Positions 1-64,000 are shown, counted from the first letter of the stretch. The stretch is 64,000 nt of DNA from Polyangiaceae bacterium (GCA_025937835.1 JAICQO010000025.1:1-64000); one strand, 5' to 3'. Program-made: numbers and translations. Notes: generated by a model not told the origin, from the letters alone.

Positions 1-1064
1 TCCGAACGAGTACACCTGCGGCGCCAGGTAGACGGTCACGCGCGGGCCCTTCGACGAGCGGCGCAGCGACGCGTAGGTGATGAGCCCGGCGTTCTCCTCG
101 AGCGAGCACGGCGAAAGCGCCGACAGCACGCGGCGGAAGGTCGCAGCCTGCGACGGGGAAAGAAAGCTCGAGACGGCTTCGGCCGACTCGGCGTCATTTC
201 TGACGTAGCAGCGAACCGGCACGTGCACGGTGGCCGTCGCCACGGGGCTCTCGTTGTCGAACGCGAAGCAGGTCAGAATCGGTCGCGCGGCGAAGCGCTC
301 GCGGCGCTGCGACAGCCGCTCCACCCACGCGCCGGCCTGCCCCGGCGCGAGATCCGAAACGCTGCTCGCCAGCCGATCGATGGCGACGACCGAGTCGCTC
401 CGACCCACGTAGACCTTGACGCGAGAGGTCTTGGCCGCCTCGAGATCGAGCGAGAAGTAGCGCGGCTCCGAGCCCTCGTCGGCGAGAGCGGGCGCGAGGC
501 GCTCGGCGACGTCGCGACGTCCGAGCCGTGACAGTGCCTCGCTCACCAGCTCGCGCGCGCCGGACGCGCCATGGATGCGGGGGTTCAGGTAGACCTTGAA
601 CAGCCGGGTGCCGTCGGGTCGCAGCACGGCTGCGTGCCAGATCGAAAACTGCGCGTTCGAGTCGCACGCCGGCGCAAACAAATCGGCAACCTTGGCGAAA
701 TCGCGGTTGCTCGCGGCGTAGCGCTCACGCAGGCGCTCGTTGATCTCGAGGCCCGCGCTCCAGTTCGAGGACAGCGTGCTCGGCTGCATCTGCGGCTCCA
801 CGAGCAGGCGCAGATCGACTCCGCCCTCGTGAAACGAAACCGAAAACTCGAACGGCGTGCCGTCATCGGTGATGTCGCTCGGCCAGGCCGGCTTCGGATC
901 TGCCGAGGCGTTTCCCCAGTGCTGGGTGAGCGTCTCGAATACATCCACCGAGCGACGTGTCTGCTCGGGACCCTGCTGCAACGCCTCGCCCAACCCCACC
1001 AACTTGGCGAGCCCCAGATGGTGAAGGGTTACGGGCGCAGCGTTTTTGGGGAAAGCAGAACTCA
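1..1064 (-). CDS. DMATS-type aromatic (indole) prenyltransferase, 3' end off the window
   Basis: The frame stays open from ATG at 1064 to the left edge, giving 354 residues without a stop. GGGAGGA lies 5 bases before the ATG, which supports the start. The protein has the recurrent strand motifs of the ABBA-fold DMATS family: FKVYLNP near residue 170, RVKVYVG near residue 230 and RVTVYLAP near the visible end. The Lys and Tyr of these motifs bind the prenyl diphosphate in characterised members. Enzymes of this family move a dimethylallyl or longer prenyl group onto tryptophan, indoles or indole-containing peptides in secondary metabolism. Bacterial members are about 350-400 residues, so little is missing. 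No NRPS or terpene gene is visible on the right; any partner cluster would lie left of the window. The family is well supported; the substrate is unknown. Confidence 0.75.
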
Positions 1065-1471
1065 TCTCGTCCTCCCGCGCGGGTGATGGCGAATCCAGAC
1101 GCCATACCGAGCGTGTGTGCGTTCCTACGGACTGTGCGCACGCGAAATTAAGTCGCATCGTCACTCATCTGGGTGATTACCCGAGCTGCGTCTCGTTCGG
1201 GGAACTTCTCTCGATCCGGGACGGATCGACGGCGAGCTTCTTTCCCGAGGGTGACATCCGGAAACCTGGCTCCGAGCAAACTCCGCGCCTCACGCCGCTC
1301 CCCTGAATCCGCCTCCAACAGCCGTGCCTGAGGCAACTCGCAGCGCCGCACTTTCCCCCACCTGGGGCGTGCTGCCGCGCGAACCGTCACTCAGAGTACA
1401 TCGCGGACCGGCGATGTCACGCGCTCGCTCGCGCATCGGTGATTCGGAGTACGCCGAGGTGCGACCTCGGC
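1065..1471. other. Intergenic region upstream of the prenyltransferase gene
   Basis: About 400 bases between two minus-strand genes. It must hold the prenyltransferase promoter. I see no RNA gene, clear hairpin terminator or convincing coding frame; short open frames here look like high-GC chance frames. Confidence 0.4.
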
Positions 1472-2107
1472 TCAGCCGCGTCTTCGCGAGGCGCCTTCTT
1501 GCAGGTAATCGGCGAGCAGCGCGTTCCTCGAGACACGCTTCAACACGTGCTCGCTGGCTCTTCTCACGCGGCGCTTGGCGGTAGACTCGGAGACTTCGAG
1601 CGCGCTGGCGATTTCGGCGATCTGCATGCCCTCGAGGCTGTGTAACTGGAACGCCATTCGATCGTGGCCGCCGAGCTCGTCGAGGATGCGGCTCAGTTGG
1701 ATCAGCGCGGCCTTGGCTTTCGGATCATCGTGGCCCGGCTCGTGATCGAACTCGGGCAGAGTTCGCGACACACCGCCGAGCGCTCGGCGCCGCTTGCGCC
1801 GTCGGATCTCGCGACGTACCGCGTTCATCGTGATCGAGACCACGTAGCTGCGCAGCGCCATGGGGCGACGGATACGGTGAGCCGTCTCGAAGAACGTCAA
1901 GAACACGTCACCGACGAGATCGGCGACCTCGGAGTTCGGTCCGAGGCATTTCAGGATCAGGCCGTGCACCAGACCGTGCAGCTGCTCGAATGCTCGGCGC
2001 TGCCAGTCTTCGTCGTTGCCGACGATCGCGGCGTAGAGCTCCTCGTCTGCGCGAGGCGCCCTTTCTGTGCGCCGTGTCGCCGGCGTGGGAATCGTGAGTG
2101 CGGACAT
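1472..2107 (-). CDS. ECF-family RNA polymerase sigma factor
   Basis: A 211-residue sigma-70-like protein. Region 2 covers about residues 30-105 (QLHGLVHGLILKCL, then VADLVGDVFLTFFETA and RSYVVSITMNAVR), followed by a very basic RREIRRRKRRR stretch. Region 4 lies near residues 150-195, with the helix-turn-helix MQIAEIASALEVSESTAKRRVRRA. There is no sigma 1.1 or region 3, which is typical of ECF factors. I use ATG at 2107; an in-frame ATG at 2185 would add 26 residues that do not look like family sequence. No anti-sigma gene is adjacent, and the GH/lipoprotein genes to the right run in the other direction. The class is clear; the target genes are unknown. Confidence 0.85.
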   Translation of the reverse strand: MSALTIPTPATRRTERAPRADEELYAAIVGNDEDWQRRAFEQLHGLVHGLILKCLGPNSEVADLVGDVFLTFFETAHRIRRPMALRSYVVSITMNAVRREIRRRKRRRALGGVSRTLPEFDHEPGHDDPKAKAALIQLSRILDELGGHDRMAFQLHSLEGMQIAEIASALEVSESTAKRRVRRASEHVLKRVSRNALLADYLQEGASRRRG

Positions 2108-2501
2108 TTGCGTCCGGTAATCGGGTGTGAGCAGCCCCGGAACTAACGGGACATCTGGGGCGGGTCGGCCCCGCCGCGTTTCCACATATAGGTCGCCTGC
2201 TGAACTGGCCGCCCGGCTACTGCATCAGGGAGCGTGTGCGCGGAGCGATCTCTCGAGCCCGGTCAGCGCGCACGATCGGGACCTCGCTCATCCCGGCATC
2301 TCAGCCTCGATTTCGAACTTTCTTGTTCCGGTGACACTCGCCCCGGTCGCGCATGCAGTCGTTCCATTCGGCAGCCGAACCACACATTCCCCGCGAAGCA
2401 CGGTCCGTATTTGGCGAGCCTGAAGTCCATGATCGCCGGAATCTTTTAGTTCCGCTGACGGGTGTCGAGCGCGGCGCTGCCGCTTCATTCGGGAGGACCA
2501 G
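2108..2501. other. Divergent promoter region, no gene seen
   Basis: Separates the sigma factor gene (minus) from the lipoprotein gene (plus). It contains a small dyad, CGGAA and TTCCG around 2435-2455, near the plus-strand start. No small gene or RNA could be supported. Confidence 0.35.
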
Positions 2502-4787
2502 ATGAAGGCCTCGGGTTTTTCGGGACTCTGCGGCGCCCTCGGCGCGCTGCTCGTCGGTTGCACGGGCTCGGTCGAGAGCTCGGACGGGGCGCCGATGGGG
2601 CCTGGCTCGCCCACGGCCATGCCCACGGGCGCGCCGAGCCCAACCTCGACGAGCACCACGCCTTCCGAGCCGTCACCGAACCCGACCGCCACGCCGGGCG
2701 AGCCGGGGCCCGCGCCGACCACGACGGCGCCACCGACCGCCCCGACCGCGCCGTTCGCTCCGGTCCAGGCCGCCGCCACCGTTCGCAAGGTCAAGGGGCT
2801 GCTCACGGGCCTCGCCCCGACCGACGAGGAGATCGCAAAGGTCGGCGCGAGCGGCGCAGCCGGGTTGCAAGAGCTGATCGGCACCTGGATGACGGGGCCG
2901 GAGTTCCAACCGCTGTTCCGCGACAAGATGTTGTTCTTCTTCCGCAACGTCTTTCAGCAGGTCGGCTTCACTCCCACCGAGGACTTCAAGCCGCAGCTGC
3001 TCGAAAATGGCGGCTTCGATTTCGGGCCGTTCGGCACCGGCGCAGTCGGCGACGACGTGTACTTCCGCATGGTCCAGAACATCGAAGACATGTTCGCCAT
3101 GACGGCCTGGCAACTCCTGCTCGAAGACCAGCCGTTCACCGAGGTGCTGACCACGCAGCGCTACATGATGACGACGGCGCTCAAGTCCGTGTACCTGCAA
3201 ATCGAGATGCCGAACGATCAGCCGTTCGCGGGCTTCGGCCGCGGCAATATGGCGACGAGCACGGTGTCATGGACGCTCGACTACAGCGACGGCGTGACGA
3301 TCCCGCTGGCCGAAGCCGTGAGCTCGCTGACCTTCGACGATTCTCCTCCAGCAGCGGCCGCGAACGGGCCCGGCGGCGGCGGTGGCATGTTCACCACCTG
3401 TCGCGGCGAGCCGATGACCAAGCAGATCAGCGGCTACGCGCAGCTGTTTCAGCGCCTGATCGGCTACACCCCGCGCGTTCCATTTGCCGCCAATCCCGAG
3501 TGTTGGGAGCACGCCTCCAAGCCCTACTTCGAGGTCGCCGACACCCAGGATTGGGCGTGGGTCGAGATCCAACAGGTCGGCCCGACCGGCGAGCACGGGC
3601 TCGAGCCGTACGACATCCCGGCCCTGCGTGAGGCAAAGCAGCTCAGCCTGCGCCTGCCGCGCGTCGGCTTCTACAGCACGCCCGCCTTCCTCGCGTTGTG
3701 GGCCACGAACGACAGCAACCAACACCGCGTCACCGCCAACCAGGCGCTGATCGTCGCGCTCGGCGAGTCGTTCACGCCGGACGCCGCGATCATCCCCGTC
3801 AGCACCAGCGCCGTGGACGCCGCGCACTCGGTGGAAGGCAGCGAGTGTTACGGCTGCCACAAAATGCTCGATCCGCTGAAGGACTTCTGGGGCACCCAGC
3901 TCGACTTCAACGATCGCAACGATTTCCCGGCGCGTGGCAGTTTCATGGGCGGGGCCGCCAACCCGCGGCCGGCCGAGACTGGCGGCGTGTTCGCGTTTCG
4001 CAACGTCAACGAAGACCGCTCGAGCGGCGGCACACTGGCAGACGTCGGCGCGCTGCTCGCTAGCGTGACCGACAGCGGAAGCGGCACGCCGATCAGCCGC
4101 TTCGCGATCGCGATGACGCAGAAGCTGTGCTTCTTCGCCAACTCGGCGGCCTGCGACGAGGCGGATCCCGAGTTTCGGCGCGTGGCCTCCGCGTTCGAGC
4201 AGAGCGGGTTCAAGTACACCGCGCTCGTGGTGGAGCTGTTCTCCTCGCCGCTCGTGACGGGCGCCGCCGAGACCGTGACCTCGCAGAACCCGGCGTTCGG
4301 TCACAGGGTCAGCATCGCGCGGCGCGAGCAGTTCTGTCAGGCGCTCTCGAACCGGCTCGGCAAGGCGGACCTGTGTGCGCTGTCCGTGCCCAAGCCGAGC
4401 AGCGCCCAGAACAACACGCTGAACATCGCCGGCAACATCCCGGCCGACGCCTTCGGCCGCGGCTCGGAGAACCTGGTCACCCCGAGCGAGCCGACGCTGT
4501 TCTTCCGCGCCGCGACGGAGATGCTGTGTGAGGACATCTCGGTCCGGGCGGTCGACGCCGAAACCGACACCATCTACGCGAGCAGCGACGTCGCCGGTGC
4601 GATCGCGGACATGGTCACGCGTATCATGGGCTACCCACCGGGCGATCCCAAGCACGCCCCCGCGGTGCAGATCCTGACCGATCACAACGCGGCGGCGAAG
4701 AGCGGCGGAGCCAGCGCCACGAACGCCCTGCGCTCCACCTTCGCGGCGGCCTGCCAGTCACCCACTTCCGTCTCGTTCGGTCTGTGA
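2502..4787 (+). CDS. Secreted lipoprotein with CxxCH haem motif (DUF1549/DUF1588-like)
   Basis: A 761-residue protein. It begins with a lipoprotein signal ending in the lipobox LLVGC, then a Pro/Thr/Ser-rich linker to about residue 90. The next part (KGLLTGLAPTDEEI, then ELIGTWMTGPEF) resembles the start of DUF1549-type modules. A CYGCHKMLDPL motif at residues 449-453 and after is the hallmark of the DUF1588-like region and could bind a c-type haem covalently. GGGAGGA before the ATG supports the start. Ten bases downstream lies a DUF1501-like gene, so the two are probably co-transcribed. These pairs are common in Planctomycetes and myxobacteria, but I know of no proven function. It would sit on the outer side of a membrane. 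Confidence 0.65.
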   Translation: MKASGFSGLCGALGALLVGCTGSVESSDGAPMGPGSPTAMPTGAPSPTSTSTTPSEPSPNPTATPGEPGPAPTTTAPPTAPTAPFAPVQAAATVRKVKGLLTGLAPTDEEIAKVGASGAAGLQELIGTWMTGPEFQPLFRDKMLFFFRNVFQQVGFTPTEDFKPQLLENGGFDFGPFGTGAVGDDVYFRMVQNIEDMFAMTAWQLLLEDQPFTEVLTTQRYMMTTALKSVYLQIEMPNDQPFAGFGRGNMATSTVSWTLDYSDGVTIPLAEAVSSLTFDDSPPAAAANGPGGGGGMFTTCRGEPMTKQISGYAQLFQRLIGYTPRVPFAANPECWEHASKPYFEVADTQDWAWVEIQQVGPTGEHGLEPYDIPALREAKQLSLRLPRVGFYSTPAFLALWATNDSNQHRVTANQALIVALGESFTPDAAIIPVSTSAVDAAHSVEGSECYGCHKMLDPLKDFWGTQLDFNDRNDFPARGSFMGGAANPRPAETGGVFAFRNVNEDRSSGGTLADVGALLASVTDSGSGTPISRFAIAMTQKLCFFANSAACDEADPEFRRVASAFEQSGFKYTALVVELFSSPLVTGAAETVTSQNPAFGHRVSIARREQFCQALSNRLGKADLCALSVPKPSSAQNNTLNIAGNIPADAFGRGSENLVTPSEPTLFFRAATEMLCEDISVRAVDAETDTIYASSDVAGAIADMVTRIMGYPPGDPKHAPAVQILTDHNAAAKSGGASATNALRSTFAAACQSPTSVSFGL

Positions 4788-4797
4788 GGAGGACGCC

Positions 4798-6237
4798 ATG
4801 ATCAAGCGACGTGAAGCTCTGGTTGCGGGACTCTTCGGGACGGGGTTGCTCGGACTGCGCGCGGTGGCGACGGGCCTGCCGGCGTGGTTCATCGCCAATC
4901 CGCGCACGGCCACGGCGCAGGACCTCGCCTGCGTGATCGACAGCATCGACAAGGCGCAGTTCTTGATCGTGAGCGCCAACTTCAACGGCGATCCGATCAA
5001 CTGCAACTGCCCCGGCACTTACGAAGATCCGGCCGCGATTCACCCCCAGCAGGAGACGATGACGCCCGCGGCCGTACAGCTCGGCAACACCAGCTATCAG
5101 GCGGCGTTGCCGTGGGCCGCTACGGACAACGGTGGAAAGCTCGCTGCCGCGACGCTGTCCCGCATCAACTTCTTCCATTACCGGACGGGCTCGGTGGTGC
5201 ACGGCGATCAGGCCAAGGTGCTGCGCATGATGGGCGGCACCAACAAGGCCGAGATGCTGCCGTCGCTCTACGCGAAGCACCTGGCAGGCTGCCTGGGCAC
5301 GGTGCAGGCGGATCCGATCTCGATTGGCGCCGGTCGCAACGCCGCCGAGCTGCTGACCTTCGAGGGGCGCCCCGCCGCCAACGTGTCCCCCACCAGCCTC
5401 AAGGCCATGCTGGGCGGGGCGGCGAGCGGCGGCGGGATGATGGGCGGCGGCTTCGGCATGCGCCCGGGCGGCGCGAACGCGCTGCGCAGCCTGCGTCAGC
5501 TGCGCGATCAAACCCTCGACCAGCTGAACGCGCTCGCGAAGGAGTCGTCGACGCCGATCCAGTCGCAGTTCCTCGACGCGCTCGCCAACAGCCAGCTGCG
5601 GGTTCGGGAGCTGACGGAGTCCCTGTCGAGCACGCTGAGCGGCATCACCGGCAACGACGCCGCGGGTCAAGCTCGCGCCGCGGGCGCGCTGTTTCTGGCC
5701 AAGGTCACCCCGGCCGTGACGATCCGGCTCGCGTTCGGCGGCGACAACCACAGCGACGCCGACCTGCAGAACGAAGCCGACCAACACGTCACCGGCATCG
5801 AGTCGATCCAGACCGTGCTGGACGTGCTCGCCGAGCTCGGGCTCGCCGACCAGGTCACGTTCGCGTCGCTGAACGTGTTCGGACGCAACCTGAACGGCAG
5901 CAAGGTCGAGGGCCGCGCCGGCCGTGACCACTACGCAAACCACGCCGTCTCGGTGCTGATCGGCAAGAACGTGGCCCCCGGAGTGACCGGCGGGATCGCG
6001 ATGGGCACGGGCGGCGGCTTCGGGGGCGGCGCGAGCCAGCTTGCGGCCGCGCACATCGACTCGGCCACGGGCCTGCCCTCCGCGGACGGTGATATTCCCT
6101 CGAACGAGACCTACGGCGCGCTGGCCCGAACACTGGGCGTGGCGCTCGGGATCCCGTCGTCCGCGCTCGAGCCGGACTTCAACTCGAACGCCGGCGGCAA
6201 GGTCGTGAACACGGCACTGAACGGTGTGAGCGGATGA
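4798..6237 (+). CDS. Exported DUF1501/DUF1552-like protein
   Basis: A 479-residue protein with an N-terminal IKRREALVAG followed by a hydrophobic stretch, compatible with Tat or Sec export. The C-terminal half carries the family-like order ADLQNEADQHVTGIESIQ, then VFGRNL, GRDHYANHAVSVLIG and GVTGGIAMG. This resembles the metal-site-bearing end of the alkaline-phosphatase-like DUF1501 fold. A Gly/Met-rich loop lies near residues 205-222. GAGGA eight bases before the ATG supports the start. It directly follows the haem-motif lipoprotein and repeats the arrangement at 33150-36370. A short in-frame fragment follows its stop codon. The family call is moderate and no enzymatic role is claimed. Confidence 0.6.
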   Translation: MIKRREALVAGLFGTGLLGLRAVATGLPAWFIANPRTATAQDLACVIDSIDKAQFLIVSANFNGDPINCNCPGTYEDPAAIHPQQETMTPAAVQLGNTSYQAALPWAATDNGGKLAAATLSRINFFHYRTGSVVHGDQAKVLRMMGGTNKAEMLPSLYAKHLAGCLGTVQADPISIGAGRNAAELLTFEGRPAANVSPTSLKAMLGGAASGGGMMGGGFGMRPGGANALRSLRQLRDQTLDQLNALAKESSTPIQSQFLDALANSQLRVRELTESLSSTLSGITGNDAAGQARAAGALFLAKVTPAVTIRLAFGGDNHSDADLQNEADQHVTGIESIQTVLDVLAELGLADQVTFASLNVFGRNLNGSKVEGRAGRDHYANHAVSVLIGKNVAPGVTGGIAMGTGGGFGGGASQLAAAHIDSATGLPSADGDIPSNETYGALARTLGVALGIPSSALEPDFNSNAGGKVVNTALNGVSG

Positions 6238-6303
6238 TCGTGCCTTTTGGAATCACAGATTCAGCCCATCGAGGCCTGGATTGCAGCAGGAGCCCCCGAA
6301 TGA
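6238..6303 (+). pseudogene. Possible remnant: C-terminal tail of a cytochrome-c-like protein
   Basis: The 21 codons after the DUF1501-like stop, in the same frame, read SCLLESQIQPIEAWIAAGAPE and then stop. The pattern I..WI..GAP is a usual ending of cytochrome-c-type domains in secreted planctomycete/myxobacterial proteins. It has no start codon or ribosome site of its own. The most likely reading is the end of a third operon gene whose body was deleted, joining its last codons to the end of the DUF1501-like gene. It is short, so chance cannot be excluded. Confidence 0.4.
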
Positions 6304-6336
6304 ACTACCGAGCAACCCGCGCTGGGAGAGCCGACC

Positions 6337-6861
6337 ATGACTGAGCTCCCGCGTTGTTCGACACTGGATGGCGTGGCGATGCGCCTTGCCGCGCGCGTTC
6401 GTGAACGCCGCATCGACGCGGGGCTGACGCAAGCCGAGCTCGCGTTGCGAGCCGGAGTCACCGTCGAGACCGTCTCGCGCCTCGAGCGGCTGCTACACGG
6501 CCGGCCCTCGCCTGGCTCGAACCCGACGCTCGAGACGCTGGCGCGCCTCAGCGAAGCCCTCGGCGTGGAGATCACGGAGCTGCTCGCGAACCGCTCCGGT
6601 CCGGACTCCTACCTCGACAAGTTGAGCGCCTCGCTCCGACAGGCCACCCCCGCTGCGCGCCGCCGCGTGCTGCGCGTCGCGGAGGCCCTGCTCCACGAAG
6701 AGCTGCCGCTCGGTCTGCGCGGCGGCGACGAGGACGAATTCGATGCCGACGGCGAGGCCACCGCTCTCGAGCTCGGCGTCGACGGCGAGCTCGGCAACCC
6801 GAGCGACCACCCGCAGTCGGGCGCCCGCTTCCTCGAAGAGCTGCCGAAGGCGCAGAACTAG
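6337..6861 (+). CDS. XRE-family helix-turn-helix regulator
   Basis: A 174-residue protein with an N-terminal Cro/C1-type HTH at about residues 15-75. It shows the usual order RLAARVRERRIDAGLTQAEL, GVTVETVSRLER and PTLETLARLSEALGV. The C-terminal part is acidic and shows no recognised ligand domain. The start at 6337 follows GAGAG; an internal ATG at 6379 would keep the HTH intact. It stands alone between the lipoprotein pair and a minus-strand gene. Its target is unknown. Confidence 0.8.
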   Translation: MTELPRCSTLDGVAMRLAARVRERRIDAGLTQAELALRAGVTVETVSRLERLLHGRPSPGSNPTLETLARLSEALGVEITELLANRSGPDSYLDKLSASLRQATPAARRRVLRVAEALLHEELPLGLRGGDEDEFDADGEATALELGVDGELGNPSDHPQSGARFLEELPKAQN

Positions 6862-6891
6862 AGCGACCAACGGGTAGGAAGCTGCCGAGAT

Positions 6892-7743
6892 TCAGAGCAT
6901 GTCCGGTCCGGCTTCGAAGATCGCAGACAGCTCGGAGTCGGTGAGAGCCCGCGCGTAGACGCGGAACTCGTCCAGGCGCGCGTTCAAGAAGCGGTCGTGC
7001 TCGTACTGCGAGCGACCGAGCCAGACGTTCGAATCCCGGAGCAAGGAGAGCGGGCGCGGCATTGGCTCGCGTCCGATCACGCTGCCGTCGAGCACCAGTT
7101 TGAGCTCGGCGGAGCTGGTATCGACCACGACCCCCGTGACCAGCGGTCGGCCAGCTGGCAACCCCTGCGCGGCCTCGAGTCCGTAGCGTTCGAAATTCGG
7201 CAGCTCGATCGACGCGACCATGCGGTTCGAGCCGCAGCCCTCGGGCGCGAGGAACAGCGACGTTTCTGCGACCAGCAAGCCCTCGCTGCCCGTGATCTGG
7301 CTACCAATGTCGAACACGCGTTGCCAACACGGTGAGTCGTTCCAGGTGAGCCACGCGAGCAACGTGACTTCGTCGAGGCTCGAAATCAGCCCGGGCGGGA
7401 GCGAGGCGAAGTCGTCGCGGCCGTCGAGCAGCGCGCCCCCTTCCCCGTCGAGCTCGGCGCCGCCCTCGAGCCGACCGTCGGCCGTCCCCGCGCGGTCGGC
7501 GAGCGTCGTGCCGCTGCCTGCAAAGTCGTAGCGGTGGATCAACGCGTCACCCGCGATCGAGGGCGCGCCCGCTGCGGTCGAACCACCGCCAGCGCCGAGG
7601 CCTCCGCTCCCTGCGGATCCGCCGCTCGAACTGCTGGCTGAGCCGCTGGGCTCCCGTTCGAGCAGGCGCAGCGTGATGTCGTCTCCGCAACCGACTGCGA
7701 CGGTCAGCCAGAGCAAGGCGAGGGCTGCGTGACGGTACACCAC
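6892..7743 (-). CDS. LamG/concanavalin-like lipoprotein
   Basis: A 283-residue lipoprotein. The GTG start at 7743 gives a signal ending in the lipobox VAVGC, then a Ser/Gly-rich linker to about residue 60. The rest is a jelly-roll LamG-like domain. Diagnostic parts are the opening LIHRYDFAGSGTTLADRAGTA, the central WNDSPCWQRVFDIG, and the closing WLGRSQYEHDRFLNARLDEFRVYARALTDSEL, which is the classic end of LamG_3 domains. It probably binds glycans or protein at the cell surface. It converges with the regulator gene and diverges from the gene at 7845. A longer open frame runs upstream, but the signal peptide fixes the start near here. Confidence 0.75.
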   Translation of the reverse strand: MVYRHAALALLWLTVAVGCGDDITLRLLEREPSGSASSSSGGSAGSGGLGAGGGSTAAGAPSIAGDALIHRYDFAGSGTTLADRAGTADGRLEGGAELDGEGGALLDGRDDFASLPPGLISSLDEVTLLAWLTWNDSPCWQRVFDIGSQITGSEGLLVAETSLFLAPEGCGSNRMVASIELPNFERYGLEAAQGLPAGRPLVTGVVVDTSSAELKLVLDGSVIGREPMPRPLSLLRDSNVWLGRSQYEHDRFLNARLDEFRVYARALTDSELSAIFEAGPDML

Positions 7744-7844
7744 GGAGAGACAAACGTTGGCGGGGCGCGCAGGCAGGCGCAATCTCAGAAATTCCCGTAT
7801 TTTCCGCGGCATACGTCCAGCCGCGGTCGTGCCACACTCTGGCC

Positions 7845-8753
7845 GTGGTTCTGCCCGGAGAAGCCGTCGTGATCGAGGTTCGCGCGGCCGGGGGTCCACT
7901 CGCGGACGCCGCGGAGAGCTGCAGCGGGGTCCTGGGCCCCGGCCGCTGTCGCGTGATCGACGGCCACGCTGCGCCAGGCGGACCGCGCTTCCGCGTGGTG
8001 GTGGTGTTCGAGGACGAGACCCAGCAGACGGCGCGCATCGAGCTGCACGAGGCGCCGGATGACGCTCTGCGCGCTGCCCGTTCGGTCGGCTTTGCCTCCG
8101 ACGACACGCTCGTGGAGCGGTATCGCGCGATCGGTCTGATCGCGGCCGCTCAGGTGCTGTCGATCGAGCCGGACCTCGCCCGAAAGCCCGCGGAAGCACC
8201 CGAGCCGCCCCAACTCGCAGCGCAGGAAGCGAAGCCTGCAGCTCCCTCCGGCGCGGAGCGGCGCGGCACGTGGGGTCTCGATCTGGCCGGCGTCGGAGGC
8301 AGCGGGCTCGATCGCGGAGCCCCGCGCTTCGGAGCGCTCGCGCGCCCCTTCTGGGCCCCCTTCGGACCCGTGGCGTTCGAGCTCGGGCTTCGCTTTGCAG
8401 CCCGCCCCGACGACCCCGCCGTGAGCTGGAGCAGCGTCTCGCTCGGGGCCTCCGTGCGCCTTTCGCCTCGAGCTTTCCCGCTCGGGATCCGGCTTCGCGC
8501 CGGCGCACGCGGCGCGCTGTTCTTGGCGTCGACGGACGCGGGCGGTGAGAGCGACTCGAGCTCTGCCTTTCAGCTCGGACCCGAGCTCGGCGCCGAGCTG
8601 TCGTGGCCCGAAGGCGCGCCAGCCGCAGCCTTCGTCGGCGGCGAGCTGGAGATCCCCCGCCCGCGGCTCCGCGTCGAGGTGCGCGGCCGCGAAGCGGGGG
8701 AAGTGCCGAGTGTGGTGGCCGGCGGAGTCGCCGGGGTGCGGTTGCGCCTCTGA
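7845..8753 (+). CDS. Hypothetical protein, C-terminal beta-barrel-like half
   Basis: 302 residues from a GTG start. Not recognised. The N-terminal 110 residues form a compact, signal-less region rich in hydrophobic beta patterns and hold the only Cys pair (CSGVLGPGRC). An Ala/Pro/Glu-rich linker follows. Residues 140-302 alternate polar and hydrophobic residues with many Gly/Arg (for example VAFELGLRFAARPDDP and AFPLGIRLRAGARGALF), as in outer-membrane barrel strands. Because no signal peptide is visible, either the true start is elsewhere or the protein is not exported. Similar two-part genes are frequent in myxobacteria. Coding is supported by frame and codon usage; the function is unknown. 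Confidence 0.6.
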   Translation: MVLPGEAVVIEVRAAGGPLADAAESCSGVLGPGRCRVIDGHAAPGGPRFRVVVVFEDETQQTARIELHEAPDDALRAARSVGFASDDTLVERYRAIGLIAAAQVLSIEPDLARKPAEAPEPPQLAAQEAKPAAPSGAERRGTWGLDLAGVGGSGLDRGAPRFGALARPFWAPFGPVAFELGLRFAARPDDPAVSWSSVSLGASVRLSPRAFPLGIRLRAGARGALFLASTDAGGESDSSSAFQLGPELGAELSWPEGAPAAAFVGGELEIPRPRLRVEVRGREAGEVPSVVAGGVAGVRLRL

Positions 8754-8868
8754 CCGTGAAGCGCCGCTACTCCGCCGGCAGGATCGCTCCCACGATCAGC
8801 GAGGCGACGACCACGGTCGGGCTTTGAAACGCGCCGATCGCGAGGTCCTGGCTTGACTCAACCCATTC

Positions 8869-9537
8869 TCAACCCATCGCGGACAGAATGCGTGTCGAGT
8901 CCGACACCCATCCGAAGATCCCGCCCTGGGCCTTGATCATTTTCAGGCCCATTTCGTGGAACTCCGGAAAGTACGAGCCGCAGCAGTCGCTGGGCACGAC
9001 GCAGCGGTAGCCGCGGTCGTTGGCTTCCCTGACCGTGGTGTGCACGCACACCTCGGTGGTGACGCCCGTGACGATCAGCGACTCGATGCCGCGGTTGACG
9101 AGCACGGTGTGCAGATCGGTTGCGTAAAAGGCGCCCTTGCCGGGCTTGTCGATCACCGGCTCGCCGGGCGCGGGATAGAGCTCGGCGATGATGTCGTGGC
9201 CGGGCTCGCCGCGGATCAGGATCCTCCCCATCGGACCCGGAGCGCCGATGCGCGCGCTCGGCGCGCCACGCTCGACCTTGGCGCGCGGGGCATCGGATAG
9301 GTCCGGACGATGACCCTCCCGGGTGTGGATCACGAACACGCCCTTGCGCCGCGCGCGGGCGAGCAGCGTCTTCAGAGGGCCGACCGCCTTGCCGAGCAAG
9401 GAGACGTCGTTACCCAGGCTCTCTCCGAAGCCGCCGGGCTCCAGGAAGTCGCGCTGCATGTCGATGATGACCAGCGCGGTGCGGTCCAGATTCAAGGAGA
9501 TGGGCTCGGGCTCGGCTTCGACGATGACTCGTGACAT
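8869..9537 (-). CDS. Isochorismatase-like cysteine hydrolase
   Basis: A 222-residue member of the cysteine amidohydrolase/isochorismatase family. The catalytic triad is visible: Asp26 in [10 protein letters not shown], a Lys in [14 protein letters not shown] (131 or 134) and Cys164 in [10 protein letters not shown]. The [14 protein letters not shown] ending matches amidase-type members that act on ureido or carbamoyl compounds (biuret or N-carbamoyl amidohydrolase relatives). It follows the aldehyde dehydrogenase gene by 126 bases in the same direction and probably belongs to the same nitrogen-compound pathway. Just after the stop, a 10-base direct repeat and a 33-codon open in-frame extension occur (see findings). 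Confidence 0.85.
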
Positions 9538-9663
9538 GAATATCGGCCTCGGACGCGGGACAGAGCCCAGCTCGGACTCCCAGCGTCCACGCGATTGTCC
9601 GAGGAGCCGAGTTTCGCTGCGATGTCACACGCGTAAACGGCGTTCGCGGCCGAAGGGCGACGT

Positions 9664-11037
9664 TCAGGCCGGGCTTCTGAGGTGCCAGGCCTTCGGCTGC
9701 AGAAACGTTCGAATGCCGTGCGTGGAGAGCGTCGAGCCGAGCCCCGAGTGGCGACGGCCAGTCCAGGGAAGTCGAGGGCTCACGCGATCACAGCAATTCC
9801 AGTACACGCTACCGCTGTCCACCTGGCTCAAGATCGCTTCAGCGCGCGTCCGGTCGCGCGTGTAGACGCCCGCGGTCAGCCCGTACTCCGTGTCGTTCAT
9901 CTTGCGAATCGCGTCCGCGTCGTCGCTGACCGCCGCGATGCCGATGATTGGCCCGAAGCTCTCCTCGCGCAGCACCCGCATCGTGTTGTCGGCGTTGCCG
10001 ATCACCGTCGGCTGGAAATAGTTACCCGGTCCGTCCACGCGCTGGCCGCCGGTGAGCACACGCCCCCCGCGCGCCACGGCGTCGGTTACTTGCGCCGACA
10101 GCACCTCGAGCTGCTCGGCGCGCGAAAGCGGTCCGATATAGGTGCCAGAGTCCTCGGGATCACCCAGCCGAAAGCTCGCGACCGTCGCCAGGAATGCCTC
10201 GACGAACGGCTCCAACACGCTGTTTTCCACGTAGATCCGCTCGACGGAGCAGCAGCTCTGGCCGGTGTTGTACATCGCGCCGTCGGCCAGGCTCTCGGCC
10301 GCCTTCTGCACGTCGACATCGCTCGTCACGTAGGCCGGATCCTTGCCTCCGAGCTCGAAGCCCATGCGCAGCAAGCGCGGCCCGAGCCGCTCGGCGATCG
10401 CGCGGCCCGTCGCGTAGCTGCCCGTGAAGAAGAAGCCGTCGATCGGCGCGTCCACGAGCGCCGCCCCCGCCTCGCGCGCTCCGATCACCGTGACGAACGC
10501 GTCTTCGGGGACGCCGGCCTCGTGCAGCAGCCTCGCCATGGCCTGTCCACTCAGAGTCGCGAGCTCCGACGGCTTGTAGACGACCGTGTTGCCGGTGAGC
10601 AACGCCGGCACGTACACGTTCGAGCCCACGAACCACGGGTAGTTCCAGGCGGAGACGTTGGCGACCACGCCGAGCGGCTCTTGGCGGATCAGCTCTTCGA
10701 TGCCGCTGTCGCGGAACACCGCCTCGTCGGCCAGGACCGCGTCGACGGCGCCCAAGAAAAAATCGATGCGCCCGGTCAGTGCGTTGAGCTCGTTCAACGC
10801 CTGAGACACGGGCTTGCCCATCTCGCGCGTGAGCGTCAGCGCAAGCTCCTGCTCGTTGTCCGAGACGAGATCCCTGAAGCGGGCGATCGCGGCCTTGCGC
10901 TCGGCGAGAGGCAGCTTTTTCCAGGCAGGCTGAGCGCGCCGCGCGCGCGCCACCTTGTCGAGCACGCTCCGGGCGTCGTCGCTCTCGAGCTCGGCCAGCA
11001 GCTGGCCGGTGGCGGGGTTCATGATCGGCAGCCTCAT
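9664..11037 (-). CDS. NAD(P)-dependent aldehyde dehydrogenase
   Basis: 457 residues, full-length ALDH fold. Seen directly: the WNYPWF cofactor-site region, YKPSE (Lys of the NAD-binding loop), FTGSYATGRAI, the general base Glu228 in GFELGGKDP, and the nucleophile Cys262 in GQSCCSVERI, with a second Cys next to it. It oxidises an aldehyde to the acid using NAD(P). It starts three bases after the alcohol dehydrogenase stop, so the two are co-translated. Together they suggest a route amino-alcohol or hydroxy compound to aldehyde to acid. The sequence type is close to succinate-semialdehyde or gamma-aminobutyraldehyde dehydrogenases, but the substrate is inferred from context. Confidence 0.9.
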   Translation of the reverse strand: MRLPIMNPATGQLLAELESDDARSVLDKVARARRAQPAWKKLPLAERKAAIARFRDLVSDNEQELALTLTREMGKPVSQALNELNALTGRIDFFLGAVDAVLADEAVFRDSGIEELIRQEPLGVVANVSAWNYPWFVGSNVYVPALLTGNTVVYKPSELATLSGQAMARLLHEAGVPEDAFVTVIGAREAGAALVDAPIDGFFFTGSYATGRAIAERLGPRLLRMGFELGGKDPAYVTSDVDVQKAAESLADGAMYNTGQSCCSVERIYVENSVLEPFVEAFLATVASFRLGDPEDSGTYIGPLSRAEQLEVLSAQVTDAVARGGRVLTGGQRVDGPGNYFQPTVIGNADNTMRVLREESFGPIIGIAAVSDDADAIRKMNDTEYGLTAGVYTRDRTRAEAILSQVDSGSVYWNCCDRVSPRLPWTGRRHSGLGSTLSTHGIRTFLQPKAWHLRSPA

Positions 11038-11040
11038 CGC

Positions 11041-12234
11041 TCAGCTCGCTCCGAGCGCCGCGCGGAATAGCGTCACGAAGTCGGCGCGCGACACCGGACG
11101 CGGGTTGCTCGGATGGCAGGCGTCGCCGACGGCCGTCTCCACGAGCCGGTCGAGGTCTGCTGCCCCGACTCCGAGCGGCGCGAGGGTGGCCGGGATGCCG
11201 ATCTCGGCGCGCAGCTTCTCGAGCCAGGCGATGAAGCCCTCCGCGCTCCTCTGCTCGGCCGACGCGGCGTGGGCCAGATCGGCTAGGCGCTCGGCGGAGA
11301 CGTCGCGGTTGAAGCGCATGGCGAAGGGGATCACCACACCGTTGGCGAGCCCGTGGTGCAGGTCGCGAACCGTCGACAGCGAATGCGCGAGCGAGTGCGT
11401 GACCCCGAGCCCCTTTTGAAAGGCCACCCCGCCCATCAGCGCCGCGTTGAGCATGCGACCGCGCGCCTCCACGTGAGCCAGATCGTTGCGCACGCCGTGC
11501 TCGCCGGCCTCGAAGCGCCGCGCGAAATGCACCGCAATTTTCAGGCTCTTCGAGACCAGGCGCACACCCTCGAGCGCGATCCCGTCGCACAGCGGCTGAA
11601 AGCCCCGCGCCAGGTAGGACTCGACCAGGTGCGTGAGCGCGTCCATGCCCGTGGCGGCCGTCACGGACGCGGGCAGCTCGAGCGTGAGCTCGGGATCGGC
11701 GAGCACGCGTTGCGCGAGCAGCCGCGGCGAGAAGATGATCTTCTTCACGTGCGTCTCGTCGTCGGAGACGACCGTGCTGCGCCCCACCTCGCTGCCGGTT
11801 CCCGCCGTGGTCGGCACCGACACCCAATACGGAATCTCCCGATCGATCGGGCGGGCCCCCGGCTTCTCGTCCTCGTAGTCGAACAGGTCGCCGGGGTGAT
11901 GCACCATCAGCGCGATGGCTTTGGCGACGTCGAGCGCCGCGCCCCCGCCGAGCCCCACGATCGAGTCCGCGCCGTGCGCGCGGTAAGCCTCGACTCCGGC
12001 GAGCACCTGGCTCTTGACCGGGTTCCCGAACACGCCCGAGAACGTCCGCGCCGAGAGCCGCTCGGAGTTGAGGCGTTCCTCGAGCGCCGCTACCCACGGC
12101 AACGCGCCGACCCCGCGATCGGTGACGATCAGCGGTCGCTCGCGCGAAGCCTCGCGCAGCGCTCCGGGCAAGAGCCCGATCGCACCGGCGCCAAAGTGGA
12201 TTTTGGTCGGGAAATTGTATTGATAGATGGCCAC
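11041..12234 (-). CDS. Iron-containing alcohol dehydrogenase
   Basis: 397 residues. The family order is visible: the N-terminal FPTKIHFGAGA, NAD loop GLGGGAALDVAKA, PTTAGTGSEV, then the metal-site residues in TGMDALTHLVESYL and HSLAHSLSTVRDLHHGLANG. I place the start at GTG 12234, which has GAGGA four bases upstream and matches the usual family N-terminus; a longer in-frame ATG at 12348 would reach into the upstream gene. It interconverts an alcohol and an aldehyde with NAD(H). It lies 50 bases after the glutamine-synthetase-like gene and directly before the aldehyde dehydrogenase. Confidence 0.9.
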   Translation of the reverse strand: MAIYQYNFPTKIHFGAGAIGLLPGALREASRERPLIVTDRGVGALPWVAALEERLNSERLSARTFSGVFGNPVKSQVLAGVEAYRAHGADSIVGLGGGAALDVAKAIALMVHHPGDLFDYEDEKPGARPIDREIPYWVSVPTTAGTGSEVGRSTVVSDDETHVKKIIFSPRLLAQRVLADPELTLELPASVTAATGMDALTHLVESYLARGFQPLCDGIALEGVRLVSKSLKIAVHFARRFEAGEHGVRNDLAHVEARGRMLNAALMGGVAFQKGLGVTHSLAHSLSTVRDLHHGLANGVVIPFAMRFNRDVSAERLADLAHAASAEQRSAEGFIAWLEKLRAEIGIPATLAPLGVGAADLDRLVETAVGDACHPSNPRPVSRADFVTLFRAALGAS

Positions 12235-12284
12235 GTTTCCTCGCTCTCGATTCCCCCGGAGCCCGAGCCCCCCGCTCGGCAGAT

Positions 12285-13655
12285 TCAGATGATCTCGAAG
12301 TAGCGCTGCAGCTCCCAGTCGGTGACAGCGCGACGAAATTGACGCCACTCCCAGCGCCGGCTGGCGACGAAATGGTCGACGAAGGCGTCTCCGAACAGCT
12401 CTCGCGCCACCGAGCTCTGCTCGAGGCGATCGGTGGCTTCCTCGAGCGTACGCGGCAAGAGCTTGCCGACCTTGTCTTCGTAACCGCTGCCCGACTTGGG
12501 CGGCGGCGGTGACAGCTCGTTCTCCACGCCCCAGATGCCGCTCGCGAGCGCCGCGGCGAGCGCGAGGTACGGATTCGAGTCCGAGCCGTTGACGCGAGTC
12601 TCGACCCGCGTCGACTTCACGCCGCCCGGGATCGCCCGCAGCGCAGTCGTGCGGTTGTCTACACCCCAGTTGGCGCGCGTCGGGGCCCAGGCGCCCTCCA
12701 CCAGGCGCTTGTAGCTATTTACGGTCGGCGCGTAGAGCGGCAAGAGCTCGGGCAGGCACGCGAGCTGACCGGCGACGTAGCTCCGGAACGTCGAGCTCAG
12801 CCCGTGCTCGGCCTTGGCGTCGAAGAACGCGTTCTTCTTGCCGCTCCGGTCCCAGAGGCTCTGATGAATGTGGCCGCTGCAGCCCGGGAGCTCCGCGTTC
12901 CACTTGGCCATGAACGACGGCATGATCCCGAAGCGCTGGCCGATCTCCTTGGCGCCGCTCTTGAAGAGCACGGCGCGGTCGGCCGACTCCAGCGCGCCCG
13001 AATAGCGGATCGCGGCTTCGAGCACGCCGGGGCCGGTCTCGGTGTGCAGCCCCTCGATCGGGACACCGAACGCTGCCAGCTCGTCGAACAGCGCGGTCAC
13101 GTAGTCGCGACTCTGATTCAGCCGCAAGATCGAATAGCCGAACATGCCCGGGGTGAGCGGTGTCGGCGCGACGTGGTGCTTGTCGGCGAACGACTGCGGC
13201 GTCTCGCGAAAGTGGAAAAATTCGTACTCGAACGACGACATCGCCAGAAAGCCGCGGCGAGCCGCGCGCTCGATCACGCGGCGGAGCAGCTGGCGCGGGC
13301 AGACGGCGAGCGGCGACTGATCGGCCTCGACGAACTCGCCGAGCACGAACGGCACCTTCGAGTCCCAGGGGACTTCGCGGTAAGTGTTGGGATCGAGCCG
13401 CACCTGCGCGTCGGGGTAACCCGTGTGCCAGCCGGTGTAACGCGCGTTGTCGTAGCAAACATCGGCGGCGTCCCAGCCGAACACCACGTTGCAGAAGCCA
13501 AACCCCGACTCGCTCGCCGAGGCGAACTTGTCGAGGTGCAGGTACTTGCCGCGCAAGACGCCGTCGATATCGGTGATCGCAACCTTCACCTTGCTCGCGC
13601 CCGCGCTGCGAACGCGATCCAGCAACGTCTTGGGCGATGGTGGAGGCTTGCGCAT
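12285..13655 (-). CDS. Glutamine synthetase-like ligase (gamma-glutamylpolyamine synthetase type)
   Basis: 456 residues. Catalytic-domain motifs of the glutamine synthetase superfamily are present: SSFEYEFFHF (metal Glu), TGPGVLEAAIRYS, CSGHIHQSLWD, and the Arg-rich NWGVDNRTTALRAIPG followed by ETRVNGSDSNPYLALAAALASG. The opening VKVAITDIDGVLRGKYL and the length match the PuuA/GlnA3 branch that glutamylates amines, rather than GlnA that fixes ammonia. No adenylylation-site tyrosine loop is obvious. It is the first gene of the amine/alcohol/aldehyde cluster. In the known Puu pathway, gamma-glutamylation precedes oxidation of the amine; here an amine oxidase is missing and an alcohol dehydrogenase is present instead. 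Confidence 0.85.
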   Translation of the reverse strand: MRKPPPSPKTLLDRVRSAGASKVKVAITDIDGVLRGKYLHLDKFASASESGFGFCNVVFGWDAADVCYDNARYTGWHTGYPDAQVRLDPNTYREVPWDSKVPFVLGEFVEADQSPLAVCPRQLLRRVIERAARRGFLAMSSFEYEFFHFRETPQSFADKHHVAPTPLTPGMFGYSILRLNQSRDYVTALFDELAAFGVPIEGLHTETGPGVLEAAIRYSGALESADRAVLFKSGAKEIGQRFGIMPSFMAKWNAELPGCSGHIHQSLWDRSGKKNAFFDAKAEHGLSSTFRSYVAGQLACLPELLPLYAPTVNSYKRLVEGAWAPTRANWGVDNRTTALRAIPGGVKSTRVETRVNGSDSNPYLALAAALASGIWGVENELSPPPPKSGSGYEDKVGKLLPRTLEEATDRLEQSSVARELFGDAFVDHFVASRRWEWRQFRRAVTDWELQRYFEII

Positions 13656-13904
13656 CCGCGCGAGCCAGTATGCCAAGGAACGGGGACGTGAGTCATTGCC
13701 GAAGCCCGGCCTCGGAGAAGGTCTGAGCGCGGATGTCGACCAGGGTGCGAGGACGGCGCCAGCCTGGCGTGCGTCTCCGACGCGCGTGGCCCGAGGCAAC
13801 AACCCGTCGGGTTTGCCGAATAACCGAAATCTTTCAGGACTTCGCCGGGTTGTGGAGTGATTTGAGGTGGTGTGGGCAAAAAGGCGATGGCATAGATCGG
13901 CCCA

Positions 13905-15347
13905 ATGTTGAGACGTTGCACGGTGCTCGCGGGTGGTTTCCTGATCGCGAGCTGCGACGTCAATCAGGCGGCTCCCCCCGGATCCACGGGCGGAATTGCC
14001 GCAGTGGCGAGCGGCGGCAGCGCTCCGTCGACCGGCGTGACGGGCGGAACGTCGAGCTTCGGAGGCCAGCCGACCGGCGGCGCAGCCAACGCCAGCCCAA
14101 CGAGCGGCGGTGCGCCTTCGTCCGGCCAGGTGGGCGGCAGCGCTGCAGGCGGCGCCGCAGGAACCGCGGGCACGGCCGGCTCGAACGCAACAGGCGGCGC
14201 GGCGGCGCCCCCCGTGGTGTCGATGGTCGGCAAGCCTTACAAGTTCCCGCAGAACAAGCGCAGCGCTTTCTGCAGCTACCCCGCGGCGGTCGATCCCAAC
14301 CAGGCCAAGCTCGCGTACGAGCGTTGGAAGACCGAGCTCGTGACCAGCGAAGGGGCAGGCGATGCGCTGCGCGTGCGCCGCCCGGCGAACGAAGAGGACA
14401 CCACGGTTTCGGAAGGTATCGCCTACGGGATGATCCTGGCCGTGACGATGGACGATCAGACCACGTTCGATCAGCTCTGGAAGTACTCGCAGAAGTACCT
14501 GAACGGCAACGGCCTGATGAACTGGCGCATCAGCGCCGCGGGAGAAGTCACGGGCGGAGGCGCCGCGACCGACGCCGACGAGGACATGGCCTGGGCGCTC
14601 GCGCTCGCCGACCTGAAGTGGGGCGGCATGGGCTCCCTCGACCAACCCTACGTCGAGCTCGCCAAAACTCAGATCCAGCGCATCTGGGATCACGAGATCG
14701 TCCACGACTGGGGTGAGCTGCTGAACGCCGGCGACTCGTGGAACGGCGCGATCGTCTTCAATCCCTCGTATTTCGCGCCCAATCAGTATCGCCTGTTCGG
14801 CAGGCTCACGGGCAAGGTCGACGACTGGAACAAGGTCATCGACAAGGGCTACGAGATCCTCGAAAAGGCGATGCGCCCGGACTTCGGCAACGCCGACAAC
14901 GGGCTGATCGCCGCCTGGACCGACGCCGAGGGCGTACCGCATGGGCCGTTCGACGGAGCGCCGACGCATTATCAATACGACTCCGCCCGCATCCCTTTCC
15001 GCATCGGCATGGACTATTGCGAGTTCGGCGAGCCGCGCGCCAAGGCCTACCTCGACAAGATCAACAGCTTCTTCGCCGGCATCGGCGCCGCGCAGATCGT
15101 CGACGGCTACGATTTGAACGGCATGCCGCGCGCCGAAAACCCCGACGCGCAGTCCGCGCTCTTCGTCGGCGCAGCCGGCGTCGCCGCCATGAGCGACCCG
15201 CGCTTCAAGACCTTGATGGACGACACCTGGACGCTGCTCGTCAGCAAGGAAATGACGCCGCCGAGCTATTATTACAACCTGTCCTGGCAGGTGTTTTCGT
15301 TACTGATGATGTCGGGGAACCTGTTCGATTACGGGTTGCACGAGTAG
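13905..15347 (+). CDS. Secreted glycosyl hydrolase family 8 lipoprotein (endoglucanase-like)
   Basis: 480 residues. The N-terminus has a lipobox FLIASC and a Gly/Ser/Thr/Ala-rich linker to about residue 105. The catalytic domain follows. The proposed acid Glu170 lies in TVSEGIAYGM, and the family Asp-rich segment is ATDADEDMAWALALADLKW. The closing QVFSLLMMSGNLFDY is also typical of GH8. Family members cut beta-1,4 glucans, xylan or chitosan by inversion. It is transcribed away from the glutamine-synthetase-like gene over a 249-base divergent region. Together with the GH5 and CE15 genes near 32 and 37 kb, this suggests plant-biomass use. The exact substrate is not decided by sequence alone. 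Confidence 0.88.
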   Translation: MLRRCTVLAGGFLIASCDVNQAAPPGSTGGIAAVASGGSAPSTGVTGGTSSFGGQPTGGAANASPTSGGAPSSGQVGGSAAGGAAGTAGTAGSNATGGAAAPPVVSMVGKPYKFPQNKRSAFCSYPAAVDPNQAKLAYERWKTELVTSEGAGDALRVRRPANEEDTTVSEGIAYGMILAVTMDDQTTFDQLWKYSQKYLNGNGLMNWRISAAGEVTGGGAATDADEDMAWALALADLKWGGMGSLDQPYVELAKTQIQRIWDHEIVHDWGELLNAGDSWNGAIVFNPSYFAPNQYRLFGRLTGKVDDWNKVIDKGYEILEKAMRPDFGNADNGLIAAWTDAEGVPHGPFDGAPTHYQYDSARIPFRIGMDYCEFGEPRAKAYLDKINSFFAGIGAAQIVDGYDLNGMPRAENPDAQSALFVGAAGVAAMSDPRFKTLMDDTWTLLVSKEMTPPSYYYNLSWQVFSLLMMSGNLFDYGLHE

Positions 15348-15365
15348 CGCTCTGACGGCTGGCAG

Positions 15366-15400
15366 CTGAGCGTCTACGTACCGTCCGACTTCGCGCTCAG
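15366..15400. terminator. Possible hairpin after the GH8 gene
   Basis: CTGAGCG and CGCTCAG form a 7-base-pair stem with a loop of 21 bases, about 20 bases after the GH8 stop. No U-run follows. Weak candidate only. Confidence 0.3.
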
Positions 15401-15453
15401 GCTGGCCGACGACAAATCGTGCATTTGTGCGGCCTCTTCGCTGGCCTGCACGT

Positions 15454-15469
15454 TCCGGGTAGTACCGGA
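15454..15469 (-). terminator. Small hairpin directly after a minus-strand stop codon
   Basis: TCCGG-GTAGTA-CCGGA forms a 5-base-pair stem beginning immediately after the stop of the lipoprotein gene at 15470-16120. No U-run; a short stem, so low confidence. Confidence 0.3.
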
Positions 15470-16120
15470 TCACTTACTCAGGATGCCGATCTTGGCCTCG
15501 TACACCATCTTGCCGTGTTCCGGGTGCTCGAGAACGATTTGATAGTCGTTCGGGACCTCGATCTTGACCTCACTCGGAAAGCGAGTGGGTTTGGTGCCCG
15601 TGTCTTTGCCGGTGATCTTGAGCACGACGCTGTTGGGTGTTTCGGCGCCCCACTCGAACTGAACCTTGTGCAGGTTGGTCAGCACCTTCCCCCTGCGACG
15701 GACCGTCAAGTAGTACCAGTTGCCGTTCTCCTGCTTGAAGCCGATGCCGTCGGCCTCGATTTTCCCCTTCTCCTTGGTCATGCAGTCGGCGCGCTTCTTC
15801 GGATCGCCTTTGGAGCGCCCCTCGCACGCCTCCTCCGCCTTCTGCATCACGTCCGACTCGTTGAACGAGAACATGAACAACGTGTCGGGGGCCGTCACGA
15901 TGTCTTTGGCCGTGCGAGTGATGGCGGGCCCCGAGCTCGACGAATCGCTCTCGGCAGGCTCGTCCTTCTTCTCCTCCGACTTGCCCTGGTCTTCGGCCGG
16001 CTTGTCGCCCTCGGCCGCGGCCGGCTTTTCGGACTCGACCTCCGGCTCTTTCGGAGCGGGAGCGCTGCCACCACAGGCCACGAGCAACAGACAAGCGGAA
16101 ACGAACGAAGTCGATCGCAT
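15470..16120 (-). CDS. Hypothetical lipoprotein with acidic linker
   Basis: 216 residues from ATG 16120. The signal peptide ends at the lipobox LLVAC, followed by a Lys/Glu/Pro-rich, charged linker to about residue 65. The C-terminal globular region (from ITRTAKDIVTAPDTLFMFSF) has a Cys pair in EEACEGRSKGDPKKRADC and a beta-rich end. No family recognised. It is divergent from the DUF3095 gene; its ATG region overlaps a possible earlier start of that gene on the other strand. Confidence 0.7.
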   Translation of the reverse strand: MRSTSFVSACLLLVACGGSAPAPKEPEVESEKPAAAEGDKPAEDQGKSEEKKDEPAESDSSSSGPAITRTAKDIVTAPDTLFMFSFNESDVMQKAEEACEGRSKGDPKKRADCMTKEKGKIEADGIGFKQENGNWYYLTVRRRGKVLTNLHKVQFEWGAETPNSVVLKITGKDTGTKPTRFPSEVKIEVPNDYQIVLEHPEHGKMVYEAKIGILSK

Positions 16121-16214
16121 GGCACACTCCGTTACCACGGAGGCCGGGTGTTCGAGAACAGGGTTCGTGGCCAAGGTCCTTGGCAGCCCCTCCCAAACGC
16201 GGGATACCAGCGGG

Positions 16215-17438
16215 GTGCCCGAGGCCGCCGGCCCTGTCTCGCAAAGCGAGGGCTTTTTCCGCGAGCTCCCGGAGCTCTCCGAGTTTTCACAGGCGGCCGA
16301 GCTGCAAAAGTACGCCGATGCTCCGCCTTCGTGGCACGTGGTCATCACCGATGTTCGCGGCTCGACGCGCGCGATCGAGGCCGGGCGCTACCGTGACGTC
16401 AACGCCCTGGGCGTCTCGTCGATCGTCGCGGTGCAGAACGCGCTCTCGGACCTCGAGCTGCCGTACGTGTTCGGCGGAGACGGCGCGACCCTGCTCGTGC
16501 CGGGCTCGCGGCTGACCCGAGTCCAAGCCGCGCTCCGCGGCGTGCGCCGCATGGCGCGCGAGGCTTTCGAGCTCGAGTTGCGCGCGGCCACGGTCGCAGT
16601 CGCCGAGCTCCGGAGCGCGGGCGAGCGCGTGGGCGTCGCGCGTTTTCGCGCAAGCCCGTCGATCAGTCTGGCGCTGTTCGCGGGCGGCGGCTTTGCGCGC
16701 GCCGAGCGCTGGGTGAAGGACGCGACGGCGGGGGGCCGGTTCGAGGTCTCGGCCGAGGGCGAAGAAGCCGCGGACCTCGAAGGCTTCGAGTGCCGCTGGC
16801 GGCCGCTCGAGAGCCGCTTCGGCTCGGTGATCAGCCTGCTCGTGCTCGCCCTGTCCGAGTCCGACGGCGAGCGAGAAGCGACCTACAAACGCTCGATCGC
16901 GGCGATCGAGCGGGCGCTCGCCGGCCGCGACGCCCGGCCGCCGCACCTCGACGGGCTACGCATGCTCGGCCTGTTCGGGGACTTCTCGACCGAGGCCCGC
17001 GTGCGCTCGGGCTCCGCGAGCGGGCCGGCCTTCGAGGCGGCACGCGCCGCGGCTCGCAAGAAGAGCCTGATCGGGCGCGGCTTGATGGCGCTGAAGCAAA
17101 GCGCCGGAGGCTTCGAGGGCGAGCGCTACCGCGCAGAGCTCGTCGAGAACACCGACTTTCGCAAGTTCGACGAGACGCTGCGCATGGTGCTCGACGTGAG
17201 CGATCCGGAGCTCGACGAGCTGCTCTCTCACCTTCGACGCGAGCACGCGCAAGGGCTCCTGGTATACGGCATGCACCGCTCCAAATCCGCGCTCATGACC
17301 TGCTTCGTCCGCGCCTACCGCGGCAATCACCTGCACTTCGTAGACGGCAGCGACGGCGGCTACGCGCTCGCCGCCAAGGCTCTGAAAGCCCAGCTCTCCG
17401 CCGCCGGGCGAGGGCCGAGCGAGCTCCCGCTTGGATAA
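16215..17438 (+). CDS. DUF3095 family protein (nucleotide-cyclase-like fold)
   Basis: 407 residues from GTG 16215. The opening FFRELPELSEFSQ, then WHVVITDVRGSTRAIEAGRYRDVNALG and VFGGDGATLLVP, is the DUF3095 signature. The ITDVRGST segment and GGDGA loop resemble the metal- and nucleotide-binding loops of class III cyclases. The enzyme activity of the family is not established to my knowledge. Earlier in-frame starts exist (ATG 16119, GTG 16167), but the family normally begins a few residues before the FxxLP motif. The coding end overlaps the next gene by eight bases, implying translational coupling with the YdjM-like protein. Confidence 0.75.
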   Translation: MPEAAGPVSQSEGFFRELPELSEFSQAAELQKYADAPPSWHVVITDVRGSTRAIEAGRYRDVNALGVSSIVAVQNALSDLELPYVFGGDGATLLVPGSRLTRVQAALRGVRRMAREAFELELRAATVAVAELRSAGERVGVARFRASPSISLALFAGGGFARAERWVKDATAGGRFEVSAEGEEAADLEGFECRWRPLESRFGSVISLLVLALSESDGEREATYKRSIAAIERALAGRDARPPHLDGLRMLGLFGDFSTEARVRSGSASGPAFEAARAAARKKSLIGRGLMALKQSAGGFEGERYRAELVENTDFRKFDETLRMVLDVSDPELDELLSHLRREHAQGLLVYGMHRSKSALMTCFVRAYRGNHLHFVDGSDGGYALAAKALKAQLSAAGRGPSELPLG

Positions 17439-18708
17439 CCTGACGCACGCCCTGGCCGGCCTCGTCGCGGCCGAAACCTGGATCGCGCAGTCGAAGCACA
17501 GGGCCGCGCTGGCCGGGCGAACGCGCCGGCTGTTGCTCGGCGCGTCCGTGGTCGCCAACAACCTGCCGGACGCAGACTTCGTCTACACCCGCATCACGCC
17601 GGGCAGGCTCGGATACCTGCTCCATCATCGAGGACACACGCACACCGTGGTCTTCGCGCTGGTGCTCGGGCTCACGACCTATTTCGTGTTCTCCCGCTGG
17701 CTCGCGCGCAGGCCGCCAGAATCCGACGAGTTGCGACGGGTCGAGCGGCGCGGCCTGCTCGGCCTCTCGCTCGGCGGGTCGCTCCTTCACATCGCGCTCG
17801 ACGCGACGAACAACTACGGCGTTCACCCGCTCTGGCCGATCGAGACGCGCTGGTTTTATGGCGACTCGGTGTTCATCGTCGAGCCCTGGCTGTGGGTCGC
17901 CGCGCTACCACCGCTGATGGCCTCGGCGCGCTCGAAAATCGGGCGTTACACGGCGCTCGCCCTGCTGCTCACTGGGCTCGCGCTCACCTCTCGCTTCCCG
18001 AACCCGGCGGGCTTCGTCGTGGCGCTGATCATCGCAGCGGCCGGCTGGTCCCTGCTCGCCGCTCGCTTGAATGACCGTCCGCGCTGGCTCGCTGCCGTCG
18101 GCGCGTGGCTCGGGGTCACGCTCGTGTTCGCGCTCGCAGCGGGGCTCGCCCGCCGCACCATCACCGAGTCGCTCGGCGAGGCGCGGAACGGCCTGGTCGA
18201 TCTCGTCACGACGCCCATCCCCGCCAACCCGCTATGTGTCTCCGCGATCAGCCTCGAGGTCGCGGGCGATCGGTACCTCGCGAGCCTCGGGCAGGTCTCG
18301 CTCTGGCCAGGTCTGGTCCCCCCCGAATCCTGCCCGAGGGAGCAAGGCGAGCGCACCGCGCGGCTCGAGCCCGTGTCGAACGCCGGCTCGCCCCCGGGGC
18401 TGCGCTGGTACGGGCGCTGGCAGGGCTCCCGGCGCGAGCTGTCGAAGCTCGCCGAGCGCTGTGACGTCGCCGCGTTCCTGCGCTTCGCGCGGGCCCCGTT
18501 CTGGCTGCGGCGCGAGTCCGGCGCCGTGGTCGTGGGGGACTTGCGCTTCGACAGAACGGAAAAGCTCGAGTTCACCGAGCTCGAGCTCCCGGCAGAGGTC
18601 GGGGCGTGCCCGCCCAACGTGCCACCCTGGCAAGCGCCGCGCGGCGCGCTGGTTCACGCGGCGACGGGCGCCGGGGCCGATAGTCACGAAACTGCCGCCG
18701 ATCCGTAA
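17431..18708 (+). CDS. YdjM-like integral membrane protein (metal-dependent hydrolase family)
   Basis: 425 residues from a TTG start at 17431 overlapping the DUF3095 stop. The N-terminus DNLTHALAGLVAAE and the motifs NNLPDADFVY and HHRGHTHTVVF (Asp and His cluster) match the LexA-regulated YdjM/DUF457 family of predicted zinc-dependent membrane hydrolases. Several hydrophobic helices lie between residues 65 and 250. The C-terminal 170 residues form a soluble domain that is not typical of the short E. coli protein. The unusual TTG start is supported by homology of the very first residues. Substrate unknown. Confidence 0.75.
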   Translation: MDNLTHALAGLVAAETWIAQSKHRAALAGRTRRLLLGASVVANNLPDADFVYTRITPGRLGYLLHHRGHTHTVVFALVLGLTTYFVFSRWLARRPPESDELRRVERRGLLGLSLGGSLLHIALDATNNYGVHPLWPIETRWFYGDSVFIVEPWLWVAALPPLMASARSKIGRYTALALLLTGLALTSRFPNPAGFVVALIIAAAGWSLLAARLNDRPRWLAAVGAWLGVTLVFALAAGLARRTITESLGEARNGLVDLVTTPIPANPLCVSAISLEVAGDRYLASLGQVSLWPGLVPPESCPREQGERTARLEPVSNAGSPPGLRWYGRWQGSRRELSKLAERCDVAAFLRFARAPFWLRRESGAVVVGDLRFDRTEKLEFTELELPAEVGACPPNVPPWQAPRGALVHAATGAGADSHETAADP

Positions 18709-18752
18709 CCAGAAGATCCGACTCGCCGTGACAGAACGGGATTCGGTCAGAC

Positions 18753-20735
18753 GTGACGACGACCGAAGGCATCAGCCCGCCGGCGCTGGCGGTCAGCCTG
18801 AACACCGAGCTGTCGGCCACGGTGTACAGCGGCGAGGCAGCGGACTGGATCCGCTACCTGAAGCTTGCGCCCGGGCAGCGCTACGAGCGAGGGCTCTCGG
18901 TCCGAGTTCACGTTGACCCCAACGTACGGCTCCTCGCCTTCGAAGCGGAGAGCCAGGACTCGCAGTGGCTCTCCGAGCTCCTGCACCAGGGGCTGGAGCT
19001 GCTGCGCGAACACTGCGAGCAGCAGCCGCACGTGCGAAAAGCCCTCGAGGAGCTGCTGTTCGACACGGGACGCGACGACGATGCCGAACGCGCGGTGCTT
19101 CTGAGTCGCGAGGTCCCGAGCGACGGCTCGCGCGAGACGGCCCTCGACGACGCACTGGTCGGCCGCGACGTTCGGTTGGTTCTGCACTCGCGCCTGGTCC
19201 GACACGTGCAAGACACGCTGGCTGCTCGGCCTTTCCTCTCGCGCGGCGAAAAGCTCGGCTTGTGCTGGCCGGTCGTGTCCCGCCTGGTGTTCGACCTCGG
19301 CTACCCGAGGCTGCCGCGTGACCGCTTCGCCGCCAAGCTCGACGTGTTTTCCAAGCTCACCTACGTCGCGATCAACGCCCTCTACGACGAGCGCAAGGCC
19401 GGCCGACTGGTGCCTAACTCCGGCGGCGCACACTTCGAACACCTGGTCAGCGCGTCGTCCGGCATCTCGCGCGGTCGCTTGATGGAGCGGCACCCGTACT
19501 TTCGGATGCTCGGCAAGCTCGGCTTTCTGCTCCGCCCTGCACCGTATGGCTCGTACTCGGCCGAGGTCCGTGTGGCGGCACGTGAATACCTCGACGCGCT
19601 CTACCTCAGGCTCAGCCTGGCTGGCGCCATGCCGGACGTCCCGAGCGCGATGCGTCCGATGACGTTCGAACGCAAGGGCAACAGGCTCAAGACACAGCGG
19701 CCCGAGATCGGTTGGTTCGGGATCCACGACAAGCACGACCTCGAGGCCTGGAAGAGCGTGAGCGGGCCGTTTCGCGAGCTCGGCTTCAGCTTGCTGAGAC
19801 AGCTCGGGATGGGCGAGTTCGGCCGAGTCTACGAGGGCTTGAACCTCGAGAACGGCCAGTTTCCTACGAGGGTGGCGCTCAAAGTCGACCGCATCCTCGG
19901 CAAGAAAAAGCATGCGATCCTCGAAGCCGAGGAGGCCATGGTCGTGGGGCGCGAGCTCGCCCACTCGCCTCACCTGATCCGGCTCTACGACACCGGAAAG
20001 CTCCACGGCGTCCGCTACACCTACCACGTGTTGCAGCTGATCGACGGCGACACGCTCGACAACCTGCTGGGCGTCACCGGGACCGAGCACGCGAGCGTCA
20101 GCCGGCCGCCGAGCGCTCGCCTGAGCGAGTGGCAAGCACGAAGGGAGTACGAGCGGGCGCTCAGCCAGCGAGGCGGCGAGCTGTGGCGTCGCCAGCGCAT
20201 GGCCCTGCCCTTTCGCCACGTGCTGTCACCGAGCGTGATGCTCGACCTGATGACGAGCGTGCTGCTCTGGCTCGAGGACGTGCACCGCATCGGCTATGCC
20301 ATCAACGACCTCAAGCACGGCAACCTGATGCTGAGCCGGCGCGGCCAGCTCAAGGGCATCGACCTCGACTCCTACGCCCGCGTGCACTCCGAAAAGGACA
20401 AGGTCACGGACTTCATGTTCCTCGCCGTGTCGTTGCTCCTGTTGTTGTTCAACGCACCCGTCAGCGAACGCGGCCGGAGCGTCCCGTGGGAACCGCTGAT
20501 CGAGAGCGAAGACCGGCTCCGAGCCGGCCTCGACGAGGCCTGGCCGTTCGGCGATGTCGAGCTCCTGAGCGATGGCCGCGTCACGAAGGACGAGCTGTTG
20601 GAGGTGCTCGTAGACCTGGTGCACCGAAGCCGGAACCTCGCCTACGCAAGGAGCCCCGAGCTCTTCTCGGATGACATCGCGCGCCTGGTGCAGGTCAAGC
20701 GCCGCTTGCTGCTCGAGGAGTTCGTCGTCGATTGA
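18753..20735 (+). CDS. Large divergent protein kinase with unknown N-terminal half
   Basis: 660 residues. Residues 1-330 match no domain I know. From about residue 350 a kinase core follows: the glycine loop LGMGEFGRVYEGL, VALKVDRI (ATP Lys), HVLQLIDGDTLDNLLG (hinge), and a catalytic loop NDLKHGNLML near residue 517. The metal loop is DLDS rather than DFG, near residue 536. In place of HRD it has an IND sequence; Asp, Lys and Asn are kept, so activity is possible. A long insertion lies between hinge and catalytic loop. It is soluble, with no signal or membrane segment. It starts 44 bases after the membrane protein gene and converges with pstB. Confidence 0.7.
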   Translation: MTTTEGISPPALAVSLNTELSATVYSGEAADWIRYLKLAPGQRYERGLSVRVHVDPNVRLLAFEAESQDSQWLSELLHQGLELLREHCEQQPHVRKALEELLFDTGRDDDAERAVLLSREVPSDGSRETALDDALVGRDVRLVLHSRLVRHVQDTLAARPFLSRGEKLGLCWPVVSRLVFDLGYPRLPRDRFAAKLDVFSKLTYVAINALYDERKAGRLVPNSGGAHFEHLVSASSGISRGRLMERHPYFRMLGKLGFLLRPAPYGSYSAEVRVAAREYLDALYLRLSLAGAMPDVPSAMRPMTFERKGNRLKTQRPEIGWFGIHDKHDLEAWKSVSGPFRELGFSLLRQLGMGEFGRVYEGLNLENGQFPTRVALKVDRILGKKKHAILEAEEAMVVGRELAHSPHLIRLYDTGKLHGVRYTYHVLQLIDGDTLDNLLGVTGTEHASVSRPPSARLSEWQARREYERALSQRGGELWRRQRMALPFRHVLSPSVMLDLMTSVLLWLEDVHRIGYAINDLKHGNLMLSRRGQLKGIDLDSYARVHSEKDKVTDFMFLAVSLLLLLFNAPVSERGRSVPWEPLIESEDRLRAGLDEAWPFGDVELLSDGRVTKDELLEVLVDLVHRSRNLAYARSPELFSDDIARLVQVKRRLLLEEFVVD

Positions 20736-20783
20736 GCGGAGACCTGAGCTCGCACCTGGCGTGGGGGCGGCAGCGCTGTAAAC

Positions 20784-20796
20784 CCGCGAAACGCGG
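20784..20796. terminator. Short GC hairpin between convergent genes
   Basis: CCGCG-AAA-CGCGG lies between the kinase gene (plus) and pstB (minus). A stem of five G-C pairs without a U-run; it may help termination in either direction. Confidence 0.3.
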
Positions 20797-20838
20797 ACCA
20801 GGGACACGAGCAGTGACGGCGGCGCGCGGCGCTCGGCG

Positions 20839-21705
20839 TCAGCTGAATTCGCCGCGAAGGTACGCCTTCGTGCGGTCCTCGCGTGGATCGTCGAACAGCT
20901 CCCCGGTCGCCCGGTATTCGATCAAGTACCCGGTCCGCCCGCCGGCGCTCGTGTCGACGTAGAAGAAGGCAGTGCGATCGGCGACGCGCTGCGCCTGTTG
21001 CAGGTTGTGGGTCACGATCGCGATCGTGTACCGCTCTTTGAGCTCGAGCATCAGATCTTCGATTCGCCGCGTGGCGATCGGGTCGAGCGCCGAGCATGGC
21101 TCGTCCATCAAGAGCAGCGCCGGCTCGACGGCGATGGCGCGCGCGATGCAAAGGCGCTGCTGCTGACCGCCAGACAGCGAGAGGCCGCTGGCGCTCAGCT
21201 TGTCCTTGACCTCGTCCCACAGCGCGGCGCCGCGTAGCGCCGTCTCGACGCGCTCGTCGTAGTCTCCCTTGAAACGGTTCAGCTTCAGCCCGAACGCCAC
21301 GTTCTGGTAGATGCTCATCGCGAACGGGTTCGGCTGCTGAAACACCATCCCGACCGAGCGCCGCACCGCCACCGGATCGACGTCCGGGCCGTAGATGTCC
21401 TGGCCCTGAAACCGCACCGAACCGTCCAGCCTGAAGCCGGGGATGAAGTCGTTCATCCGATTCAGGCTGCGGAGCACCGTGCTCTTTCCGCAGCCCGAAG
21501 GGCCGATGAAGGCGGTGATCTGGTTCCCTGCGATCGGTACGTGGGCGTCGCGCACCGCTAGAAAGCTGCCGTAGTGAAGCTTCTCGATCTGGCAGTCGAC
21601 GAGCCACTCGGCAGCTGCCACCCTCGACGCTTCGCCCGTCGCGGGTCGCGTCCGGCGGTGGTCGGCGATGGTCGCCGTGTTCGAAAGGACCTCTTGGGGT
21701 GTCAT
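20839..21705 (-). CDS. pstB: Phosphate ABC transporter ATP-binding protein PstB
   Basis: 288 residues. Walker [10 protein letters not shown] at residues 68-76, the PstB-type LRSLNRMND after it, Q-loop [15 protein letters not shown], signature [14 protein letters not shown], Walker [14 protein letters not shown] and the switch THNLQQA are all present. It energises high-affinity phosphate import at the cytoplasmic membrane. It has about 35 extra N-terminal residues compared with E. coli PstB. It starts three bases after pstA stops. No phoU follows; the next gene is convergent. Confidence 0.97.
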
Positions 21706-21708
21706 GGG

Positions 21709-22599
21709 TCAGTGTTCCTCCGGCCGGCGCGTGACGACCTGTGCGAGAACGTTGAAGAGCAGCACCAGCGCGACGAGCACGAGCGAAGCAGCCCACGCCA
21801 GGTTCACCTGGTACTCGAAGGGGCTGCCAGAAAAGTTGTAGATGAGCACGGCTAGCGAGGCGATCGGCTCGCCGAGTTTGCCGTCGAACCAGTAGTCGCT
21901 GAACAGCGCGGTGAGTAGCAACGGTGCCGTCTCGCCCGCCGCGCGCGAAAGAGCCAGCATCACGCCGGTGAGGATGCCCGGCATGGCCGTGGGGATCAGG
22001 ACCTTCGTCACCATCTGGGCCCGGGTGGCGCCCATGCCGAGCGCCGCCTGCTTCATCTTGGACGGCACCAGCCGCAGCGCTTCTTCGGCCGTGAGCATCA
22101 CCGTCGGCACGATCAGGATCGCGAGCGCCACGCCGCCGGCGAAGGCGCTGAACGAGCCGAGCGCGCTCACCGCGATCGCATACGCGAACACGCCGGCCAG
22201 GATCGAGGGCATGCCGCTCAACACCTTGCCGGCGAAGCGCACGACGACCGAGAGCCCCGAGTCCTCGCCGTACTCGGCGAGGTAGATGGCGGCAAACAGC
22301 CCGAGCGGCAAGCTCATCCCGGCCGCGAGCATCACGACCACGACCGTACCGAGGATGGCATTGCCGATGCCACCGCTCTCCATGCCGGCGCCGGGCGTGA
22401 GCTCGGTCAAGAGCTCGAGGCTCAAGAGCGGGCTGCCACGCACCACCAGCATGTAGAGCACCGAGAACAACGGAAGCAGCGCAGAGACGCCGAGCCCGAT
22501 CGCTATCAGCGTCAGCGCGCGGTCGGCGAAGGTGCGCCTGTCGCCGAGGCGGAGCCGGAAACTCGCCTCCGCTCGGGGCCCTTGCGAGAGCCCTTCCAT
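21709..22599 (-). CDS. pstA: Phosphate ABC transporter permease PstA
   Basis: 296 residues with six hydrophobic helices. The permease EAA-type loop reads AALGMGATRAQMVTKVLIPTAMPGILTG, and the family-typical SRAAGETAPLLLTA and GMPSILAGVFAYA are present. Its ATG shares one base with the pstC stop, so the two are translationally coupled. It forms the membrane channel with PstC. Confidence 0.96.
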   Translation of the reverse strand: MEGLSQGPRAEASFRLRLGDRRTFADRALTLIAIGLGVSALLPLFSVLYMLVVRGSPLLSLELLTELTPGAGMESGGIGNAILGTVVVVMLAAGMSLPLGLFAAIYLAEYGEDSGLSVVVRFAGKVLSGMPSILAGVFAYAIAVSALGSFSAFAGGVALAILIVPTVMLTAEEALRLVPSKMKQAALGMGATRAQMVTKVLIPTAMPGILTGVMLALSRAAGETAPLLLTALFSDYWFDGKLGEPIASLAVLIYNFSGSPFEYQVNLAWAASLVLVALVLLFNVLAQVVTRRPEEH

Positions 22600-23597
22600 C
22601 AACCGAGCCCCGTCAGCCCGCGGCGCGCCCGCCGCATGATCAGCGACCCGAGCGCATTGACGGCCAGGGTGATGAGGAGCAGCACCAGCGCCGCGCACAT
22701 CAACGCTCCGACCTCGACCTCGCCGGCCTCGGGAAAGTGATTGGCCAAGAGCGCCGAGAGCGTGTTGCCGGGCGAGAGCAACGACCAGCCGAAGCGGTTG
22801 GTGTTGCCGACCAGCATCGCGAGCGCCATCGTTTCGCCGAGCGCGCGGCCGAAGCCGAGCACCAGCGCACCGAAGATGCCGCCGCGAGCCGTCGGCAAGA
22901 TCACCCGGAAAATCACCTCCCAGCGCGTGGCCCCGAGCCCGTAGGCCGCCGCTGCGAGCCGCCTCGGCACGGCCACCATCCCCTCGCGCGCAATCGCCGT
23001 CACGGTCGGCAGAATCATGATCGAAAGCACCAGCGAAGCTGGCAAGATCCCCGGGCCGCTCAGCTTCGTCGAGAACAGCGGGAGGAAACCGAGCTTCTCG
23101 TGCAAGAGGTCGGCGATCGGGCGCAACGCGGGGATGAGCACGTAGATGCCCCACAGGCCGTAGACCACGCTCGGGATCGCCGCCAACAGCTCGATCACGT
23201 TCTTCATCACCAGCTCGGCCCGCCGGGGCAAGAAGCCCTGGCTGAGCACGATGGCCGTGGTGACGCCGAGCCCGCCGCCGATGAGCAGCGCGAGGGCCGA
23301 CGTGTACAGGGTACCGACGATCGAGGGCAGGATCCCGAACCGGTCGCCGTTCGCGTCCCACACCGAATCGGTCAGGAAGGCGAAGCCGAGCTTGCCCATC
23401 GATCCTCCCGCGCGGCGCACCACTTCGAACACCACGCCGGCCAACAGCAACACGACGCCCGCGGCGAGCCCGCAGGCCGTCCAGCGGAAGGCGCGCTCGA
23501 AGGCGCCTTGCCAGGCATCCGGCGGCCGGGCGATCGGCGAGCGTCGAGAGGCCTCGGAGAGGCCGGAAACGGGCTGTTTCGTAGCTGGTTGCGCCAT
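22599..23597 (-). CDS. pstC: Phosphate ABC transporter permease PstC
   Basis: 332 residues. The Pst-type segments AAIPSVVYGLWGIYVL, AYGLGATRWEVIFRVILPTARGGI (ATPase-contact loop) and FGRALGETMALAMLVGN identify it. The first 40 residues are a soluble extension before the first helix. ATG 23597 is used; a GTG six bases upstream is an alternative. It lies 39 bases after pstS. Confidence 0.96.
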   Translation of the reverse strand: MAQPATKQPVSGLSEASRRSPIARPPDAWQGAFERAFRWTACGLAAGVVLLLAGVVFEVVRRAGGSMGKLGFAFLTDSVWDANGDRFGILPSIVGTLYTSALALLIGGGLGVTTAIVLSQGFLPRRAELVMKNVIELLAAIPSVVYGLWGIYVLIPALRPIADLLHEKLGFLPLFSTKLSGPGILPASLVLSIMILPTVTAIAREGMVAVPRRLAAAAYGLGATRWEVIFRVILPTARGGIFGALVLGFGRALGETMALAMLVGNTNRFGWSLLSPGNTLSALLANHFPEAGEVEVGALMCAALVLLLITLAVNALGSLIMRRARRGLTGLG

Positions 23598-23636
23598 GTT
23601 CACCGCCTGCGTCGTCGCTGCGGAGCGCCGGTCTCT

Positions 23637-24734
23637 TCACTCGATCGTGGCGACGGCAGCCTGGACCTTGGCCCGCGCCTTCTCGGGCAGCGCGATGTAG
23701 TCGAGCTTCTCCGCCAGCGGCTGCCCCTCGCTCAGGCACCAGCCCAGGAGCTTCTTGATGGCCGCTGACTTGGCCTTGTCGTCGTACTTCTTCTTCGCGA
23801 GGATCCAGGTGTACGTCACGATCGGATACGACCCTTCGCCCTCCGGATCGGTGACCCAGCCACGCAGGTCCGCGGGTAAGTCGACGGCGCCGAGCGCCGC
23901 GGCGGACGCCTTGAGGGTGGGGGCGATGAACTTCCCGGCCTTGTTCTCGAGCGCCGCCATCGGTTGCTTGCTGCTGGCGGCGAAGGAGTACTCGACATAG
24001 CCGATGGCTCCCGGCGTCTGGCGAATCAACGCAGCGACGCCGTCGTTCTTGCGGCCGCCGACGCCCGCGGGCCATTCCACGGACTTCCCGACGCCGGGAC
24101 CCTTGCTCCACTTCTCGCTGATGGCGGCGAGGTGCTGCGTAAAGACGAAGGTGGTACCGCTGCCGTCCGAGCGGCGGACGATCGTTACGTCGGTGTCGGG
24201 GAGCTTCGAGCCCGCGTTCGTCTCGGCGATCCTAGCGTCGTTCCATCGCTTGATTTCCCCGAGAAACAGCCCGGCGTACGCGTCCCGGCTCAGCTTGAGC
24301 TCGGACACGCCCTCGAGGTTGTAGGTGAGCACGACCTGCCCGCCGGTGACCGGAATCATCACCACGTTGCCGTTGGCCTGCCGGATCTCGTCGTCCGTCA
24401 TCGCGGCGTCACTGGCGCCGAAGTCGACCTGATTCTCGAGGAACGACTTCACCCCCGCGCCGCTGCCGGTGGACTGATAGTTGACGCGCAGCTCGGGGTT
24501 CTGGTCGCTGAACTCGCGAAACCAGCGCGAGTACACGGGCGCCGGGAAGCTTGCTCCCGCGCCCTGCAGGGTCAGCGGTTCGCCCTTCGGTTGCGTGGCG
24601 GCCTTGACTGAGGCCGAGCTCGAGCCCTCTGCACTCGGAGGCTCCTCCTTCTTCGAACAGGCGCTCGTGAGCAGCAGGGCGCCCCAACCGAGCACGGAGA
24701 GAATCAAGCCATTGCGGCGAGAAATGCGGGTCAT
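23637..24734 (-). CDS. pstS: Phosphate-binding lipoprotein PstS
   Basis: 365 residues. From ATG 24734 the signal peptide ends in the lipobox LTSAC, followed by a short Lys/Glu/Ser linker. The phosphate-site motifs are present: GAGASFPAPVYSRWF at the start, NYQSTGSGAGVKSF, DFGASDAAM, and RRSDGSGTTFVFTQHL. As a lipoprotein it would be membrane-tethered, unlike free periplasmic E. coli PstS. Upstream in-frame ATGs at 24749 and 24812 would precede the signal and are less likely. A Pho-box-like repeat lies 74 bases upstream. Confidence 0.96.
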   Translation of the reverse strand: MTRISRRNGLILSVLGWGALLLTSACSKKEEPPSAEGSSSASVKAATQPKGEPLTLQGAGASFPAPVYSRWFREFSDQNPELRVNYQSTGSGAGVKSFLENQVDFGASDAAMTDDEIRQANGNVVMIPVTGGQVVLTYNLEGVSELKLSRDAYAGLFLGEIKRWNDARIAETNAGSKLPDTDVTIVRRSDGSGTTFVFTQHLAAISEKWSKGPGVGKSVEWPAGVGGRKNDGVAALIRQTPGAIGYVEYSFAASSKQPMAALENKAGKFIAPTLKASAAALGAVDLPADLRGWVTDPEGEGSYPIVTYTWILAKKKYDDKAKSAAIKKLLGWCLSEGQPLAEKLDYIALPEKARAKVQAAVATIE

Positions 24735-24807
24735 GTCGCTGGACAACATGGCCCATGCCTCGTGCCGCACGTGTGACGTTCGCGTGATCGTTTCACGCCG
24801 TCCCCGC

Positions 24808-24825
24808 GTCACCGGTTCGTCACAG
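24808..24825 (-). promoter_or_regulatory. Pho-box-like direct repeat upstream of pstS
   Basis: On the minus strand the sequence is CTGTGAC-GAAC-CGGTGAC: two 7-base half sites starting 11 bases apart, the spacing of PhoB boxes. The half sites resemble the CTGTCAT consensus, with GTGAC in place of GTCAT. The position, 74-91 bases before the pstS start, is right for a phosphate-starvation activator. A site seen by eye, untested. Confidence 0.4.
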
Positions 24826-24856
24826 AACCGCGGGCGCTACGCACGAGCAGCGAGAC

Positions 24857-25990
24857 TCAGAAGGCTGCTTCGGGCACTGGAACTTCACAGGGGATGGGCT
24901 CGACGACGCCCACTTTCTGGTCGAAGTTGCGCAAGCGATCGAGCAGCTGGATGGTCACGCACTGGCCCTTGGCGACGAGCAACGTCCCCGTGCGCGTCTT
25001 CACGTCGCTCGCCAGCCGCATACCGATGCGCACCTCGGTCAGGGGAAGGTTCTTGACCTCGGGCAGGCGTTCTCCGCACAGCTCGGCAAGCACCGCCAAC
25101 ACTTCGGGATCGAAGTCGCGCGCCCGCTCGAGCAGCTTCTGCACCGAAAGAGAGGCGCTGCCGAGCCTGGCCTCTTCGACGCCGAGCGCCGAGACCGCGC
25201 GCAGGATGCGCGCGCCCATCGGGAGCTCTCTGGCGGCGCCGTCACCGCTGCGCAGGGTCGAGAGCCTGAGCAACTCGCGCACCGGCTCGAGCCGCGGGAT
25301 GCTGCCTAGCACGCGGTCCACGATCTCGGGCACGCGCCCGAGCATCTGTTGCTCGGATTCGTCGAGGGCGGCGCCGCCGTGGAGCTTCTGCACGACGTCG
25401 GACGGCAGCACCGCGAAACCCATGCTCGAGAGCATGGAGGCGATCTCGACTTGCCAGGCTTGCGGAACCTTCAGCATTTGCGCGAGCGTGCGCACCCGTT
25501 CGTGTTGGCGCATCGCTGCGCCGAAGGTGCCGGGATCGAGCAGGCTCAGCATTTCGCTGAGCGCGCGCGTCGTGCCGAGCAGGGTCTGTTCGAGGAGCAC
25601 GCGCTCGGAGGTGAGCAGCCGGTGTTGCTCGACCGCGGCTGCCAGCGCCGGCGCGAACCGCTCGTGCGGGCAAGGCTTGGTCAAAAATCGGAACAGGTGG
25701 CCGTCGTTGACCGCGGAGATGGCCGCGTCGAGATCGGCCTGGCCGGTGAGCAGTATGCGCACCGTGTCGGGCGCACGTTCGTAGAACCGCGACAGCAGCT
25801 GCGCGCCGTTCATGCCCGGCATGCGCATGTCGGAGACGACCACCGCGAAGGGCCGCGCCGGGTCGATCGCGTCCAGCGCTGCCTCTGGCCCGGTCGCGAG
25901 CGTGATCTCGTATTGTTTGCGCAACAAGCGCTGGATGCCCTCGAGCACCGCGGGCTCATCGTCCACGAGCAAGACGCGCGGCAGGCTCAC
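24857..25990 (-). CDS. Response regulator with degenerate HD-GYP-like output domain
   Basis: 377 residues. Receiver domain at residues 5-120, with the acidic pair DDE, phospho-acceptor Asp54 in VVSDMRMPGM and the switch Lys in FLTKPCP. The rest follows the helix pattern of HD-GYP phosphodiesterases (QHERVRTLAQML, then the bundle ending IPRLEPVRELLRLST), but the HD pair is replaced by SSMGF and the HHE/GYP segment is absent. It is therefore probably a non-catalytic output, perhaps a binding scaffold. GTG start 25990 overlaps the stop of the receiver-HDOD gene by GTGA, so all three signalling genes form one operon. Confidence 0.8.
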   Translation of the reverse strand: MSLPRVLLVDDEPAVLEGIQRLLRKQYEITLATGPEAALDAIDPARPFAVVVSDMRMPGMNGAQLLSRFYERAPDTVRILLTGQADLDAAISAVNDGHLFRFLTKPCPHERFAPALAAAVEQHRLLTSERVLLEQTLLGTTRALSEMLSLLDPGTFGAAMRQHERVRTLAQMLKVPQAWQVEIASMLSSMGFAVLPSDVVQKLHGGAALDESEQQMLGRVPEIVDRVLGSIPRLEPVRELLRLSTLRSGDGAARELPMGARILRAVSALGVEEARLGSASLSVQKLLERARDFDPEVLAVLAELCGERLPEVKNLPLTEVRIGMRLASDVKTRTGTLLVAKGQCVTIQLLDRLRNFDQKVGVVEPIPCEVPVPEAAF

Positions 25991-27171
25991 GAGGCTCCGG
26001 CTCCCGCGTCGGTGGAGAGCAGCTCGCTCCGCAGGGTGGCGACGATCTCGCTCAGGCCGAAGCTCTCGAGCAGGGCGGGTGGCGGGCCATCCGAAGCGCC
26101 GGCGCCGCCGCGATCGCAGGCGCTGAGCGAAGCGGCGATGGCGACCGCGCTCCCCACGTTGAGCGCCGTGAACTGGTCCCAGTCGGCGTGGTGACCCGCG
26201 ACGGCCTCGATGATGTCGTGAGGCAGGTCCCAGAGCCCGAGCAAGTAGGCGCCGATCTCGGGGTGCGTGGCGCCCAGTCGAGACCGTTCGGCTTCGAGGA
26301 CCGTCTCCTCACCGCTCGCAACGCGCTCGGCGATCGCCCGGGCGACGTCCGGCATTTGGGCGGCGATCGACAGCGCGCCGATGTGGTGCAAGAGACCGGC
26401 CGTGAAGGCGATCTGGCGGGACGCCTCGTCGCGCAACAGGCGCTGAGCGAGGCGCGCGGTCAGCAGGGCCGAGCGTTGCGCGCGTTCGATCTGGTCCGCG
26501 TCTCGCGCAGAAATTTCGCTAAAGAGCGAGTGCGCGAGCACCAGGCTCTTCACCGTGCCGAAGCCCAGGTAGCTCACGGCCTGGGCGACGCTGCTGATCT
26601 TGCGCGGGAGCGCGAAGAACGCCGTGTTCACGAGCTGCAGCACCTTGGCCGACATGCTCACGTCCTGCTCCATCACGGCCGAGATCGACTCGATCGAGGC
26701 CTTGCCGCTGGCCAGGAGCCGGTTCAGCTCCTGATACAGCTTGGGCGAAGGCGGCAACGTCACCGCGCCCCCGAGGACGTTGCGGATCCGCTGATCGCGG
26801 AGCAGCTCCTGGAGCTCGAGGGTGCGAGCCAGGGCCGCCTCCATCCGCTCCGGTGGGCAGGGCTTGGTCAGGTAGCGGTGCGCCACCCCCGCGGCGCGCA
26901 TGGCCGCAGACTCGTCCATGTGTCCGGAAAGCACGATCCGGGCAGCGCCGGGGCACTGCTTGGCGACGCGGGTGAGCAGCTCGGCGCCGTCCATGCGCGG
27001 CATGCGCATGTCGGAGACGACGATGTCGGCGGGCTGTCGTTCGAGCTCGGCGAGCGCGTCGCTGCCGCTCGCGGCAAACGCCATGTCCCACACCTTGCGC
27101 CGCCCGCGCAGGCTGAGCCGGAGGCCGTCCAGAATACGTTGTTCGTCGTCTACGAAGAGAATGCGCGCCAT
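25987..27171 (-). CDS. Response regulator with HDOD output domain
   Basis: 394 residues. Receiver domain at residues 2-120, with Asp54 in VVSDMRMPRM and Lys in LTKPCPPER. From about residue 140 an HDOD domain runs to about residue 345: SPKLYQELNRLLASGKASIESISAVMEQDVSMSAKVLQ, YLGFGTVKSLVLA, FTAGLLHHIGAL, and GHHADW. HDOD proteins are regulatory HD relatives and usually lack hydrolase activity. The gene lies 20 bases after the histidine kinase and overlaps the next regulator. Confidence 0.88.
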   Translation of the reverse strand: MARILFVDDEQRILDGLRLSLRGRRKVWDMAFAASGSDALAELERQPADIVVSDMRMPRMDGAELLTRVAKQCPGAARIVLSGHMDESAAMRAAGVAHRYLTKPCPPERMEAALARTLELQELLRDQRIRNVLGGAVTLPPSPKLYQELNRLLASGKASIESISAVMEQDVSMSAKVLQLVNTAFFALPRKISSVAQAVSYLGFGTVKSLVLAHSLFSEISARDADQIERAQRSALLTARLAQRLLRDEASRQIAFTAGLLHHIGALSIAAQMPDVARAIAERVASGEETVLEAERSRLGATHPEIGAYLLGLWDLPHDIIEAVAGHHADWDQFTALNVGSAVAIAASLSACDRGGAGASDGPPPALLESFGLSEIVATLRSELLSTDAGAGAS

Positions 27172-27191
27172 CTCGGCTCCGGGCACGGGAC

Positions 27192-28307
27192 CTAGGGTCC
27201 GAACGAAGGGTACTGTGGAGCGGCGTCGGCGCCGGACTCCGTGATCGCGACTGCGTGGGTTCCGTCATCGCAGCGAAGCGGGATTCGAACCCGGAACGTG
27301 GTGCCCTCGCCGGCCTTCGACTCGAACGTCATCGTGCCCTTGTGCTTGTCGACGACGATCGCCCGTGCGATGGCGAGGCCCTGTCCGGTACCTTGACCGA
27401 CCGGCTTGGTCGTGAAGAACGGCTCGAAGATCCGCGCCTGCTTTTCCTGGGGGATGCCGCAGCCGTCGTCCGCCACGTCGATCACCACGTGATCGCGATC
27501 GGCGCGGGTGGAGATGCGGATCTTCCCACGGCCTCCGGACTCGGCGTGGCGCGCGCCGACGGCGTGCGCGGCGTTGACGATCAAATTGAGGAACACCTGA
27601 TTCAGCTCGCCGGCGTGGCAAGGGATCAGCGGGACGTCGCCGAGGTCGAGCTCCAGATCGGCGACGTGCTTGTACTCGCTGCGCGCGACGATCAGCGTGC
27701 TGTTGAGGCCGCGGTTGAGGTCGGCGAGCACCATCGCCCGTTGATCCGAGCGTCCGAGGTCCTTCATCGCGGTCACGATCTCGACCACGCGGGCCACGCC
27801 CTCGCTCGTGCGGGTGAAGGCCTTCGGTAGCTCCTCGAGCAAATAGTTGATGTCCATTTCCTCGGCAAGCTTGCGGGCTCCGGCCGCGATCGCGTGCGGA
27901 TCTTCGCCGGCGTCGATCTGGTCGCACAACACCATCAGGTGGATGCCGAGCTGGAGCAGGTCCCCGCAAGCGCTCTTCAGAAAGTGCACGTTGTCGCCGA
28001 CGAACTGCATCGGCGTATTGATCTCGTGCGCCACGCCCGCGGCCAGCTGACCGACGGCGCGCAGCTTCTCGGCTTGACGAAGCTCGATCTCGAGCTGCTG
28101 AATCGCGGCGATGTCCCGGCGATGGCGCTCGTTCTGCTCGAGCAGCTCGTGGGATGCCGCCTCCAGCGAGCGCTCGATCTGCTGCTGGTAGCTCTCACGC
28201 TGCTGAAACACCGTGTCGAGCGCCTGGACGAAGCGCTCGAAGGCCTCGGTCTTCGGCGGATCGGCGTTGAAGAAGCCTGCGAGCTGGCGCTCTAGCAGCT
28301 TATGCAT
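27192..28307 (-). CDS. Soluble sensor histidine kinase
   Basis: 371 residues. A coiled-coil-like N-terminus (about 30-85) leads to the phosphorylation site His94 in GVAHEINTPMQF, then a long helical region and the ATPase domain: NQVFLNLIVNAAHAVG (N box), DVADDGCGIP (G1), FEPFFTTKPVGQGTGQGLAIAR (F and G2 boxes). No membrane segment or known sensor domain is present, so input probably comes from a partner. The ATG at 28307 has GAGGAG eight bases upstream. It is the first gene of a three-gene operon with two response regulators, its likely phosphate acceptors. Confidence 0.92.
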   Translation of the reverse strand: MHKLLERQLAGFFNADPPKTEAFERFVQALDTVFQQRESYQQQIERSLEAASHELLEQNERHRRDIAAIQQLEIELRQAEKLRAVGQLAAGVAHEINTPMQFVGDNVHFLKSACGDLLQLGIHLMVLCDQIDAGEDPHAIAAGARKLAEEMDINYLLEELPKAFTRTSEGVARVVEIVTAMKDLGRSDQRAMVLADLNRGLNSTLIVARSEYKHVADLELDLGDVPLIPCHAGELNQVFLNLIVNAAHAVGARHAESGGRGKIRISTRADRDHVVIDVADDGCGIPQEKQARIFEPFFTTKPVGQGTGQGLAIARAIVVDKHKGTMTFESKAGEGTTFRVRIPLRCDDGTHAVAITESGADAAPQYPSFGP

Positions 28308-28496
28308 GGTCGCTCCTCGAGTCTCGGCCGGCCCAACATCGGGATCCTCCGTTCCCAGAGCGGCCATCCGCGTTCGGTTCTTGAGGGAAGAAAGTGCGCA
28401 CGATGTGTGTGCAGGGGCGCGCAGCCGGAGCGGGCTGGGCGGCGTCCGGAACTTTCGCGCACCTCGGCAGTCTTAGAGAACCAGGTGGTTGGCCCG

Positions 28497-30755
28497 ATGA
28501 AGACGCTCGTTCTGCGGCGCTTTGGCGCTTGCGTGCTGGTCACGGTTTTAGGCTGCGGGCCCTCTCCCGCGCAAACGGCCCGAGCTCCCGTCCCTGCGCC
28601 GGCTCGGGCAGCACCCACGGCTGCCAGCGCCGCGCCGCCGCCGCCCGTCGCACCGTCCCCGCAAGCGCGCCCGGCCGTGGACTTTCCGGTCCCGAAGCCA
28701 GGCGTCGTCACCCCCATCGATGCTTCCGCGGCGGGCGCGGCGCTCGAAGCCGCGCGGCTCGAGTCCGGCACCTGCGAAAGCTCCCGGGCCGCCGCCCATG
28801 AGAGAGCGCAGCCGCTGATCCGGAAAATGAAGGAGGACGTCGAACAGCGCTACCAAGACTACGTCTCCAACCTGCCCGAGTGCTGGCGCCGCTACCGCGA
28901 GAACGAGGAGTACTGGAAGGCAGTGAAGCGCGGCCAGGGCAGCGGTGGCCTCTCCGTCAGCGGAATCGGTGTCGGAGGCGGCGGCCGTGGCATGGGCATC
29001 GGCCTCGGCAGCATCGGGACGATCGGCTACGGCGGCGCCAGGGGCCCTCGCGTCGCCCAGAGCATGTCGAAGACCAACACCCAGGTCGCGGAGGTCGACG
29101 AGCCGGATCTGGTCAAGACCGACGGACGCTACCTGTACCTCAGCATCAACGGTGCGCTCCGGATCGTGGAAGCACTGAACCCACGAGTTCTCTCGGTGAC
29201 CCGCGTCGGCGGCAAGGTTCGCGAGCTGTTCGTGGAAGGCGACCGGGCGGTGGTCTATTCGAGCCACGGCCAGAGGCCTTCGCAGCCCTGCAAATACGGC
29301 TACGATTGCCGCTTCGGCGGGGACGGCAGCTCCACCTCGATCAGCGTCTTCGACGTGCGCGACCGCACGCAGCCGAGGCTCGTCCGCTCGCTCGAGCTCT
29401 CGGGATCCCTCATCACCTCTCGGCGCATCGGGAACACGGTGCACACGGTGGTCGCCGACGGCGACGCCGACGCTCCGCCGTACGACGACTGGATGGACGT
29501 CCCCGAGTGCGGCGTGAAGCTGACGGCGGTCCGAAAGCGCGTCGAAGCGCTCAAGCAGCGCAACGTGCAGAAGATCCTGGAACACGTCGCGCACTGGGGG
29601 CCGACCCTCAAGGAAAAGGGTGAAACGCGTCGACTCTGCGAGCGCGTGTACGCGACCCAGCTCTCGGACGGAGCCCCATACACCACGCTGGTCTCGTTCG
29701 ATCTCAGCGACGACGCGCGGGCCGCGGTCACCACCAGCGTTCGCAGCCGGCCGGGGGCGGTATTCGCATCCACTGGCGCGCTCTACCTCGCCGTAGCGGA
29801 GGCGAATCGGTCCCGAGCGCCTCGAAAGCGCCTCGGGAGCCGGGAAATCAGCCAGATCCACAAGTTTCAGCTGGGCAAGGCGCCGGAGGACACGCGCTAC
29901 CTCGGCAGCGGCGTGATCCCGGGGCACGTGATCAGCCAGTTCTCGATGGACGAGTGGTACGGCTACCTGCGCGTGGCGAGCTCCCGCGGGCGCGTTCCGG
30001 ACCCGGAAGTGAGCAGCGTGGTGTCGGTGCTGGCGGAGAACGCGCAGGGCAACCTGGTGCGGGTGGGAGCCATCGAGGACATCGCGCCCGGCGAGGACAT
30101 CCGCGCGGTGCGCTTCGAGGGCGAGCGCGGATACGTCGTCACGTTCAAGAAGACCGATCCGCTGTTCGTGCTCGACCTGCTCGAGCCCGCGCAGCCCAGG
30201 CTGCTCGGCGAGCTCAAGATCCCGGGCTTTTCCACGTACATGCAGCGCGTCGACAAGGACCACCTGATCTCGATCGGCTTCGACGCCGACGACCGGGGCG
30301 GCTTCGCCTATTTCGACGGCCTGCTCCTGCAGCTCTTCGACGTGAAGGTCCCGACCGAGCCAAAGCTTCTGTTTCGCGAAAAAATCGGCACTCGTGGCTC
30401 GGGCTCGGCGGCCGCCACGGACCACCTCGCCTTCAATTACTTCGCCGAGCGCGGTTTGCTGGCGATCCCGGCCACGGTCTGCTCCGGCGGCGGTAACGGG
30501 CAAGCCGGCAGCCTCGAGCTCAGCGGCCTCCTGGTCTACGACGTGAGCGTGGAGCGCGGCTTCCGGCGCCTCGGGAGCGTCGACCACGGCCGCGGCGGCG
30601 ACTGCAATGGGTGGTGGTCGAAATCGACCTCCCACGTGCAGCGCAGCGTGTTCCTCGACCAGCTCGTGTATTCAATCGCGACCGATCGCGCCAAGGTGCA
30701 GTCGCTCGATCGGCTCGGCACGGACCTCGCCGACCTCGATCTGGAGCGGTTCTGA
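28497..30755 (+). CDS. Secreted beta-propeller lipoprotein (PF09826-like)
   Basis: 752 residues. The signal ends in the lipobox VTVLGC, followed by an Ala/Pro-rich linker to about residue 75. The region after residue 180 begins NTQVAEVDEPDLVKTDGRYLYL, which is the signature of the beta-propeller family found in archaea and bacteria. Repeated ISVFDVRD, LQLFDVK and LVYDVSVERG strands fit propeller blades. Cys pairs such as CKYGYDCR may form disulphides outside the cell. It may act as a surface binding protein; no catalytic residues are recognised. It ends seven bases from the convergent monooxygenase gene. Confidence 0.8.
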   Translation: MKTLVLRRFGACVLVTVLGCGPSPAQTARAPVPAPARAAPTAASAAPPPPVAPSPQARPAVDFPVPKPGVVTPIDASAAGAALEAARLESGTCESSRAAAHERAQPLIRKMKEDVEQRYQDYVSNLPECWRRYRENEEYWKAVKRGQGSGGLSVSGIGVGGGGRGMGIGLGSIGTIGYGGARGPRVAQSMSKTNTQVAEVDEPDLVKTDGRYLYLSINGALRIVEALNPRVLSVTRVGGKVRELFVEGDRAVVYSSHGQRPSQPCKYGYDCRFGGDGSSTSISVFDVRDRTQPRLVRSLELSGSLITSRRIGNTVHTVVADGDADAPPYDDWMDVPECGVKLTAVRKRVEALKQRNVQKILEHVAHWGPTLKEKGETRRLCERVYATQLSDGAPYTTLVSFDLSDDARAAVTTSVRSRPGAVFASTGALYLAVAEANRSRAPRKRLGSREISQIHKFQLGKAPEDTRYLGSGVIPGHVISQFSMDEWYGYLRVASSRGRVPDPEVSSVVSVLAENAQGNLVRVGAIEDIAPGEDIRAVRFEGERGYVVTFKKTDPLFVLDLLEPAQPRLLGELKIPGFSTYMQRVDKDHLISIGFDADDRGGFAYFDGLLLQLFDVKVPTEPKLLFREKIGTRGSGSAAATDHLAFNYFAERGLLAIPATVCSGGGNGQAGSLELSGLLVYDVSVERGFRRLGSVDHGRGGDCNGWWSKSTSHVQRSVFLDQLVYSIATDRAKVQSLDRLGTDLADLDLERF

Positions 30756-30762
30756 GCCGCCG

Positions 30763-31749
30763 CTACGCTCGTGGCTCGAGCGCGGCGGCGCCTGCCGTGA
30801 TCTCGAGAGAGCGCAGGCGCTGCTCGAGCGAGGGGCCCGGGTGCACCGTGATGAGCTCGTCTGCCTGCGCGTGCCGCGCGAACTCGCTCAGGTACTCGCG
30901 CACCTCCGGCTCGGTACCGAGCGCCGTGTACGTCGCCATGGCGGCCACGGATTGCCCCGCAGGGGATGCCAGAGCGACGTCGGCTTGCTCGTCGTCCCAG
31001 CCTTGCCCGCGCCCGAGCAGGAACTTGACGCGCTGCCGCTGCACGCGCCGGAGCTGGTCCTCCGCCTCGTCCATCGAATCGGCGGCGAGCACGTTCACGC
31101 CCGCGATCACGTAAGGGCTCGCGAGCTGCGCGGAGGGCCGAAACCTTTCTCGGTATTGCTCCACGGCCTCTTCGAGGGCCGCGGGGGCGAAATGCGACGC
31201 GAACGCGTACGGCAAGCCGAGCTCCGCCGCGAGCCGCGCGCCGAACAAGGACGAGCCGAGGATGTACAGCGGCACGCGCGTGCCCTTGCCCGGCGTCGCC
31301 TCCACGGTCGCCGCAGCGTCGCTCAGGTAGCGCTGGAGCTCGAGCACGTCGCTCGGGAAGTTCTCCGCGCGGCCCGGCTGGTATCTGAGCGCCCGCGACG
31401 TGACCGGATCGGTACCCGGCGCCCGCCCGAGGCCAAGATCGATGCGCCCCGGGTGCAAGCTCTCGAGCGTGCCGAACTGTTCGGCGACCATCAGCGGCGC
31501 GTGGTTCGGCAGCATGATCCCGCCCGAGCCCAGCCGGATCGAGCGCGTGTGCGCCGCGACGTGCGCGATCAGCACGCTGGTCGCAGACGAGGCGATCGCG
31601 GCCATATTGTGGTGCTCGGCGTACCAGACCCGGAGGTAGCCGAGCGCTTCGGCGCGGCGAGCCAGGGTCAGGCTGGCAGCCAGCGCTTCACGTGGGGTTT
31701 GACCCTCGCCCACGAAGGCAAGGTCGAGCACGGACGAGGGAATCGACAT
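30763..31749 (-). CDS. Luciferase-like (LLM-class) flavin-dependent monooxygenase
   Basis: 328 residues of the bacterial-luciferase superfamily. Seen: LDLAFVGEGQTPREAL at the start, RVWYAEHHNMAAIASSATSVLIAHVAAHT, RLGSGGIMLPNHAPLMVAEQFGTLESLHPGR and DLGLGRAPGTDP. This pattern is that of the YhbW/MsnO8-type subgroup, which uses FMNH2 and oxygen on unknown substrates. No flavin reductase gene is nearby. It diverges from the GH5 gene by 100 bases. Confidence 0.9.
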   Translation of the reverse strand: MSIPSSVLDLAFVGEGQTPREALAASLTLARRAEALGYLRVWYAEHHNMAAIASSATSVLIAHVAAHTRSIRLGSGGIMLPNHAPLMVAEQFGTLESLHPGRIDLGLGRAPGTDPVTSRALRYQPGRAENFPSDVLELQRYLSDAAATVEATPGKGTRVPLYILGSSLFGARLAAELGLPYAFASHFAPAALEEAVEQYRERFRPSAQLASPYVIAGVNVLAADSMDEAEDQLRRVQRQRVKFLLGRGQGWDDEQADVALASPAGQSVAAMATYTALGTEPEVREYLSEFARHAQADELITVHPGPSLEQRLRSLEITAGAAALEPRA

Positions 31750-31849
31750 TTACGAACGCTGAATCTGGGTTCGAAACGGCGAGCGGCAAGCCCTCGTCTC
31801 GACAGTCTCGACAACGGCGCCCAAACGCTCTAGTTCCTGCGAACCCACG

Positions 31850-33058
31850 ATGCATCCCCGCCGCTGCTTCATTTCCCTCGCCGCCTCCTGTTGCGTTGCT
31901 CTCCTCGGTTGTCGGGCGCCCACTCCGGAACCGGTTTCACCCGCAGCTGCCGGCCCTTCCGGCACGACAGCAGCGGGCGTTGCGCCGATCGACAAGAACC
32001 TGCCGCGGCCCGACGTGATCGCGACCTCGGCGCCGCTGCCCGGGTTCATGCGTGGTCTGAACCTCGGCAACGGGCTCGACGCTCCGAGCGAAGGCGAGTG
32101 GGGCCGGCGCCTCACGGAAAAAGACTTTCAGATGGTCGCGGCCGCAGGTTTCGATCACGTGCGCTTGCCGGTCCGCTTCACGACGCTCGAGCGCTCCGAC
32201 GCGAAAGCGCCGTACACGATCAAGCCCGAGTTCTTCGCGCGCGTGGATTGGGCGCTCGATCAGGCCCAGCAAAACCGGCTGTCGATCATCCTCGACCTCC
32301 ACCATTTCGAAGAGATCCACAAGGATCCGCGCGCGAACCAGGAGCGGCTCTACGCGCTCTGGCGTCAGATCGCCCCGCGCTACGCCAATCGCCCGCCGGA
32401 GGTGGCGTTCGAAATCCTGAACGAGCCGAACGGCAAGCTCGAACCCGCGATCTTGAACGAGATGACCCGCGACGTGCTCAAGATCATTCGCGAGACCAAC
32501 CCGACGCGGCTGGTGTTCGCCAACTCTTACTTCTGGGCCAACGCCGAGCGCCTCGACGAGCTCGAGCTCCCCGCCGACGACGCCAACGTCGTGGCCGAGT
32601 TCCACATGTATCAACCGATCCTGTTCACGCACCAGGGAGCGCCCTGGATGGAGCCGTGGTACCAGACGACCGGGATCGTGTTCCCTGGACCGCCCTCGAA
32701 GCCCCTCAAACCCGTGCCCGCCGCCAGCCAAGAAGCGTGGGTCAAAGCCTGGTTCGACGGCTACAACTACGCGCCGGCCGCGACCAACCCGGGCGGCCCG
32801 GGCACCGTGTTCGAACACTTCGATCACGCCGCACGCTACGTGAAGAAGACGGGCAAGCGGGTGTACCTGGGCGAGTTCGGCGCCATCGACAACGGCGATG
32901 CGCAGTCGCGCGAGAACTACACCTGGCTCGTGCGCACCGAGGCCGAGCGGCGCGGTATCGGTTGGGCGTATTGGGACGACGGCGGCAAGTTCAAAGCCAT
33001 GGACGCCCCGAACGGCAAGTGGAACGCGGGGCTGTTGCGCGCGCTCGTCGACCGCTGA
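31850..33058 (+). CDS. Secreted glycosyl hydrolase family 5 lipoprotein (cellulase-like)
   Basis: 402 residues. The lipobox ALLGC follows a short signal. The (beta/alpha)8 domain shows GLNLGNGLDAPSEGEW, FDHVRLPVRF, DLHHFEEIHKDP, the acid Glu192 in EILNEPNG, FHMYQPILFTHQGAPW and the nucleophile Glu342 in VYLGEFGAID, then GWAYWDDGG. These are the usual GH5 motifs in order. It would hydrolyse beta-1,4 glucans or mannans at the cell surface. It is not in an operon with the gene at 33150, which follows after 91 bases, though co-transcription is possible. Confidence 0.92.
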   Translation: MHPRRCFISLAASCCVALLGCRAPTPEPVSPAAAGPSGTTAAGVAPIDKNLPRPDVIATSAPLPGFMRGLNLGNGLDAPSEGEWGRRLTEKDFQMVAAAGFDHVRLPVRFTTLERSDAKAPYTIKPEFFARVDWALDQAQQNRLSIILDLHHFEEIHKDPRANQERLYALWRQIAPRYANRPPEVAFEILNEPNGKLEPAILNEMTRDVLKIIRETNPTRLVFANSYFWANAERLDELELPADDANVVAEFHMYQPILFTHQGAPWMEPWYQTTGIVFPGPPSKPLKPVPAASQEAWVKAWFDGYNYAPAATNPGGPGTVFEHFDHAARYVKKTGKRVYLGEFGAIDNGDAQSRENYTWLVRTEAERRGIGWAYWDDGGKFKAMDAPNGKWNAGLLRALVDR

Positions 33059-33149
33059 AAAAGCCGAAAAAAGCCGCCACGCTGGCCGCAACTTTCCAGC
33101 TCGAGCGCCCGCGGCGAGCTCTGAAAACCGCGCTAGGCTCTGGCTCTCC

Positions 33150-34934
33150 GTGGTTCGAGAGCTCGAAGCTGACCGATGGCTCCGCGCCGTCCGCGCGCTC
33201 GCCGCGCTGAGCTGCGTCGTCGCGTGCTCCGGCGAGTCGCAGACTCCGGCACCCAGCCACCTCGCGCCGACCAGCGGAGCCGGCGGCCTGTCGACGACGG
33301 GTGGCGCGCCGGCCACCGGTGACGTCTCGACCGCCGGCGGTGCAGAGGCGGCCAGGGGTGGCTCGCCGCAATCCGCCGGCTCGGGAGGCTCTGCGGCGGG
33401 CGGCGCGCGGAGCAGCAACTGGCTCGTGCCCGCGCGGATCCGCCGGCTCGCGAACGCCGAGTACGACGGCTCGGTACAGGCCCTGCTCTCGACCGAACGG
33501 GCCCCGGCAACGGGACCCGACTTTCCTCCGGACTTGCGTCAGGACGGCTTCACGGTGAGCGACACCCAGCGCGTCGACGCCGTGCTCGTGGAGCGCCTCG
33601 ACGAGGCCGCGCTCGCGCTGGTCACGGAGGCGCGTGAAAACGGCGTATTGGCGCGGCTTTCGCCGTGCTCGCCCGACGACGATCCGCGGACCTGCGCGCG
33701 CGCGTTCGTTACCTCCTTCGGTGGTCGCGTCTATCGCCGCCCGCTCTCGGACGAAGAGGTGAAGGCGCTGCTCGAGCTCTACGAAATCGGCGCCGAGGGC
33801 GCGAGCTACGAAGACGGCGTGGCTCACGTCACGCGCGGCTTGCTGCAATCGGCGGGCTTCCTCTACCTGACAGAGCTCGGGGACGGCGGCCCCGCGCAAA
33901 ACCAGATCGTCGAGCTCACGCCGCACGAGATCGCGGCTCAGCTTTCGTACTACTTCACCTCGGCTCCCCCGGACGACGAGCTCGCGCAGAAAGCCGCCGC
34001 CGGGGCGCTCACGGATCCCGAAGAGCGGGCCGCACAGGTGCGCCGTCTGTTCGAGACCGATCCCCGGGCGCGCGACACCGCCGTCCGCCTGGTGCGCGAA
34101 TGGCTCGGCATCGATCGCATCGACGACAGCGCCAAGGACTCGCTCGTGTACCCCGAGTTCAAGAGCGAAAAACCCAAGATCGTCGCCGAGAGCCGTGACT
34201 TCGTCCGCAGCGTGGCTTTCGAATCGACCGGTAACGTCTCCGAGCTGTTCGACGCTGATTGGACCGTCGATTCGGGACCGCTGTCGCTCTACCAGGTAGC
34301 AGGTGCCGGTCCGATCGCGGGGTCGTCGCGCCTCCGCGATCGCATCGGCATCCTGAACCAGGCCGCCTTCCTCGCCACCTACGCCAATGCGCACGAGAGC
34401 CATCCCGTGTTCCGCGGCGTCGCGATCGCACAGCGCGTGACCTGCCTGAACCTCGACTCACCGGCGTCCTTCAACATCCAGGTCGTTCCCCCGCTCCCCG
34501 ACCCGACCAAGACCACGCGGGAGCTGTTCTCGGCTCACCCCGCCGACGAGATCTGCGCGGGCTGCCACGACATCATCGACCCGTTCGGCTTCTCGTTCGA
34601 GCATTTCGACGGCATGGGCGCGTACCGGGAGCTCGACAACGGAAAGCCGGTGGACAGCCGCGTCACGGTCGCGGTCGAACAGGACTACGACGGGGTTTTC
34701 GCAGACAGCAACGAGTTTGCGCTGGCCCTCGCCCAGAGCGAGCGCGTCCGCGAGTGCTTCACGCGCTTCATGTTTCGCGCGGCCAAGGCCACGGGCGACA
34801 ACGCCGCGACGCCCGGCGAGACGGAGTTCATGGAGTTCTGGAGTCAGCAGCAGGAGGCGAGCCTCGGCGACATGCTGGAGACCTGGGTGGTGATCGCGAA
34901 GAGCCCGACCTTCACGCTGCGGGAGGAGCCATGA
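33150..34934 (+). CDS. Secreted lipoprotein with DUF1587-1595-1592-1588-1585 domains and CxxCH motif
   Basis: 594 residues from GTG 33150; this start gives a signal ending VVAC, followed by a Gly/Ser/Thr linker. Domains in order: DUF1587-like (RIRRLANAEYDGSVQALL), DUF1595-like (FGGRVYRRPLSDEEVKALLELY), DUF1592 (ELTPHEIAAQLSYYFTSAPPDDEL), DUF1588 (GILNQAAFLATYA, then CAGCHDIIDPFGFSFEHFDGMG, with CxxCH at 469-473) and DUF1585. The CxxCH could hold a c-type haem. Its stop overlaps the DUF1552 start by ATGA, so the two products are made together. The family function is undefined; a role in extracellular electron transfer or polymer breakdown is only a guess. Confidence 0.88.
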   Translation: MVRELEADRWLRAVRALAALSCVVACSGESQTPAPSHLAPTSGAGGLSTTGGAPATGDVSTAGGAEAARGGSPQSAGSGGSAAGGARSSNWLVPARIRRLANAEYDGSVQALLSTERAPATGPDFPPDLRQDGFTVSDTQRVDAVLVERLDEAALALVTEARENGVLARLSPCSPDDDPRTCARAFVTSFGGRVYRRPLSDEEVKALLELYEIGAEGASYEDGVAHVTRGLLQSAGFLYLTELGDGGPAQNQIVELTPHEIAAQLSYYFTSAPPDDELAQKAAAGALTDPEERAAQVRRLFETDPRARDTAVRLVREWLGIDRIDDSAKDSLVYPEFKSEKPKIVAESRDFVRSVAFESTGNVSELFDADWTVDSGPLSLYQVAGAGPIAGSSRLRDRIGILNQAAFLATYANAHESHPVFRGVAIAQRVTCLNLDSPASFNIQVVPPLPDPTKTTRELFSAHPADEICAGCHDIIDPFGFSFEHFDGMGAYRELDNGKPVDSRVTVAVEQDYDGVFADSNEFALALAQSERVRECFTRFMFRAAKATGDNAATPGETEFMEFWSQQQEASLGDMLETWVVIAKSPTFTLREEP

Positions 34935-36370
34935 AGAGCCGCAGTCGCCGTGTGTTCCTGCGAGCGGTCGGCACCGGCTTCGCCGCGCTGCCGTTCGTAC
35001 GGCTCGCCGAGAACTCCTTCGCGCAATCGATGGGCGAGGAGCTGCCGCAGCGGTTCATCGGCCTCTACCACCCGCACGGGGTCGCCGCCGAGCTGTTCGC
35101 GATGCGCGACGGAGACACCGAGACCAGCTTCGACCTCGGCTACGAAGACTGCCCGCTCCAGCCGTTCGACGACGCCGAAAGCTACGGCCAAAGCTTCAAG
35201 GACAAGATCCTCGTGATCGAGGGCATCGACGTGCTCTCGGACACGAACGCACACAACTCGGCGGGTACGATCCTCACCGGCAGCCGCATCGTCGGCGGCA
35301 ACGGCGGGCTGCCGACCAACAGCTCGCTCGACCAGTTCCTCGCGGTCGAATACGGCCTCGGCAACACGACGCTCGTGCCGAGCGTCGCGCTCGGCGTGGG
35401 GAACAAGACCCTGACGGCGCGGGAGACGCTGTCGTTCGGCGTCGGCGGGGTGCCGATCACCAAGATCATCGATCCGGTGCTGGCGTTCGACTACTTGTTC
35501 AAGCACGCCGTCGTCGGCACGGAGCCGGCCGCCCAGGCCGAGGCAGAGCGCCAGCAGAGGCTCGGCAAGAGCCTGATCGACTTCGTGAATGGCGACGTGA
35601 AGCGCCTGCGCGCGCGCGTCAGCGACTGGGACGTGCACAAGCTCGATCAGCACCTCGATTCCTTGCGTGCGCTCGAGAAGAAGTTCGAAAGCGTCGCTCT
35701 TTCGAGCGGCTGTTCGCTGCCGGCGCGTCCGAGCGCGTTCCCGGCGCTCGAACGCTACAACGGCGGCGAGCCTTATTTCGAAGCGATCACGGATTTACAG
35801 ATCGACCTGCTCGCGCTGGCGATGGGCTGCGACATCACGCGCTTCGCCACGCTGTGCTTGAACGACCTGTCGTACGCCGACAACCCGCTCGGCCTACCCG
35901 AAGACAACCACGGCGGGATGGCCCACACCTACGCGGCGGGTCCCGTCGGTGGCAACGGCAGCGTGATCGGCAACGGCAACCCCGACAGCTGGAAGCGGCT
36001 CGCCCGCTTCAATCGCTACTGCTACGGCAAGGTCGCGCGCCTGATGCAACGGCTCGCAGAATCCGAGATCCTCGACGGGACTCTGATTTACGCCTCGAGC
36101 GAGATGGGCAACCCGGCCGCGCACAGCACGCGCAACGTGCCCACGCTGCTCGCCGGCGGGCTGAACGGCAAGATCCGCATGGGTCGTCGCCTCAAGTTCC
36201 GGATGGACTGCCCGGCGGGCGCGTCCTGCGACCCGAAGCTCGCCGACTACGAGACGATGCCGAACAACCGTCTGTTGGTCTCGATCGCGCAGAAGTTCGG
36301 CGTCGAGCTGATCGACTACGGCAACCAGCCGGAGGCCGAGCTCGCAGCCGGGACGGTGCCGGGCGTCTGA
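34931..36370 (+). CDS. Exported DUF1552 protein
   Basis: 479 residues. The N-terminus SRRVFLRAVGTGFAALPF is a good Tat signal. DUF1552 features include RFIGLYHPHGVAAELF, SFKDKILVIEGID, NAHNSAGTILTGSR, SLDQFLAVEYG and LSYADNPLGLPEDNHGGMAHT, ending with SSEMGNPAAHSTRNVPTLLAGG. The fold resembles alkaline phosphatase/sulphatase-type enzymes, but no proven reaction is known to me. It is translated with the upstream haem-motif lipoprotein (ATGA overlap). GGGAGGA before the ATG supports the start. Confidence 0.88.
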   Translation: MKSRSRRVFLRAVGTGFAALPFVRLAENSFAQSMGEELPQRFIGLYHPHGVAAELFAMRDGDTETSFDLGYEDCPLQPFDDAESYGQSFKDKILVIEGIDVLSDTNAHNSAGTILTGSRIVGGNGGLPTNSSLDQFLAVEYGLGNTTLVPSVALGVGNKTLTARETLSFGVGGVPITKIIDPVLAFDYLFKHAVVGTEPAAQAEAERQQRLGKSLIDFVNGDVKRLRARVSDWDVHKLDQHLDSLRALEKKFESVALSSGCSLPARPSAFPALERYNGGEPYFEAITDLQIDLLALAMGCDITRFATLCLNDLSYADNPLGLPEDNHGGMAHTYAAGPVGGNGSVIGNGNPDSWKRLARFNRYCYGKVARLMQRLAESEILDGTLIYASSEMGNPAAHSTRNVPTLLAGGLNGKIRMGRRLKFRMDCPAGASCDPKLADYETMPNNRLLVSIAQKFGVELIDYGNQPEAELAAGTVPGV

Positions 36371-36380
36371 AATGAAGAAC

Positions 36381-36420
36381 GCGGCGCGCTACTCCCCAAG
36401 AGGGCGGAGTAGAGCGCCGC
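36381..36420. terminator. Strong hairpin between convergent genes
   Basis: GCGGCGC-G-CTACTCC pairs with GGAGTAG-A-GCGCCGC: fourteen base pairs with one G/A mismatch and a ten-base loop. It begins ten bases after the DUF1552 stop and lies 41 bases beyond the end of the esterase gene on the other strand, a good place for a bidirectional terminator. There is no U-run, as is usual in very GC-rich genomes. Confidence 0.6.
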
Positions 36421-36460
36421 GCCGCCGCCCGCTACCGGGCTGCAGATGCCGAGAGGCCCC

Positions 36461-38116
36461 TCAGGCGAAGGGGTCCCAGGCCAGGTTGCCGCTGAGCATC
36501 GGGATGTCCCAATCGATCCACTGCGCCTGATCGAACTTGCCGAGCTTGGTGGTGGTGCTGCGCGTGTTGAGCTCGTCGACGCCGCTCGTGTCCGCCATGC
36601 CGTCCTTGAGGAAGCGCGTCACGAAGTTGTCGAGGTACTTCTGCTGGCTCGACGGGAACTGGCAATGGCCGTGGTCCTTCGGGACCGTGACGCCGCAGCG
36701 ATCCTTGATGCCGAGGGCTTCGAACACCGCGCGACCGGCGATGCCGCCGCCGTAGCACGCCACGGGACCCAACCAGTCGATGTCGTTCTCGAGCAGGAGC
36801 ACGGCTCGCGGCGCGCACAGCGCCACCGCGAAATGCTGATCCGCCGGGAGCTTCGCGTTCTGGCCGTTGGCGTACTGCCTGAAGTCCGCGCCCTGCCAGT
36901 TTGCCTCGCCGACGATCTCGGCGGACTCCTGGATGTTCTGGCCGGCCTTCTTCTCGGCCTCGGAAATACGCCAGGCCGCGCAGCCGCCGGAACCGCCCTC
37001 TTGCATGAGGGTGAGCGCCACGCGCTCGTCGAATGCGCCCATCGCGAGCGCGCCCTTACCGTTGCGCGAGCAACCCGTGACCGCGATGCGCTTCCAGTTG
37101 ATACCGGCTTGCGGCACCTGCTCGAGCGCGTCGATGATCCGGCTGAGGCCCCAGGCCCAACCGATCAGCGAGCCGCTCTTCTTCGCGGCGTCGCCGTACA
37201 GCGTGTGGACGAGGCCACCCGAGCCGACCGTCTTCGACTCCTGCGCGATCATGTTGTTCGGCATGTCGATGCGCGCCACACCGTTCAGCGCGCTGAGCGA
37301 CGAGCCGCCGCAGGTGATGAGACACGGCACCGGCGACGCTTCCGTCCCGCCGCCGCTGATGCGCACCGAGAACGAACCCGAGTTGCTGCCGACCTTCATG
37401 TTGATGGTCAGCTGGCCGCCGCTGAACGTGGCTTCCAGGCTGTCCGGCGGCGGCATCTTGGGGCCGTAGATCGAGGCCTGGAGCGCTGCGCTGAGGTCGG
37501 CGCGCAAGCACGCCCAATCTTCCTTCTTGGTGATGCGCTGGCCGTTCAGGAACTTGAACGGATCGGGCAACTTCGGGTTGGACACGGCGTTGGCGAAAGC
37601 GGGCACCATGCCGATGCTGCAGCCCTTGCCGTTGTCCTCTTTCCAGCCGCCGGTGGACGGCGTGCTCGGGCCGCCACCGCCGCCACCGTTCGGCGTACCG
37701 CCACTGACGACCGGACCGCCGCCGGAGCCGCCCCCGCCATTTCCCGGTGCAGTGCCGCCGGTCGTGCCACCGCTGCCCGCGGGAGCCGTGCCGCCCGTGG
37801 TACCACCGCTGCCCGCGGGAGCCGTGCCGCCCGTGGTACCGCCGCTGCCGGCGGGAGCGGTGCCGCCCGTCGTGCCACCGCTGGAGGTGACTGAAGCACC
37901 GCCGGTGGATTTGCCGCCGCCGGTCGGTGCGCCGCCGGAGCCGCCCGTCGTACCCGGAGTGGCCGGCGGGTTGTTGGCGTCTTCGGCGCTGCACGCTGCG
38001 AGAAGACCGGTAGCCGCCCCAGCCGCACCCAACGCCAGGAGCTTCCGGCGAGTGTCCGAGCCGAGAGACTGGTCTTGCGGTGTTTTCGTGGATTCGTTGT
38101 CTGAACGGTTACTCAT
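36461..38116 (-). CDS. CE15 glucuronoyl esterase-like lipoprotein
   Basis: 551 residues. The N-terminus has RRKLLALGAAGAATGLLAAC, a Tat-like signal with a lipobox, then a Gly/Thr-rich linker with 12-residue repeats to about residue 145. The catalytic domain shows the CE15 nucleophile motif VTGCSRNGKGALAMGAFDERVALT, with Ser350, followed by QEGGSGGCAAWR, and a likely catalytic His in KDHGHCQFP near the end. CE15 enzymes cut ester links between glucuronoxylan and lignin. With the nearby GH5 and GH8 genes this supports lignocellulose breakdown. It converges with the DUF1552 gene across a strong hairpin. Confidence 0.88.
   Translation of the reverse strand: MSNRSDNESTKTPQDQSLGSDTRRKLLALGAAGAATGLLAACSAEDANNPPATPGTTGGSGGAPTGGGKSTGGASVTSSGGTTGGTAPAGSGGTTGGTAPAGSGGTTGGTAPAGSGGTTGGTAPGNGGGGSGGGPVVSGGTPNGGGGGGPSTPSTGGWKEDNGKGCSIGMVPAFANAVSNPKLPDPFKFLNGQRITKKEDWACLRADLSAALQASIYGPKMPPPDSLEATFSGGQLTINMKVGSNSGSFSVRISGGGTEASPVPCLITCGGSSLSALNGVARIDMPNNMIAQESKTVGSGGLVHTLYGDAAKKSGSLIGWAWGLSRIIDALEQVPQAGINWKRIAVTGCSRNGKGALAMGAFDERVALTLMQEGGSGGCAAWRISEAEKKAGQNIQESAEIVGEANWQGADFRQYANGQNAKLPADQHFAVALCAPRAVLLLENDIDWLGPVACYGGGIAGRAVFEALGIKDRCGVTVPKDHGHCQFPSSQQKYLDNFVTRFLKDGMADTSGVDELNTRSTTTKLGKFDQAQWIDWDIPMLSGNLAWDPFA
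37751..37890 (-). repeat. 36-base tandem repeat in the esterase linker
   Basis: About four copies of a 36-base unit encode the linker repeat GSGGTTGGTAPA. Two central copies are nearly identical at the DNA level, so the copy number may vary between strains. It is coding and in frame. Confidence 0.8.
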
Positions 38117-38407
38117 TGGGCCTCTCGCTGCGGTTCGGCTGAGCGGGTAAACTCAGGCGCACACAAACTCCCGAAAGCGCCCCGATTGATCATGGAACGC
38201 GCGATTTCTGGCGGCGAATCCCGAGATTTCCTGAACCCCCGCTAGAGATTTCCGCTGCGCTCGTCACCCAGACACTTCGGACGCAAGATTCCAACCCAAG
38301 CGCCGCGATCGAGAGGTAACGAGTATCGGGCCTGCGCTGCGAACGTGCAGAGCAAGAGCGAGAGAATCTCTCATTTCTCTCGCTTCAGCCCGATGAAGGA
38401 CGACGCT
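38117..38407. other. Upstream region of the esterase gene
   Basis: About 290 bases between two minus-strand genes; it should hold the esterase promoter. No RNA gene, repeat or hairpin strong enough to call was seen. Confidence 0.35.
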
Positions 38408-38776
38408 TCAGCAGCGCGTCGCCGCCCACGAGAAGGTGCCGCGCGGGCTGCTGACGCTCCCGCGCAAGCGCTTTCCCTCCAGCGCGCCGCTGAAGCGCGC
38501 TTCACCGCGCGAGCCGCTGACCGCGAAGCGCACGCGCTTGCCATTCACGGCGGTCTTGCGTAGCGGCGTCTGCTTTCCGTCGCGGCTGATGCTGCCGGAG
38601 AGCGCAGTGTCGTTCAGCGCGAGCTTCAGGCGGGCGCGGATCGTCGGCACCAGGATCGGCGTGTCGATGGCCACGTTCCAGCAACCCTGAAGGGCGGGTT
38701 CCGGAGGGTCCGCCGCGGCCGGACCGGCCACGCACAGTGTGAGCAGGCAGAGCAGCGAGCTGAGTTTGTAAGTCAT
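38408..38776 (-). CDS. Small secreted beta-rich protein
   Basis: 122 residues. A clear signal peptide ends AGPAAA-DPP. The mature part is short and strand-rich (GCWNVAIDTP, RARLKLALNDTALSGSISRDGKQ, RFAVSGSRGEARFSGALEGKRLRGSV) with two Cys, one at each end (GCW and TRC-stop), that could pair. The pattern resembles small lipocalin-like or hydrolase-assisting domains seen in myxobacteria. No family assigned. Confidence 0.65.
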   Translation of the reverse strand: MTYKLSSLLCLLTLCVAGPAAADPPEPALQGCWNVAIDTPILVPTIRARLKLALNDTALSGSISRDGKQTPLRKTAVNGKRVRFAVSGSRGEARFSGALEGKRLRGSVSSPRGTFSWAATRC

Positions 38777-38926
38777 GTGGGTGAAAGGCTAAGTAGTGGA
38801 TTTCGCGGGAGGGTTACCGGCACGTGTCCGAAAGTGCAAGCACCCGTTGCCATTGGACGATCAGGCGCGCGTGTCCATGCAAACGGTCGAAAGATCTCCG
38901 GCTTTAACGGAGAGAGCGCGCGTCCA

Positions 38927-41900
38927 TCACGGCGGTAACGGCGCTGGCTCGACCGACTCCGGCTCGCCCCTGGAAGCGCGCCGCCCCGTGACGATCACCT
39001 CTTCGGTTCCGTCGGCGTTCACTTGCCGGACGAGGCGATACGTCGTGTTCCCGCCGTTGCGCGCGACCTCCGGTGCGGCGATCAACAGCTGGAGCTCGAG
39101 CTGCTTGCAGAGGTCGAACAACACTCCCAGGTTGTCTTGCGACAGGCGGTTCGCCTCGTCGAGGAACAGGAAGCGCAGCGTCCCGCTCGTGCGGCGATTG
39201 CGGAACAGGCTCGCGTCCCTCTCCCACTCCGTGAGCACGACCATCATCAGCGCGGCGCCCACGCCAATCGCCTCGCCCGTGGACAGCCGAGTCGGGCTCA
39301 CGCGCTCGAACCCGGACTTGGCGCGGCGCTCCACCTCGACCTCGAGCTCCAGGTACTCGCGGTAGTCGAGCAGGCGCTGCCCGCCGCTCTTGCCGCCGCC
39401 GTAACGGCGGAAGATCTCGTCCAGGGCTTCTTCGACGGGTAGCGCGGCCTGAAACAACAGCTCCTGCGCGGCCCCTTCGCGGATCGCCTTCAGGATCTGA
39501 TCCATGCGCTCGATGCGCCGGAGCTGCACGCGGATCGCTGCCACGCTGCCGAACGAGATGCCCTCGAGGTGTTGGTTGAGTCGCCGCACCTGGGCCGCGG
39601 CCCGGCGCAGCTTGACCTCGATGCCGCGCGCCACGTCTTCCGAGGCTCCGCGGAGATCGAGCTCCTGGCGTAGCAAGCGCTCGTCGAGCAGCGCCAGGTG
39701 ATCGCGCAGGCGCTCGAGAGCCTCGAGGGGATCGGGCACCTCGGCGATCTGCGACGGCAAGCGCCGCGCCAGCCACTCGCGCACGTCCTTCCAGGCCGCG
39801 ACCTGTATCGGCGCCAGATCGCCCGCGGCGGAGAAGCGCTGATTGAGCTCGTTGCCGAGCGATTGACCGCCGCGCGCGCGCAGTAGACGGTCGCAAAGCA
39901 CCTCGCCGCGGCTCCTGGCCTCCGAGCGAAGCTCGCGTCCGCTCGGCTCGCCGCGGCGGATCAAGAAGCTCGGGTCGAGGTTTCGGAGCAAGCCCGTGCC
40001 CTCGACTTCGGAAAGCAGCTGCCGGCGCCGTCGCTCGAGCGGCTCGATCGCGGCCTCTTCGGCCTCGCGAGCGCGGGTGCGCTCCGCCAACGCCGATTCG
40101 GCCTGACGCTTGCGCTCACGCAGCGAGCCGAGCTCTTCGGCGATACGGCTCGCATCCGCCTCGCTGCTCTCGGCGCGCTCTGCCTCGCGTTCGACGTCGA
40201 CGGCGGCCGCCGCCAGCGCCTCGGGACTGAACTCGGGCGCCAGGCGCGCGAGCTCCGCCTGAGCGAGCTCGGCGTGCGCGGCGATCGCACCGCGACGCGC
40301 GTCCAGCTCCTGAAATCGGCTGGCCCGTGCCTGCCACGTCGCTTCGGCGAGCACGAGCTCGGCGTCCGCGCTCGCGACCTGCGCAGTCAGTGATTCGAGC
40401 TCGGATTCGAGCGCCGGCACGAGCCGCGTCCCCTCGTCCAGCGCGGCCTCGGCTTCCGTGTATTGCCGCGCAGCGCGGGTTTCGATGGCCGCTTCCAGCG
40501 CCTCGATCCCGCGGAAACGACGATCGCGCTCGGCGTCGAGCTCCGCGCGCTCCCGGGCGAAGCGCTCGAGCTCGTCCGGCGGCGGCGGGGGCACGCGCAG
40601 GGCCTCCGCCCACTCGCCGAGCGTCTTCTGCGCGGATTTGGTGCGCGCGAGCTCGGCCTCTGCAGCGCGCGCCTCGGCGACTTCGCGCTCGAGCTCGGCC
40701 GCGCTCGGGCCATCGACGGCGCTCAGGTGGTGTAGCTCGGCGAGCAAGGGCCGCAGCGCTTCGAGCTGCTTCCTGAGCTCGCCGGCCTGCGACAACTGAG
40801 CGAGGCTGTCACTGCTATGGGTGGAGGCCAGGCTCTGCGCGCTCAGGATCCGCGCTTCGAGCTCGTCGGCCGCGCCTCGCGGGTCGGGGCCGAATACGAG
40901 CTCGGAGTCACGCAGCAGCTCTTCGACCGAAGCGAGCTGCGCGTCCATTCGCCGCAGCTCGGAGCTGGTGCGCTCGAGCTCGAGCTCGACGTGCTCCGCC
41001 TCGGCGAGCAACGCGCGCCGCCGCGCCTCCCGCGCCGTGCGGCCGAGATTCGGGCGCTCCGGGATCCGACTCACCCGCACCCCCACCTCCGTGGAGACCG
41101 TCAGCAAGCGCTCACCGACGAGCTGGCCTTCGCCAGCCGGAATTTCGTGCCCCGCACGCACCAGCAGCAGCTCGTCGAGGCGCGCGTCGGAGTCTTGCAA
41201 CTTGGCGAGCGCATCCGTCAGATCTTCGACCACGATCGCCTGTGCGAGCGGGCCGAGCTCCGCCTGCAGGCGCGCAGCTCGGTCGGCCTCGACGTCCTCG
41301 TAGCGGGTCGCGAACAGCTCCCCTCCGAGCTCTTCACACAGCTCGAGCAGCCGCGGATCGAAGGTCCCGCCCTCGCGCTCGAAGCGCGTGGCTTCGGCGA
41401 GCAGGGCCTCGCGCCGAGAGCGCTCCGAGAAGGCGCGCGAGCGCAGTATCTCGCGCTCCGCGAGCAGCCGATCTTTGGCGGCGCGAAGCTCGTCCTCGGT
41501 CGCGGGGATGCCGCCGAGCAGCGCGGCCAGGCGCTCCGCGGAGGTCTTGCCGCGTTGAAAGCGTTGAGACTTGGCCCGCGCTTCCGCCAGGCGCTCGCCG
41601 AGCCGCATCGTCTGCTCCTCGAGCGCTCGGCGGGACGCGGCGAGATCGCGCGCCTGTTCCTCGGCCCGATAGAGCTGCTCGGTGAGCCGAGCCACCGTGC
41701 GCTCGACCTCTCGCGCGAGCTCGGGGTGTGCCGGATCGATGCCCGCCGCCTCGATCCGCGCGCGGACTTCGAGCGCGCGCTCCGTGTCGCGCTCGACGCG
41801 GGCGAGCTCCGAGGCGAGCGCTCGAAGCTGCCGGGCGCGCGGGCGGAGCTCCGAGAGACGGCCGAGCTCGCGGCGAGCCAGCGTGTATCGATCGTCGTCC

Positions 41901-43351
41901 GGCGCGAGCACCACGATCGCAGCGAGCGCCGCCTCTGCCCGCGCGTAGTCGTCGCGCCGCTGCTTTTCGGAGGTGAGCTCGCGCTCTCTCCGGGCGCGCT
42001 CGGCGTCGAGCCGTGCGAGCTCCTCGCGCACTCGTCCGAGCGTCGGCTCGAGGCCTTCCTCGGCGAGCTCCGGGAGCGAGAGCAAGCCGCGCGCCTCGGC
42101 GAGCGCCGCGTGCCCGCGCCGGAACGCGTGGGCGCGGCGGTGCAGCTCTTCGAGCCCGCTCTGCAGGTTCGCCAGGCCCCGCGCGGCCTTGTCGTAGGTT
42201 TCACGCGCGCGGCCGAGCTCGCGCTTCGCGTTCTCTCGCGCCTCTTCCGCGCGCTCGAGCTCGAGCCTGGCAGCGGCGGCGTCGGCCTGCGCCGGGTAAA
42301 GCTCGGCGGCCAGCACCTCGCAGCGCCGCGAGAGCTCCGCGGCGCGCTCGAGCGTCTCGCGGCGGGCCTTCTCGGCGTCGAGCCGGGCGCGCGTCTCGGC
42401 CACGCGGGCACGCGCCGCGGCCTCGCGCGTGGCGCCGTCGGCGAGGGCGGCTTCTGCCTCGGCGAGCGCGAAGCGAGCGCCGTTCTCCTGCGAGCGCGCG
42501 GCTTCGGTGCTGCGCGCTGCTTCGTCGACCTCGGCCTGAAGCGCGGCGAGGGCTGCGCCGAACATGCTCGCGCCTGCCTCGTACACGCCGCTGATCTCGC
42601 GCTCCAGCGCGCGCGCCTCCTGCACCTCCGTGCGCGTGCGCCGGCAGGCGTCGAGGTTGGCACGCATCCTGGACAGCGTGTCCGACAGCCCGCTCTCTTC
42701 CCGCAACAGAAAGGTCCGGAGCTCGCTGGTCAGCGCGCGCGAGATGCCGCCCGTCATGCTGGTGCGCAGCATCTCGTTGAACTTCGCGCGCTCGTCCTCG
42801 TTGGCAAGGCGCAGCGGCACGATCCCGCGCTCGAACAGGGCCGTGAAGTAGTCGCGCACGCTCTCGAAGGCTTCGATGCGCGCGCCGAGCTCGACCGCGC
42901 GCGCCTTGAGCTCGGAGAGCTCCGGCACGCGCTGCTTCTCGCCGTCCGGCACCAGGAGCAACGCCGACAGGCCGTGCACGGGGGAGAGGCCGTGCACCAT
43001 CAGCGCGCTGAGCTGAACGCTCGGCTCGGCCTTGCGCTCGAGCTGAACGCACAGAACCACGCGCTCCCCTTCGAGCTCGAGCTCGAGCGCCGCGTAGGAA
43101 GGGCCGCCCTCGGCGCCGAGACGGCCGTAAATGCCGCGGTCGCCGCCGGTTGCCGCGGTCTCTCCCAGGTTGGTGAAGCGCAGCCGCGCGAGATCGGGCA
43201 GCAGCACCAGATACGCGGCGATCATCACCGTGGTCTTGCCGGCGCCGTTCGCCCCCTCGAGCGCCGTCACCTGCTGATCCAGCAGGTAGCGTTCGAAGAA
43301 CACTCCCTTCCAGTTCACGAGGGCGAGCGTCGTCGCCCGCGCTCGGCTCAT
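38927..43351 (-). CDS. mukB: MukB-type SMC condensin subunit
   Basis: 1474 residues, close to the 1486 of E. coli MukB. The N-terminal head begins ATTLALVNWKGVFFERYLLD and has Walker A GANGAGKTT at 33-41, then LPDLARLRFTNLGETAATGG. Two long Glu/Arg/Ala-rich coiled coils flank a hinge near residues 665-760 (PLAQAIVVEDL, then FPNL-like RIPERPNLGRTARE). The C-terminal head has LLDYREYLELEVEVERR, the signature LSTGEAIGVGAALMMVV near residue 1355, Walker B LRFLFLDEANRL near 1395 and LLIAAPEVARNGGNTTYRLVRQV. These match MukB rather than the SMC or MksB patterns. It should load onto DNA as a dimer with MukE and MukF to organise the chromosome. Its ATG overlaps the mukE stop (ATGA). Confidence 0.94.
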   Translation of the reverse strand: MSRARATTLALVNWKGVFFERYLLDQQVTALEGANGAGKTTVMIAAYLVLLPDLARLRFTNLGETAATGGDRGIYGRLGAEGGPSYAALELELEGERVVLCVQLERKAEPSVQLSALMVHGLSPVHGLSALLLVPDGEKQRVPELSELKARAVELGARIEAFESVRDYFTALFERGIVPLRLANEDERAKFNEMLRTSMTGGISRALTSELRTFLLREESGLSDTLSRMRANLDACRRTRTEVQEARALEREISGVYEAGASMFGAALAALQAEVDEAARSTEAARSQENGARFALAEAEAALADGATREAAARARVAETRARLDAEKARRETLERAAELSRRCEVLAAELYPAQADAAAARLELERAEEARENAKRELGRARETYDKAARGLANLQSGLEELHRRAHAFRRGHAALAEARGLLSLPELAEEGLEPTLGRVREELARLDAERARRERELTSEKQRRDDYARAEAALAAIVVLAPDDDRYTLARRELGRLSELRPRARQLRALASELARVERDTERALEVRARIEAAGIDPAHPELAREVERTVARLTEQLYRAEEQARDLAASRRALEEQTMRLGERLAEARAKSQRFQRGKTSAERLAALLGGIPATEDELRAAKDRLLAEREILRSRAFSERSRREALLAEATRFEREGGTFDPRLLELCEELGGELFATRYEDVEADRAARLQAELGPLAQAIVVEDLTDALAKLQDSDARLDELLLVRAGHEIPAGEGQLVGERLLTVSTEVGVRVSRIPERPNLGRTAREARRRALLAEAEHVELELERTSSELRRMDAQLASVEELLRDSELVFGPDPRGAADELEARILSAQSLASTHSSDSLAQLSQAGELRKQLEALRPLLAELHHLSAVDGPSAAELEREVAEARAAEAELARTKSAQKTLGEWAEALRVPPPPPDELERFARERAELDAERDRRFRGIEALEAAIETRAARQYTEAEAALDEGTRLVPALESELESLTAQVASADAELVLAEATWQARASRFQELDARRGAIAAHAELAQAELARLAPEFSPEALAAAAVDVEREAERAESSEADASRIAEELGSLRERKRQAESALAERTRAREAEEAAIEPLERRRRQLLSEVEGTGLLRNLDPSFLIRRGEPSGRELRSEARSRGEVLCDRLLRARGGQSLGNELNQRFSAAGDLAPIQVAAWKDVREWLARRLPSQIAEVPDPLEALERLRDHLALLDERLLRQELDLRGASEDVARGIEVKLRRAAAQVRRLNQHLEGISFGSVAAIRVQLRRIERMDQILKAIREGAAQELLFQAALPVEEALDEIFRRYGGGKSGGQRLLDYREYLELEVEVERRAKSGFERVSPTRLSTGEAIGVGAALMMVVLTEWERDASLFRNRRTSGTLRFLFLDEANRLSQDNLGVLFDLCKQLELQLLIAAPEVARNGGNTTYRLVRQVNADGTEEVIVTGRRASRGEPESVEPAPLPP

Positions 43352-44142
43352 TCAGGCTGCTCCACCGGCTTCGACACGTCCTCGAAGCCGAAGTCCTCGA
43401 GCAGCTCGGGATCGAGCTCGGGCTCGGTTCCGGGATCGCCCTCGGGGTCCAGGGCGGAATCCTCGTCGAGCTCGGGCGCGCTCTCGTCTTCTTCGCTGGC
43501 TTCGGGGACGGAGTCGAGCGGGGTGAGCGACAGCTCGCCGCTCGCGACCAGCCGCTCCAGCGCCTCCGTCGAATCTGCCGACGAACGCACCGGCTCCGCG
43601 AAGCGCAGCAGCGCCGGCCGGAGCTTGAGCTCTTCGGCGCCGATCGCGTCGACGAAGCCCAGCGCCGCGAGCCGTCGCAAGGCGTCCGCCACGCGCGAGC
43701 GCACGGTTTCCTGAGCCACGCGTTCGTCGTAGCGGCGGCGCTTGGGGTTCAGCGCGCGCACCAGCGCGTCCGTCCCCATCACCGTGGCGAGGTGGCCGAG
43801 CACCTGCTCGCGCGTGACCCGCCCGCCCTGCTCCAGCGTCGCAGGATCGAGGTACAAGAGCGTCAGCGCCTGCCCGACCAGCATCTCCGCGATCCCGAGC
43901 TGCCGCTTGGCGAGCCGGTCGCCGGTCGGGAGCAAGTAGTAAAAACCGTCGCTCCGGTAGACGAGGTCCGCGCCGAAACGCTTGTAAAACGGCTCGAGGA
44001 CGTCGGCCGCGTCCGACAAGAACCCGAACCACGCGACGTCGTCCCGGTCGATGTGCCGGCCTCGCCGCAAGGCCAGATCCACGTCCGGGAAATGCTCGTC
44101 CTGCACCGCGTCCCCGAGCGTCACGAACTTCGTCGCCGTCAT
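43348..44142 (-). CDS. mukE: Condensin subunit MukE
   Basis: 264 residues; E. coli MukE is about 230. Clear correspondences are HFPDVDLALRRGRHIDRDD, FLSDAADVLEPFYKRFGADL, GFYYLLPTGDRLAKRQLGIAEMLVGQALTLLYLDP and VRSRVADALRRLAALGFVD, which follow the E. coli order. The C-terminal 70 residues form an acidic, Glu/Asp/Pro-rich tail that is longer than in E. coli. ATG 44142 overlaps the mukF stop. MukE binds MukF and modulates the MukB ATPase. Confidence 0.93.
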   Translation of the reverse strand: MTATKFVTLGDAVQDEHFPDVDLALRRGRHIDRDDVAWFGFLSDAADVLEPFYKRFGADLVYRSDGFYYLLPTGDRLAKRQLGIAEMLVGQALTLLYLDPATLEQGGRVTREQVLGHLATVMGTDALVRALNPKRRRYDERVAQETVRSRVADALRRLAALGFVDAIGAEELKLRPALLRFAEPVRSSADSTEALERLVASGELSLTPLDSVPEASEEDESAPELDEDSALDPEGDPGTEPELDPELLEDFGFEDVSKPVEQPE

Positions 44143-45455
44143 GATCCGCTCGCGCTCCGCTCCACCGACCACTCTTCGATCCAGATCCCTTCGTCGGCCG
44201 GCGCCCAGTCACGCTCGCGCGCGCTTCGGGCGCGAGCGACCTTGGTCACCACCTCCGCCACGCGCCCGGCAGCCACGTAGCGCTCCTCGAGCGGCAGCTG
44301 TTCGACCACGGCTCGCGTGACCGCGGACAGCGACCGCGCGCCGCCGTCGACCGCGGCCTCTACCTGTCCCGTGAGCTCGCGATCGCGATCTCCGGTGACG
44401 GCGTCATCGAGCGGTTTTTCTCGCTCTTTCTTGGGCTTTTCGAGCGGCGGACGCTGGTTTGGCACCACCACCTCGCGCGGCACGGCGAGCGGCGGCTGCC
44501 AGGCGACCACCAGCGAGAACGACCGCCCCGAGCGCCCGCTGAGCTGCGCGCGCAGCCGCTCCGTCAGCGCGCGCGTCGGGTCGAGCCGCACCACGTCCCG
44601 CAGGTAGCGATGAACGTACTGGTAGTACTCGGACCAGGCGCGCTGCCGCGCCGCTCCCCAGGCCGCGCTGCGGTCGAGCTGCTCCGAGAGCCGGTGGCAG
44701 GCTTCGTCTACGTCCGCGGCTCCGCGGACCTCGGCGAGATCCCGGATGTCCTCGAGCAGCGCCGTGAGACCGTGAGTGTCGCGCAGCAGCACCTCGTTCA
44801 GCTCGCGCAGCGTGCGCGTGGTGGTCTCGAGCAGGTCCTGGCAGCGCGCGAGCGCGTCGAACCAGTCGCTGGCAAGCAGGCCCCCGATTTCCTGTTGGAG
44901 CCGCTCTTGTTGTAGATCCAGGCCGCGCTGCCGCCGCTCGATGCCGTCCACCAGATCGCGGATCGTGACCCTCAGCGGGCCCGCCACGCGTGCGGAGACC
45001 TCCTCGGCCGTCACCGCGCCGCGCGCCTGGTCACGAAGCTCGGAGAGCCCGGTGTGCAGCGTGCGCAGGAGCAGCGTCAGGCTGTCGCCGGTGAGCGCCT
45101 CCTCCTCGAGGTAGAAGTCGACGATGCCGGTCGCGAGCCGCGTCAGCGCGTAGGAGCCGCTGCGCACCACGCCCACGCCGTCGACGCGCGAGAGCAAGCG
45201 CTGATCTCGCAGGCGCTGGATCGCGGCCGTCGCGCGCCGGGCGATCCCCGCCGCGTCGGGTCGAACCAGCGCGCACACGTCACGAAACACCTCACCGAGC
45301 TCGGCCTCCGAGAACGACACCAGCCCACCGGCCCGTGATCGCAGCCGCAACGCTGCCACGAAGCACAGATCGATCGGCGAGAGCTCGAGCGATGCCTTGC
45401 GAGCCGCGAGGTTCTCGATCAGGCGCTTCGGCTCTTCTTCGGCAGCAACGGTCAC
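44139..45455 (-). CDS. mukF: Kleisin condensin subunit MukF
   Basis: 438 residues; E. coli MukF has 440. The N-terminal winged-helix region has the opening SLELSPIDLCFVAALRLR and a basic RATAAIQRLRDQRLL. It is followed by a helical middle region rich in Leu/Glu and a C-terminal winged-helix-like part after a Pro/Lys linker (RPPLEKPKKEREKPL). GTG start 45455. As kleisin it should bridge the MukB heads. It is the first gene of mukF-mukE-mukB and is the most diverged of the three, so identity rests mainly on length, order and partner genes. Confidence 0.85.
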   Translation of the reverse strand: MTVAAEEEPKRLIENLAARKASLELSPIDLCFVAALRLRSRAGGLVSFSEAELGEVFRDVCALVRPDAAGIARRATAAIQRLRDQRLLSRVDGVGVVRSGSYALTRLATGIVDFYLEEEALTGDSLTLLLRTLHTGLSELRDQARGAVTAEEVSARVAGPLRVTIRDLVDGIERRQRGLDLQQERLQQEIGGLLASDWFDALARCQDLLETTTRTLRELNEVLLRDTHGLTALLEDIRDLAEVRGAADVDEACHRLSEQLDRSAAWGAARQRAWSEYYQYVHRYLRDVVRLDPTRALTERLRAQLSGRSGRSFSLVVAWQPPLAVPREVVVPNQRPPLEKPKKEREKPLDDAVTGDRDRELTGQVEAAVDGGARSLSAVTRAVVEQLPLEERYVAAGRVAEVVTKVARARSARERDWAPADEGIWIEEWSVERSASGS

Positions 45456-45583
45456 GGCGGCCGGCTCCTATATCGCGAGCCGCCCGCCGGGTCACGCAGC
45501 GGCCCGAAGCCCGGAATTTTGGAGAATTTCCTCGATCCAACCCCCGAGCTGCCGCCTCCCGCGACGCTCGACCTGGCCGAGGT

Positions 45584-46135
45584 CTAGCGGGTTCGCGGTG
45601 CCCGGCTCGCCAGGCACTGCAACACCGCGCGCGTTCGGGCCTCGGGGCTGCCCTCGACGACCAACGGCTCGAGGCCGAGCTCGTGCGGGTCTTCGAGCAG
45701 CAGCTCCTCGAGCTCTGCGTGGACGAGGGCCCGCGATTCGTCCTCGTCGTCCGCTCTCGAAAAGCGGATCCGATCGCGGCCCTCGATCGGGACGAACACC
45801 ACGAGGTCGAGCCGTTGCAGGGCCTCGCGCAGAGCGGGCAGAAAGTCCTCGAGCTCGAACGCATCCGCTTGCTCGTGGCACGCGAGGTAAGCGAGAAAGT
45901 CCACGGGGCAGCGCTCGAAGAGCACGTCCTCGCCTGCCTCGTTCAGGTCCGAGATCGAGCGCTCGAGCTGGGCGACGAAGTCCTCGACGGTCGGCGGGTG
46001 CGAGAACTCGTGGCCCTCCTCCTCCAGCGACGAGTAGGGCTCGTCCACGACCTCGTAGCCCGGCAGCCGCTCGGAGAGTGCCTCGAGCAGCGTGGATTTG
46101 CCGGTTCGGTGGCTGCCTGAAATCGCAATCCGCAT
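45584..46135 (-). CDS. Small P-loop ATPase, NadR/Ttd14-like
   Basis: 183 residues. The N-terminus RIAISGSHRTGKSTLLEAL is a P-loop, with EDVLFERCPVDFLAYL typical of AAA_28 (NadR/Ttd14-like) kinase-type ATPases and a likely Walker B/lid region near DLVVFVPIEGRDRIRF. ATG 46135 precedes the P-loop directly. The protein may phosphorylate a small molecule. It precedes mukF by 128 bases on the same strand; a functional link is possible but unproven. Confidence 0.8.
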   Translation of the reverse strand: MRIAISGSHRTGKSTLLEALSERLPGYEVVDEPYSSLEEEGHEFSHPPTVEDFVAQLERSISDLNEAGEDVLFERCPVDFLAYLACHEQADAFELEDFLPALREALQRLDLVVFVPIEGRDRIRFSRADDEDESRALVHAELEELLLEDPHELGLEPLVVEGSPEARTRAVLQCLASRAPRTR

Positions 46136-46198
46136 GGCTTCGGCGAGCTCGCTGCGCACGATTCTCGCTCGCTCGGCAGCCCCGCGGGTGGAAAAAGT

Positions 46199-47431
46199 TC
46201 AGCCGGCAGCGCGTCTGGAAGGCGGCGGTCCGACCGACGCCAGGACGTCGTCGAGGGACTTGGGCTTGCTCAGGAAATACCCCTGCACCCTATCGACCCC
46301 GATCGCGCGAAGCGTGGCGAGCTCGGCGGCGGTCTCGACGCCTTCCGCGGTGATGGTGCCCTGGATCTCGCGCGCGAACGCGATCAGCCCCTTCGCCAGA
46401 GCGCGGCGGCTGGGATCGGTGTCGATGTTGCGGGTCAGGCTCATGTCGAGCTTGATGATGTCCGCCTTGAGGTCGAGGATGTGGCGCATGCTGGCGTAAC
46501 CCGCGCCCGCATCGTCGATGGCCAGGCGAGCTCCACGCGAGCGAAACGGCACGAGCGAAGCGAGCACCGTCTCGTACTCGGAGACGGTCGCATGCTCGGT
46601 GATTTCGAGGATGATCCGCGACAGATCCTGCGAGCCGAGCACGGATTCGAGCCGGCCCGACATGATCAGCTCGGGCGAGCAATTGACGTTGAGCGAGAGC
46701 TCGGGCGGCAAGCGCTCGAGGGCGCCGAGCGCGTTCTCGATGGCCCGCAGCTCGAGCTCGAGCCCGAGACCCACGTGATGCGCGGCCGTGAACCACAGGT
46801 CCGGTGTTCGGAAGGGCTCGACGTCGAAGCGCGACAGCGCCTCGACCCCGGCGACGGTGTCGGTCGCGAGCGAGTAGATCGGCTGATAGACCATGCGCGG
46901 CGCACCCGACGCGAGGACCTGCCGGATCTCGTCCGCTGCCCGCTGGCGGGCACGCGCGGCCACCACGTGCTCCTCGATCCTTGACGCGAGCACCTCACCG
47001 AGCGCCCGCATCAAGCGCAGGTCGCGTTCGCCGAGGGTCAGATTGGGCGCGCGGCTGAAGCAGCACAGGGTGCCGTAGATCTCGCCGTTCGAGAGCTCGA
47101 TCGGCACACCGAGGTGGGAGCCGATCGGGATCGCGCGGGTCTCCGGCAACGCCATCGCAGCCGGCACGAGCGACGTGTCGGGCATGAACTCCGGCAGCTC
47201 ACCACGCACCACCTTCAGGCAGAAGCCGCTCTCCAGAGGAATCACCTGCCCCTCGAAGATCGGCGCCGAGCCGTCCGAGTCCACGTGCTCGAGGACGCGG
47301 TCTTTCTCTCGGAAGTGAGCGATGAAAGCCACGTCCATCCCGAGGTGCTTGCGCACGGTGCGCAACACCTGCGCCACCCCGCTATGACCCACTCCGTGGG
47401 CCAGGAGACTTGCGATGGGACCAGAATTCAC
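46199..47431 (-). CDS. GAF-EAL cyclic-di-GMP phosphodiesterase
   Basis: 410 residues. A GAF-type sensor covers about residues 15-165 (HLGMDVAFIAHF, IPIGSHLGVPIELSNGEIYGTLCCF). The EAL domain follows from about 180: GVEALSRF, LSLNVNCSPE, IILEITEHATV, LAIDDAGAGYASMRH (the DDFGTG loop as DDAGAG), IIKLDMSL, TAEGVET and VQGYFLSKP. All metal and catalytic Glu/Asn/Asp/Lys positions appear to be kept, so activity is likely. GTG start 47431. It lowers cyclic-di-GMP in response to a small ligand and lies between the membrane kinase and the ATPase gene on the same strand. Confidence 0.92.
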   Translation of the reverse strand: MNSGPIASLLAHGVGHSGVAQVLRTVRKHLGMDVAFIAHFREKDRVLEHVDSDGSAPIFEGQVIPLESGFCLKVVRGELPEFMPDTSLVPAAMALPETRAIPIGSHLGVPIELSNGEIYGTLCCFSRAPNLTLGERDLRLMRALGEVLASRIEEHVVAARARQRAADEIRQVLASGAPRMVYQPIYSLATDTVAGVEALSRFDVEPFRTPDLWFTAAHHVGLGLELELRAIENALGALERLPPELSLNVNCSPELIMSGRLESVLGSQDLSRIILEITEHATVSEYETVLASLVPFRSRGARLAIDDAGAGYASMRHILDLKADIIKLDMSLTRNIDTDPSRRALAKGLIAFAREIQGTITAEGVETAAELATLRAIGVDRVQGYFLSKPKSLDDVLASVGPPPSRRAAG

Positions 47432-47536
47432 GTCGACACCTGGGACTCCTGTTCTCTGGGAACGGCCGCAGCGGACGCGTCTTAAGCCTCCCCGAGGCGC
47501 CGCCCGGGTGGGCCATGACCCCCGGCCTCCCCCGGT

Positions 47537-49411
47537 CTAGGCGACGTGCTCGGCCAGGACCCGGTCCAGAGCCCGGCGATCGATGGGCTTCGATACCACG
47601 CGGGTCGGGTGACTCTCGATGAACTTGCGGCAACCGTCGGTGACACCGCCACCGCTGATGAACACGAAGCGCCGAGCCAGCGTGGGCCGGGAGCGCTCGA
47701 TGGTCTCGAACAGATCCATCCCGGTCATGTCCGGCATCATCAGATCGCAGAACACGAGATCGAAGCGGCTGCTCGCGTCGAGCAAGCGGCTCAGTGCCTC
47801 GCGCCCGCTGGTGGCGACCTCCACGCGGTGCCCGCTCAACAGCCGCACGATGCTGCGAGCCACGAGCACGTCGTCGTCGACCACCAGAAGCCGCCGTTCG
47901 CGCGCCGAGGCCGGGGGCCGAGAGGAGGCGCGTTTGGATTGCGCGTCGCTCGGCGCAGGCGGCAGCAGAATGCGGACCGTGGTGCCTTCTCCCAGCCGGC
48001 TGTCGATGTCGATGTTTCCGCCGAAGCTCCTGATGATGCCGAGCGAGACGAACAGCCCGAGCCCGGTGCCCTGATCCTGCCGCTTGGTGGTGAAGAACGG
48101 CTCGAAGAGGCGCCGCTGGTCGCTCTCGGAAATGCCGCTGCCAGGGTCCACGACCTCGATCGCGACCAGGCCATCCGAGGTGCAGCGCGAACGCACGGTG
48201 ATCACCGAGCTGCCGGCGCTCTGGGTCTCCGGGATCGACTGGGCTGCGTTCAAGAGCACGTTGACGAACACCTGGGTGAGCTGGGTCGGGTCCGCGAGCA
48301 CCGGAGGCACGGCCTCCAGCACACGGGAAAGCCGCGCGCGACAGCGCAGCTCGTTTCCGGCGAGCTTCAGCGCGCTCTCCAGTGAGTCGCACGGGTTCGT
48401 GAGCTCTCTCTGGGGCGCGGGCGTCCCGCGGCCGAACACCCGGAGCTCGCGCACGATGCGGCCGATGCGCGCCGCCCCGCCGCGCGCGTCGTTCAGCGCG
48501 TCGAGCACCTGCCCCGGCACCCGCTCGGGGTCGAGCATCGAGACCGCGTACTCGAGGTTGCCGACGACGTATGACAGCGGGTTGTTGATCTCGTGACCGA
48601 CGCTGGCGCTCAGCCTGCCGAGCGCGGTCAGCCGCTCGGCGCGCACCAGCGACTCGCGGGCCTCGATCACCTCGCGCGTGCGTGCGTCGACCTGGCGCGA
48701 CAACGTGGCCGACAGCGTGAGCAGGCGATTCGCGTCGCTCGCGACCCGACTCGCCATCTCGGACAGCACGCTGAGCACCGCCACCAGAAAGCCCAGATCT
48801 GCGAGGTAGATGCTCTCGAGCTCGCCGAGCGTCACCAGGCTCTCGTTCACGGCCAGCAGGAAGAACACGCAGAAAGCCAGGAAGTGCGCGCGTGCGCCCG
48901 GCGCGTGTTTGCGGGCCTTCTGGTAGTAACGAGCCAGCGGCCCGAGCAGCACCAGGGGCGGGGTGCTCATCAGGATCGAGCCAGCGCTCGTGGGCAATGG
49001 CGTGCGGTACGTCACGCCAGCCCAGCCCACGTGGTAGGCCTCGATCTGGTCCGTCGTCAGAACCCCGGGCAGGAGCCCCGACAGGCCGGCGGCGACCAGC
49101 GCGGCGATCGCAACGCGCTCTCGCGCCCGCAAGGTGTCGCCGTATTGCACTCGCGAGTAGACGAGCCACGCCGCGCAGTGAATGCAGGCCGCGAGGTAGT
49201 TGAAGCGCAGCGCCCAGAGCACGCTCTGATCGGAGACACCGCTGATCGTGAAGAAGACGTTGTTCGCGCTGTACGCGGCGGCCGATAGAGCCACCACGGC
49301 GAACACCCGCAGCTGGCCCCAGCCGGGCGCCTTGGAGAAGACGACGGCGAGCAGCGCCATCACGCCTTCCACGGCGGCGGCGACCAGCGACAAGCTCGTT
49401 GCCGAGTTCAT
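47537..49411 (-). CDS. Membrane hybrid histidine kinase with C-terminal receiver
   Basis: 624 residues. About seven hydrophobic helices cover residues 1-225 and form an unknown membrane sensor. His273 in GHEINNPLSYVVGN is the phosphorylation site, followed by the N box QLTQVFVNVLLNAAQSI, DPGSGIS and FEPFFTTKRQDQGTGLGLFVSLGI. A receiver domain from about residue 505 has LLVVDDD and the acceptor in FCDLMMPDMTGMD. Helices 3-6 resemble 7TM sensor modules of other myxobacterial kinases. No separate output domain is present, so signal would leave through another receiver. It is divergent from the alpha-oxoamine synthase-like gene. Confidence 0.92.
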   Translation of the reverse strand: MNSATSLSLVAAAVEGVMALLAVVFSKAPGWGQLRVFAVVALSAAAYSANNVFFTISGVSDQSVLWALRFNYLAACIHCAAWLVYSRVQYGDTLRARERVAIAALVAAGLSGLLPGVLTTDQIEAYHVGWAGVTYRTPLPTSAGSILMSTPPLVLLGPLARYYQKARKHAPGARAHFLAFCVFFLLAVNESLVTLGELESIYLADLGFLVAVLSVLSEMASRVASDANRLLTLSATLSRQVDARTREVIEARESLVRAERLTALGRLSASVGHEINNPLSYVVGNLEYAVSMLDPERVPGQVLDALNDARGGAARIGRIVRELRVFGRGTPAPQRELTNPCDSLESALKLAGNELRCRARLSRVLEAVPPVLADPTQLTQVFVNVLLNAAQSIPETQSAGSSVITVRSRCTSDGLVAIEVVDPGSGISESDQRRLFEPFFTTKRQDQGTGLGLFVSLGIIRSFGGNIDIDSRLGEGTTVRILLPPAPSDAQSKRASSRPPASARERRLLVVDDDVLVARSIVRLLSGHRVEVATSGREALSRLLDASSRFDLVFCDLMMPDMTGMDLFETIERSRPTLARRFVFISGGGVTDGCRKFIESHPTRVVSKPIDRRALDRVLAEHVA

Positions 49412-49635
49412 GGCGACTGCTCACATACGGCTGGCACGCGGACCGAATTGAGGGGGATCCGCCCAGACCCGCCGCGCAATTTCGCTTTTTCTGGGCCACG
49501 AACCGGAAACATTCTGCCTCGGGGGTGATTCTCGTTCTTCCTCTGGGGTGATTGCAGTGCTGCGGAGAAAATCGTCACGCGGACCTGAAGCTCCGATGAA
49601 GGCGTCCGTATGGACAGTCACGCCAGGTCCCCACA
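49412..49635. promoter_or_regulatory. Divergent promoter region with a direct repeat
   Basis: Between the hybrid kinase (minus) and the PLP enzyme (plus). GGGGTGATT occurs at 49522-49530 and 49545-49553, 23 bases apart, so about two helical turns, which suits a dimeric activator site. No promoter hexamers are convincing. Confidence 0.3.
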
Positions 49636-50931
49636 ATGACGCACAAACTTTCTTCCATTCGCGCCGGCCACACGGAGCGCATCGCCACCATGCAAGCCAC
49701 GGCAGCGTTGCTGCGCTCCCGAGGCTTGATCCACCAGACCGCCCAGGATGAAAGCTTCGACGGGCGGACGCTCCGGCTCGACGGCGAGTCCGTCCTGAAC
49801 TTCGCGAGCTGCTCCTATCTCGGCCTCGAGACCGACGAGCGGCTCAAGCGCGGCGCCTGCGAGGCCGTCGAGCGCTACGGGGTGCACTTCTATTCCTCGC
49901 GGGCCTACGTTTCGGCGCCGCTCTACGCCGAATACGAAGAGCTTCTGTCACGAATGGCCGGCGGCGCGCCCGTGGTCGTCACCCAGACGACTTCGCTCGG
50001 CCACCTCGCGGCCTTGCCCGTGTTGGTCGGGGAACGCGACGCCGTGCTGTTCGATCTGCAGGTGCACAACAGCGTTCAGGCGGTGATCCCCACGCTGCGC
50101 ACCATCGGCGCGACCTGCGAGGTCGTGCCGCACGGACGGCTTCCGCGCGCCGCGCAGCGCGCGCGCGAGCTCGCGAAGACGCACGAGCGCGTGTTCTACC
50201 TCTGCGACGGCGTCTACAGCATGCACGGTGACGTGATCGATTCCGCCGAGCTCTACTCGATGCTCGACGACAACCCGCGGCTCGTCGCCTACGTGGACGA
50301 CTCGCACGGCGTCGGCTGGACCGGTCGTCACGGCACGGGGGCCGTGATCGGCGCGCGCCCGATCCACCCGCGGATGATCGCGGCGCTCGGGCTCGCCAAG
50401 GGCTTCGCCGGCGCCGGCGCGGCCTTCGTCTTCCCCGATCGCGAGCTCGCCGACCGCGTATTCACCTGCGGCAGCACGCTGATATTCTCGGGCCCGTTGC
50501 AGCCAGCGTTGCTCGGCGCCGGCATCGCCGCGGCCAAGATCTGCCTCTCGCCGGAGCTCGAGCAGCGACAAGCGCACCTGCTCGCCCTGATCGAGCTGTT
50601 CGACGAGCTCTCGCGCGAGCAGGCGCTGGTCCCTGCCGTGCTCGAGCCGTCGCCGATCCGTTTCATCGAGATCGGCGACGAAGCCGAGGCGATGCAGCTC
50701 GGAGCCGCGCTCAAGGCCGTCGGTTTCTTCGTCAATGTCGCGGTATTCCCGGCCGTTCCGCGGCGCCGCGCCGGGCTCAGGATCCTGCTCAACGGGCACC
50801 AGACGGCCGACGACGTGCACGCGCTCGTGACGGAAATCGCGCGCATCGCTCCGAGAGGCGTGCTGCGGCGCGACTCGATGCGCGTCCCGAAGCACGTGAC
50901 CGCAGCGGCCGCCATCGCTGGCGCGAAGTGA
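49636..50931 (+). CDS. Alpha-oxoamine synthase-like PLP enzyme
   Basis: 431 residues of the aminotransferase class I/II fold. Motifs: LNFASCSYLGLETDERL, HFYSSRAYVSAPLYAEYEELL, CDGVYSMHGDVID, VDDSHGVGWTGRHGTG and Lys255 in LGLAKGFAGAG, the likely Schiff-base lysine. This is the KBL/BioF/SPT branch, which condenses an acyl thioester with an amino acid. The protein stands alone, without an adjacent acyl carrier protein or biotin gene. Some members (CqsA-like) make signals or sphingolipid bases, and both would be relevant for a myxobacterium. The product remains open. Confidence 0.88.
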   Translation: MTHKLSSIRAGHTERIATMQATAALLRSRGLIHQTAQDESFDGRTLRLDGESVLNFASCSYLGLETDERLKRGACEAVERYGVHFYSSRAYVSAPLYAEYEELLSRMAGGAPVVVTQTTSLGHLAALPVLVGERDAVLFDLQVHNSVQAVIPTLRTIGATCEVVPHGRLPRAAQRARELAKTHERVFYLCDGVYSMHGDVIDSAELYSMLDDNPRLVAYVDDSHGVGWTGRHGTGAVIGARPIHPRMIAALGLAKGFAGAGAAFVFPDRELADRVFTCGSTLIFSGPLQPALLGAGIAAAKICLSPELEQRQAHLLALIELFDELSREQALVPAVLEPSPIRFIEIGDEAEAMQLGAALKAVGFFVNVAVFPAVPRRRAGLRILLNGHQTADDVHALVTEIARIAPRGVLRRDSMRVPKHVTAAAAIAGAK

Positions 50932-50958
50932 GGGTTCACTGCGGAGGCCAGAGACGCC

Positions 50959-51942
50959 TCAGCTGCCCGGCTCGCCGGGCATCGGAATTCGAAACACGAG
51001 CCCTGCGCGAAACACGATTTCATTCGGCAAGTCCGTCTGGCCGCCCGCGATCGTGTCCCCTTCGGGGTTCTTGAATTCGGAGCGACGAAACAAGGTGCGT
51101 CCGAGGAACGTCGTCGCCCAGACCGTGGACACGATGCGAACTCGCGCCACGCCGCCCGCCGTGATCGACGAGTACGCGAGGTGGTCCGAGCAGTTCTCCG
51201 AGTCCTTCCGGGTCTCGTCAGCGGGAGTCGCCGGATCGTCGTTGTCGCTCGCAGCACACGGGTACGTGTCGCGAATTTCGCTGTCCTGGATCGCGTACTC
51301 GTTGCCGCTGACGTCGCCGAGGGCACCGACCTCGAAGCGATCTCCGATCCGGAAGATCGCGCTCGCGAAGAACGGTAAGCTGGCCTCGGCTCGAAACCAG
51401 CGCTCCGGCTTCCAATCGACGTAAACGACCGGAAGCGGCAACAGCTCGCCGAAGGAGTAGCTCGAGAGCGCGCCGCCGCCGAGCGTCAGCGTTTCGCTCG
51501 GGGTCCAGCTGCCCATCGCGAGCGCGCCGATCCGCAGCATCGCGCCGTCGAACCCCTGAAAGTCTCCGGCGATGCCCGGCCAGATCCGAAACGCGAGCGC
51601 CCACGTGTCCGACAGCTGGTGCGCGAGCAGCACCGGCACGTCGATGCTGTGCAACGCACGCAGGGGTTTGAAACCCTCGGGCGTCTCGGAAAAGCTCACG
51701 CTCTCCGCATGGTACTGCGCTCCCGGGATCAGAAAGGTGCTCTTGCCGAGCGTCAGCGGCACGTTGAAGGCCGCGTCGTAGCTCGAAACCTGGGCGTGCA
51801 ACCCGCCGGCCCCCGGAACCTCGGACTCCGGTACGTATTGCGCCGAGACCTCCACCAGCGGCGGCATTTGCGCGGCGCTCTCGCGCGCCCACGCACAGAA
51901 TGCAATCAGCGCAAAACTCGCAACTCGCGAAGCGGAAGCCAT
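50959..51942 (-). CDS. Predicted outer-membrane beta-barrel protein (DUF6268-like)
   Basis: 327 residues with a signal peptide ending ARESAAQ. The mature part is a series of aromatic-ended strands such as STFLIPGAQYHAESVSF, DTWALAFRIWPGIAG and RFEVGALGDVSG, and ends in a strand with Phe and Ile. A Cys/Asp-rich loop (YPCAASDNDDPATPADETRKDSENCSDH) may be extracellular. It resembles barrels annotated as DUF6268, but I could not verify the family. Confidence 0.6.
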   Translation of the reverse strand: MASASRVASFALIAFCAWARESAAQMPPLVEVSAQYVPESEVPGAGGLHAQVSSYDAAFNVPLTLGKSTFLIPGAQYHAESVSFSETPEGFKPLRALHSIDVPVLLAHQLSDTWALAFRIWPGIAGDFQGFDGAMLRIGALAMGSWTPSETLTLGGGALSSYSFGELLPLPVVYVDWKPERWFRAEASLPFFASAIFRIGDRFEVGALGDVSGNEYAIQDSEIRDTYPCAASDNDDPATPADETRKDSENCSDHLAYSSITAGGVARVRIVSTVWATTFLGRTLFRRSEFKNPEGDTIAGGQTDLPNEIVFRAGLVFRIPMPGEPGS

Positions 51943-52035
51943 GCGAGGTTATGTCCAAGCAACGCTCGTGCCGCCATCAACGCCGTCGAAAATCGGGCTA
52001 AAATAGCGCGGCACGGACAGCTGTCCGGACAATCG

Positions 52036-54204
<2,169 letters not shown>

Positions 54205-54277
54205 GCCGGGAATTGTGCCTCAACTCGGCGCTCGCGGCGCTGCTTTCGCCGCCGCGGGCATTCCCCGTATAGAAGGC

Positions 54278-55996
54278 CTACGGCACGAGCAGGCGCGGCG
54301 TACCGTCCGCGGAAACTTGCAGCGCGACCGGCTGCTCGTTGCGGTACACGAGGAGCGCGGCAGCGTCCGTGAACAGCGGAGTGACTTCGCCCGCGGTCGG
54401 GCCGCCGAAGTCCGGGGAGTCGAATAGCAGCGTGTCTTTGGCGTTCGGCAGGTCTGCGATCGCGGCCACGCGCAGGTGCGTCTCACCGAGCGGTCCGCGC
54501 CACGAAAGGAGCACCTTGTCGCCGAGGGGACCGGCCGCCCACCACCAATTGCTCTGCACGCCCGCCAGCTGGATTTCGCTCGCCTTGCAGCCCGCCGCAT
54601 CGCAATCGACGCGTCCCACCTGCGCACCGCCCGGCGCGGACTGCACCCAGACCACGCTCGCGCCTTGCTTGGTGCAGATCAGATCCGAGTCGTAGGCGCG
54701 CTCGAACGGCAGCGTCGCTTCGACCGGCTTCGACCAGGAGCCCCCACTGAAGACGGAGAGCGTGAGTTGGGTCTTGCCGGCACCGCCCGTGGCGGCGGCC
54801 TTTTGCTGACCGGCGCGAGGACCGTACGCCGCGACCACGAGTTGCTCGCCGTTGCGACAGGCGTGCAGCGAGCCCGAGAAAGACCCCTTCAGCGTGCCCG
54901 TCGATTTCAAGCGACCGCGCGACACCGACTGCGCCAAAAGCTCCGCCCCCTTCTCCGTCGGAGCGAGATAGACGACCTGATTGCCGACGGCGATTGGATC
55001 ACCGAGGCTGGCCTTGATCGGGAGCTTGACCTCTTTGGAAGCCTTGCCGTCGACGACCTCGACGGCGACGAAGCCTTCTTCCGCGACGTTGCGCTTGACC
55101 GTCTTGCCCTTGGGGCCCGGCGGAGGTGGGAGGCTGCCCGGCGGAAGCAGCGCTTCCTGCGCGCCTTTTTCGACGGCGACACCGCTGCGCGTCAGGCGCC
55201 TTCCGGAGCCGCGTACGTCCGAGGTCGCACCGCTCTCGAGGTCGTAGGCGACTAGCCCTTGTTCCGTCAGTGCCGACGCAAACAACCCCTTGGGGTCGCT
55301 GACGAGCTCGACGGTCTGTCCAGGCAGCTCGGGAACCTTGGCGTTAGCCTCGATGCAGCGCAGCTTGCCGAAGCCTTCGCTGAACTCGCAGCCCTTGGGG
55401 CGCGAGCGCCCTTCACGCCCCTTCGAGATCAGGACTGCGCGGCCATCGTCGGTGAGAGCGGGGCCGGAGATTGCGATGGCCTTGTCGCTGAAGCTCTTCC
55501 AACTCTGCGAGTCGAACATTGGCGGCGGCGCTGCGGCCGGCACGGGGACGCCGCTCGCTGGCTCTGCCTTGAGCCCTGCATTTTCTGCCCAGCTCCAGAG
55601 CTCGGTGGCAAGGGTTCCGAGCGAACCGTCCGCGGGCAGCGTGCACGTCGACTTGCCCTCGGCGCAGCCGAGCTTCTGTTGCATCTGGCGGCGCATCACC
55701 TCTGCCGAGCTCGGCAGCGCTGCGTAGAGCTCGTTCGCATACCGCTCGCAGCGGGCCGGCCAGGCATCCTTGTTACTGCCCGGAGCGCTCGGATTCGCGA
55801 GCTGGATCGAGCGCAGCTCTTTGAAGCGCTCCGCGAGCGGCTTTTGCGCCGCCTTGCCGGCCAAACAGGTGGAAAGAGCGCTCCACGCTTTGGGGGATTC
55901 GTCCGAGGAGCAACCACCGGCAACGGCCGCGAGCGTCGCAGCGCCACTCATGAGCCCGCACCAAACACGCCCGCTCGAACCGCCGTCCCTCTTCAT
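54278..55996 (-). CDS. Large hypothetical secreted lipoprotein
   Basis: 572 residues. The signal ends in the lipobox VAGGC. No family recognised. Residues 30-140 are helical with several Cys (CLAGK, ARCERY, LGCAEGKSTC). The remainder is beta-rich, with repeated strand patterns such as GVAVEKG, GFVAVEVVDGK and VVYLAPTEKG that would fit a propeller. No catalytic motif or metal site is visible. It runs with the two lipoproteins to its left. Confidence 0.6.
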   Translation of the reverse strand: MKRDGGSSGRVWCGLMSGAATLAAVAGGCSSDESPKAWSALSTCLAGKAAQKPLAERFKELRSIQLANPSAPGSNKDAWPARCERYANELYAALPSSAEVMRRQMQQKLGCAEGKSTCTLPADGSLGTLATELWSWAENAGLKAEPASGVPVPAAAPPPMFDSQSWKSFSDKAIAISGPALTDDGRAVLISKGREGRSRPKGCEFSEGFGKLRCIEANAKVPELPGQTVELVSDPKGLFASALTEQGLVAYDLESGATSDVRGSGRRLTRSGVAVEKGAQEALLPPGSLPPPPGPKGKTVKRNVAEEGFVAVEVVDGKASKEVKLPIKASLGDPIAVGNQVVYLAPTEKGAELLAQSVSRGRLKSTGTLKGSFSGSLHACRNGEQLVVAAYGPRAGQQKAAATGGAGKTQLTLSVFSGGSWSKPVEATLPFERAYDSDLICTKQGASVVWVQSAPGGAQVGRVDCDAAGCKASEIQLAGVQSNWWWAAGPLGDKVLLSWRGPLGETHLRVAAIADLPNAKDTLLFDSPDFGGPTAGEVTPLFTDAAALLVYRNEQPVALQVSADGTPRLLVP

Positions 55997-56121
55997 GCGG
56001 CGACCTTAGGGCATCTCACCCGGCCGCGTAACACAAACCGTGCGCAGGCGCGCCGCGTGGGCAGAATCGCGCCTTTGCCGGCGTATCCAGGGGCGCTATG
56101 TGACGGTGACAGGAGAAACTC

Positions 56122-56469
56122 ATGCCGTACATCGAAGGGTTCGTAGCTGCTGTTCCGAAGGCCAACAAGGACGTCTACATCAAGCACGCGCGTGAAGCCG
56201 TCGCGCTCTTCAAGAAGCTCGGCGCAACGCGGGTCGTGGAGTGTTGGGGCGACGACGTGCCGAAAGGCGCGCTCACCGACTTCTACAAGGCGACGCAAGC
56301 CAAGGACGACGAGATCCCGATCTTCAGCTGGATCGAGTACCCCGATCGGGCCACACGCGACGCGGCGAACAAGAAGATGTACGAAGACGAGCAGATGAAG
56401 AATGCGGAGATGCCGTTCGACGGTAAGCGCATGTTCTGGGGTGGGTTCGAGCAGATCCTGAACGAGTGA
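56122..56469 (+). CDS. DUF1428 (YbaA-like) protein
   Basis: 115 residues. Start MPYIEGFVAAVPKANKDVY, then LFKKLGATRVVECWGDDVP, FSWIEYPDRATRDAANKKMY and MPFDGKRMFWGGFEQIL are the DUF1428 signature, a dimeric alpha/beta-barrel fold of unknown function. AGGAGA lies before the ATG. It is a single-gene unit. Confidence 0.92.
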   Translation: MPYIEGFVAAVPKANKDVYIKHAREAVALFKKLGATRVVECWGDDVPKGALTDFYKATQAKDDEIPIFSWIEYPDRATRDAANKKMYEDEQMKNAEMPFDGKRMFWGGFEQILNE

Positions 56470-56575
56470 CGCCGAGCGCACGAAAGGGCACGCGCAGCGG
56501 ACCCCTTGCTCGCCGATCGACGCTCCGAGTACCGTGTCGCACCCGTCGCAAGAGCGCGGCGGGCGAAAGGCATTC

Positions 56576-57241
56576 ATGGCGTCGATGCTCCGCGCTTCGT
56601 TGGTTCGCTTGACTCTGTCGGCCCTGCCCCTCGTGCTTCCGTTCACGTTCGGCTGCGAGGACGAAAAGGAGGCGGCTACTGCCGAGAAGGCGGCCGCCTC
56701 TGCAGCTCCCATTGCGACCCCGGCGCCGACGCCGACACCGACGCCGACCGAGCCGCCCAAGCCGAGCCCCGACTGTCCCGAAGGGTCCACCGGTGTCGGA
56801 AACTTCGAAGCGCCGTGCAAAGGCAGCGGCGCCCAGCGCATGATGGAGGTGAAGTACACGGGGAAGATCGAAGACAAGGGGCCGAAGTTCCAGGTCATCA
56901 ACAAGACCAAGTCATCGATTCTGTACGGCTCAGTCGCGGTCTATTTCTACGACAAGAAGGGCAAGCAGCTCGAGGTGACCGCCGGCGGCAAGCCGAGGCC
57001 GATGCAGCTTTGCTCGGGGAACATCTTCGCGGGCGCCGTCAAGCCGGACGAAAAGATCTTCGTGTTCTTTTCGTGCGTGAAGAAGGACCACGTCCCCGAG
57101 GGCACGGCAGCCATCGAAGCCGAAATCAAGATGGTCGGCTTCACCGATGACGACGGGAAGAAGAGCAACCTCTACTGGTCCAACCTGGACCTCGTCCCCG
57201 ACGAGCGCCCCAAGGGCGGAACGAAGGCGAAGAAGAAGTAG
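56576..57241 (+). CDS. Hypothetical lipoprotein with Thr-Pro linker
   Basis: 221 residues from ATG 56576; an upstream GTG at 56534 would precede the signal. The lipobox is FTFGC. An Ala-rich and then (TP)n linker runs to about residue 65. The rest is a beta-sandwich-like region (VINKTKSSILYGSVAVYFYDKKGKQLEV, then a Cys pair in LCSGNIF and FSCVK), a pattern seen in FxLYD-type domains that modify or bind at the membrane. Function unknown. Confidence 0.65.
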   Translation: MASMLRASLVRLTLSALPLVLPFTFGCEDEKEAATAEKAAASAAPIATPAPTPTPTPTEPPKPSPDCPEGSTGVGNFEAPCKGSGAQRMMEVKYTGKIEDKGPKFQVINKTKSSILYGSVAVYFYDKKGKQLEVTAGGKPRPMQLCSGNIFAGAVKPDEKIFVFFSCVKKDHVPEGTAAIEAEIKMVGFTDDDGKKSNLYWSNLDLVPDERPKGGTKAKKK

Positions 57242-57254
57242 GCGGCGCGAGCAA

Positions 57255-58244
57255 TCAGCGCCAGTCGATCGCAACCTCGGTCGTCTGCAACGGGCGCGTC
57301 CACGACACCCGGCTCTGTTCGGGTGTCGTGTTCACGCCGAACCGCACGCGCAGCGATTGGCCCGTCGCGTCCGTCTCGACGCCCTGATCGATGAGCCAGG
57401 ACGCGAGCGCCGTCGCGAGCTCGTCGATCGAGGCGTAACGGCGATCTCGATCCTTTTCGAGACCGCGATCGACGAGCGCAGAGAGCCAGGAGTCGCCGCC
57501 ACCGTGCTCGAAAAGGGGTTTTGGCGCGTCGCCGACGACCTGCGCCAGGACCACCTCACACGTTTCACCGTCGAACGGCGGCCGTCCTGCGATCACCTCA
57601 TACAGCGTGGCGCAGGCGCTCCAGATGTCCGCGCGGTGATCGATGTCCTCACGCCCGCTCGCTTGCTCGGGCGACATGTAATAGGGCGTCCCCGAAATCA
57701 GCCCGGCCCGAAGCCAGCTGGCCCGCCGGTGGCGCTCGCGAGCGATGCCGAAGTCGAGCACCTTGGGCTGCAACCGCTGCTGCTCGTCCCTCGCCAGGAA
57801 CAGGTTCTCGGGCTTCACGTCCTGATGAACGATGCCGTGGGCGTGCGCCATGGACAGCGCCTCGAGCACCGGCAACAGCAATTGCACCGCTTCGGTTGCC
57901 GGGAGCTTGCCCTCGCGCGCCAAGGTGCTCGCCAGCGTCTCACCTTCGAGCCACTCGGTGACGACGCACGGGTCGCCCTCCGCGGTCAGCCCGAAGTCGA
58001 GCACGCGACACACCGCAGGGTGTAACAGGTGCGCCGCCATGCGTGCTTCGCTGAAGGCGCGCAGCTGACTGCCGGCTCCGCTGTCGGCGCTGCTCGGCAG
58101 CTTGACGGCGACGTCGATATCGAGCGTGCTGTGGCGAGCCAGCCAGACCACACCCATCGTCCCCTCTGCCACCGGCTCCACCAGCTCGTATTTGTCGAGA
58201 ACGAAGCGCCCCGGTCGATACGCTGAAACGTCAGATCGAGACAT
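57255..58244 (-). CDS. Soluble Ser/Thr protein kinase
   Basis: 329 residues with one Hanks-type kinase domain. Glycine loop PVAEGTMGVVWLA, Lys48 in VAVKLP, catalytic loop HQDVKPENLF at 140-149 (HRD as HQD), DFG at 164-166 in LDFGIARE, activation segment GTPYYMSPEQASG. A kinase with all catalytic residues. The C-terminal 40 residues are a short tail without a membrane segment. Such kinases regulate development in myxobacteria. It diverges from the GYF_2 gene; a dyad CGGGA-AA-TCCCG at 58314-58325 lies in the shared region. Confidence 0.92.
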   Translation of the reverse strand: MSRSDVSAYRPGRFVLDKYELVEPVAEGTMGVVWLARHSTLDIDVAVKLPSSADSGAGSQLRAFSEARMAAHLLHPAVCRVLDFGLTAEGDPCVVTEWLEGETLASTLAREGKLPATEAVQLLLPVLEALSMAHAHGIVHQDVKPENLFLARDEQQRLQPKVLDFGIARERHRRASWLRAGLISGTPYYMSPEQASGREDIDHRADIWSACATLYEVIAGRPPFDGETCEVVLAQVVGDAPKPLFEHGGGDSWLSALVDRGLEKDRDRRYASIDELATALASWLIDQGVETDATGQSLRVRFGVNTTPEQSRVSWTRPLQTTEVAIDWR

Positions 58245-58502
58245 GCGAGTGATCTTCTCAGCTGAGCAAATTTCGAGCCTGCCGTCCACGCTCCCCTGCG
58301 CCAGCGTAGATCTCGGGAAATCCCGAAAAAGCTCCCGTGGCGATCCAGCGCATGCGGGGCATTCCGCAGCGTGGGGGCGCTGCGCGGGCAGTGCAAAATC
58401 GCGCCCTCAGGGGATTCGAGCGGGCATTTTCCGGCATTTGGTGTGTCACGGCCGGTCGTCCAGTGGTAATTTGCGTTTTCACCCGAGCCCCCGGAGGGAA
58501 GC

Positions 58503-59915
58503 GTGACGGCCGCCTACGCTGACGACGATCTCTTTCACGTGTTGGTTTCCGACGACGACATGAAGCGCATGAGCGTCGATCAGCTGGCCGACGCGTTCCG
58601 CCTCAGCGTGATCGACGCGTCGACTCTGGTCTGGCAAACCGGGATGAACGGCTGGCGGCGTTTGGGTTCTATCGCCGACGTCGAGCCCGAAGCGGAAGAA
58701 GAGCTCGAGACTGCGGTGCTGTGGGCGGCCCCGCCCCCGCCGCCGCCCATCGCCGCGCCGCGCAAGCGCACGACCGCGTCCTTTCAAACGACGGCACCGT
58801 ACCGAGCGCCCACCTATCAGGCTCCGGTCCACGCGGAGCCCGCCTACTACCAAGCGCCGCAGCACTCGCCGGCTTCGTACTTCGAACAGCCCGCGTACCG
58901 AGCCGCCCCGTCGTATCCGGCCGCCCCCGCGTATCCGGCCGCGCCGGCGTACCCGGCCGCCCCCGCGTACCCCGAGCCGGACTCGTACTATGCGCCGGCA
59001 TCGCACCAGGTGGCAGCCGACGCCTTCGCGCAGCCCGAGCTGATGGCGCCGGTGTACTCGCCCGCGCTGCCCGAGCCCGATCCGTACGTCCTGCCGAAGC
59101 GACGCGTAGACCTCCCGGAGACGATCGATTTTCGCCGCGCGCCCGGCTCGATCCGCTGGGGCCGTTGGTTCGTCGCGCTGCTCGTGATGACGGGCGGCGT
59201 GGTCGGAGCCTACCGCCAGAACCTCTTGCGCGACGGCGCGCGCCAGCTCGGGATCGAGAGCACCTATCTCGCGGCCGAGCACAGCACGACGGCCTTCGTC
59301 AGCGCCAAATCGTCGCCAGGCGTGCGGCGCGTGCTCGAGCGTCTCGCGCTTCTGCCCGGGCCGAATGCGAATGCGCTGTCCGGCGCGGCGCCCGAGCCGA
59401 CACCGCCGTCGTCCAAGCCTGCCGCCGCGCCGATCTCGCTGGGTGCTGCGCCGGTGGTGGCGGCCCCGCCGTGCGTCGCACAGCCGGCGGAGCCAGCGAT
59501 GGCATCCGAAGCCAAGCCCGCTTCGGAGCCGGCCGTTAAGACCGTGTCCTTGAACGCGCTGCCCTTGCTCGGCAGGGCCTCGAGCGCGAAGCCCACCGAG
59601 CGCACCGAACGCACGGAGCCCGCAGAGTCCGCGCCGACACGTTCACGGAAAGCCGCTGCGGCAAAGGCAGACACCGACCACGAGGCCGAGGCAGCGCCCG
59701 TTCGACGCAAGAAAAAGGCGCGTGCCGAGCGCGTCGAACGCGAAGAGTCCGAGGAGCCCGCAGAAAAACCGGTCGCCAAAGCCAAGAAAGAGAAGAAGGC
59801 AAAGGCTTCGGCTCTTCCGCCGCCGCCGACCGACGGCAACCCCTTGAAAGCGGCGATGTGGAGCACGGTCGCGTCCGACACGAAGAAGCTCGCCGCTCGC
59901 AAACCGCGCGACTAG
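58503..59915 (+). CDS. GYF_2-domain membrane protein with Pro/Ala-rich repeats
   Basis: 470 residues from GTG 58503. Residues 8-60 match the GYF_2/DUF4339 domain (FHVLVSDDDMKRMSVDQLADAFRLSVIDASTLVWQTGMNGWRRLGSI), which binds proline-rich peptides or sits in membrane-bound regulators. Residues 75-200 are Pro/Ala/Tyr-rich, with an 18-base DNA repeat encoding YPAAPA. One membrane helix lies at about 217-238 (WFVALLVMTGGVVGAYRQ), followed by a long Ala/Glu/Lys-rich tail that is probably disordered. The protein resembles modular adaptor proteins of myxobacteria. Confidence 0.75.
   Translation: MTAAYADDDLFHVLVSDDDMKRMSVDQLADAFRLSVIDASTLVWQTGMNGWRRLGSIADVEPEAEEELETAVLWAAPPPPPPIAAPRKRTTASFQTTAPYRAPTYQAPVHAEPAYYQAPQHSPASYFEQPAYRAAPSYPAAPAYPAAPAYPAAPAYPEPDSYYAPASHQVAADAFAQPELMAPVYSPALPEPDPYVLPKRRVDLPETIDFRRAPGSIRWGRWFVALLVMTGGVVGAYRQNLLRDGARQLGIESTYLAAEHSTTAFVSAKSSPGVRRVLERLALLPGPNANALSGAAPEPTPPSSKPAAAPISLGAAPVVAAPPCVAQPAEPAMASEAKPASEPAVKTVSLNALPLLGRASSAKPTERTERTEPAESAPTRSRKAAAAKADTDHEAEAAPVRRKKKARAERVEREESEEPAEKPVAKAKKEKKAKASALPPPPTDGNPLKAAMWSTVASDTKKLAARKPRD
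58905..58985 (+). repeat. 18-base coding tandem repeat (YPAAPA)
   Basis: About four near-identical copies of TATCCGGCCGCCCCCGCG-type units in frame within the GYF_2 gene. Confidence 0.75.
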
Positions 59916-59960
59916 GGCGACAAACGCGGCCCGCGCGTGCAGCGCGTGCCGCCTCTGTGA

Positions 59961-61040
59961 CTACTGTCTGCGCGCTGCCAGCTGGCCGCAGGCGGCAGCC
60001 ACGTCCGAGCCGCCGCTGTAGCGCTTGTGCGTGAACGTCCCCGCGGCGTGCATGACGCGGCGGAAGCGTTCCTCCGCCTCGTCGCTGCTTCGGCGAAAGG
60101 GATCCCCCTCGTCGTCGGCGATGCGGTTGTAGGGAATGACGCTGATGCGCGGGTGGCGGCCCGTGTCGTCACGAAAACGCTGCGCGAGAACCGCGAGCGC
60201 ACGGGCGTCGGCTTCCCCGTCATTGACCCCGGCGAGCAAGGTGACCGCCCAGAGCGGCTGAAGCCCGGTGATCCGGGCGTGCTCGACGCCCGCTCGGTAC
60301 ACGTCTTCCATCGGGTGTGCGCCGTCGATCGGCATCAGGCTGCGGCGAGCGCCCGGTACTGCCGTCCCGATCGACCACCCGAGCCGCACCTTCGGCAACT
60401 CCGCCGCGAGCCGACGGATGCCGTCGGGTAGGCCGGAGGTGCAAATCGTGACGTTTCGCGCGTCGATCGCGCCAGCGCTGGGATCGGTCAACACGCGCAC
60501 GGCGTTGAACACCCGGTCGGCGTTGGAGAGCGGCTCCCCCATCCCCTGAAAGACGATCCCGTGGATGCGCTGCCCCGCGGCCCGGTCGAGCGAGCGGCGC
60601 ACGACCTGCACCTGCTCGACGATCTCCCAGGTCTCGAGGTTGCGACCGAGCCCGAGGCGCCCGGTCGCGCAAAACGCGCAAGCCAGCGCGCACCCGACCT
60701 GCGAGCTCACGCAAACCGTGAAACGCCCGGCCTTCTCGAGCGGGATCCGCACGGTCTCGATCCGTCGCTCGTCCGGCGTCTCCAGCACGAACTTCACGAA
60801 CGGATCGATCGCGCTCCGCAGGGTGTCGACCAGCGTCAGCGCCGGTACGTGCCCTGCCTCCACCACTGCCACCCGCTGGGCGCGTCGCAGGCCCGAGCTC
60901 GGCGCCGACACGTCTTCACCGCGGTGCACCAGAGACACCACGCGCCGGGCCTCGCCCGCCTCGAGCCCGGGGAAGACGCGCATCAGCTCACCGGGCGTTA
61001 CGCCCTGGAGCGCGATGCGGGATCCGGCCGGCAGACTCAC
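59961..61040 (-). CDS. RlmN/Cfr-family radical SAM RNA methylase
   Basis: 359 residues from GTG 61040. The radical SAM Cys motif is CALACAFC (Cys117, 121, 124). The two methyl-transfer Cys are also visible: Cys110 in FTVCVSSQ, seven residues before the cluster, and Cys351 in DVAAACGQL near the end. GMGEPLSN (SAM binding) and TICTSGLPDGIRRLA are family motifs. The enzyme methylates C2 (RlmN) or C8 (Cfr) of an adenosine in 23S rRNA, or C2 of A37 in tRNA. The two activities cannot be told apart from sequence here. The N-terminal accessory part is shorter than in E. coli RlmN (384 residues). Confidence 0.92.
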   Translation of the reverse strand: MSLPAGSRIALQGVTPGELMRVFPGLEAGEARRVVSLVHRGEDVSAPSSGLRRAQRVAVVEAGHVPALTLVDTLRSAIDPFVKFVLETPDERRIETVRIPLEKAGRFTVCVSSQVGCALACAFCATGRLGLGRNLETWEIVEQVQVVRRSLDRAAGQRIHGIVFQGMGEPLSNADRVFNAVRVLTDPSAGAIDARNVTICTSGLPDGIRRLAAELPKVRLGWSIGTAVPGARRSLMPIDGAHPMEDVYRAGVEHARITGLQPLWAVTLLAGVNDGEADARALAVLAQRFRDDTGRHPRISVIPYNRIADDEGDPFRRSSDEAEERFRRVMHAAGTFTHKRYSGGSDVAAACGQLAARRQ

Positions 61041-61079
61041 GGCGCGCCGTTTAGCACCGCTTCTACCGGCGAGCGAAGC

Positions 61080-61382
61080 TCAAGTGCCGGTCCAGGGGCT
61101 CGGTCGCGGCGGCGTCAGACCGCGCTGGGTTCCCCAGGCAACCATGCGGTTCCACGCGCCGTACCAGCCGGAACCGGGATCCTCTTCGGCTTCCAGGAGC
61201 TCGAGGATCCGAGCAAACTCGTCGCGATCGAGCCGGCCGCTGTCGGCCATCGCCTTCCAACGCCGGAGGATGGCAAGCCCGCGCACGAACTCGTCGTCCG
61301 GCTCCTTACCTTGCGCGAAGTGCTCGAAGTACTCGAGCCAGACGTGGAGGTCGGCTTCAGGCGCTTCGGGCGTGGTCACCAT
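61080..61382 (-). CDS. Small hypothetical protein
   Basis: 100 residues, acidic and helical (HVWLEYFEHFAQGKEPDDEFVRGLAILRRWKAMADSGRLDRDEFARILELLEAEED is the core), with conserved-looking Trp/Phe. Not recognised. It is followed by the rRNA methylase gene 39 bases downstream on the same strand. No motif gives a function. Confidence 0.5.
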   Translation of the reverse strand: MVTTPEAPEADLHVWLEYFEHFAQGKEPDDEFVRGLAILRRWKAMADSGRLDRDEFARILELLEAEEDPGSGWYGAWNRMVAWGTQRGLTPPRPSPWTGT

Positions 61383-61684
61383 CGCACACCAGTCTACAAC
61401 GACGACTGCGCGCCCGGGACCGCTCGCCGACGCGCGTGATCCTCGAGAAGTCCGGCTGGATCCGGCCCGCCTTGCTCGAAACGAGACGGGGGGCTAAGCT
61501 GACCGTCTTCGCTAACCGTCTGTCTGCTCCTCGCCCACGAAGCGATCGCGGAAGGTCGTTTTTCGGGGCAGCGGCTGTGCAGTGCAGACGTTGGGTTCCA
61601 TCGTCCCGGGTCGCGGCACACGGGTTCCGAGAAAAAAATCAGCGCTCGACAGCGAGCGCGTGTCGCGTGGAAAGAACGACGAGA
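61383..61684. promoter_or_regulatory. Long leader region of the RRM gene
   Basis: About 300 bases between divergent genes; no coding frame supported. It includes a potential stem AGACGG/CCGTCT around 61482-61508 and an A-rich patch (GAAAAAAAT) at 61631-61639. Leaders of bacterial RRM and cold-shock genes are often regulated by temperature, so a long 5' UTR would fit, but this is inference. Confidence 0.3.
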
Positions 61685-62008
61685 ATGAGCAATCGACTTT
61701 ACGTAGGAAATCTGGCCTTCCACACCACCGAAGGCACGTTGCAGCAGACCTTCTCGAGCTTCGGCACCGTCATGGAAGCCAAGCTCGTGATCGATCGCGA
61801 GAGCGGCCGCTCGCGCGGCTTCGGCTTCGTGTCGATGTCGACCAGCGACGAGGCCAACGCGGCGATCCAGGAGCTCAACGGGGCCGACCTCGACGGTCGC
61901 GCCTTGAAGGTGAACATCGCCGAGGATCGCCGCCCGTCGGGTGGCGGTGGTCCCCGCGGCGGTGGCGGTGGTGATCGCGGCCGCAGCCGCGGTGGTGATC
62001 GCTGGTAG
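61685..62008 (+). CDS. RRM-type RNA-binding protein
   Basis: 107 residues. One RRM: RNP2 is LYVGNL at the start and RNP1 is SRGFGFVSM, followed by DLDGRALKVNIAEDRRP. The tail is Gly/Arg-rich (RPSGGGGPRGGGGGDRGRS), as in RGG-like bacterial cold-inducible RNA-binding proteins. It binds single-stranded RNA in the cytoplasm and may help growth in the cold. The CSD-domain gene follows 85 bases later on the same strand. Confidence 0.95.
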   Translation: MSNRLYVGNLAFHTTEGTLQQTFSSFGTVMEAKLVIDRESGRSRGFGFVSMSTSDEANAAIQELNGADLDGRALKVNIAEDRRPSGGGGPRGGGGGDRGRSRGGDRW

Positions 62009-62093
62009 TCAACCCGACTGCACGGGCTTCGGTTCCGAGCTCTCGGAGCCGAAGCCCGCAGTCTCCGCGACTGTGTCGCGAGAAAGGGCATAC

Positions 62094-62531
62094 ATGGCAG
62101 GACACCCCAGTGTGAAGAAACGACAGAAAGAGATGCTCCGCAAGGAGCGTCAAGCCGAGAAGCTCGTGAAGCGCGACGAGCGCCGGCTCCGGCGCAACGA
62201 CCCGTCGCAGCCGCTCGAAGCCGGCGGCACGGACGCTTGGCCTTTCGACGCTTCCGGAGCGCCGATCGATCCCGAGGCGCCTCGCGAAGCTCGCGAAGCT
62301 CGCGAAGCTCCGCCGCTGCTCGCCGGCAGCATCAAGCGGCTGACCGACAAGGGATTCGGTTTCATCGAGACCGACTCGGGCAACGACTTGTTCTTCCATT
62401 CGAGCGTGGTTCAGGGAGCGGTCTTCGAACAGCTCCAGGTCGGGCAGCGCGTCGAGTTCGCCGAAGGACAGGGCCCGAAGGGACCGCGTGCGGAGGCCGT
62501 TCGGCCCGTCGTGATGGAGAACACACCATGA
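62094..62531 (+). CDS. Cold-shock-domain protein with basic N-terminal extension
   Basis: 145 residues. The C-terminal 70 residues are a cold-shock domain (GSIKRLTDKGFGFIETDSGNDLFFHSSVV, RNP1-like KGFGFI and RNP2-like LFFHSS). The first 45 residues are very basic and lysine-rich (HPSVKKRQKEMLRKERQAEKLVKRDERRLRR), a helix likely to bind RNA. Three copies of a 9-base GCGAAGCTC repeat encode EAR in the linker near 62284-62310. AAAGGG before the ATG supports the start. It overlaps the next gene by ATGA. Confidence 0.9.
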   Translation: MAGHPSVKKRQKEMLRKERQAEKLVKRDERRLRRNDPSQPLEAGGTDAWPFDASGAPIDPEAPREAREAREAPPLLAGSIKRLTDKGFGFIETDSGNDLFFHSSVVQGAVFEQLQVGQRVEFAEGQGPKGPRAEAVRPVVMENTP

Positions 62532-62851
62532 GCCGAAAGCCGATCGAGACCGACGCGCTCAAGATCGCGAACCAGTACCGGCGTCGCCCCCACGGCATGG
62601 TCTGCGAGCTCCGCAGCGGCGGCGAGAAGCTCGCCGTGCACGTCTTTCAACCGGACGCTTCGGCGTCACCCGACTGGTTCGTCGAGGCGCACTGCGGCTC
62701 GGGAGCGGACGAAGTGGTCGTGGGCAAGGCCGCCGCGAGCCGAGCAGAGGCGCTGCGCGACGTGGGCGCGACGTGGATCGCGGAGCACCGCCGCCCGAGC
62801 TTCGATTGGGAAGCCGTCGGCCAGTTGCTGACGTCCGTACGCATCGTCTGA
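62528..62851 (+). CDS. Hypothetical protein coupled to the cold-shock gene
   Basis: 107 residues. No family recognised. Starts within the stop of the cold-shock gene (ATGA), so it is co-translated. It shows ELRSGGEKLAVHVFQPDASASPDWFVEAHCGSGADEVVVGKAA, an alpha/beta pattern, and ends as a soluble small protein with one Cys. Coding is supported by the overlap and codon use; function unknown. Confidence 0.65.
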   Translation: MSRKPIETDALKIANQYRRRPHGMVCELRSGGEKLAVHVFQPDASASPDWFVEAHCGSGADEVVVGKAAASRAEALRDVGATWIAEHRRPSFDWEAVGQLLTSVRIV

Positions 62852-63061
62852 AGCGGCCGCGCTGATCGCAGCACGACACTGTCGGATCACGAGCTTACCG
62901 TGAGCCGACGTGTCGCGCACAGCACACCGTCGCAGTTTGAAATCGAGGCCTCGCGACGGTAGCCCCAAGGACGGTGACGTCCGGTGCTGCTCAGCGATAG
63001 CGTTTCGATCCGAGTGGGGCTTCGGCGGGTGAAGCTCGTACGCCATGGCCTCGGGCGGCGC
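62852..63061. other. Spacer upstream of the right-edge genes
   Basis: About 210 bases, with no supported gene or RNA. A GTG at 62984 in frame with the next gene could extend it by 26 residues. Confidence 0.3.
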
Positions 63062-63568
63062 ATGAGCTCCGAGCAGGAGCGAGCGAACCTCGAGGTAGCG
63101 TTCGAGCTCGCGGGCTCGTGGGACTGGTTCGACGCGCGAGACGGCGCCGACCTGATCGCGCTGCTCGGCAGCGCTGCCAGCGAGGAGAGCGCGATCGCGC
63201 CGTCCGGGCGCTCGCAACGCCTGCTCGTCGAGCGCCTGCGAGACGAGCTCGAGCGAGCCCTGCGGCGCGGCGACGTGCTCGCGGAAGAGCCGCCGCGCCC
63301 ACCCCCGCCGACCGCACACGAGGAGCCCCCGCCCGAGCTGCCGCCGCCGCCGCCACCGCGAGCGCGCCCAGCGCCGGAGCCGGTCGCGCCGGAGCCCGCT
63401 CTGCCGCCGGAGCCGGTCGATCAGGACTCACAGGCCGAGACGCTGAAGGCAGCTGCCGAACAGGGCGCTCCGTTTTGTGAAGAGTGCGCCAAGGCAAAGC
63501 GCGGCGAGGACCTGCCGGGCCCGCGGACGCATCCGAAGCCGGAGCAACCGGCGGACGTCTTCCCATGA
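63062..63568 (+). CDS. Proline-rich protein upstream of a DUF4123 gene
   Basis: 168 residues from ATG 63062 (GTG 62984 is an alternative start). The first 65 residues are helical (SSEQERANLEVAFELAGSWDWFDARDGADLIALLGSAASEE). Residues 75-130 are almost all Pro/Glu/Arg/Ala. The tail has CEECAKAKR, a CxxC that may bind zinc, then a Pro-rich end. It overlaps the DUF4123 gene by ATGA, so both are made together. The family is unknown; the context suggests a partner of a type VI secretion adaptor. Confidence 0.55.
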   Translation: MSSEQERANLEVAFELAGSWDWFDARDGADLIALLGSAASEESAIAPSGRSQRLLVERLRDELERALRRGDVLAEEPPRPPPPTAHEEPPPELPPPPPPRARPAPEPVAPEPALPPEPVDQDSQAETLKAAAEQGAPFCEECAKAKRGEDLPGPRTHPKPEQPADVFP

Positions 63569-64000
63569 GTGGCTTTTCGACGACGCGCCTCGAAGAGCAG
63601 CTCTTCTATCCGTACGAGCCGTCGGGGACGTCGCTGTTCGCGGTGCTCGACGGCGCGCGCGATCGCGCCATCGGTCGGGCTCTCTCCGCACACACGGTCG
63701 AGTACGAGTCGCTCTTCTCCGGGCCAATCAGCTGGAGCTTGCGGGCGGCCTCTCCGCTGATCGCCAGGCTGATCCCGGGTGAGGACTTCACGCGACAGCT
63801 GATCGCCGAAGGCTGGGGACGCGCCTGGGGGATCTACCTCGCAAGCCCCGGCACGCTGCTCGGGGTGCGCAGACATCTCAGGACCCTGCTGCGTGTTCGC
63901 ATGGACAACGGGCAGAAGTGCTACTTCCGCTACTACGATCCGCGCGTCCTGCGCGCGTTCCTGCCGACCTGCACGCCGGAGCAGCTGCGCCAGATCTTCG
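63565..64000 (+). CDS. DUF4123 protein, type VI secretion adaptor (3' end off the window)
   Basis: 145 residues are visible and the frame is open at the right edge. The order LEEQLFYPYEPSGTSLFAVLDGAR, SLFSGPISWSLRAASPLIARLIPGEDFTRQLIAEGWGRAWGIYLASPGTLLGVRRHLRTLLRVRMDNGQKCYFRYYDPRVLRAFLPT is the DUF4123 signature. These adaptors (Tap/TEC proteins) load an effector onto VgrG in type VI secretion. A VgrG, PAAR or effector gene is expected on the right, outside the window. Confidence 0.85.
   Translation, partial: MSGFSTTRLEEQLFYPYEPSGTSLFAVLDGARDRAIGRALSAHTVEYESLFSGPISWSLRAASPLIARLIPGEDFTRQLIAEGWGRAWGIYLASPGTLLGVRRHLRTLLRVRMDNGQKCYFRYYDPRVLRAFLPTCTPEQLRQIF

Follow-up and report, generated by a model that had tools for sequence, protein, structure and literature searches.

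The mukFEB operon and its host

The window, by which we mean the whole 64,000-nucleotide stretch of Polyangiaceae DNA analysed here, comes from contig C60 of a 6.92 Mb MAG that is 95.8% complete. Reading of its open reading frames places mukF, mukE and mukB on the minus strand between 45455 and 38927 (Table 1). As an earlier note, made from the sequence alone, had described, the three genes follow the E. coli order and overlap by 4 nt at two ATGA junctions, 44139-44142 (mukF/mukE) and 43348-43351 (mukE/mukB). The same note had credited MukB with 1474 residues and complete Walker A, signature and Walker B motifs, all of which are intact in our alignment. The G+C content of the operon, 0.70-0.73, is near the 0.68 of the window.

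Table 1. Features of the mukFEB locus in the window
Feature	Position	Strand	Evidence
AAA_28 P-loop protein gene, 128 nt upstream of mukF	45584..46159	(-)	Pfam AAA_28, 53 bits
mukF, kleisin, GTG start, 438 aa	44139..45455	(-)	Pfam MukF_M 79.5 bits and KicB 51 bits, both above cut-off
mukE, KITE subunit, ATG start, 264 aa	43348..44142	(-)	Pfam MukE 112 bits, above cut-off
MukE long acidic C-terminal tail, ~60 aa	43351..43530	(-)	Past the conserved core; 23 D/E against 1 K/R
mukB, SMC-type ATPase, 1474 aa	38927..43351	(-)	NCBIfam MukB equivalog; full-length alignment to solved MukB
MukB Walker A GANGAGKTT, residues 33-41	43229..43255	(-)	Alignment
MukB hinge domain, residues 644-796	40964..41422	(-)	Pfam MukB_hinge 107 bits; genome scan 110 bits at the same position
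MukB ABC signature LSTGEAIG, residues 1356-1363	39263..39286	(-)	STGEAIG invariant in alignment including E. coli
MukB Walker B and catalytic Glu LFLDEA, residues 1395-1400	39152..39169	(-)	Invariant in alignment
Gene downstream of mukB, 122 aa, signal-peptide-like start	38408..38776	(-)	ORF reading; no Pfam match

The three products match the MukBEF families far beyond chance. Pfam E-values, all past the gathering cut-off, are 4e-68 for the MukB N-terminal domain, 1e-30 for MukB_hinge, 2e-32 for MukE (PF04288), and 3e-22 and 2e-13 for the MukF domains MukF_M and KicB (PF17192, PF03882). With phmmer, residues 3-1459 of MukB align to residues 4-1466 of solved MukB (E = 5e-90), and MukE and MukF match their solved counterparts at 2e-29 and 4e-33. 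MukB also passes the NCBIfam MukB equivalog (863 bits against a cut-off of 699). MukE and MukF match the corresponding models and stay under their equivalog cut-offs (117 against 250 bits and 290 against 407 bits), the MukF match running from residue 7 to 433 on a model of 440 positions; such a shortfall is expected because the branch is divergent. The window's MukE and MukF are therefore members of their families, not equivalogs of the enterobacterial proteins.

Two neighbouring genes frame the operon. The 122-aa gene downstream of mukB stands in the position that jetD takes in the sister operons described below, and is not jetD. The AAA_28 gene upstream is possibly co-transcribed with mukF, which makes it a candidate member of the operon.

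The host is myxobacterium-like, as the earlier note had supposed, the congener loci coming from Polyangiaceae or Myxococcales MAGs. Its genome encodes SMC (1011 bits), ScpA and ScpB, which settles in the affirmative the question of whether SMC-ScpAB coexists with the operon. SMC was found in every one of the 21 genomes tested, a set made up mostly of MukB carriers. In E. coli, MukBEF is restricted by MatP in the terminus region; the search for matP that the note had proposed returned no match in the host MAG, and the control search was positive in E. coli.

Like the MukBEF of E. coli and Photorhabdus thracensis, the operon combines the mukF-E-B order and overlaps with a MukB of similar length (~1480 aa in those systems), the MukB N-terminal and hinge domains, MukE and MukF domains, and no JetD nuclease. 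It differs from them in the low identity of its MukB (26% to that of E. coli), in the missing MatP hit, in its separate phylogenetic branch, and in the longer acidic tail of MukE. This tail, which the note had pointed out, extends 60 aa beyond the conserved core, compared with 24 aa in E. coli. In addition, enterobacterial MukBEF replaces SMC-ScpAB, whereas the window's operon stands beside it.

Relatives with and without a JetD nuclease

MukB occurs in all eight genomes of the genus, in two of them merely as pieces on short contigs, and in a few other genera of the host's family. The earlier note had considered that wide vertical inheritance across Myxococcota might make the operon an ordinary feature of the group. 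In a sample of 379 Myxococcota genomes, 14 genomes from eight families have a MukB hinge, and the operon is thus no general trait of the phylum. Scanning ~85,000 species yielded 71 loci of the window's MukB branch. Myxococcota predominate among the hosts (named as deposited, where the locus comes from a MAG), which also include Phycisphaerales, other Planctomycetota, Acidobacteriota, Binatota, Hydrogenedentota and, within Pseudomonadota, a Hyphomonadaceae MAG, Pseudomonas lini, Stutzerimonas stutzeri and Thioalkalivibrio. The order mukF-E-B is uniform in the 71 loci wherever the contig reaches far enough, and the best tblastn segments at complete related loci mostly share 37-46% identity with MukB of the window. 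Carriage of the branch by phages or viral contigs was considered and rejected: viral_contigs held no relative of this MukB, and the phage side amounts to one short fragment of 38% identity on an E. coli phage record.

At 29 of the 71 loci, a gene for a JetD/MksG-type Toprim nuclease of ~320-350 aa lies directly 3' of mukB on the same strand. The fourth-gene products score 29-40 bits against Pfam JetD_C (cut-off 22), and their Toprim residues E198 and D242xD244 are invariant in the alignment. An AlphaFold model of the fourth gene (pLDDT 84, pTM 0.58) has MksG, JetD and topoisomerase VI A as its best solved structures; at that pTM, Foldseek matched it to MksG 8b7f (5e-8) and JetD 7til (2e-6) with TM-scores of 0.4-0.5. 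A profile search of PDB sequences with JetD gave no match; the matches came from the fold comparison. JetD and MukB distances are correlated (rho 0.90, 0 of 2000 permutations), indicating that the pair travels together.

These MukFEB-JetD operons, found in Sorangium cellulosum So ce26, Pseudomonas lini CC269, the Burkholderia pyrrocinia megaplasmid pBPJTT, Phycisphaerales and others, share the MukF-E-B architecture with the window. They differ from it in their fourth gene and in their frequent location in defence islands, the window having neither. JetD-bearing operons adjoin Gabija GajA (L049) and Lamassu LmuB (L047), and a further one (L052) has PDC-S06 with an integrase nearby; LmuA, AbiEi (three proteins) and AbiEii are also among their neighbours. 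In pBPJTT, mukB and jetD share one base, and the operon lies beside CBASS-type genes, a WYL regulator and IS21. By comparison, for the 103 genes that neighbour nuclease-less operons, that of the window among them, the families listed are kinases, RtcR-like regulators and one DpdJ. The kinases near some of these loci are probably background because myxobacteria have many kinases, and no replacement fourth gene conserved in the nuclease-less clade was found among its loci. Since neighbours were picked by a simple gene-calling rule, and the families listed are part of the full set, the contrast in defence genes is clear in kind and rough in number.

Wadjet systems of types I-III (JetABCD/MksBEFG) are SMC-kleisin-KITE machines from the group to which the window's operon belongs, and their Toprim nuclease comes last, as in MukFEB-JetD; the window's operon and genome differ from them in having no JetD. 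The order F-E-B-nuclease is that of the Wadjet/MksBEFG group. Judging from gene content and neighbourhood, the sister MukFEB-JetD operons are most likely Wadjet-like defence systems directed against extrachromosomal DNA. On JetD-bearing loci the best PADLOC JetD models reach 25-42 bits, and no Jet model matches the MukF of one of them (L048). MukFEB-JetD is a candidate nuclease-bearing MukBEF defence system, with weak matches to the PADLOC models applied in this analysis.

jetD had no match in the host genome, in seven congeners, or in three further genomes (G009, G016 and G045). At 95.8% completeness a gene missing from the host MAG may sit in a gap; the seven congeners agree on its absence. 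Both kinds of operon occur in Myxococcales 68-20, one with jetD (L057) and one without (L061), which indicates that the nuclease-less form is not merely a decayed copy.

Descent of the nuclease-less clade

Our main tree was built from MukB, MukF and MukE (MukF being missing in some rows) and rooted on twelve gammaproteobacterial MukB. The 19 nuclease-less Myxococcota rows, the window among them, form one clade with support 100. Its sister group is a JetD-bearing clade of 18 rows, with other JetD-bearing branches around the two, and the gammaproteobacterial MukB form a fully supported clade of their own, separate from the deep branch that holds the window. Two other loci without jetD (L070 and L071) fall apart from the main nuclease-less clade, and a single clade is rejected (p=7e-43), so that loss of the nuclease appears to recur. 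Reading their neighbours revealed no jetD, and the idea that one had been overlooked there was dropped. A tree constrained to keep the nuclease-less clade outside every JetD-bearing one is worse by 24 log-likelihood units (AU p=0.048, LG+G4). These results favour, without proving, that jetD was ancestral and was then lost in the window's lineage. A root from ATPase heads with MksB and JetC outgroups was discarded, since branches of 4-10 changes per site make it unusable.

The MukE tail has a median length of 68.5 aa in nuclease-less rows compared with 21 aa in JetD-bearing relatives (p=3e-7). We rejected a tie between the long tail and nuclease loss itself because in L070 and L071, also without jetD, the tails are short, at 23 and 20 aa. 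The long tail instead marks the nuclease-less Myxococcota clade.

Within the genus, the operon is under strong purifying selection. In two congener pairs, dN/dS is ~0.09 and 0.24 for MukB, 0.04 and 0.11 for MukE, and 0.04 and 0.14 for MukF. Between the window and its congeners, MukB identity ranges over 44-68% and SMC identity over 66-68%, and the two do not run in parallel in all pairs, a pattern that at first suggested exchange. A genus clade is not rejected, however (p=0.59), and we therefore do not claim transfer of the operon within the genus.

Function and origin of the complex

In MukBEF, MukF bridges the MukB dimer, which is held with MukE. This dimer binds ATP and captures DNA, and is believed to extrude loops; in Wadjet the finished extrusion of a DNA circle triggers the JetD cut (PMC7617805, PMC10586767, PMC12647877). 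The occurrence of JetD-bearing sister operons in defence islands changes what the window's operon most probably is. We propose, with a probability of roughly two in three, that it encodes an accessory loop-extruding chromosome condensin that would have arisen from a Wadjet-like MukFEB-JetD defence system through loss of the nuclease. The MukB ATPase dimer with its hinge, the MukF kleisin and the MukE KITE dimer would assemble as an SMC complex. In the sister MukFEB-JetD operons this motor is joined to the Toprim nuclease and most likely restricts plasmids or similar circles; with jetD lost in the window's lineage, the motor would have been kept and the cut abandoned. The JetD-free complex is predicted to load on DNA and extrude loops by ATP hydrolysis beside SMC-ScpAB, and from this we infer a role in folding the chromosome. 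Some observations count against this proposal: the host already has SMC-ScpAB, so that a condensin role is not obviously needed, MatP was not found in its genome, and the root is marginally resolved (p=0.048).

That the operon is a true MukBEF SMC complex, and not MksB or JetC, as the earlier note had held, is near certain. A misread MksBEF or Wadjet JetABC system could draw on a weak JetC1 match to MukB (51 bits) and on the Pfam MksE model, which also matches MukE. JetB1 reaches 16 bits on MukF and JetC3 7 bits, so that the PADLOC Jet models point to a related group, none of their matches being convincing. MukB passes its equivalog and hinge models, while the operon reaches 23 of the 400 bits of the MksE equivalog. 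Pseudomonas MksBEF does resemble the window's operon as an SMC complex without a nuclease beside SMC-ScpAB, but its MksB has ~950 aa in P. lini, against 1474 for the window's MukB, and the one MukB hinge match in the P. lini genome lies at a MukFEB-JetD locus separate from MksB. A contaminant contig in the MAG is opposed by the presence of MukB in all seven congener genomes and by the similar G+C of operon and window. Equivalog scores, congener genomes and the head tree together refute misreading and contamination alike, and we hold either to be highly improbable. The note had also asked whether the system had been transferred. The complete mukFEB set in E. coli gene order would fit a recent import of enterobacterial MukBEF, but the 26% identity, the separate gammaproteobacterial clade and the sub-equivalog scores of MukE and MukF speak against it. 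The MukB+F+E tree refutes it, leaving virtually no room for this reading; within the genus, every genome carries the operon and a vertical history is not rejected.

Two further explanations accept the identity of the operon and depart from our proposal in its function or its history. The nuclease-less complex might still be defensive, capturing incoming circular DNA and compacting or silencing it, or passing it to an unlinked nuclease; eukaryotic Smc5/6, which silences extrachromosomal DNA, offers a parallel. The sister operons resemble defence systems, the occurrence of the operon in the phylum is patchy, the genes flanking it in the window are not kept in most congeners, and the divergence of MukB outpaces that of SMC in several genus pairs, all of which would suit such a role. 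We nevertheless consider it unlikely given the presence of the operon in all eight genus genomes, the few defence genes adjoining it, the lack of a conserved partner gene in place of jetD, and the strong purifying selection. Alternatively, the nuclease-less form may be ancestral in this branch, and in gammaproteobacteria, with one sub-lineage later gaining JetD for defence. A rooting that sets the nuclease-less clade apart from everything else is just barely rejected, and the heads-only tree with distant outgroups puts nuclease-less rows near its root. Yet in the gamma-rooted tree of full-length proteins the clade lies inside JetD-bearing branches, support reaching 100, the separate nuclease-less pair suggests that loss recurs, and the F-E-B-nuclease order is that of Wadjet/MksBEFG. 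A Wadjet origin of MukBEF has also been speculated upon (PMC10586767). Gain of JetD thus seems to us a rather doubtful history, and we prefer loss of the nuclease followed by a condensin role.

A 2023 review placed MukBEF in enterobacteria and their relatives alone and left a Wadjet-like defence origin open (PMC10586767). A 2025 phylogeny of the Wadjet group includes MukBEF as a member without MksG/JetD (PMC7617805), and some of the MukFEB-JetD operons may already be in its operon list (Data S1). In late 2025 Wadjet types were still counted as three (PMC12647877). Our literature search found no paper naming MukBEF together with myxobacteria. Tentatively, and at somewhat less than even odds, MukBEF condensins may have arisen at least twice from one Wadjet-like MukFEB-JetD system, once in enterobacteria, replacing SMC, and once in Myxococcota, beside SMC-ScpAB and with a longer acidic MukE tail; the surviving MukFEB-JetD systems would then be an unrecognised fourth kind of Wadjet.

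For the window's operon, membership in the MukBEF family is secure and equivalence to the enterobacterial system is not. The wider and more interesting find is the set of MukFEB-JetD operons, whose proteins are annotated as chromosome partition proteins in public records, with a nuclease-less clade inside it. A MukBEF branch outside enterobacteria, with and without JetD, makes the question of a passage from defence to condensin testable, and the two forms can be compared even inside one genome, that of Myxococcales 68-20.

Neighbouring genes and a congener mukB

Ser/Thr protein kinase genes adjoin several nuclease-less operons (flanks of loci L043, L098, L095 and L100) and are probably background, myxobacteria being kinase-rich. 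In the congener genome G001, mukB lies close to a contig end and was read through a single in-frame TGA, which reflects either decay or an assembly error.

Coordinates of the flanking gene and of the compared loci
Feature	Location	Strand	Remark
AAA_28 P-loop gene	the window, 45584-46159	-	same strand as mukF, 128 nt upstream
mukB of G001	L199:9907-12099		in-frame TGA
Locus with the MukFEB-JetD operon, Burkholderia pyrrocinia	L205, NZ_CP091309.1 65492-93862		megaplasmid pBPJTT (880 kb)
MukFEB-JetD locus, Pseudomonas lini CC269	L048:5966-13402

Other lineages with and without jetD

The MukFEB operons of L070 and L071 form another nuclease-less pair, set apart from the first group; their MukE proteins have short tails, and jetD was apparently lost independently here. 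Both kinds of MukFEB operon, with JetD (L057) and without the nuclease (L061), occur in the genome of Myxococcales bacterium 68-20, which has SMC as well. The JetD-bearing MukB lineage of L184 and L111 has a long branch; the host of L184 belongs to the phylum of the window, and that of L111 is a MAG labelled Pseudomonadota.

MukFEB-JetD operons in Burkholderia and Pseudomonas

On the Burkholderia megaplasmid, CBASS-type genes adjoin the operon, as do IS21 and a WYL regulator. Annotation gives the operon's products as chromosome partition proteins, together with one hypothetical and one DUF2220 protein. The genome of P. lini CC269 also harbors a separate MksBEF locus (L190). Third-position G+C in mukF, mukE and jetD of L048 is 0.57, below that of most flanking genes (about 0.7-0.8), which we read as a sign of recent acquisition.
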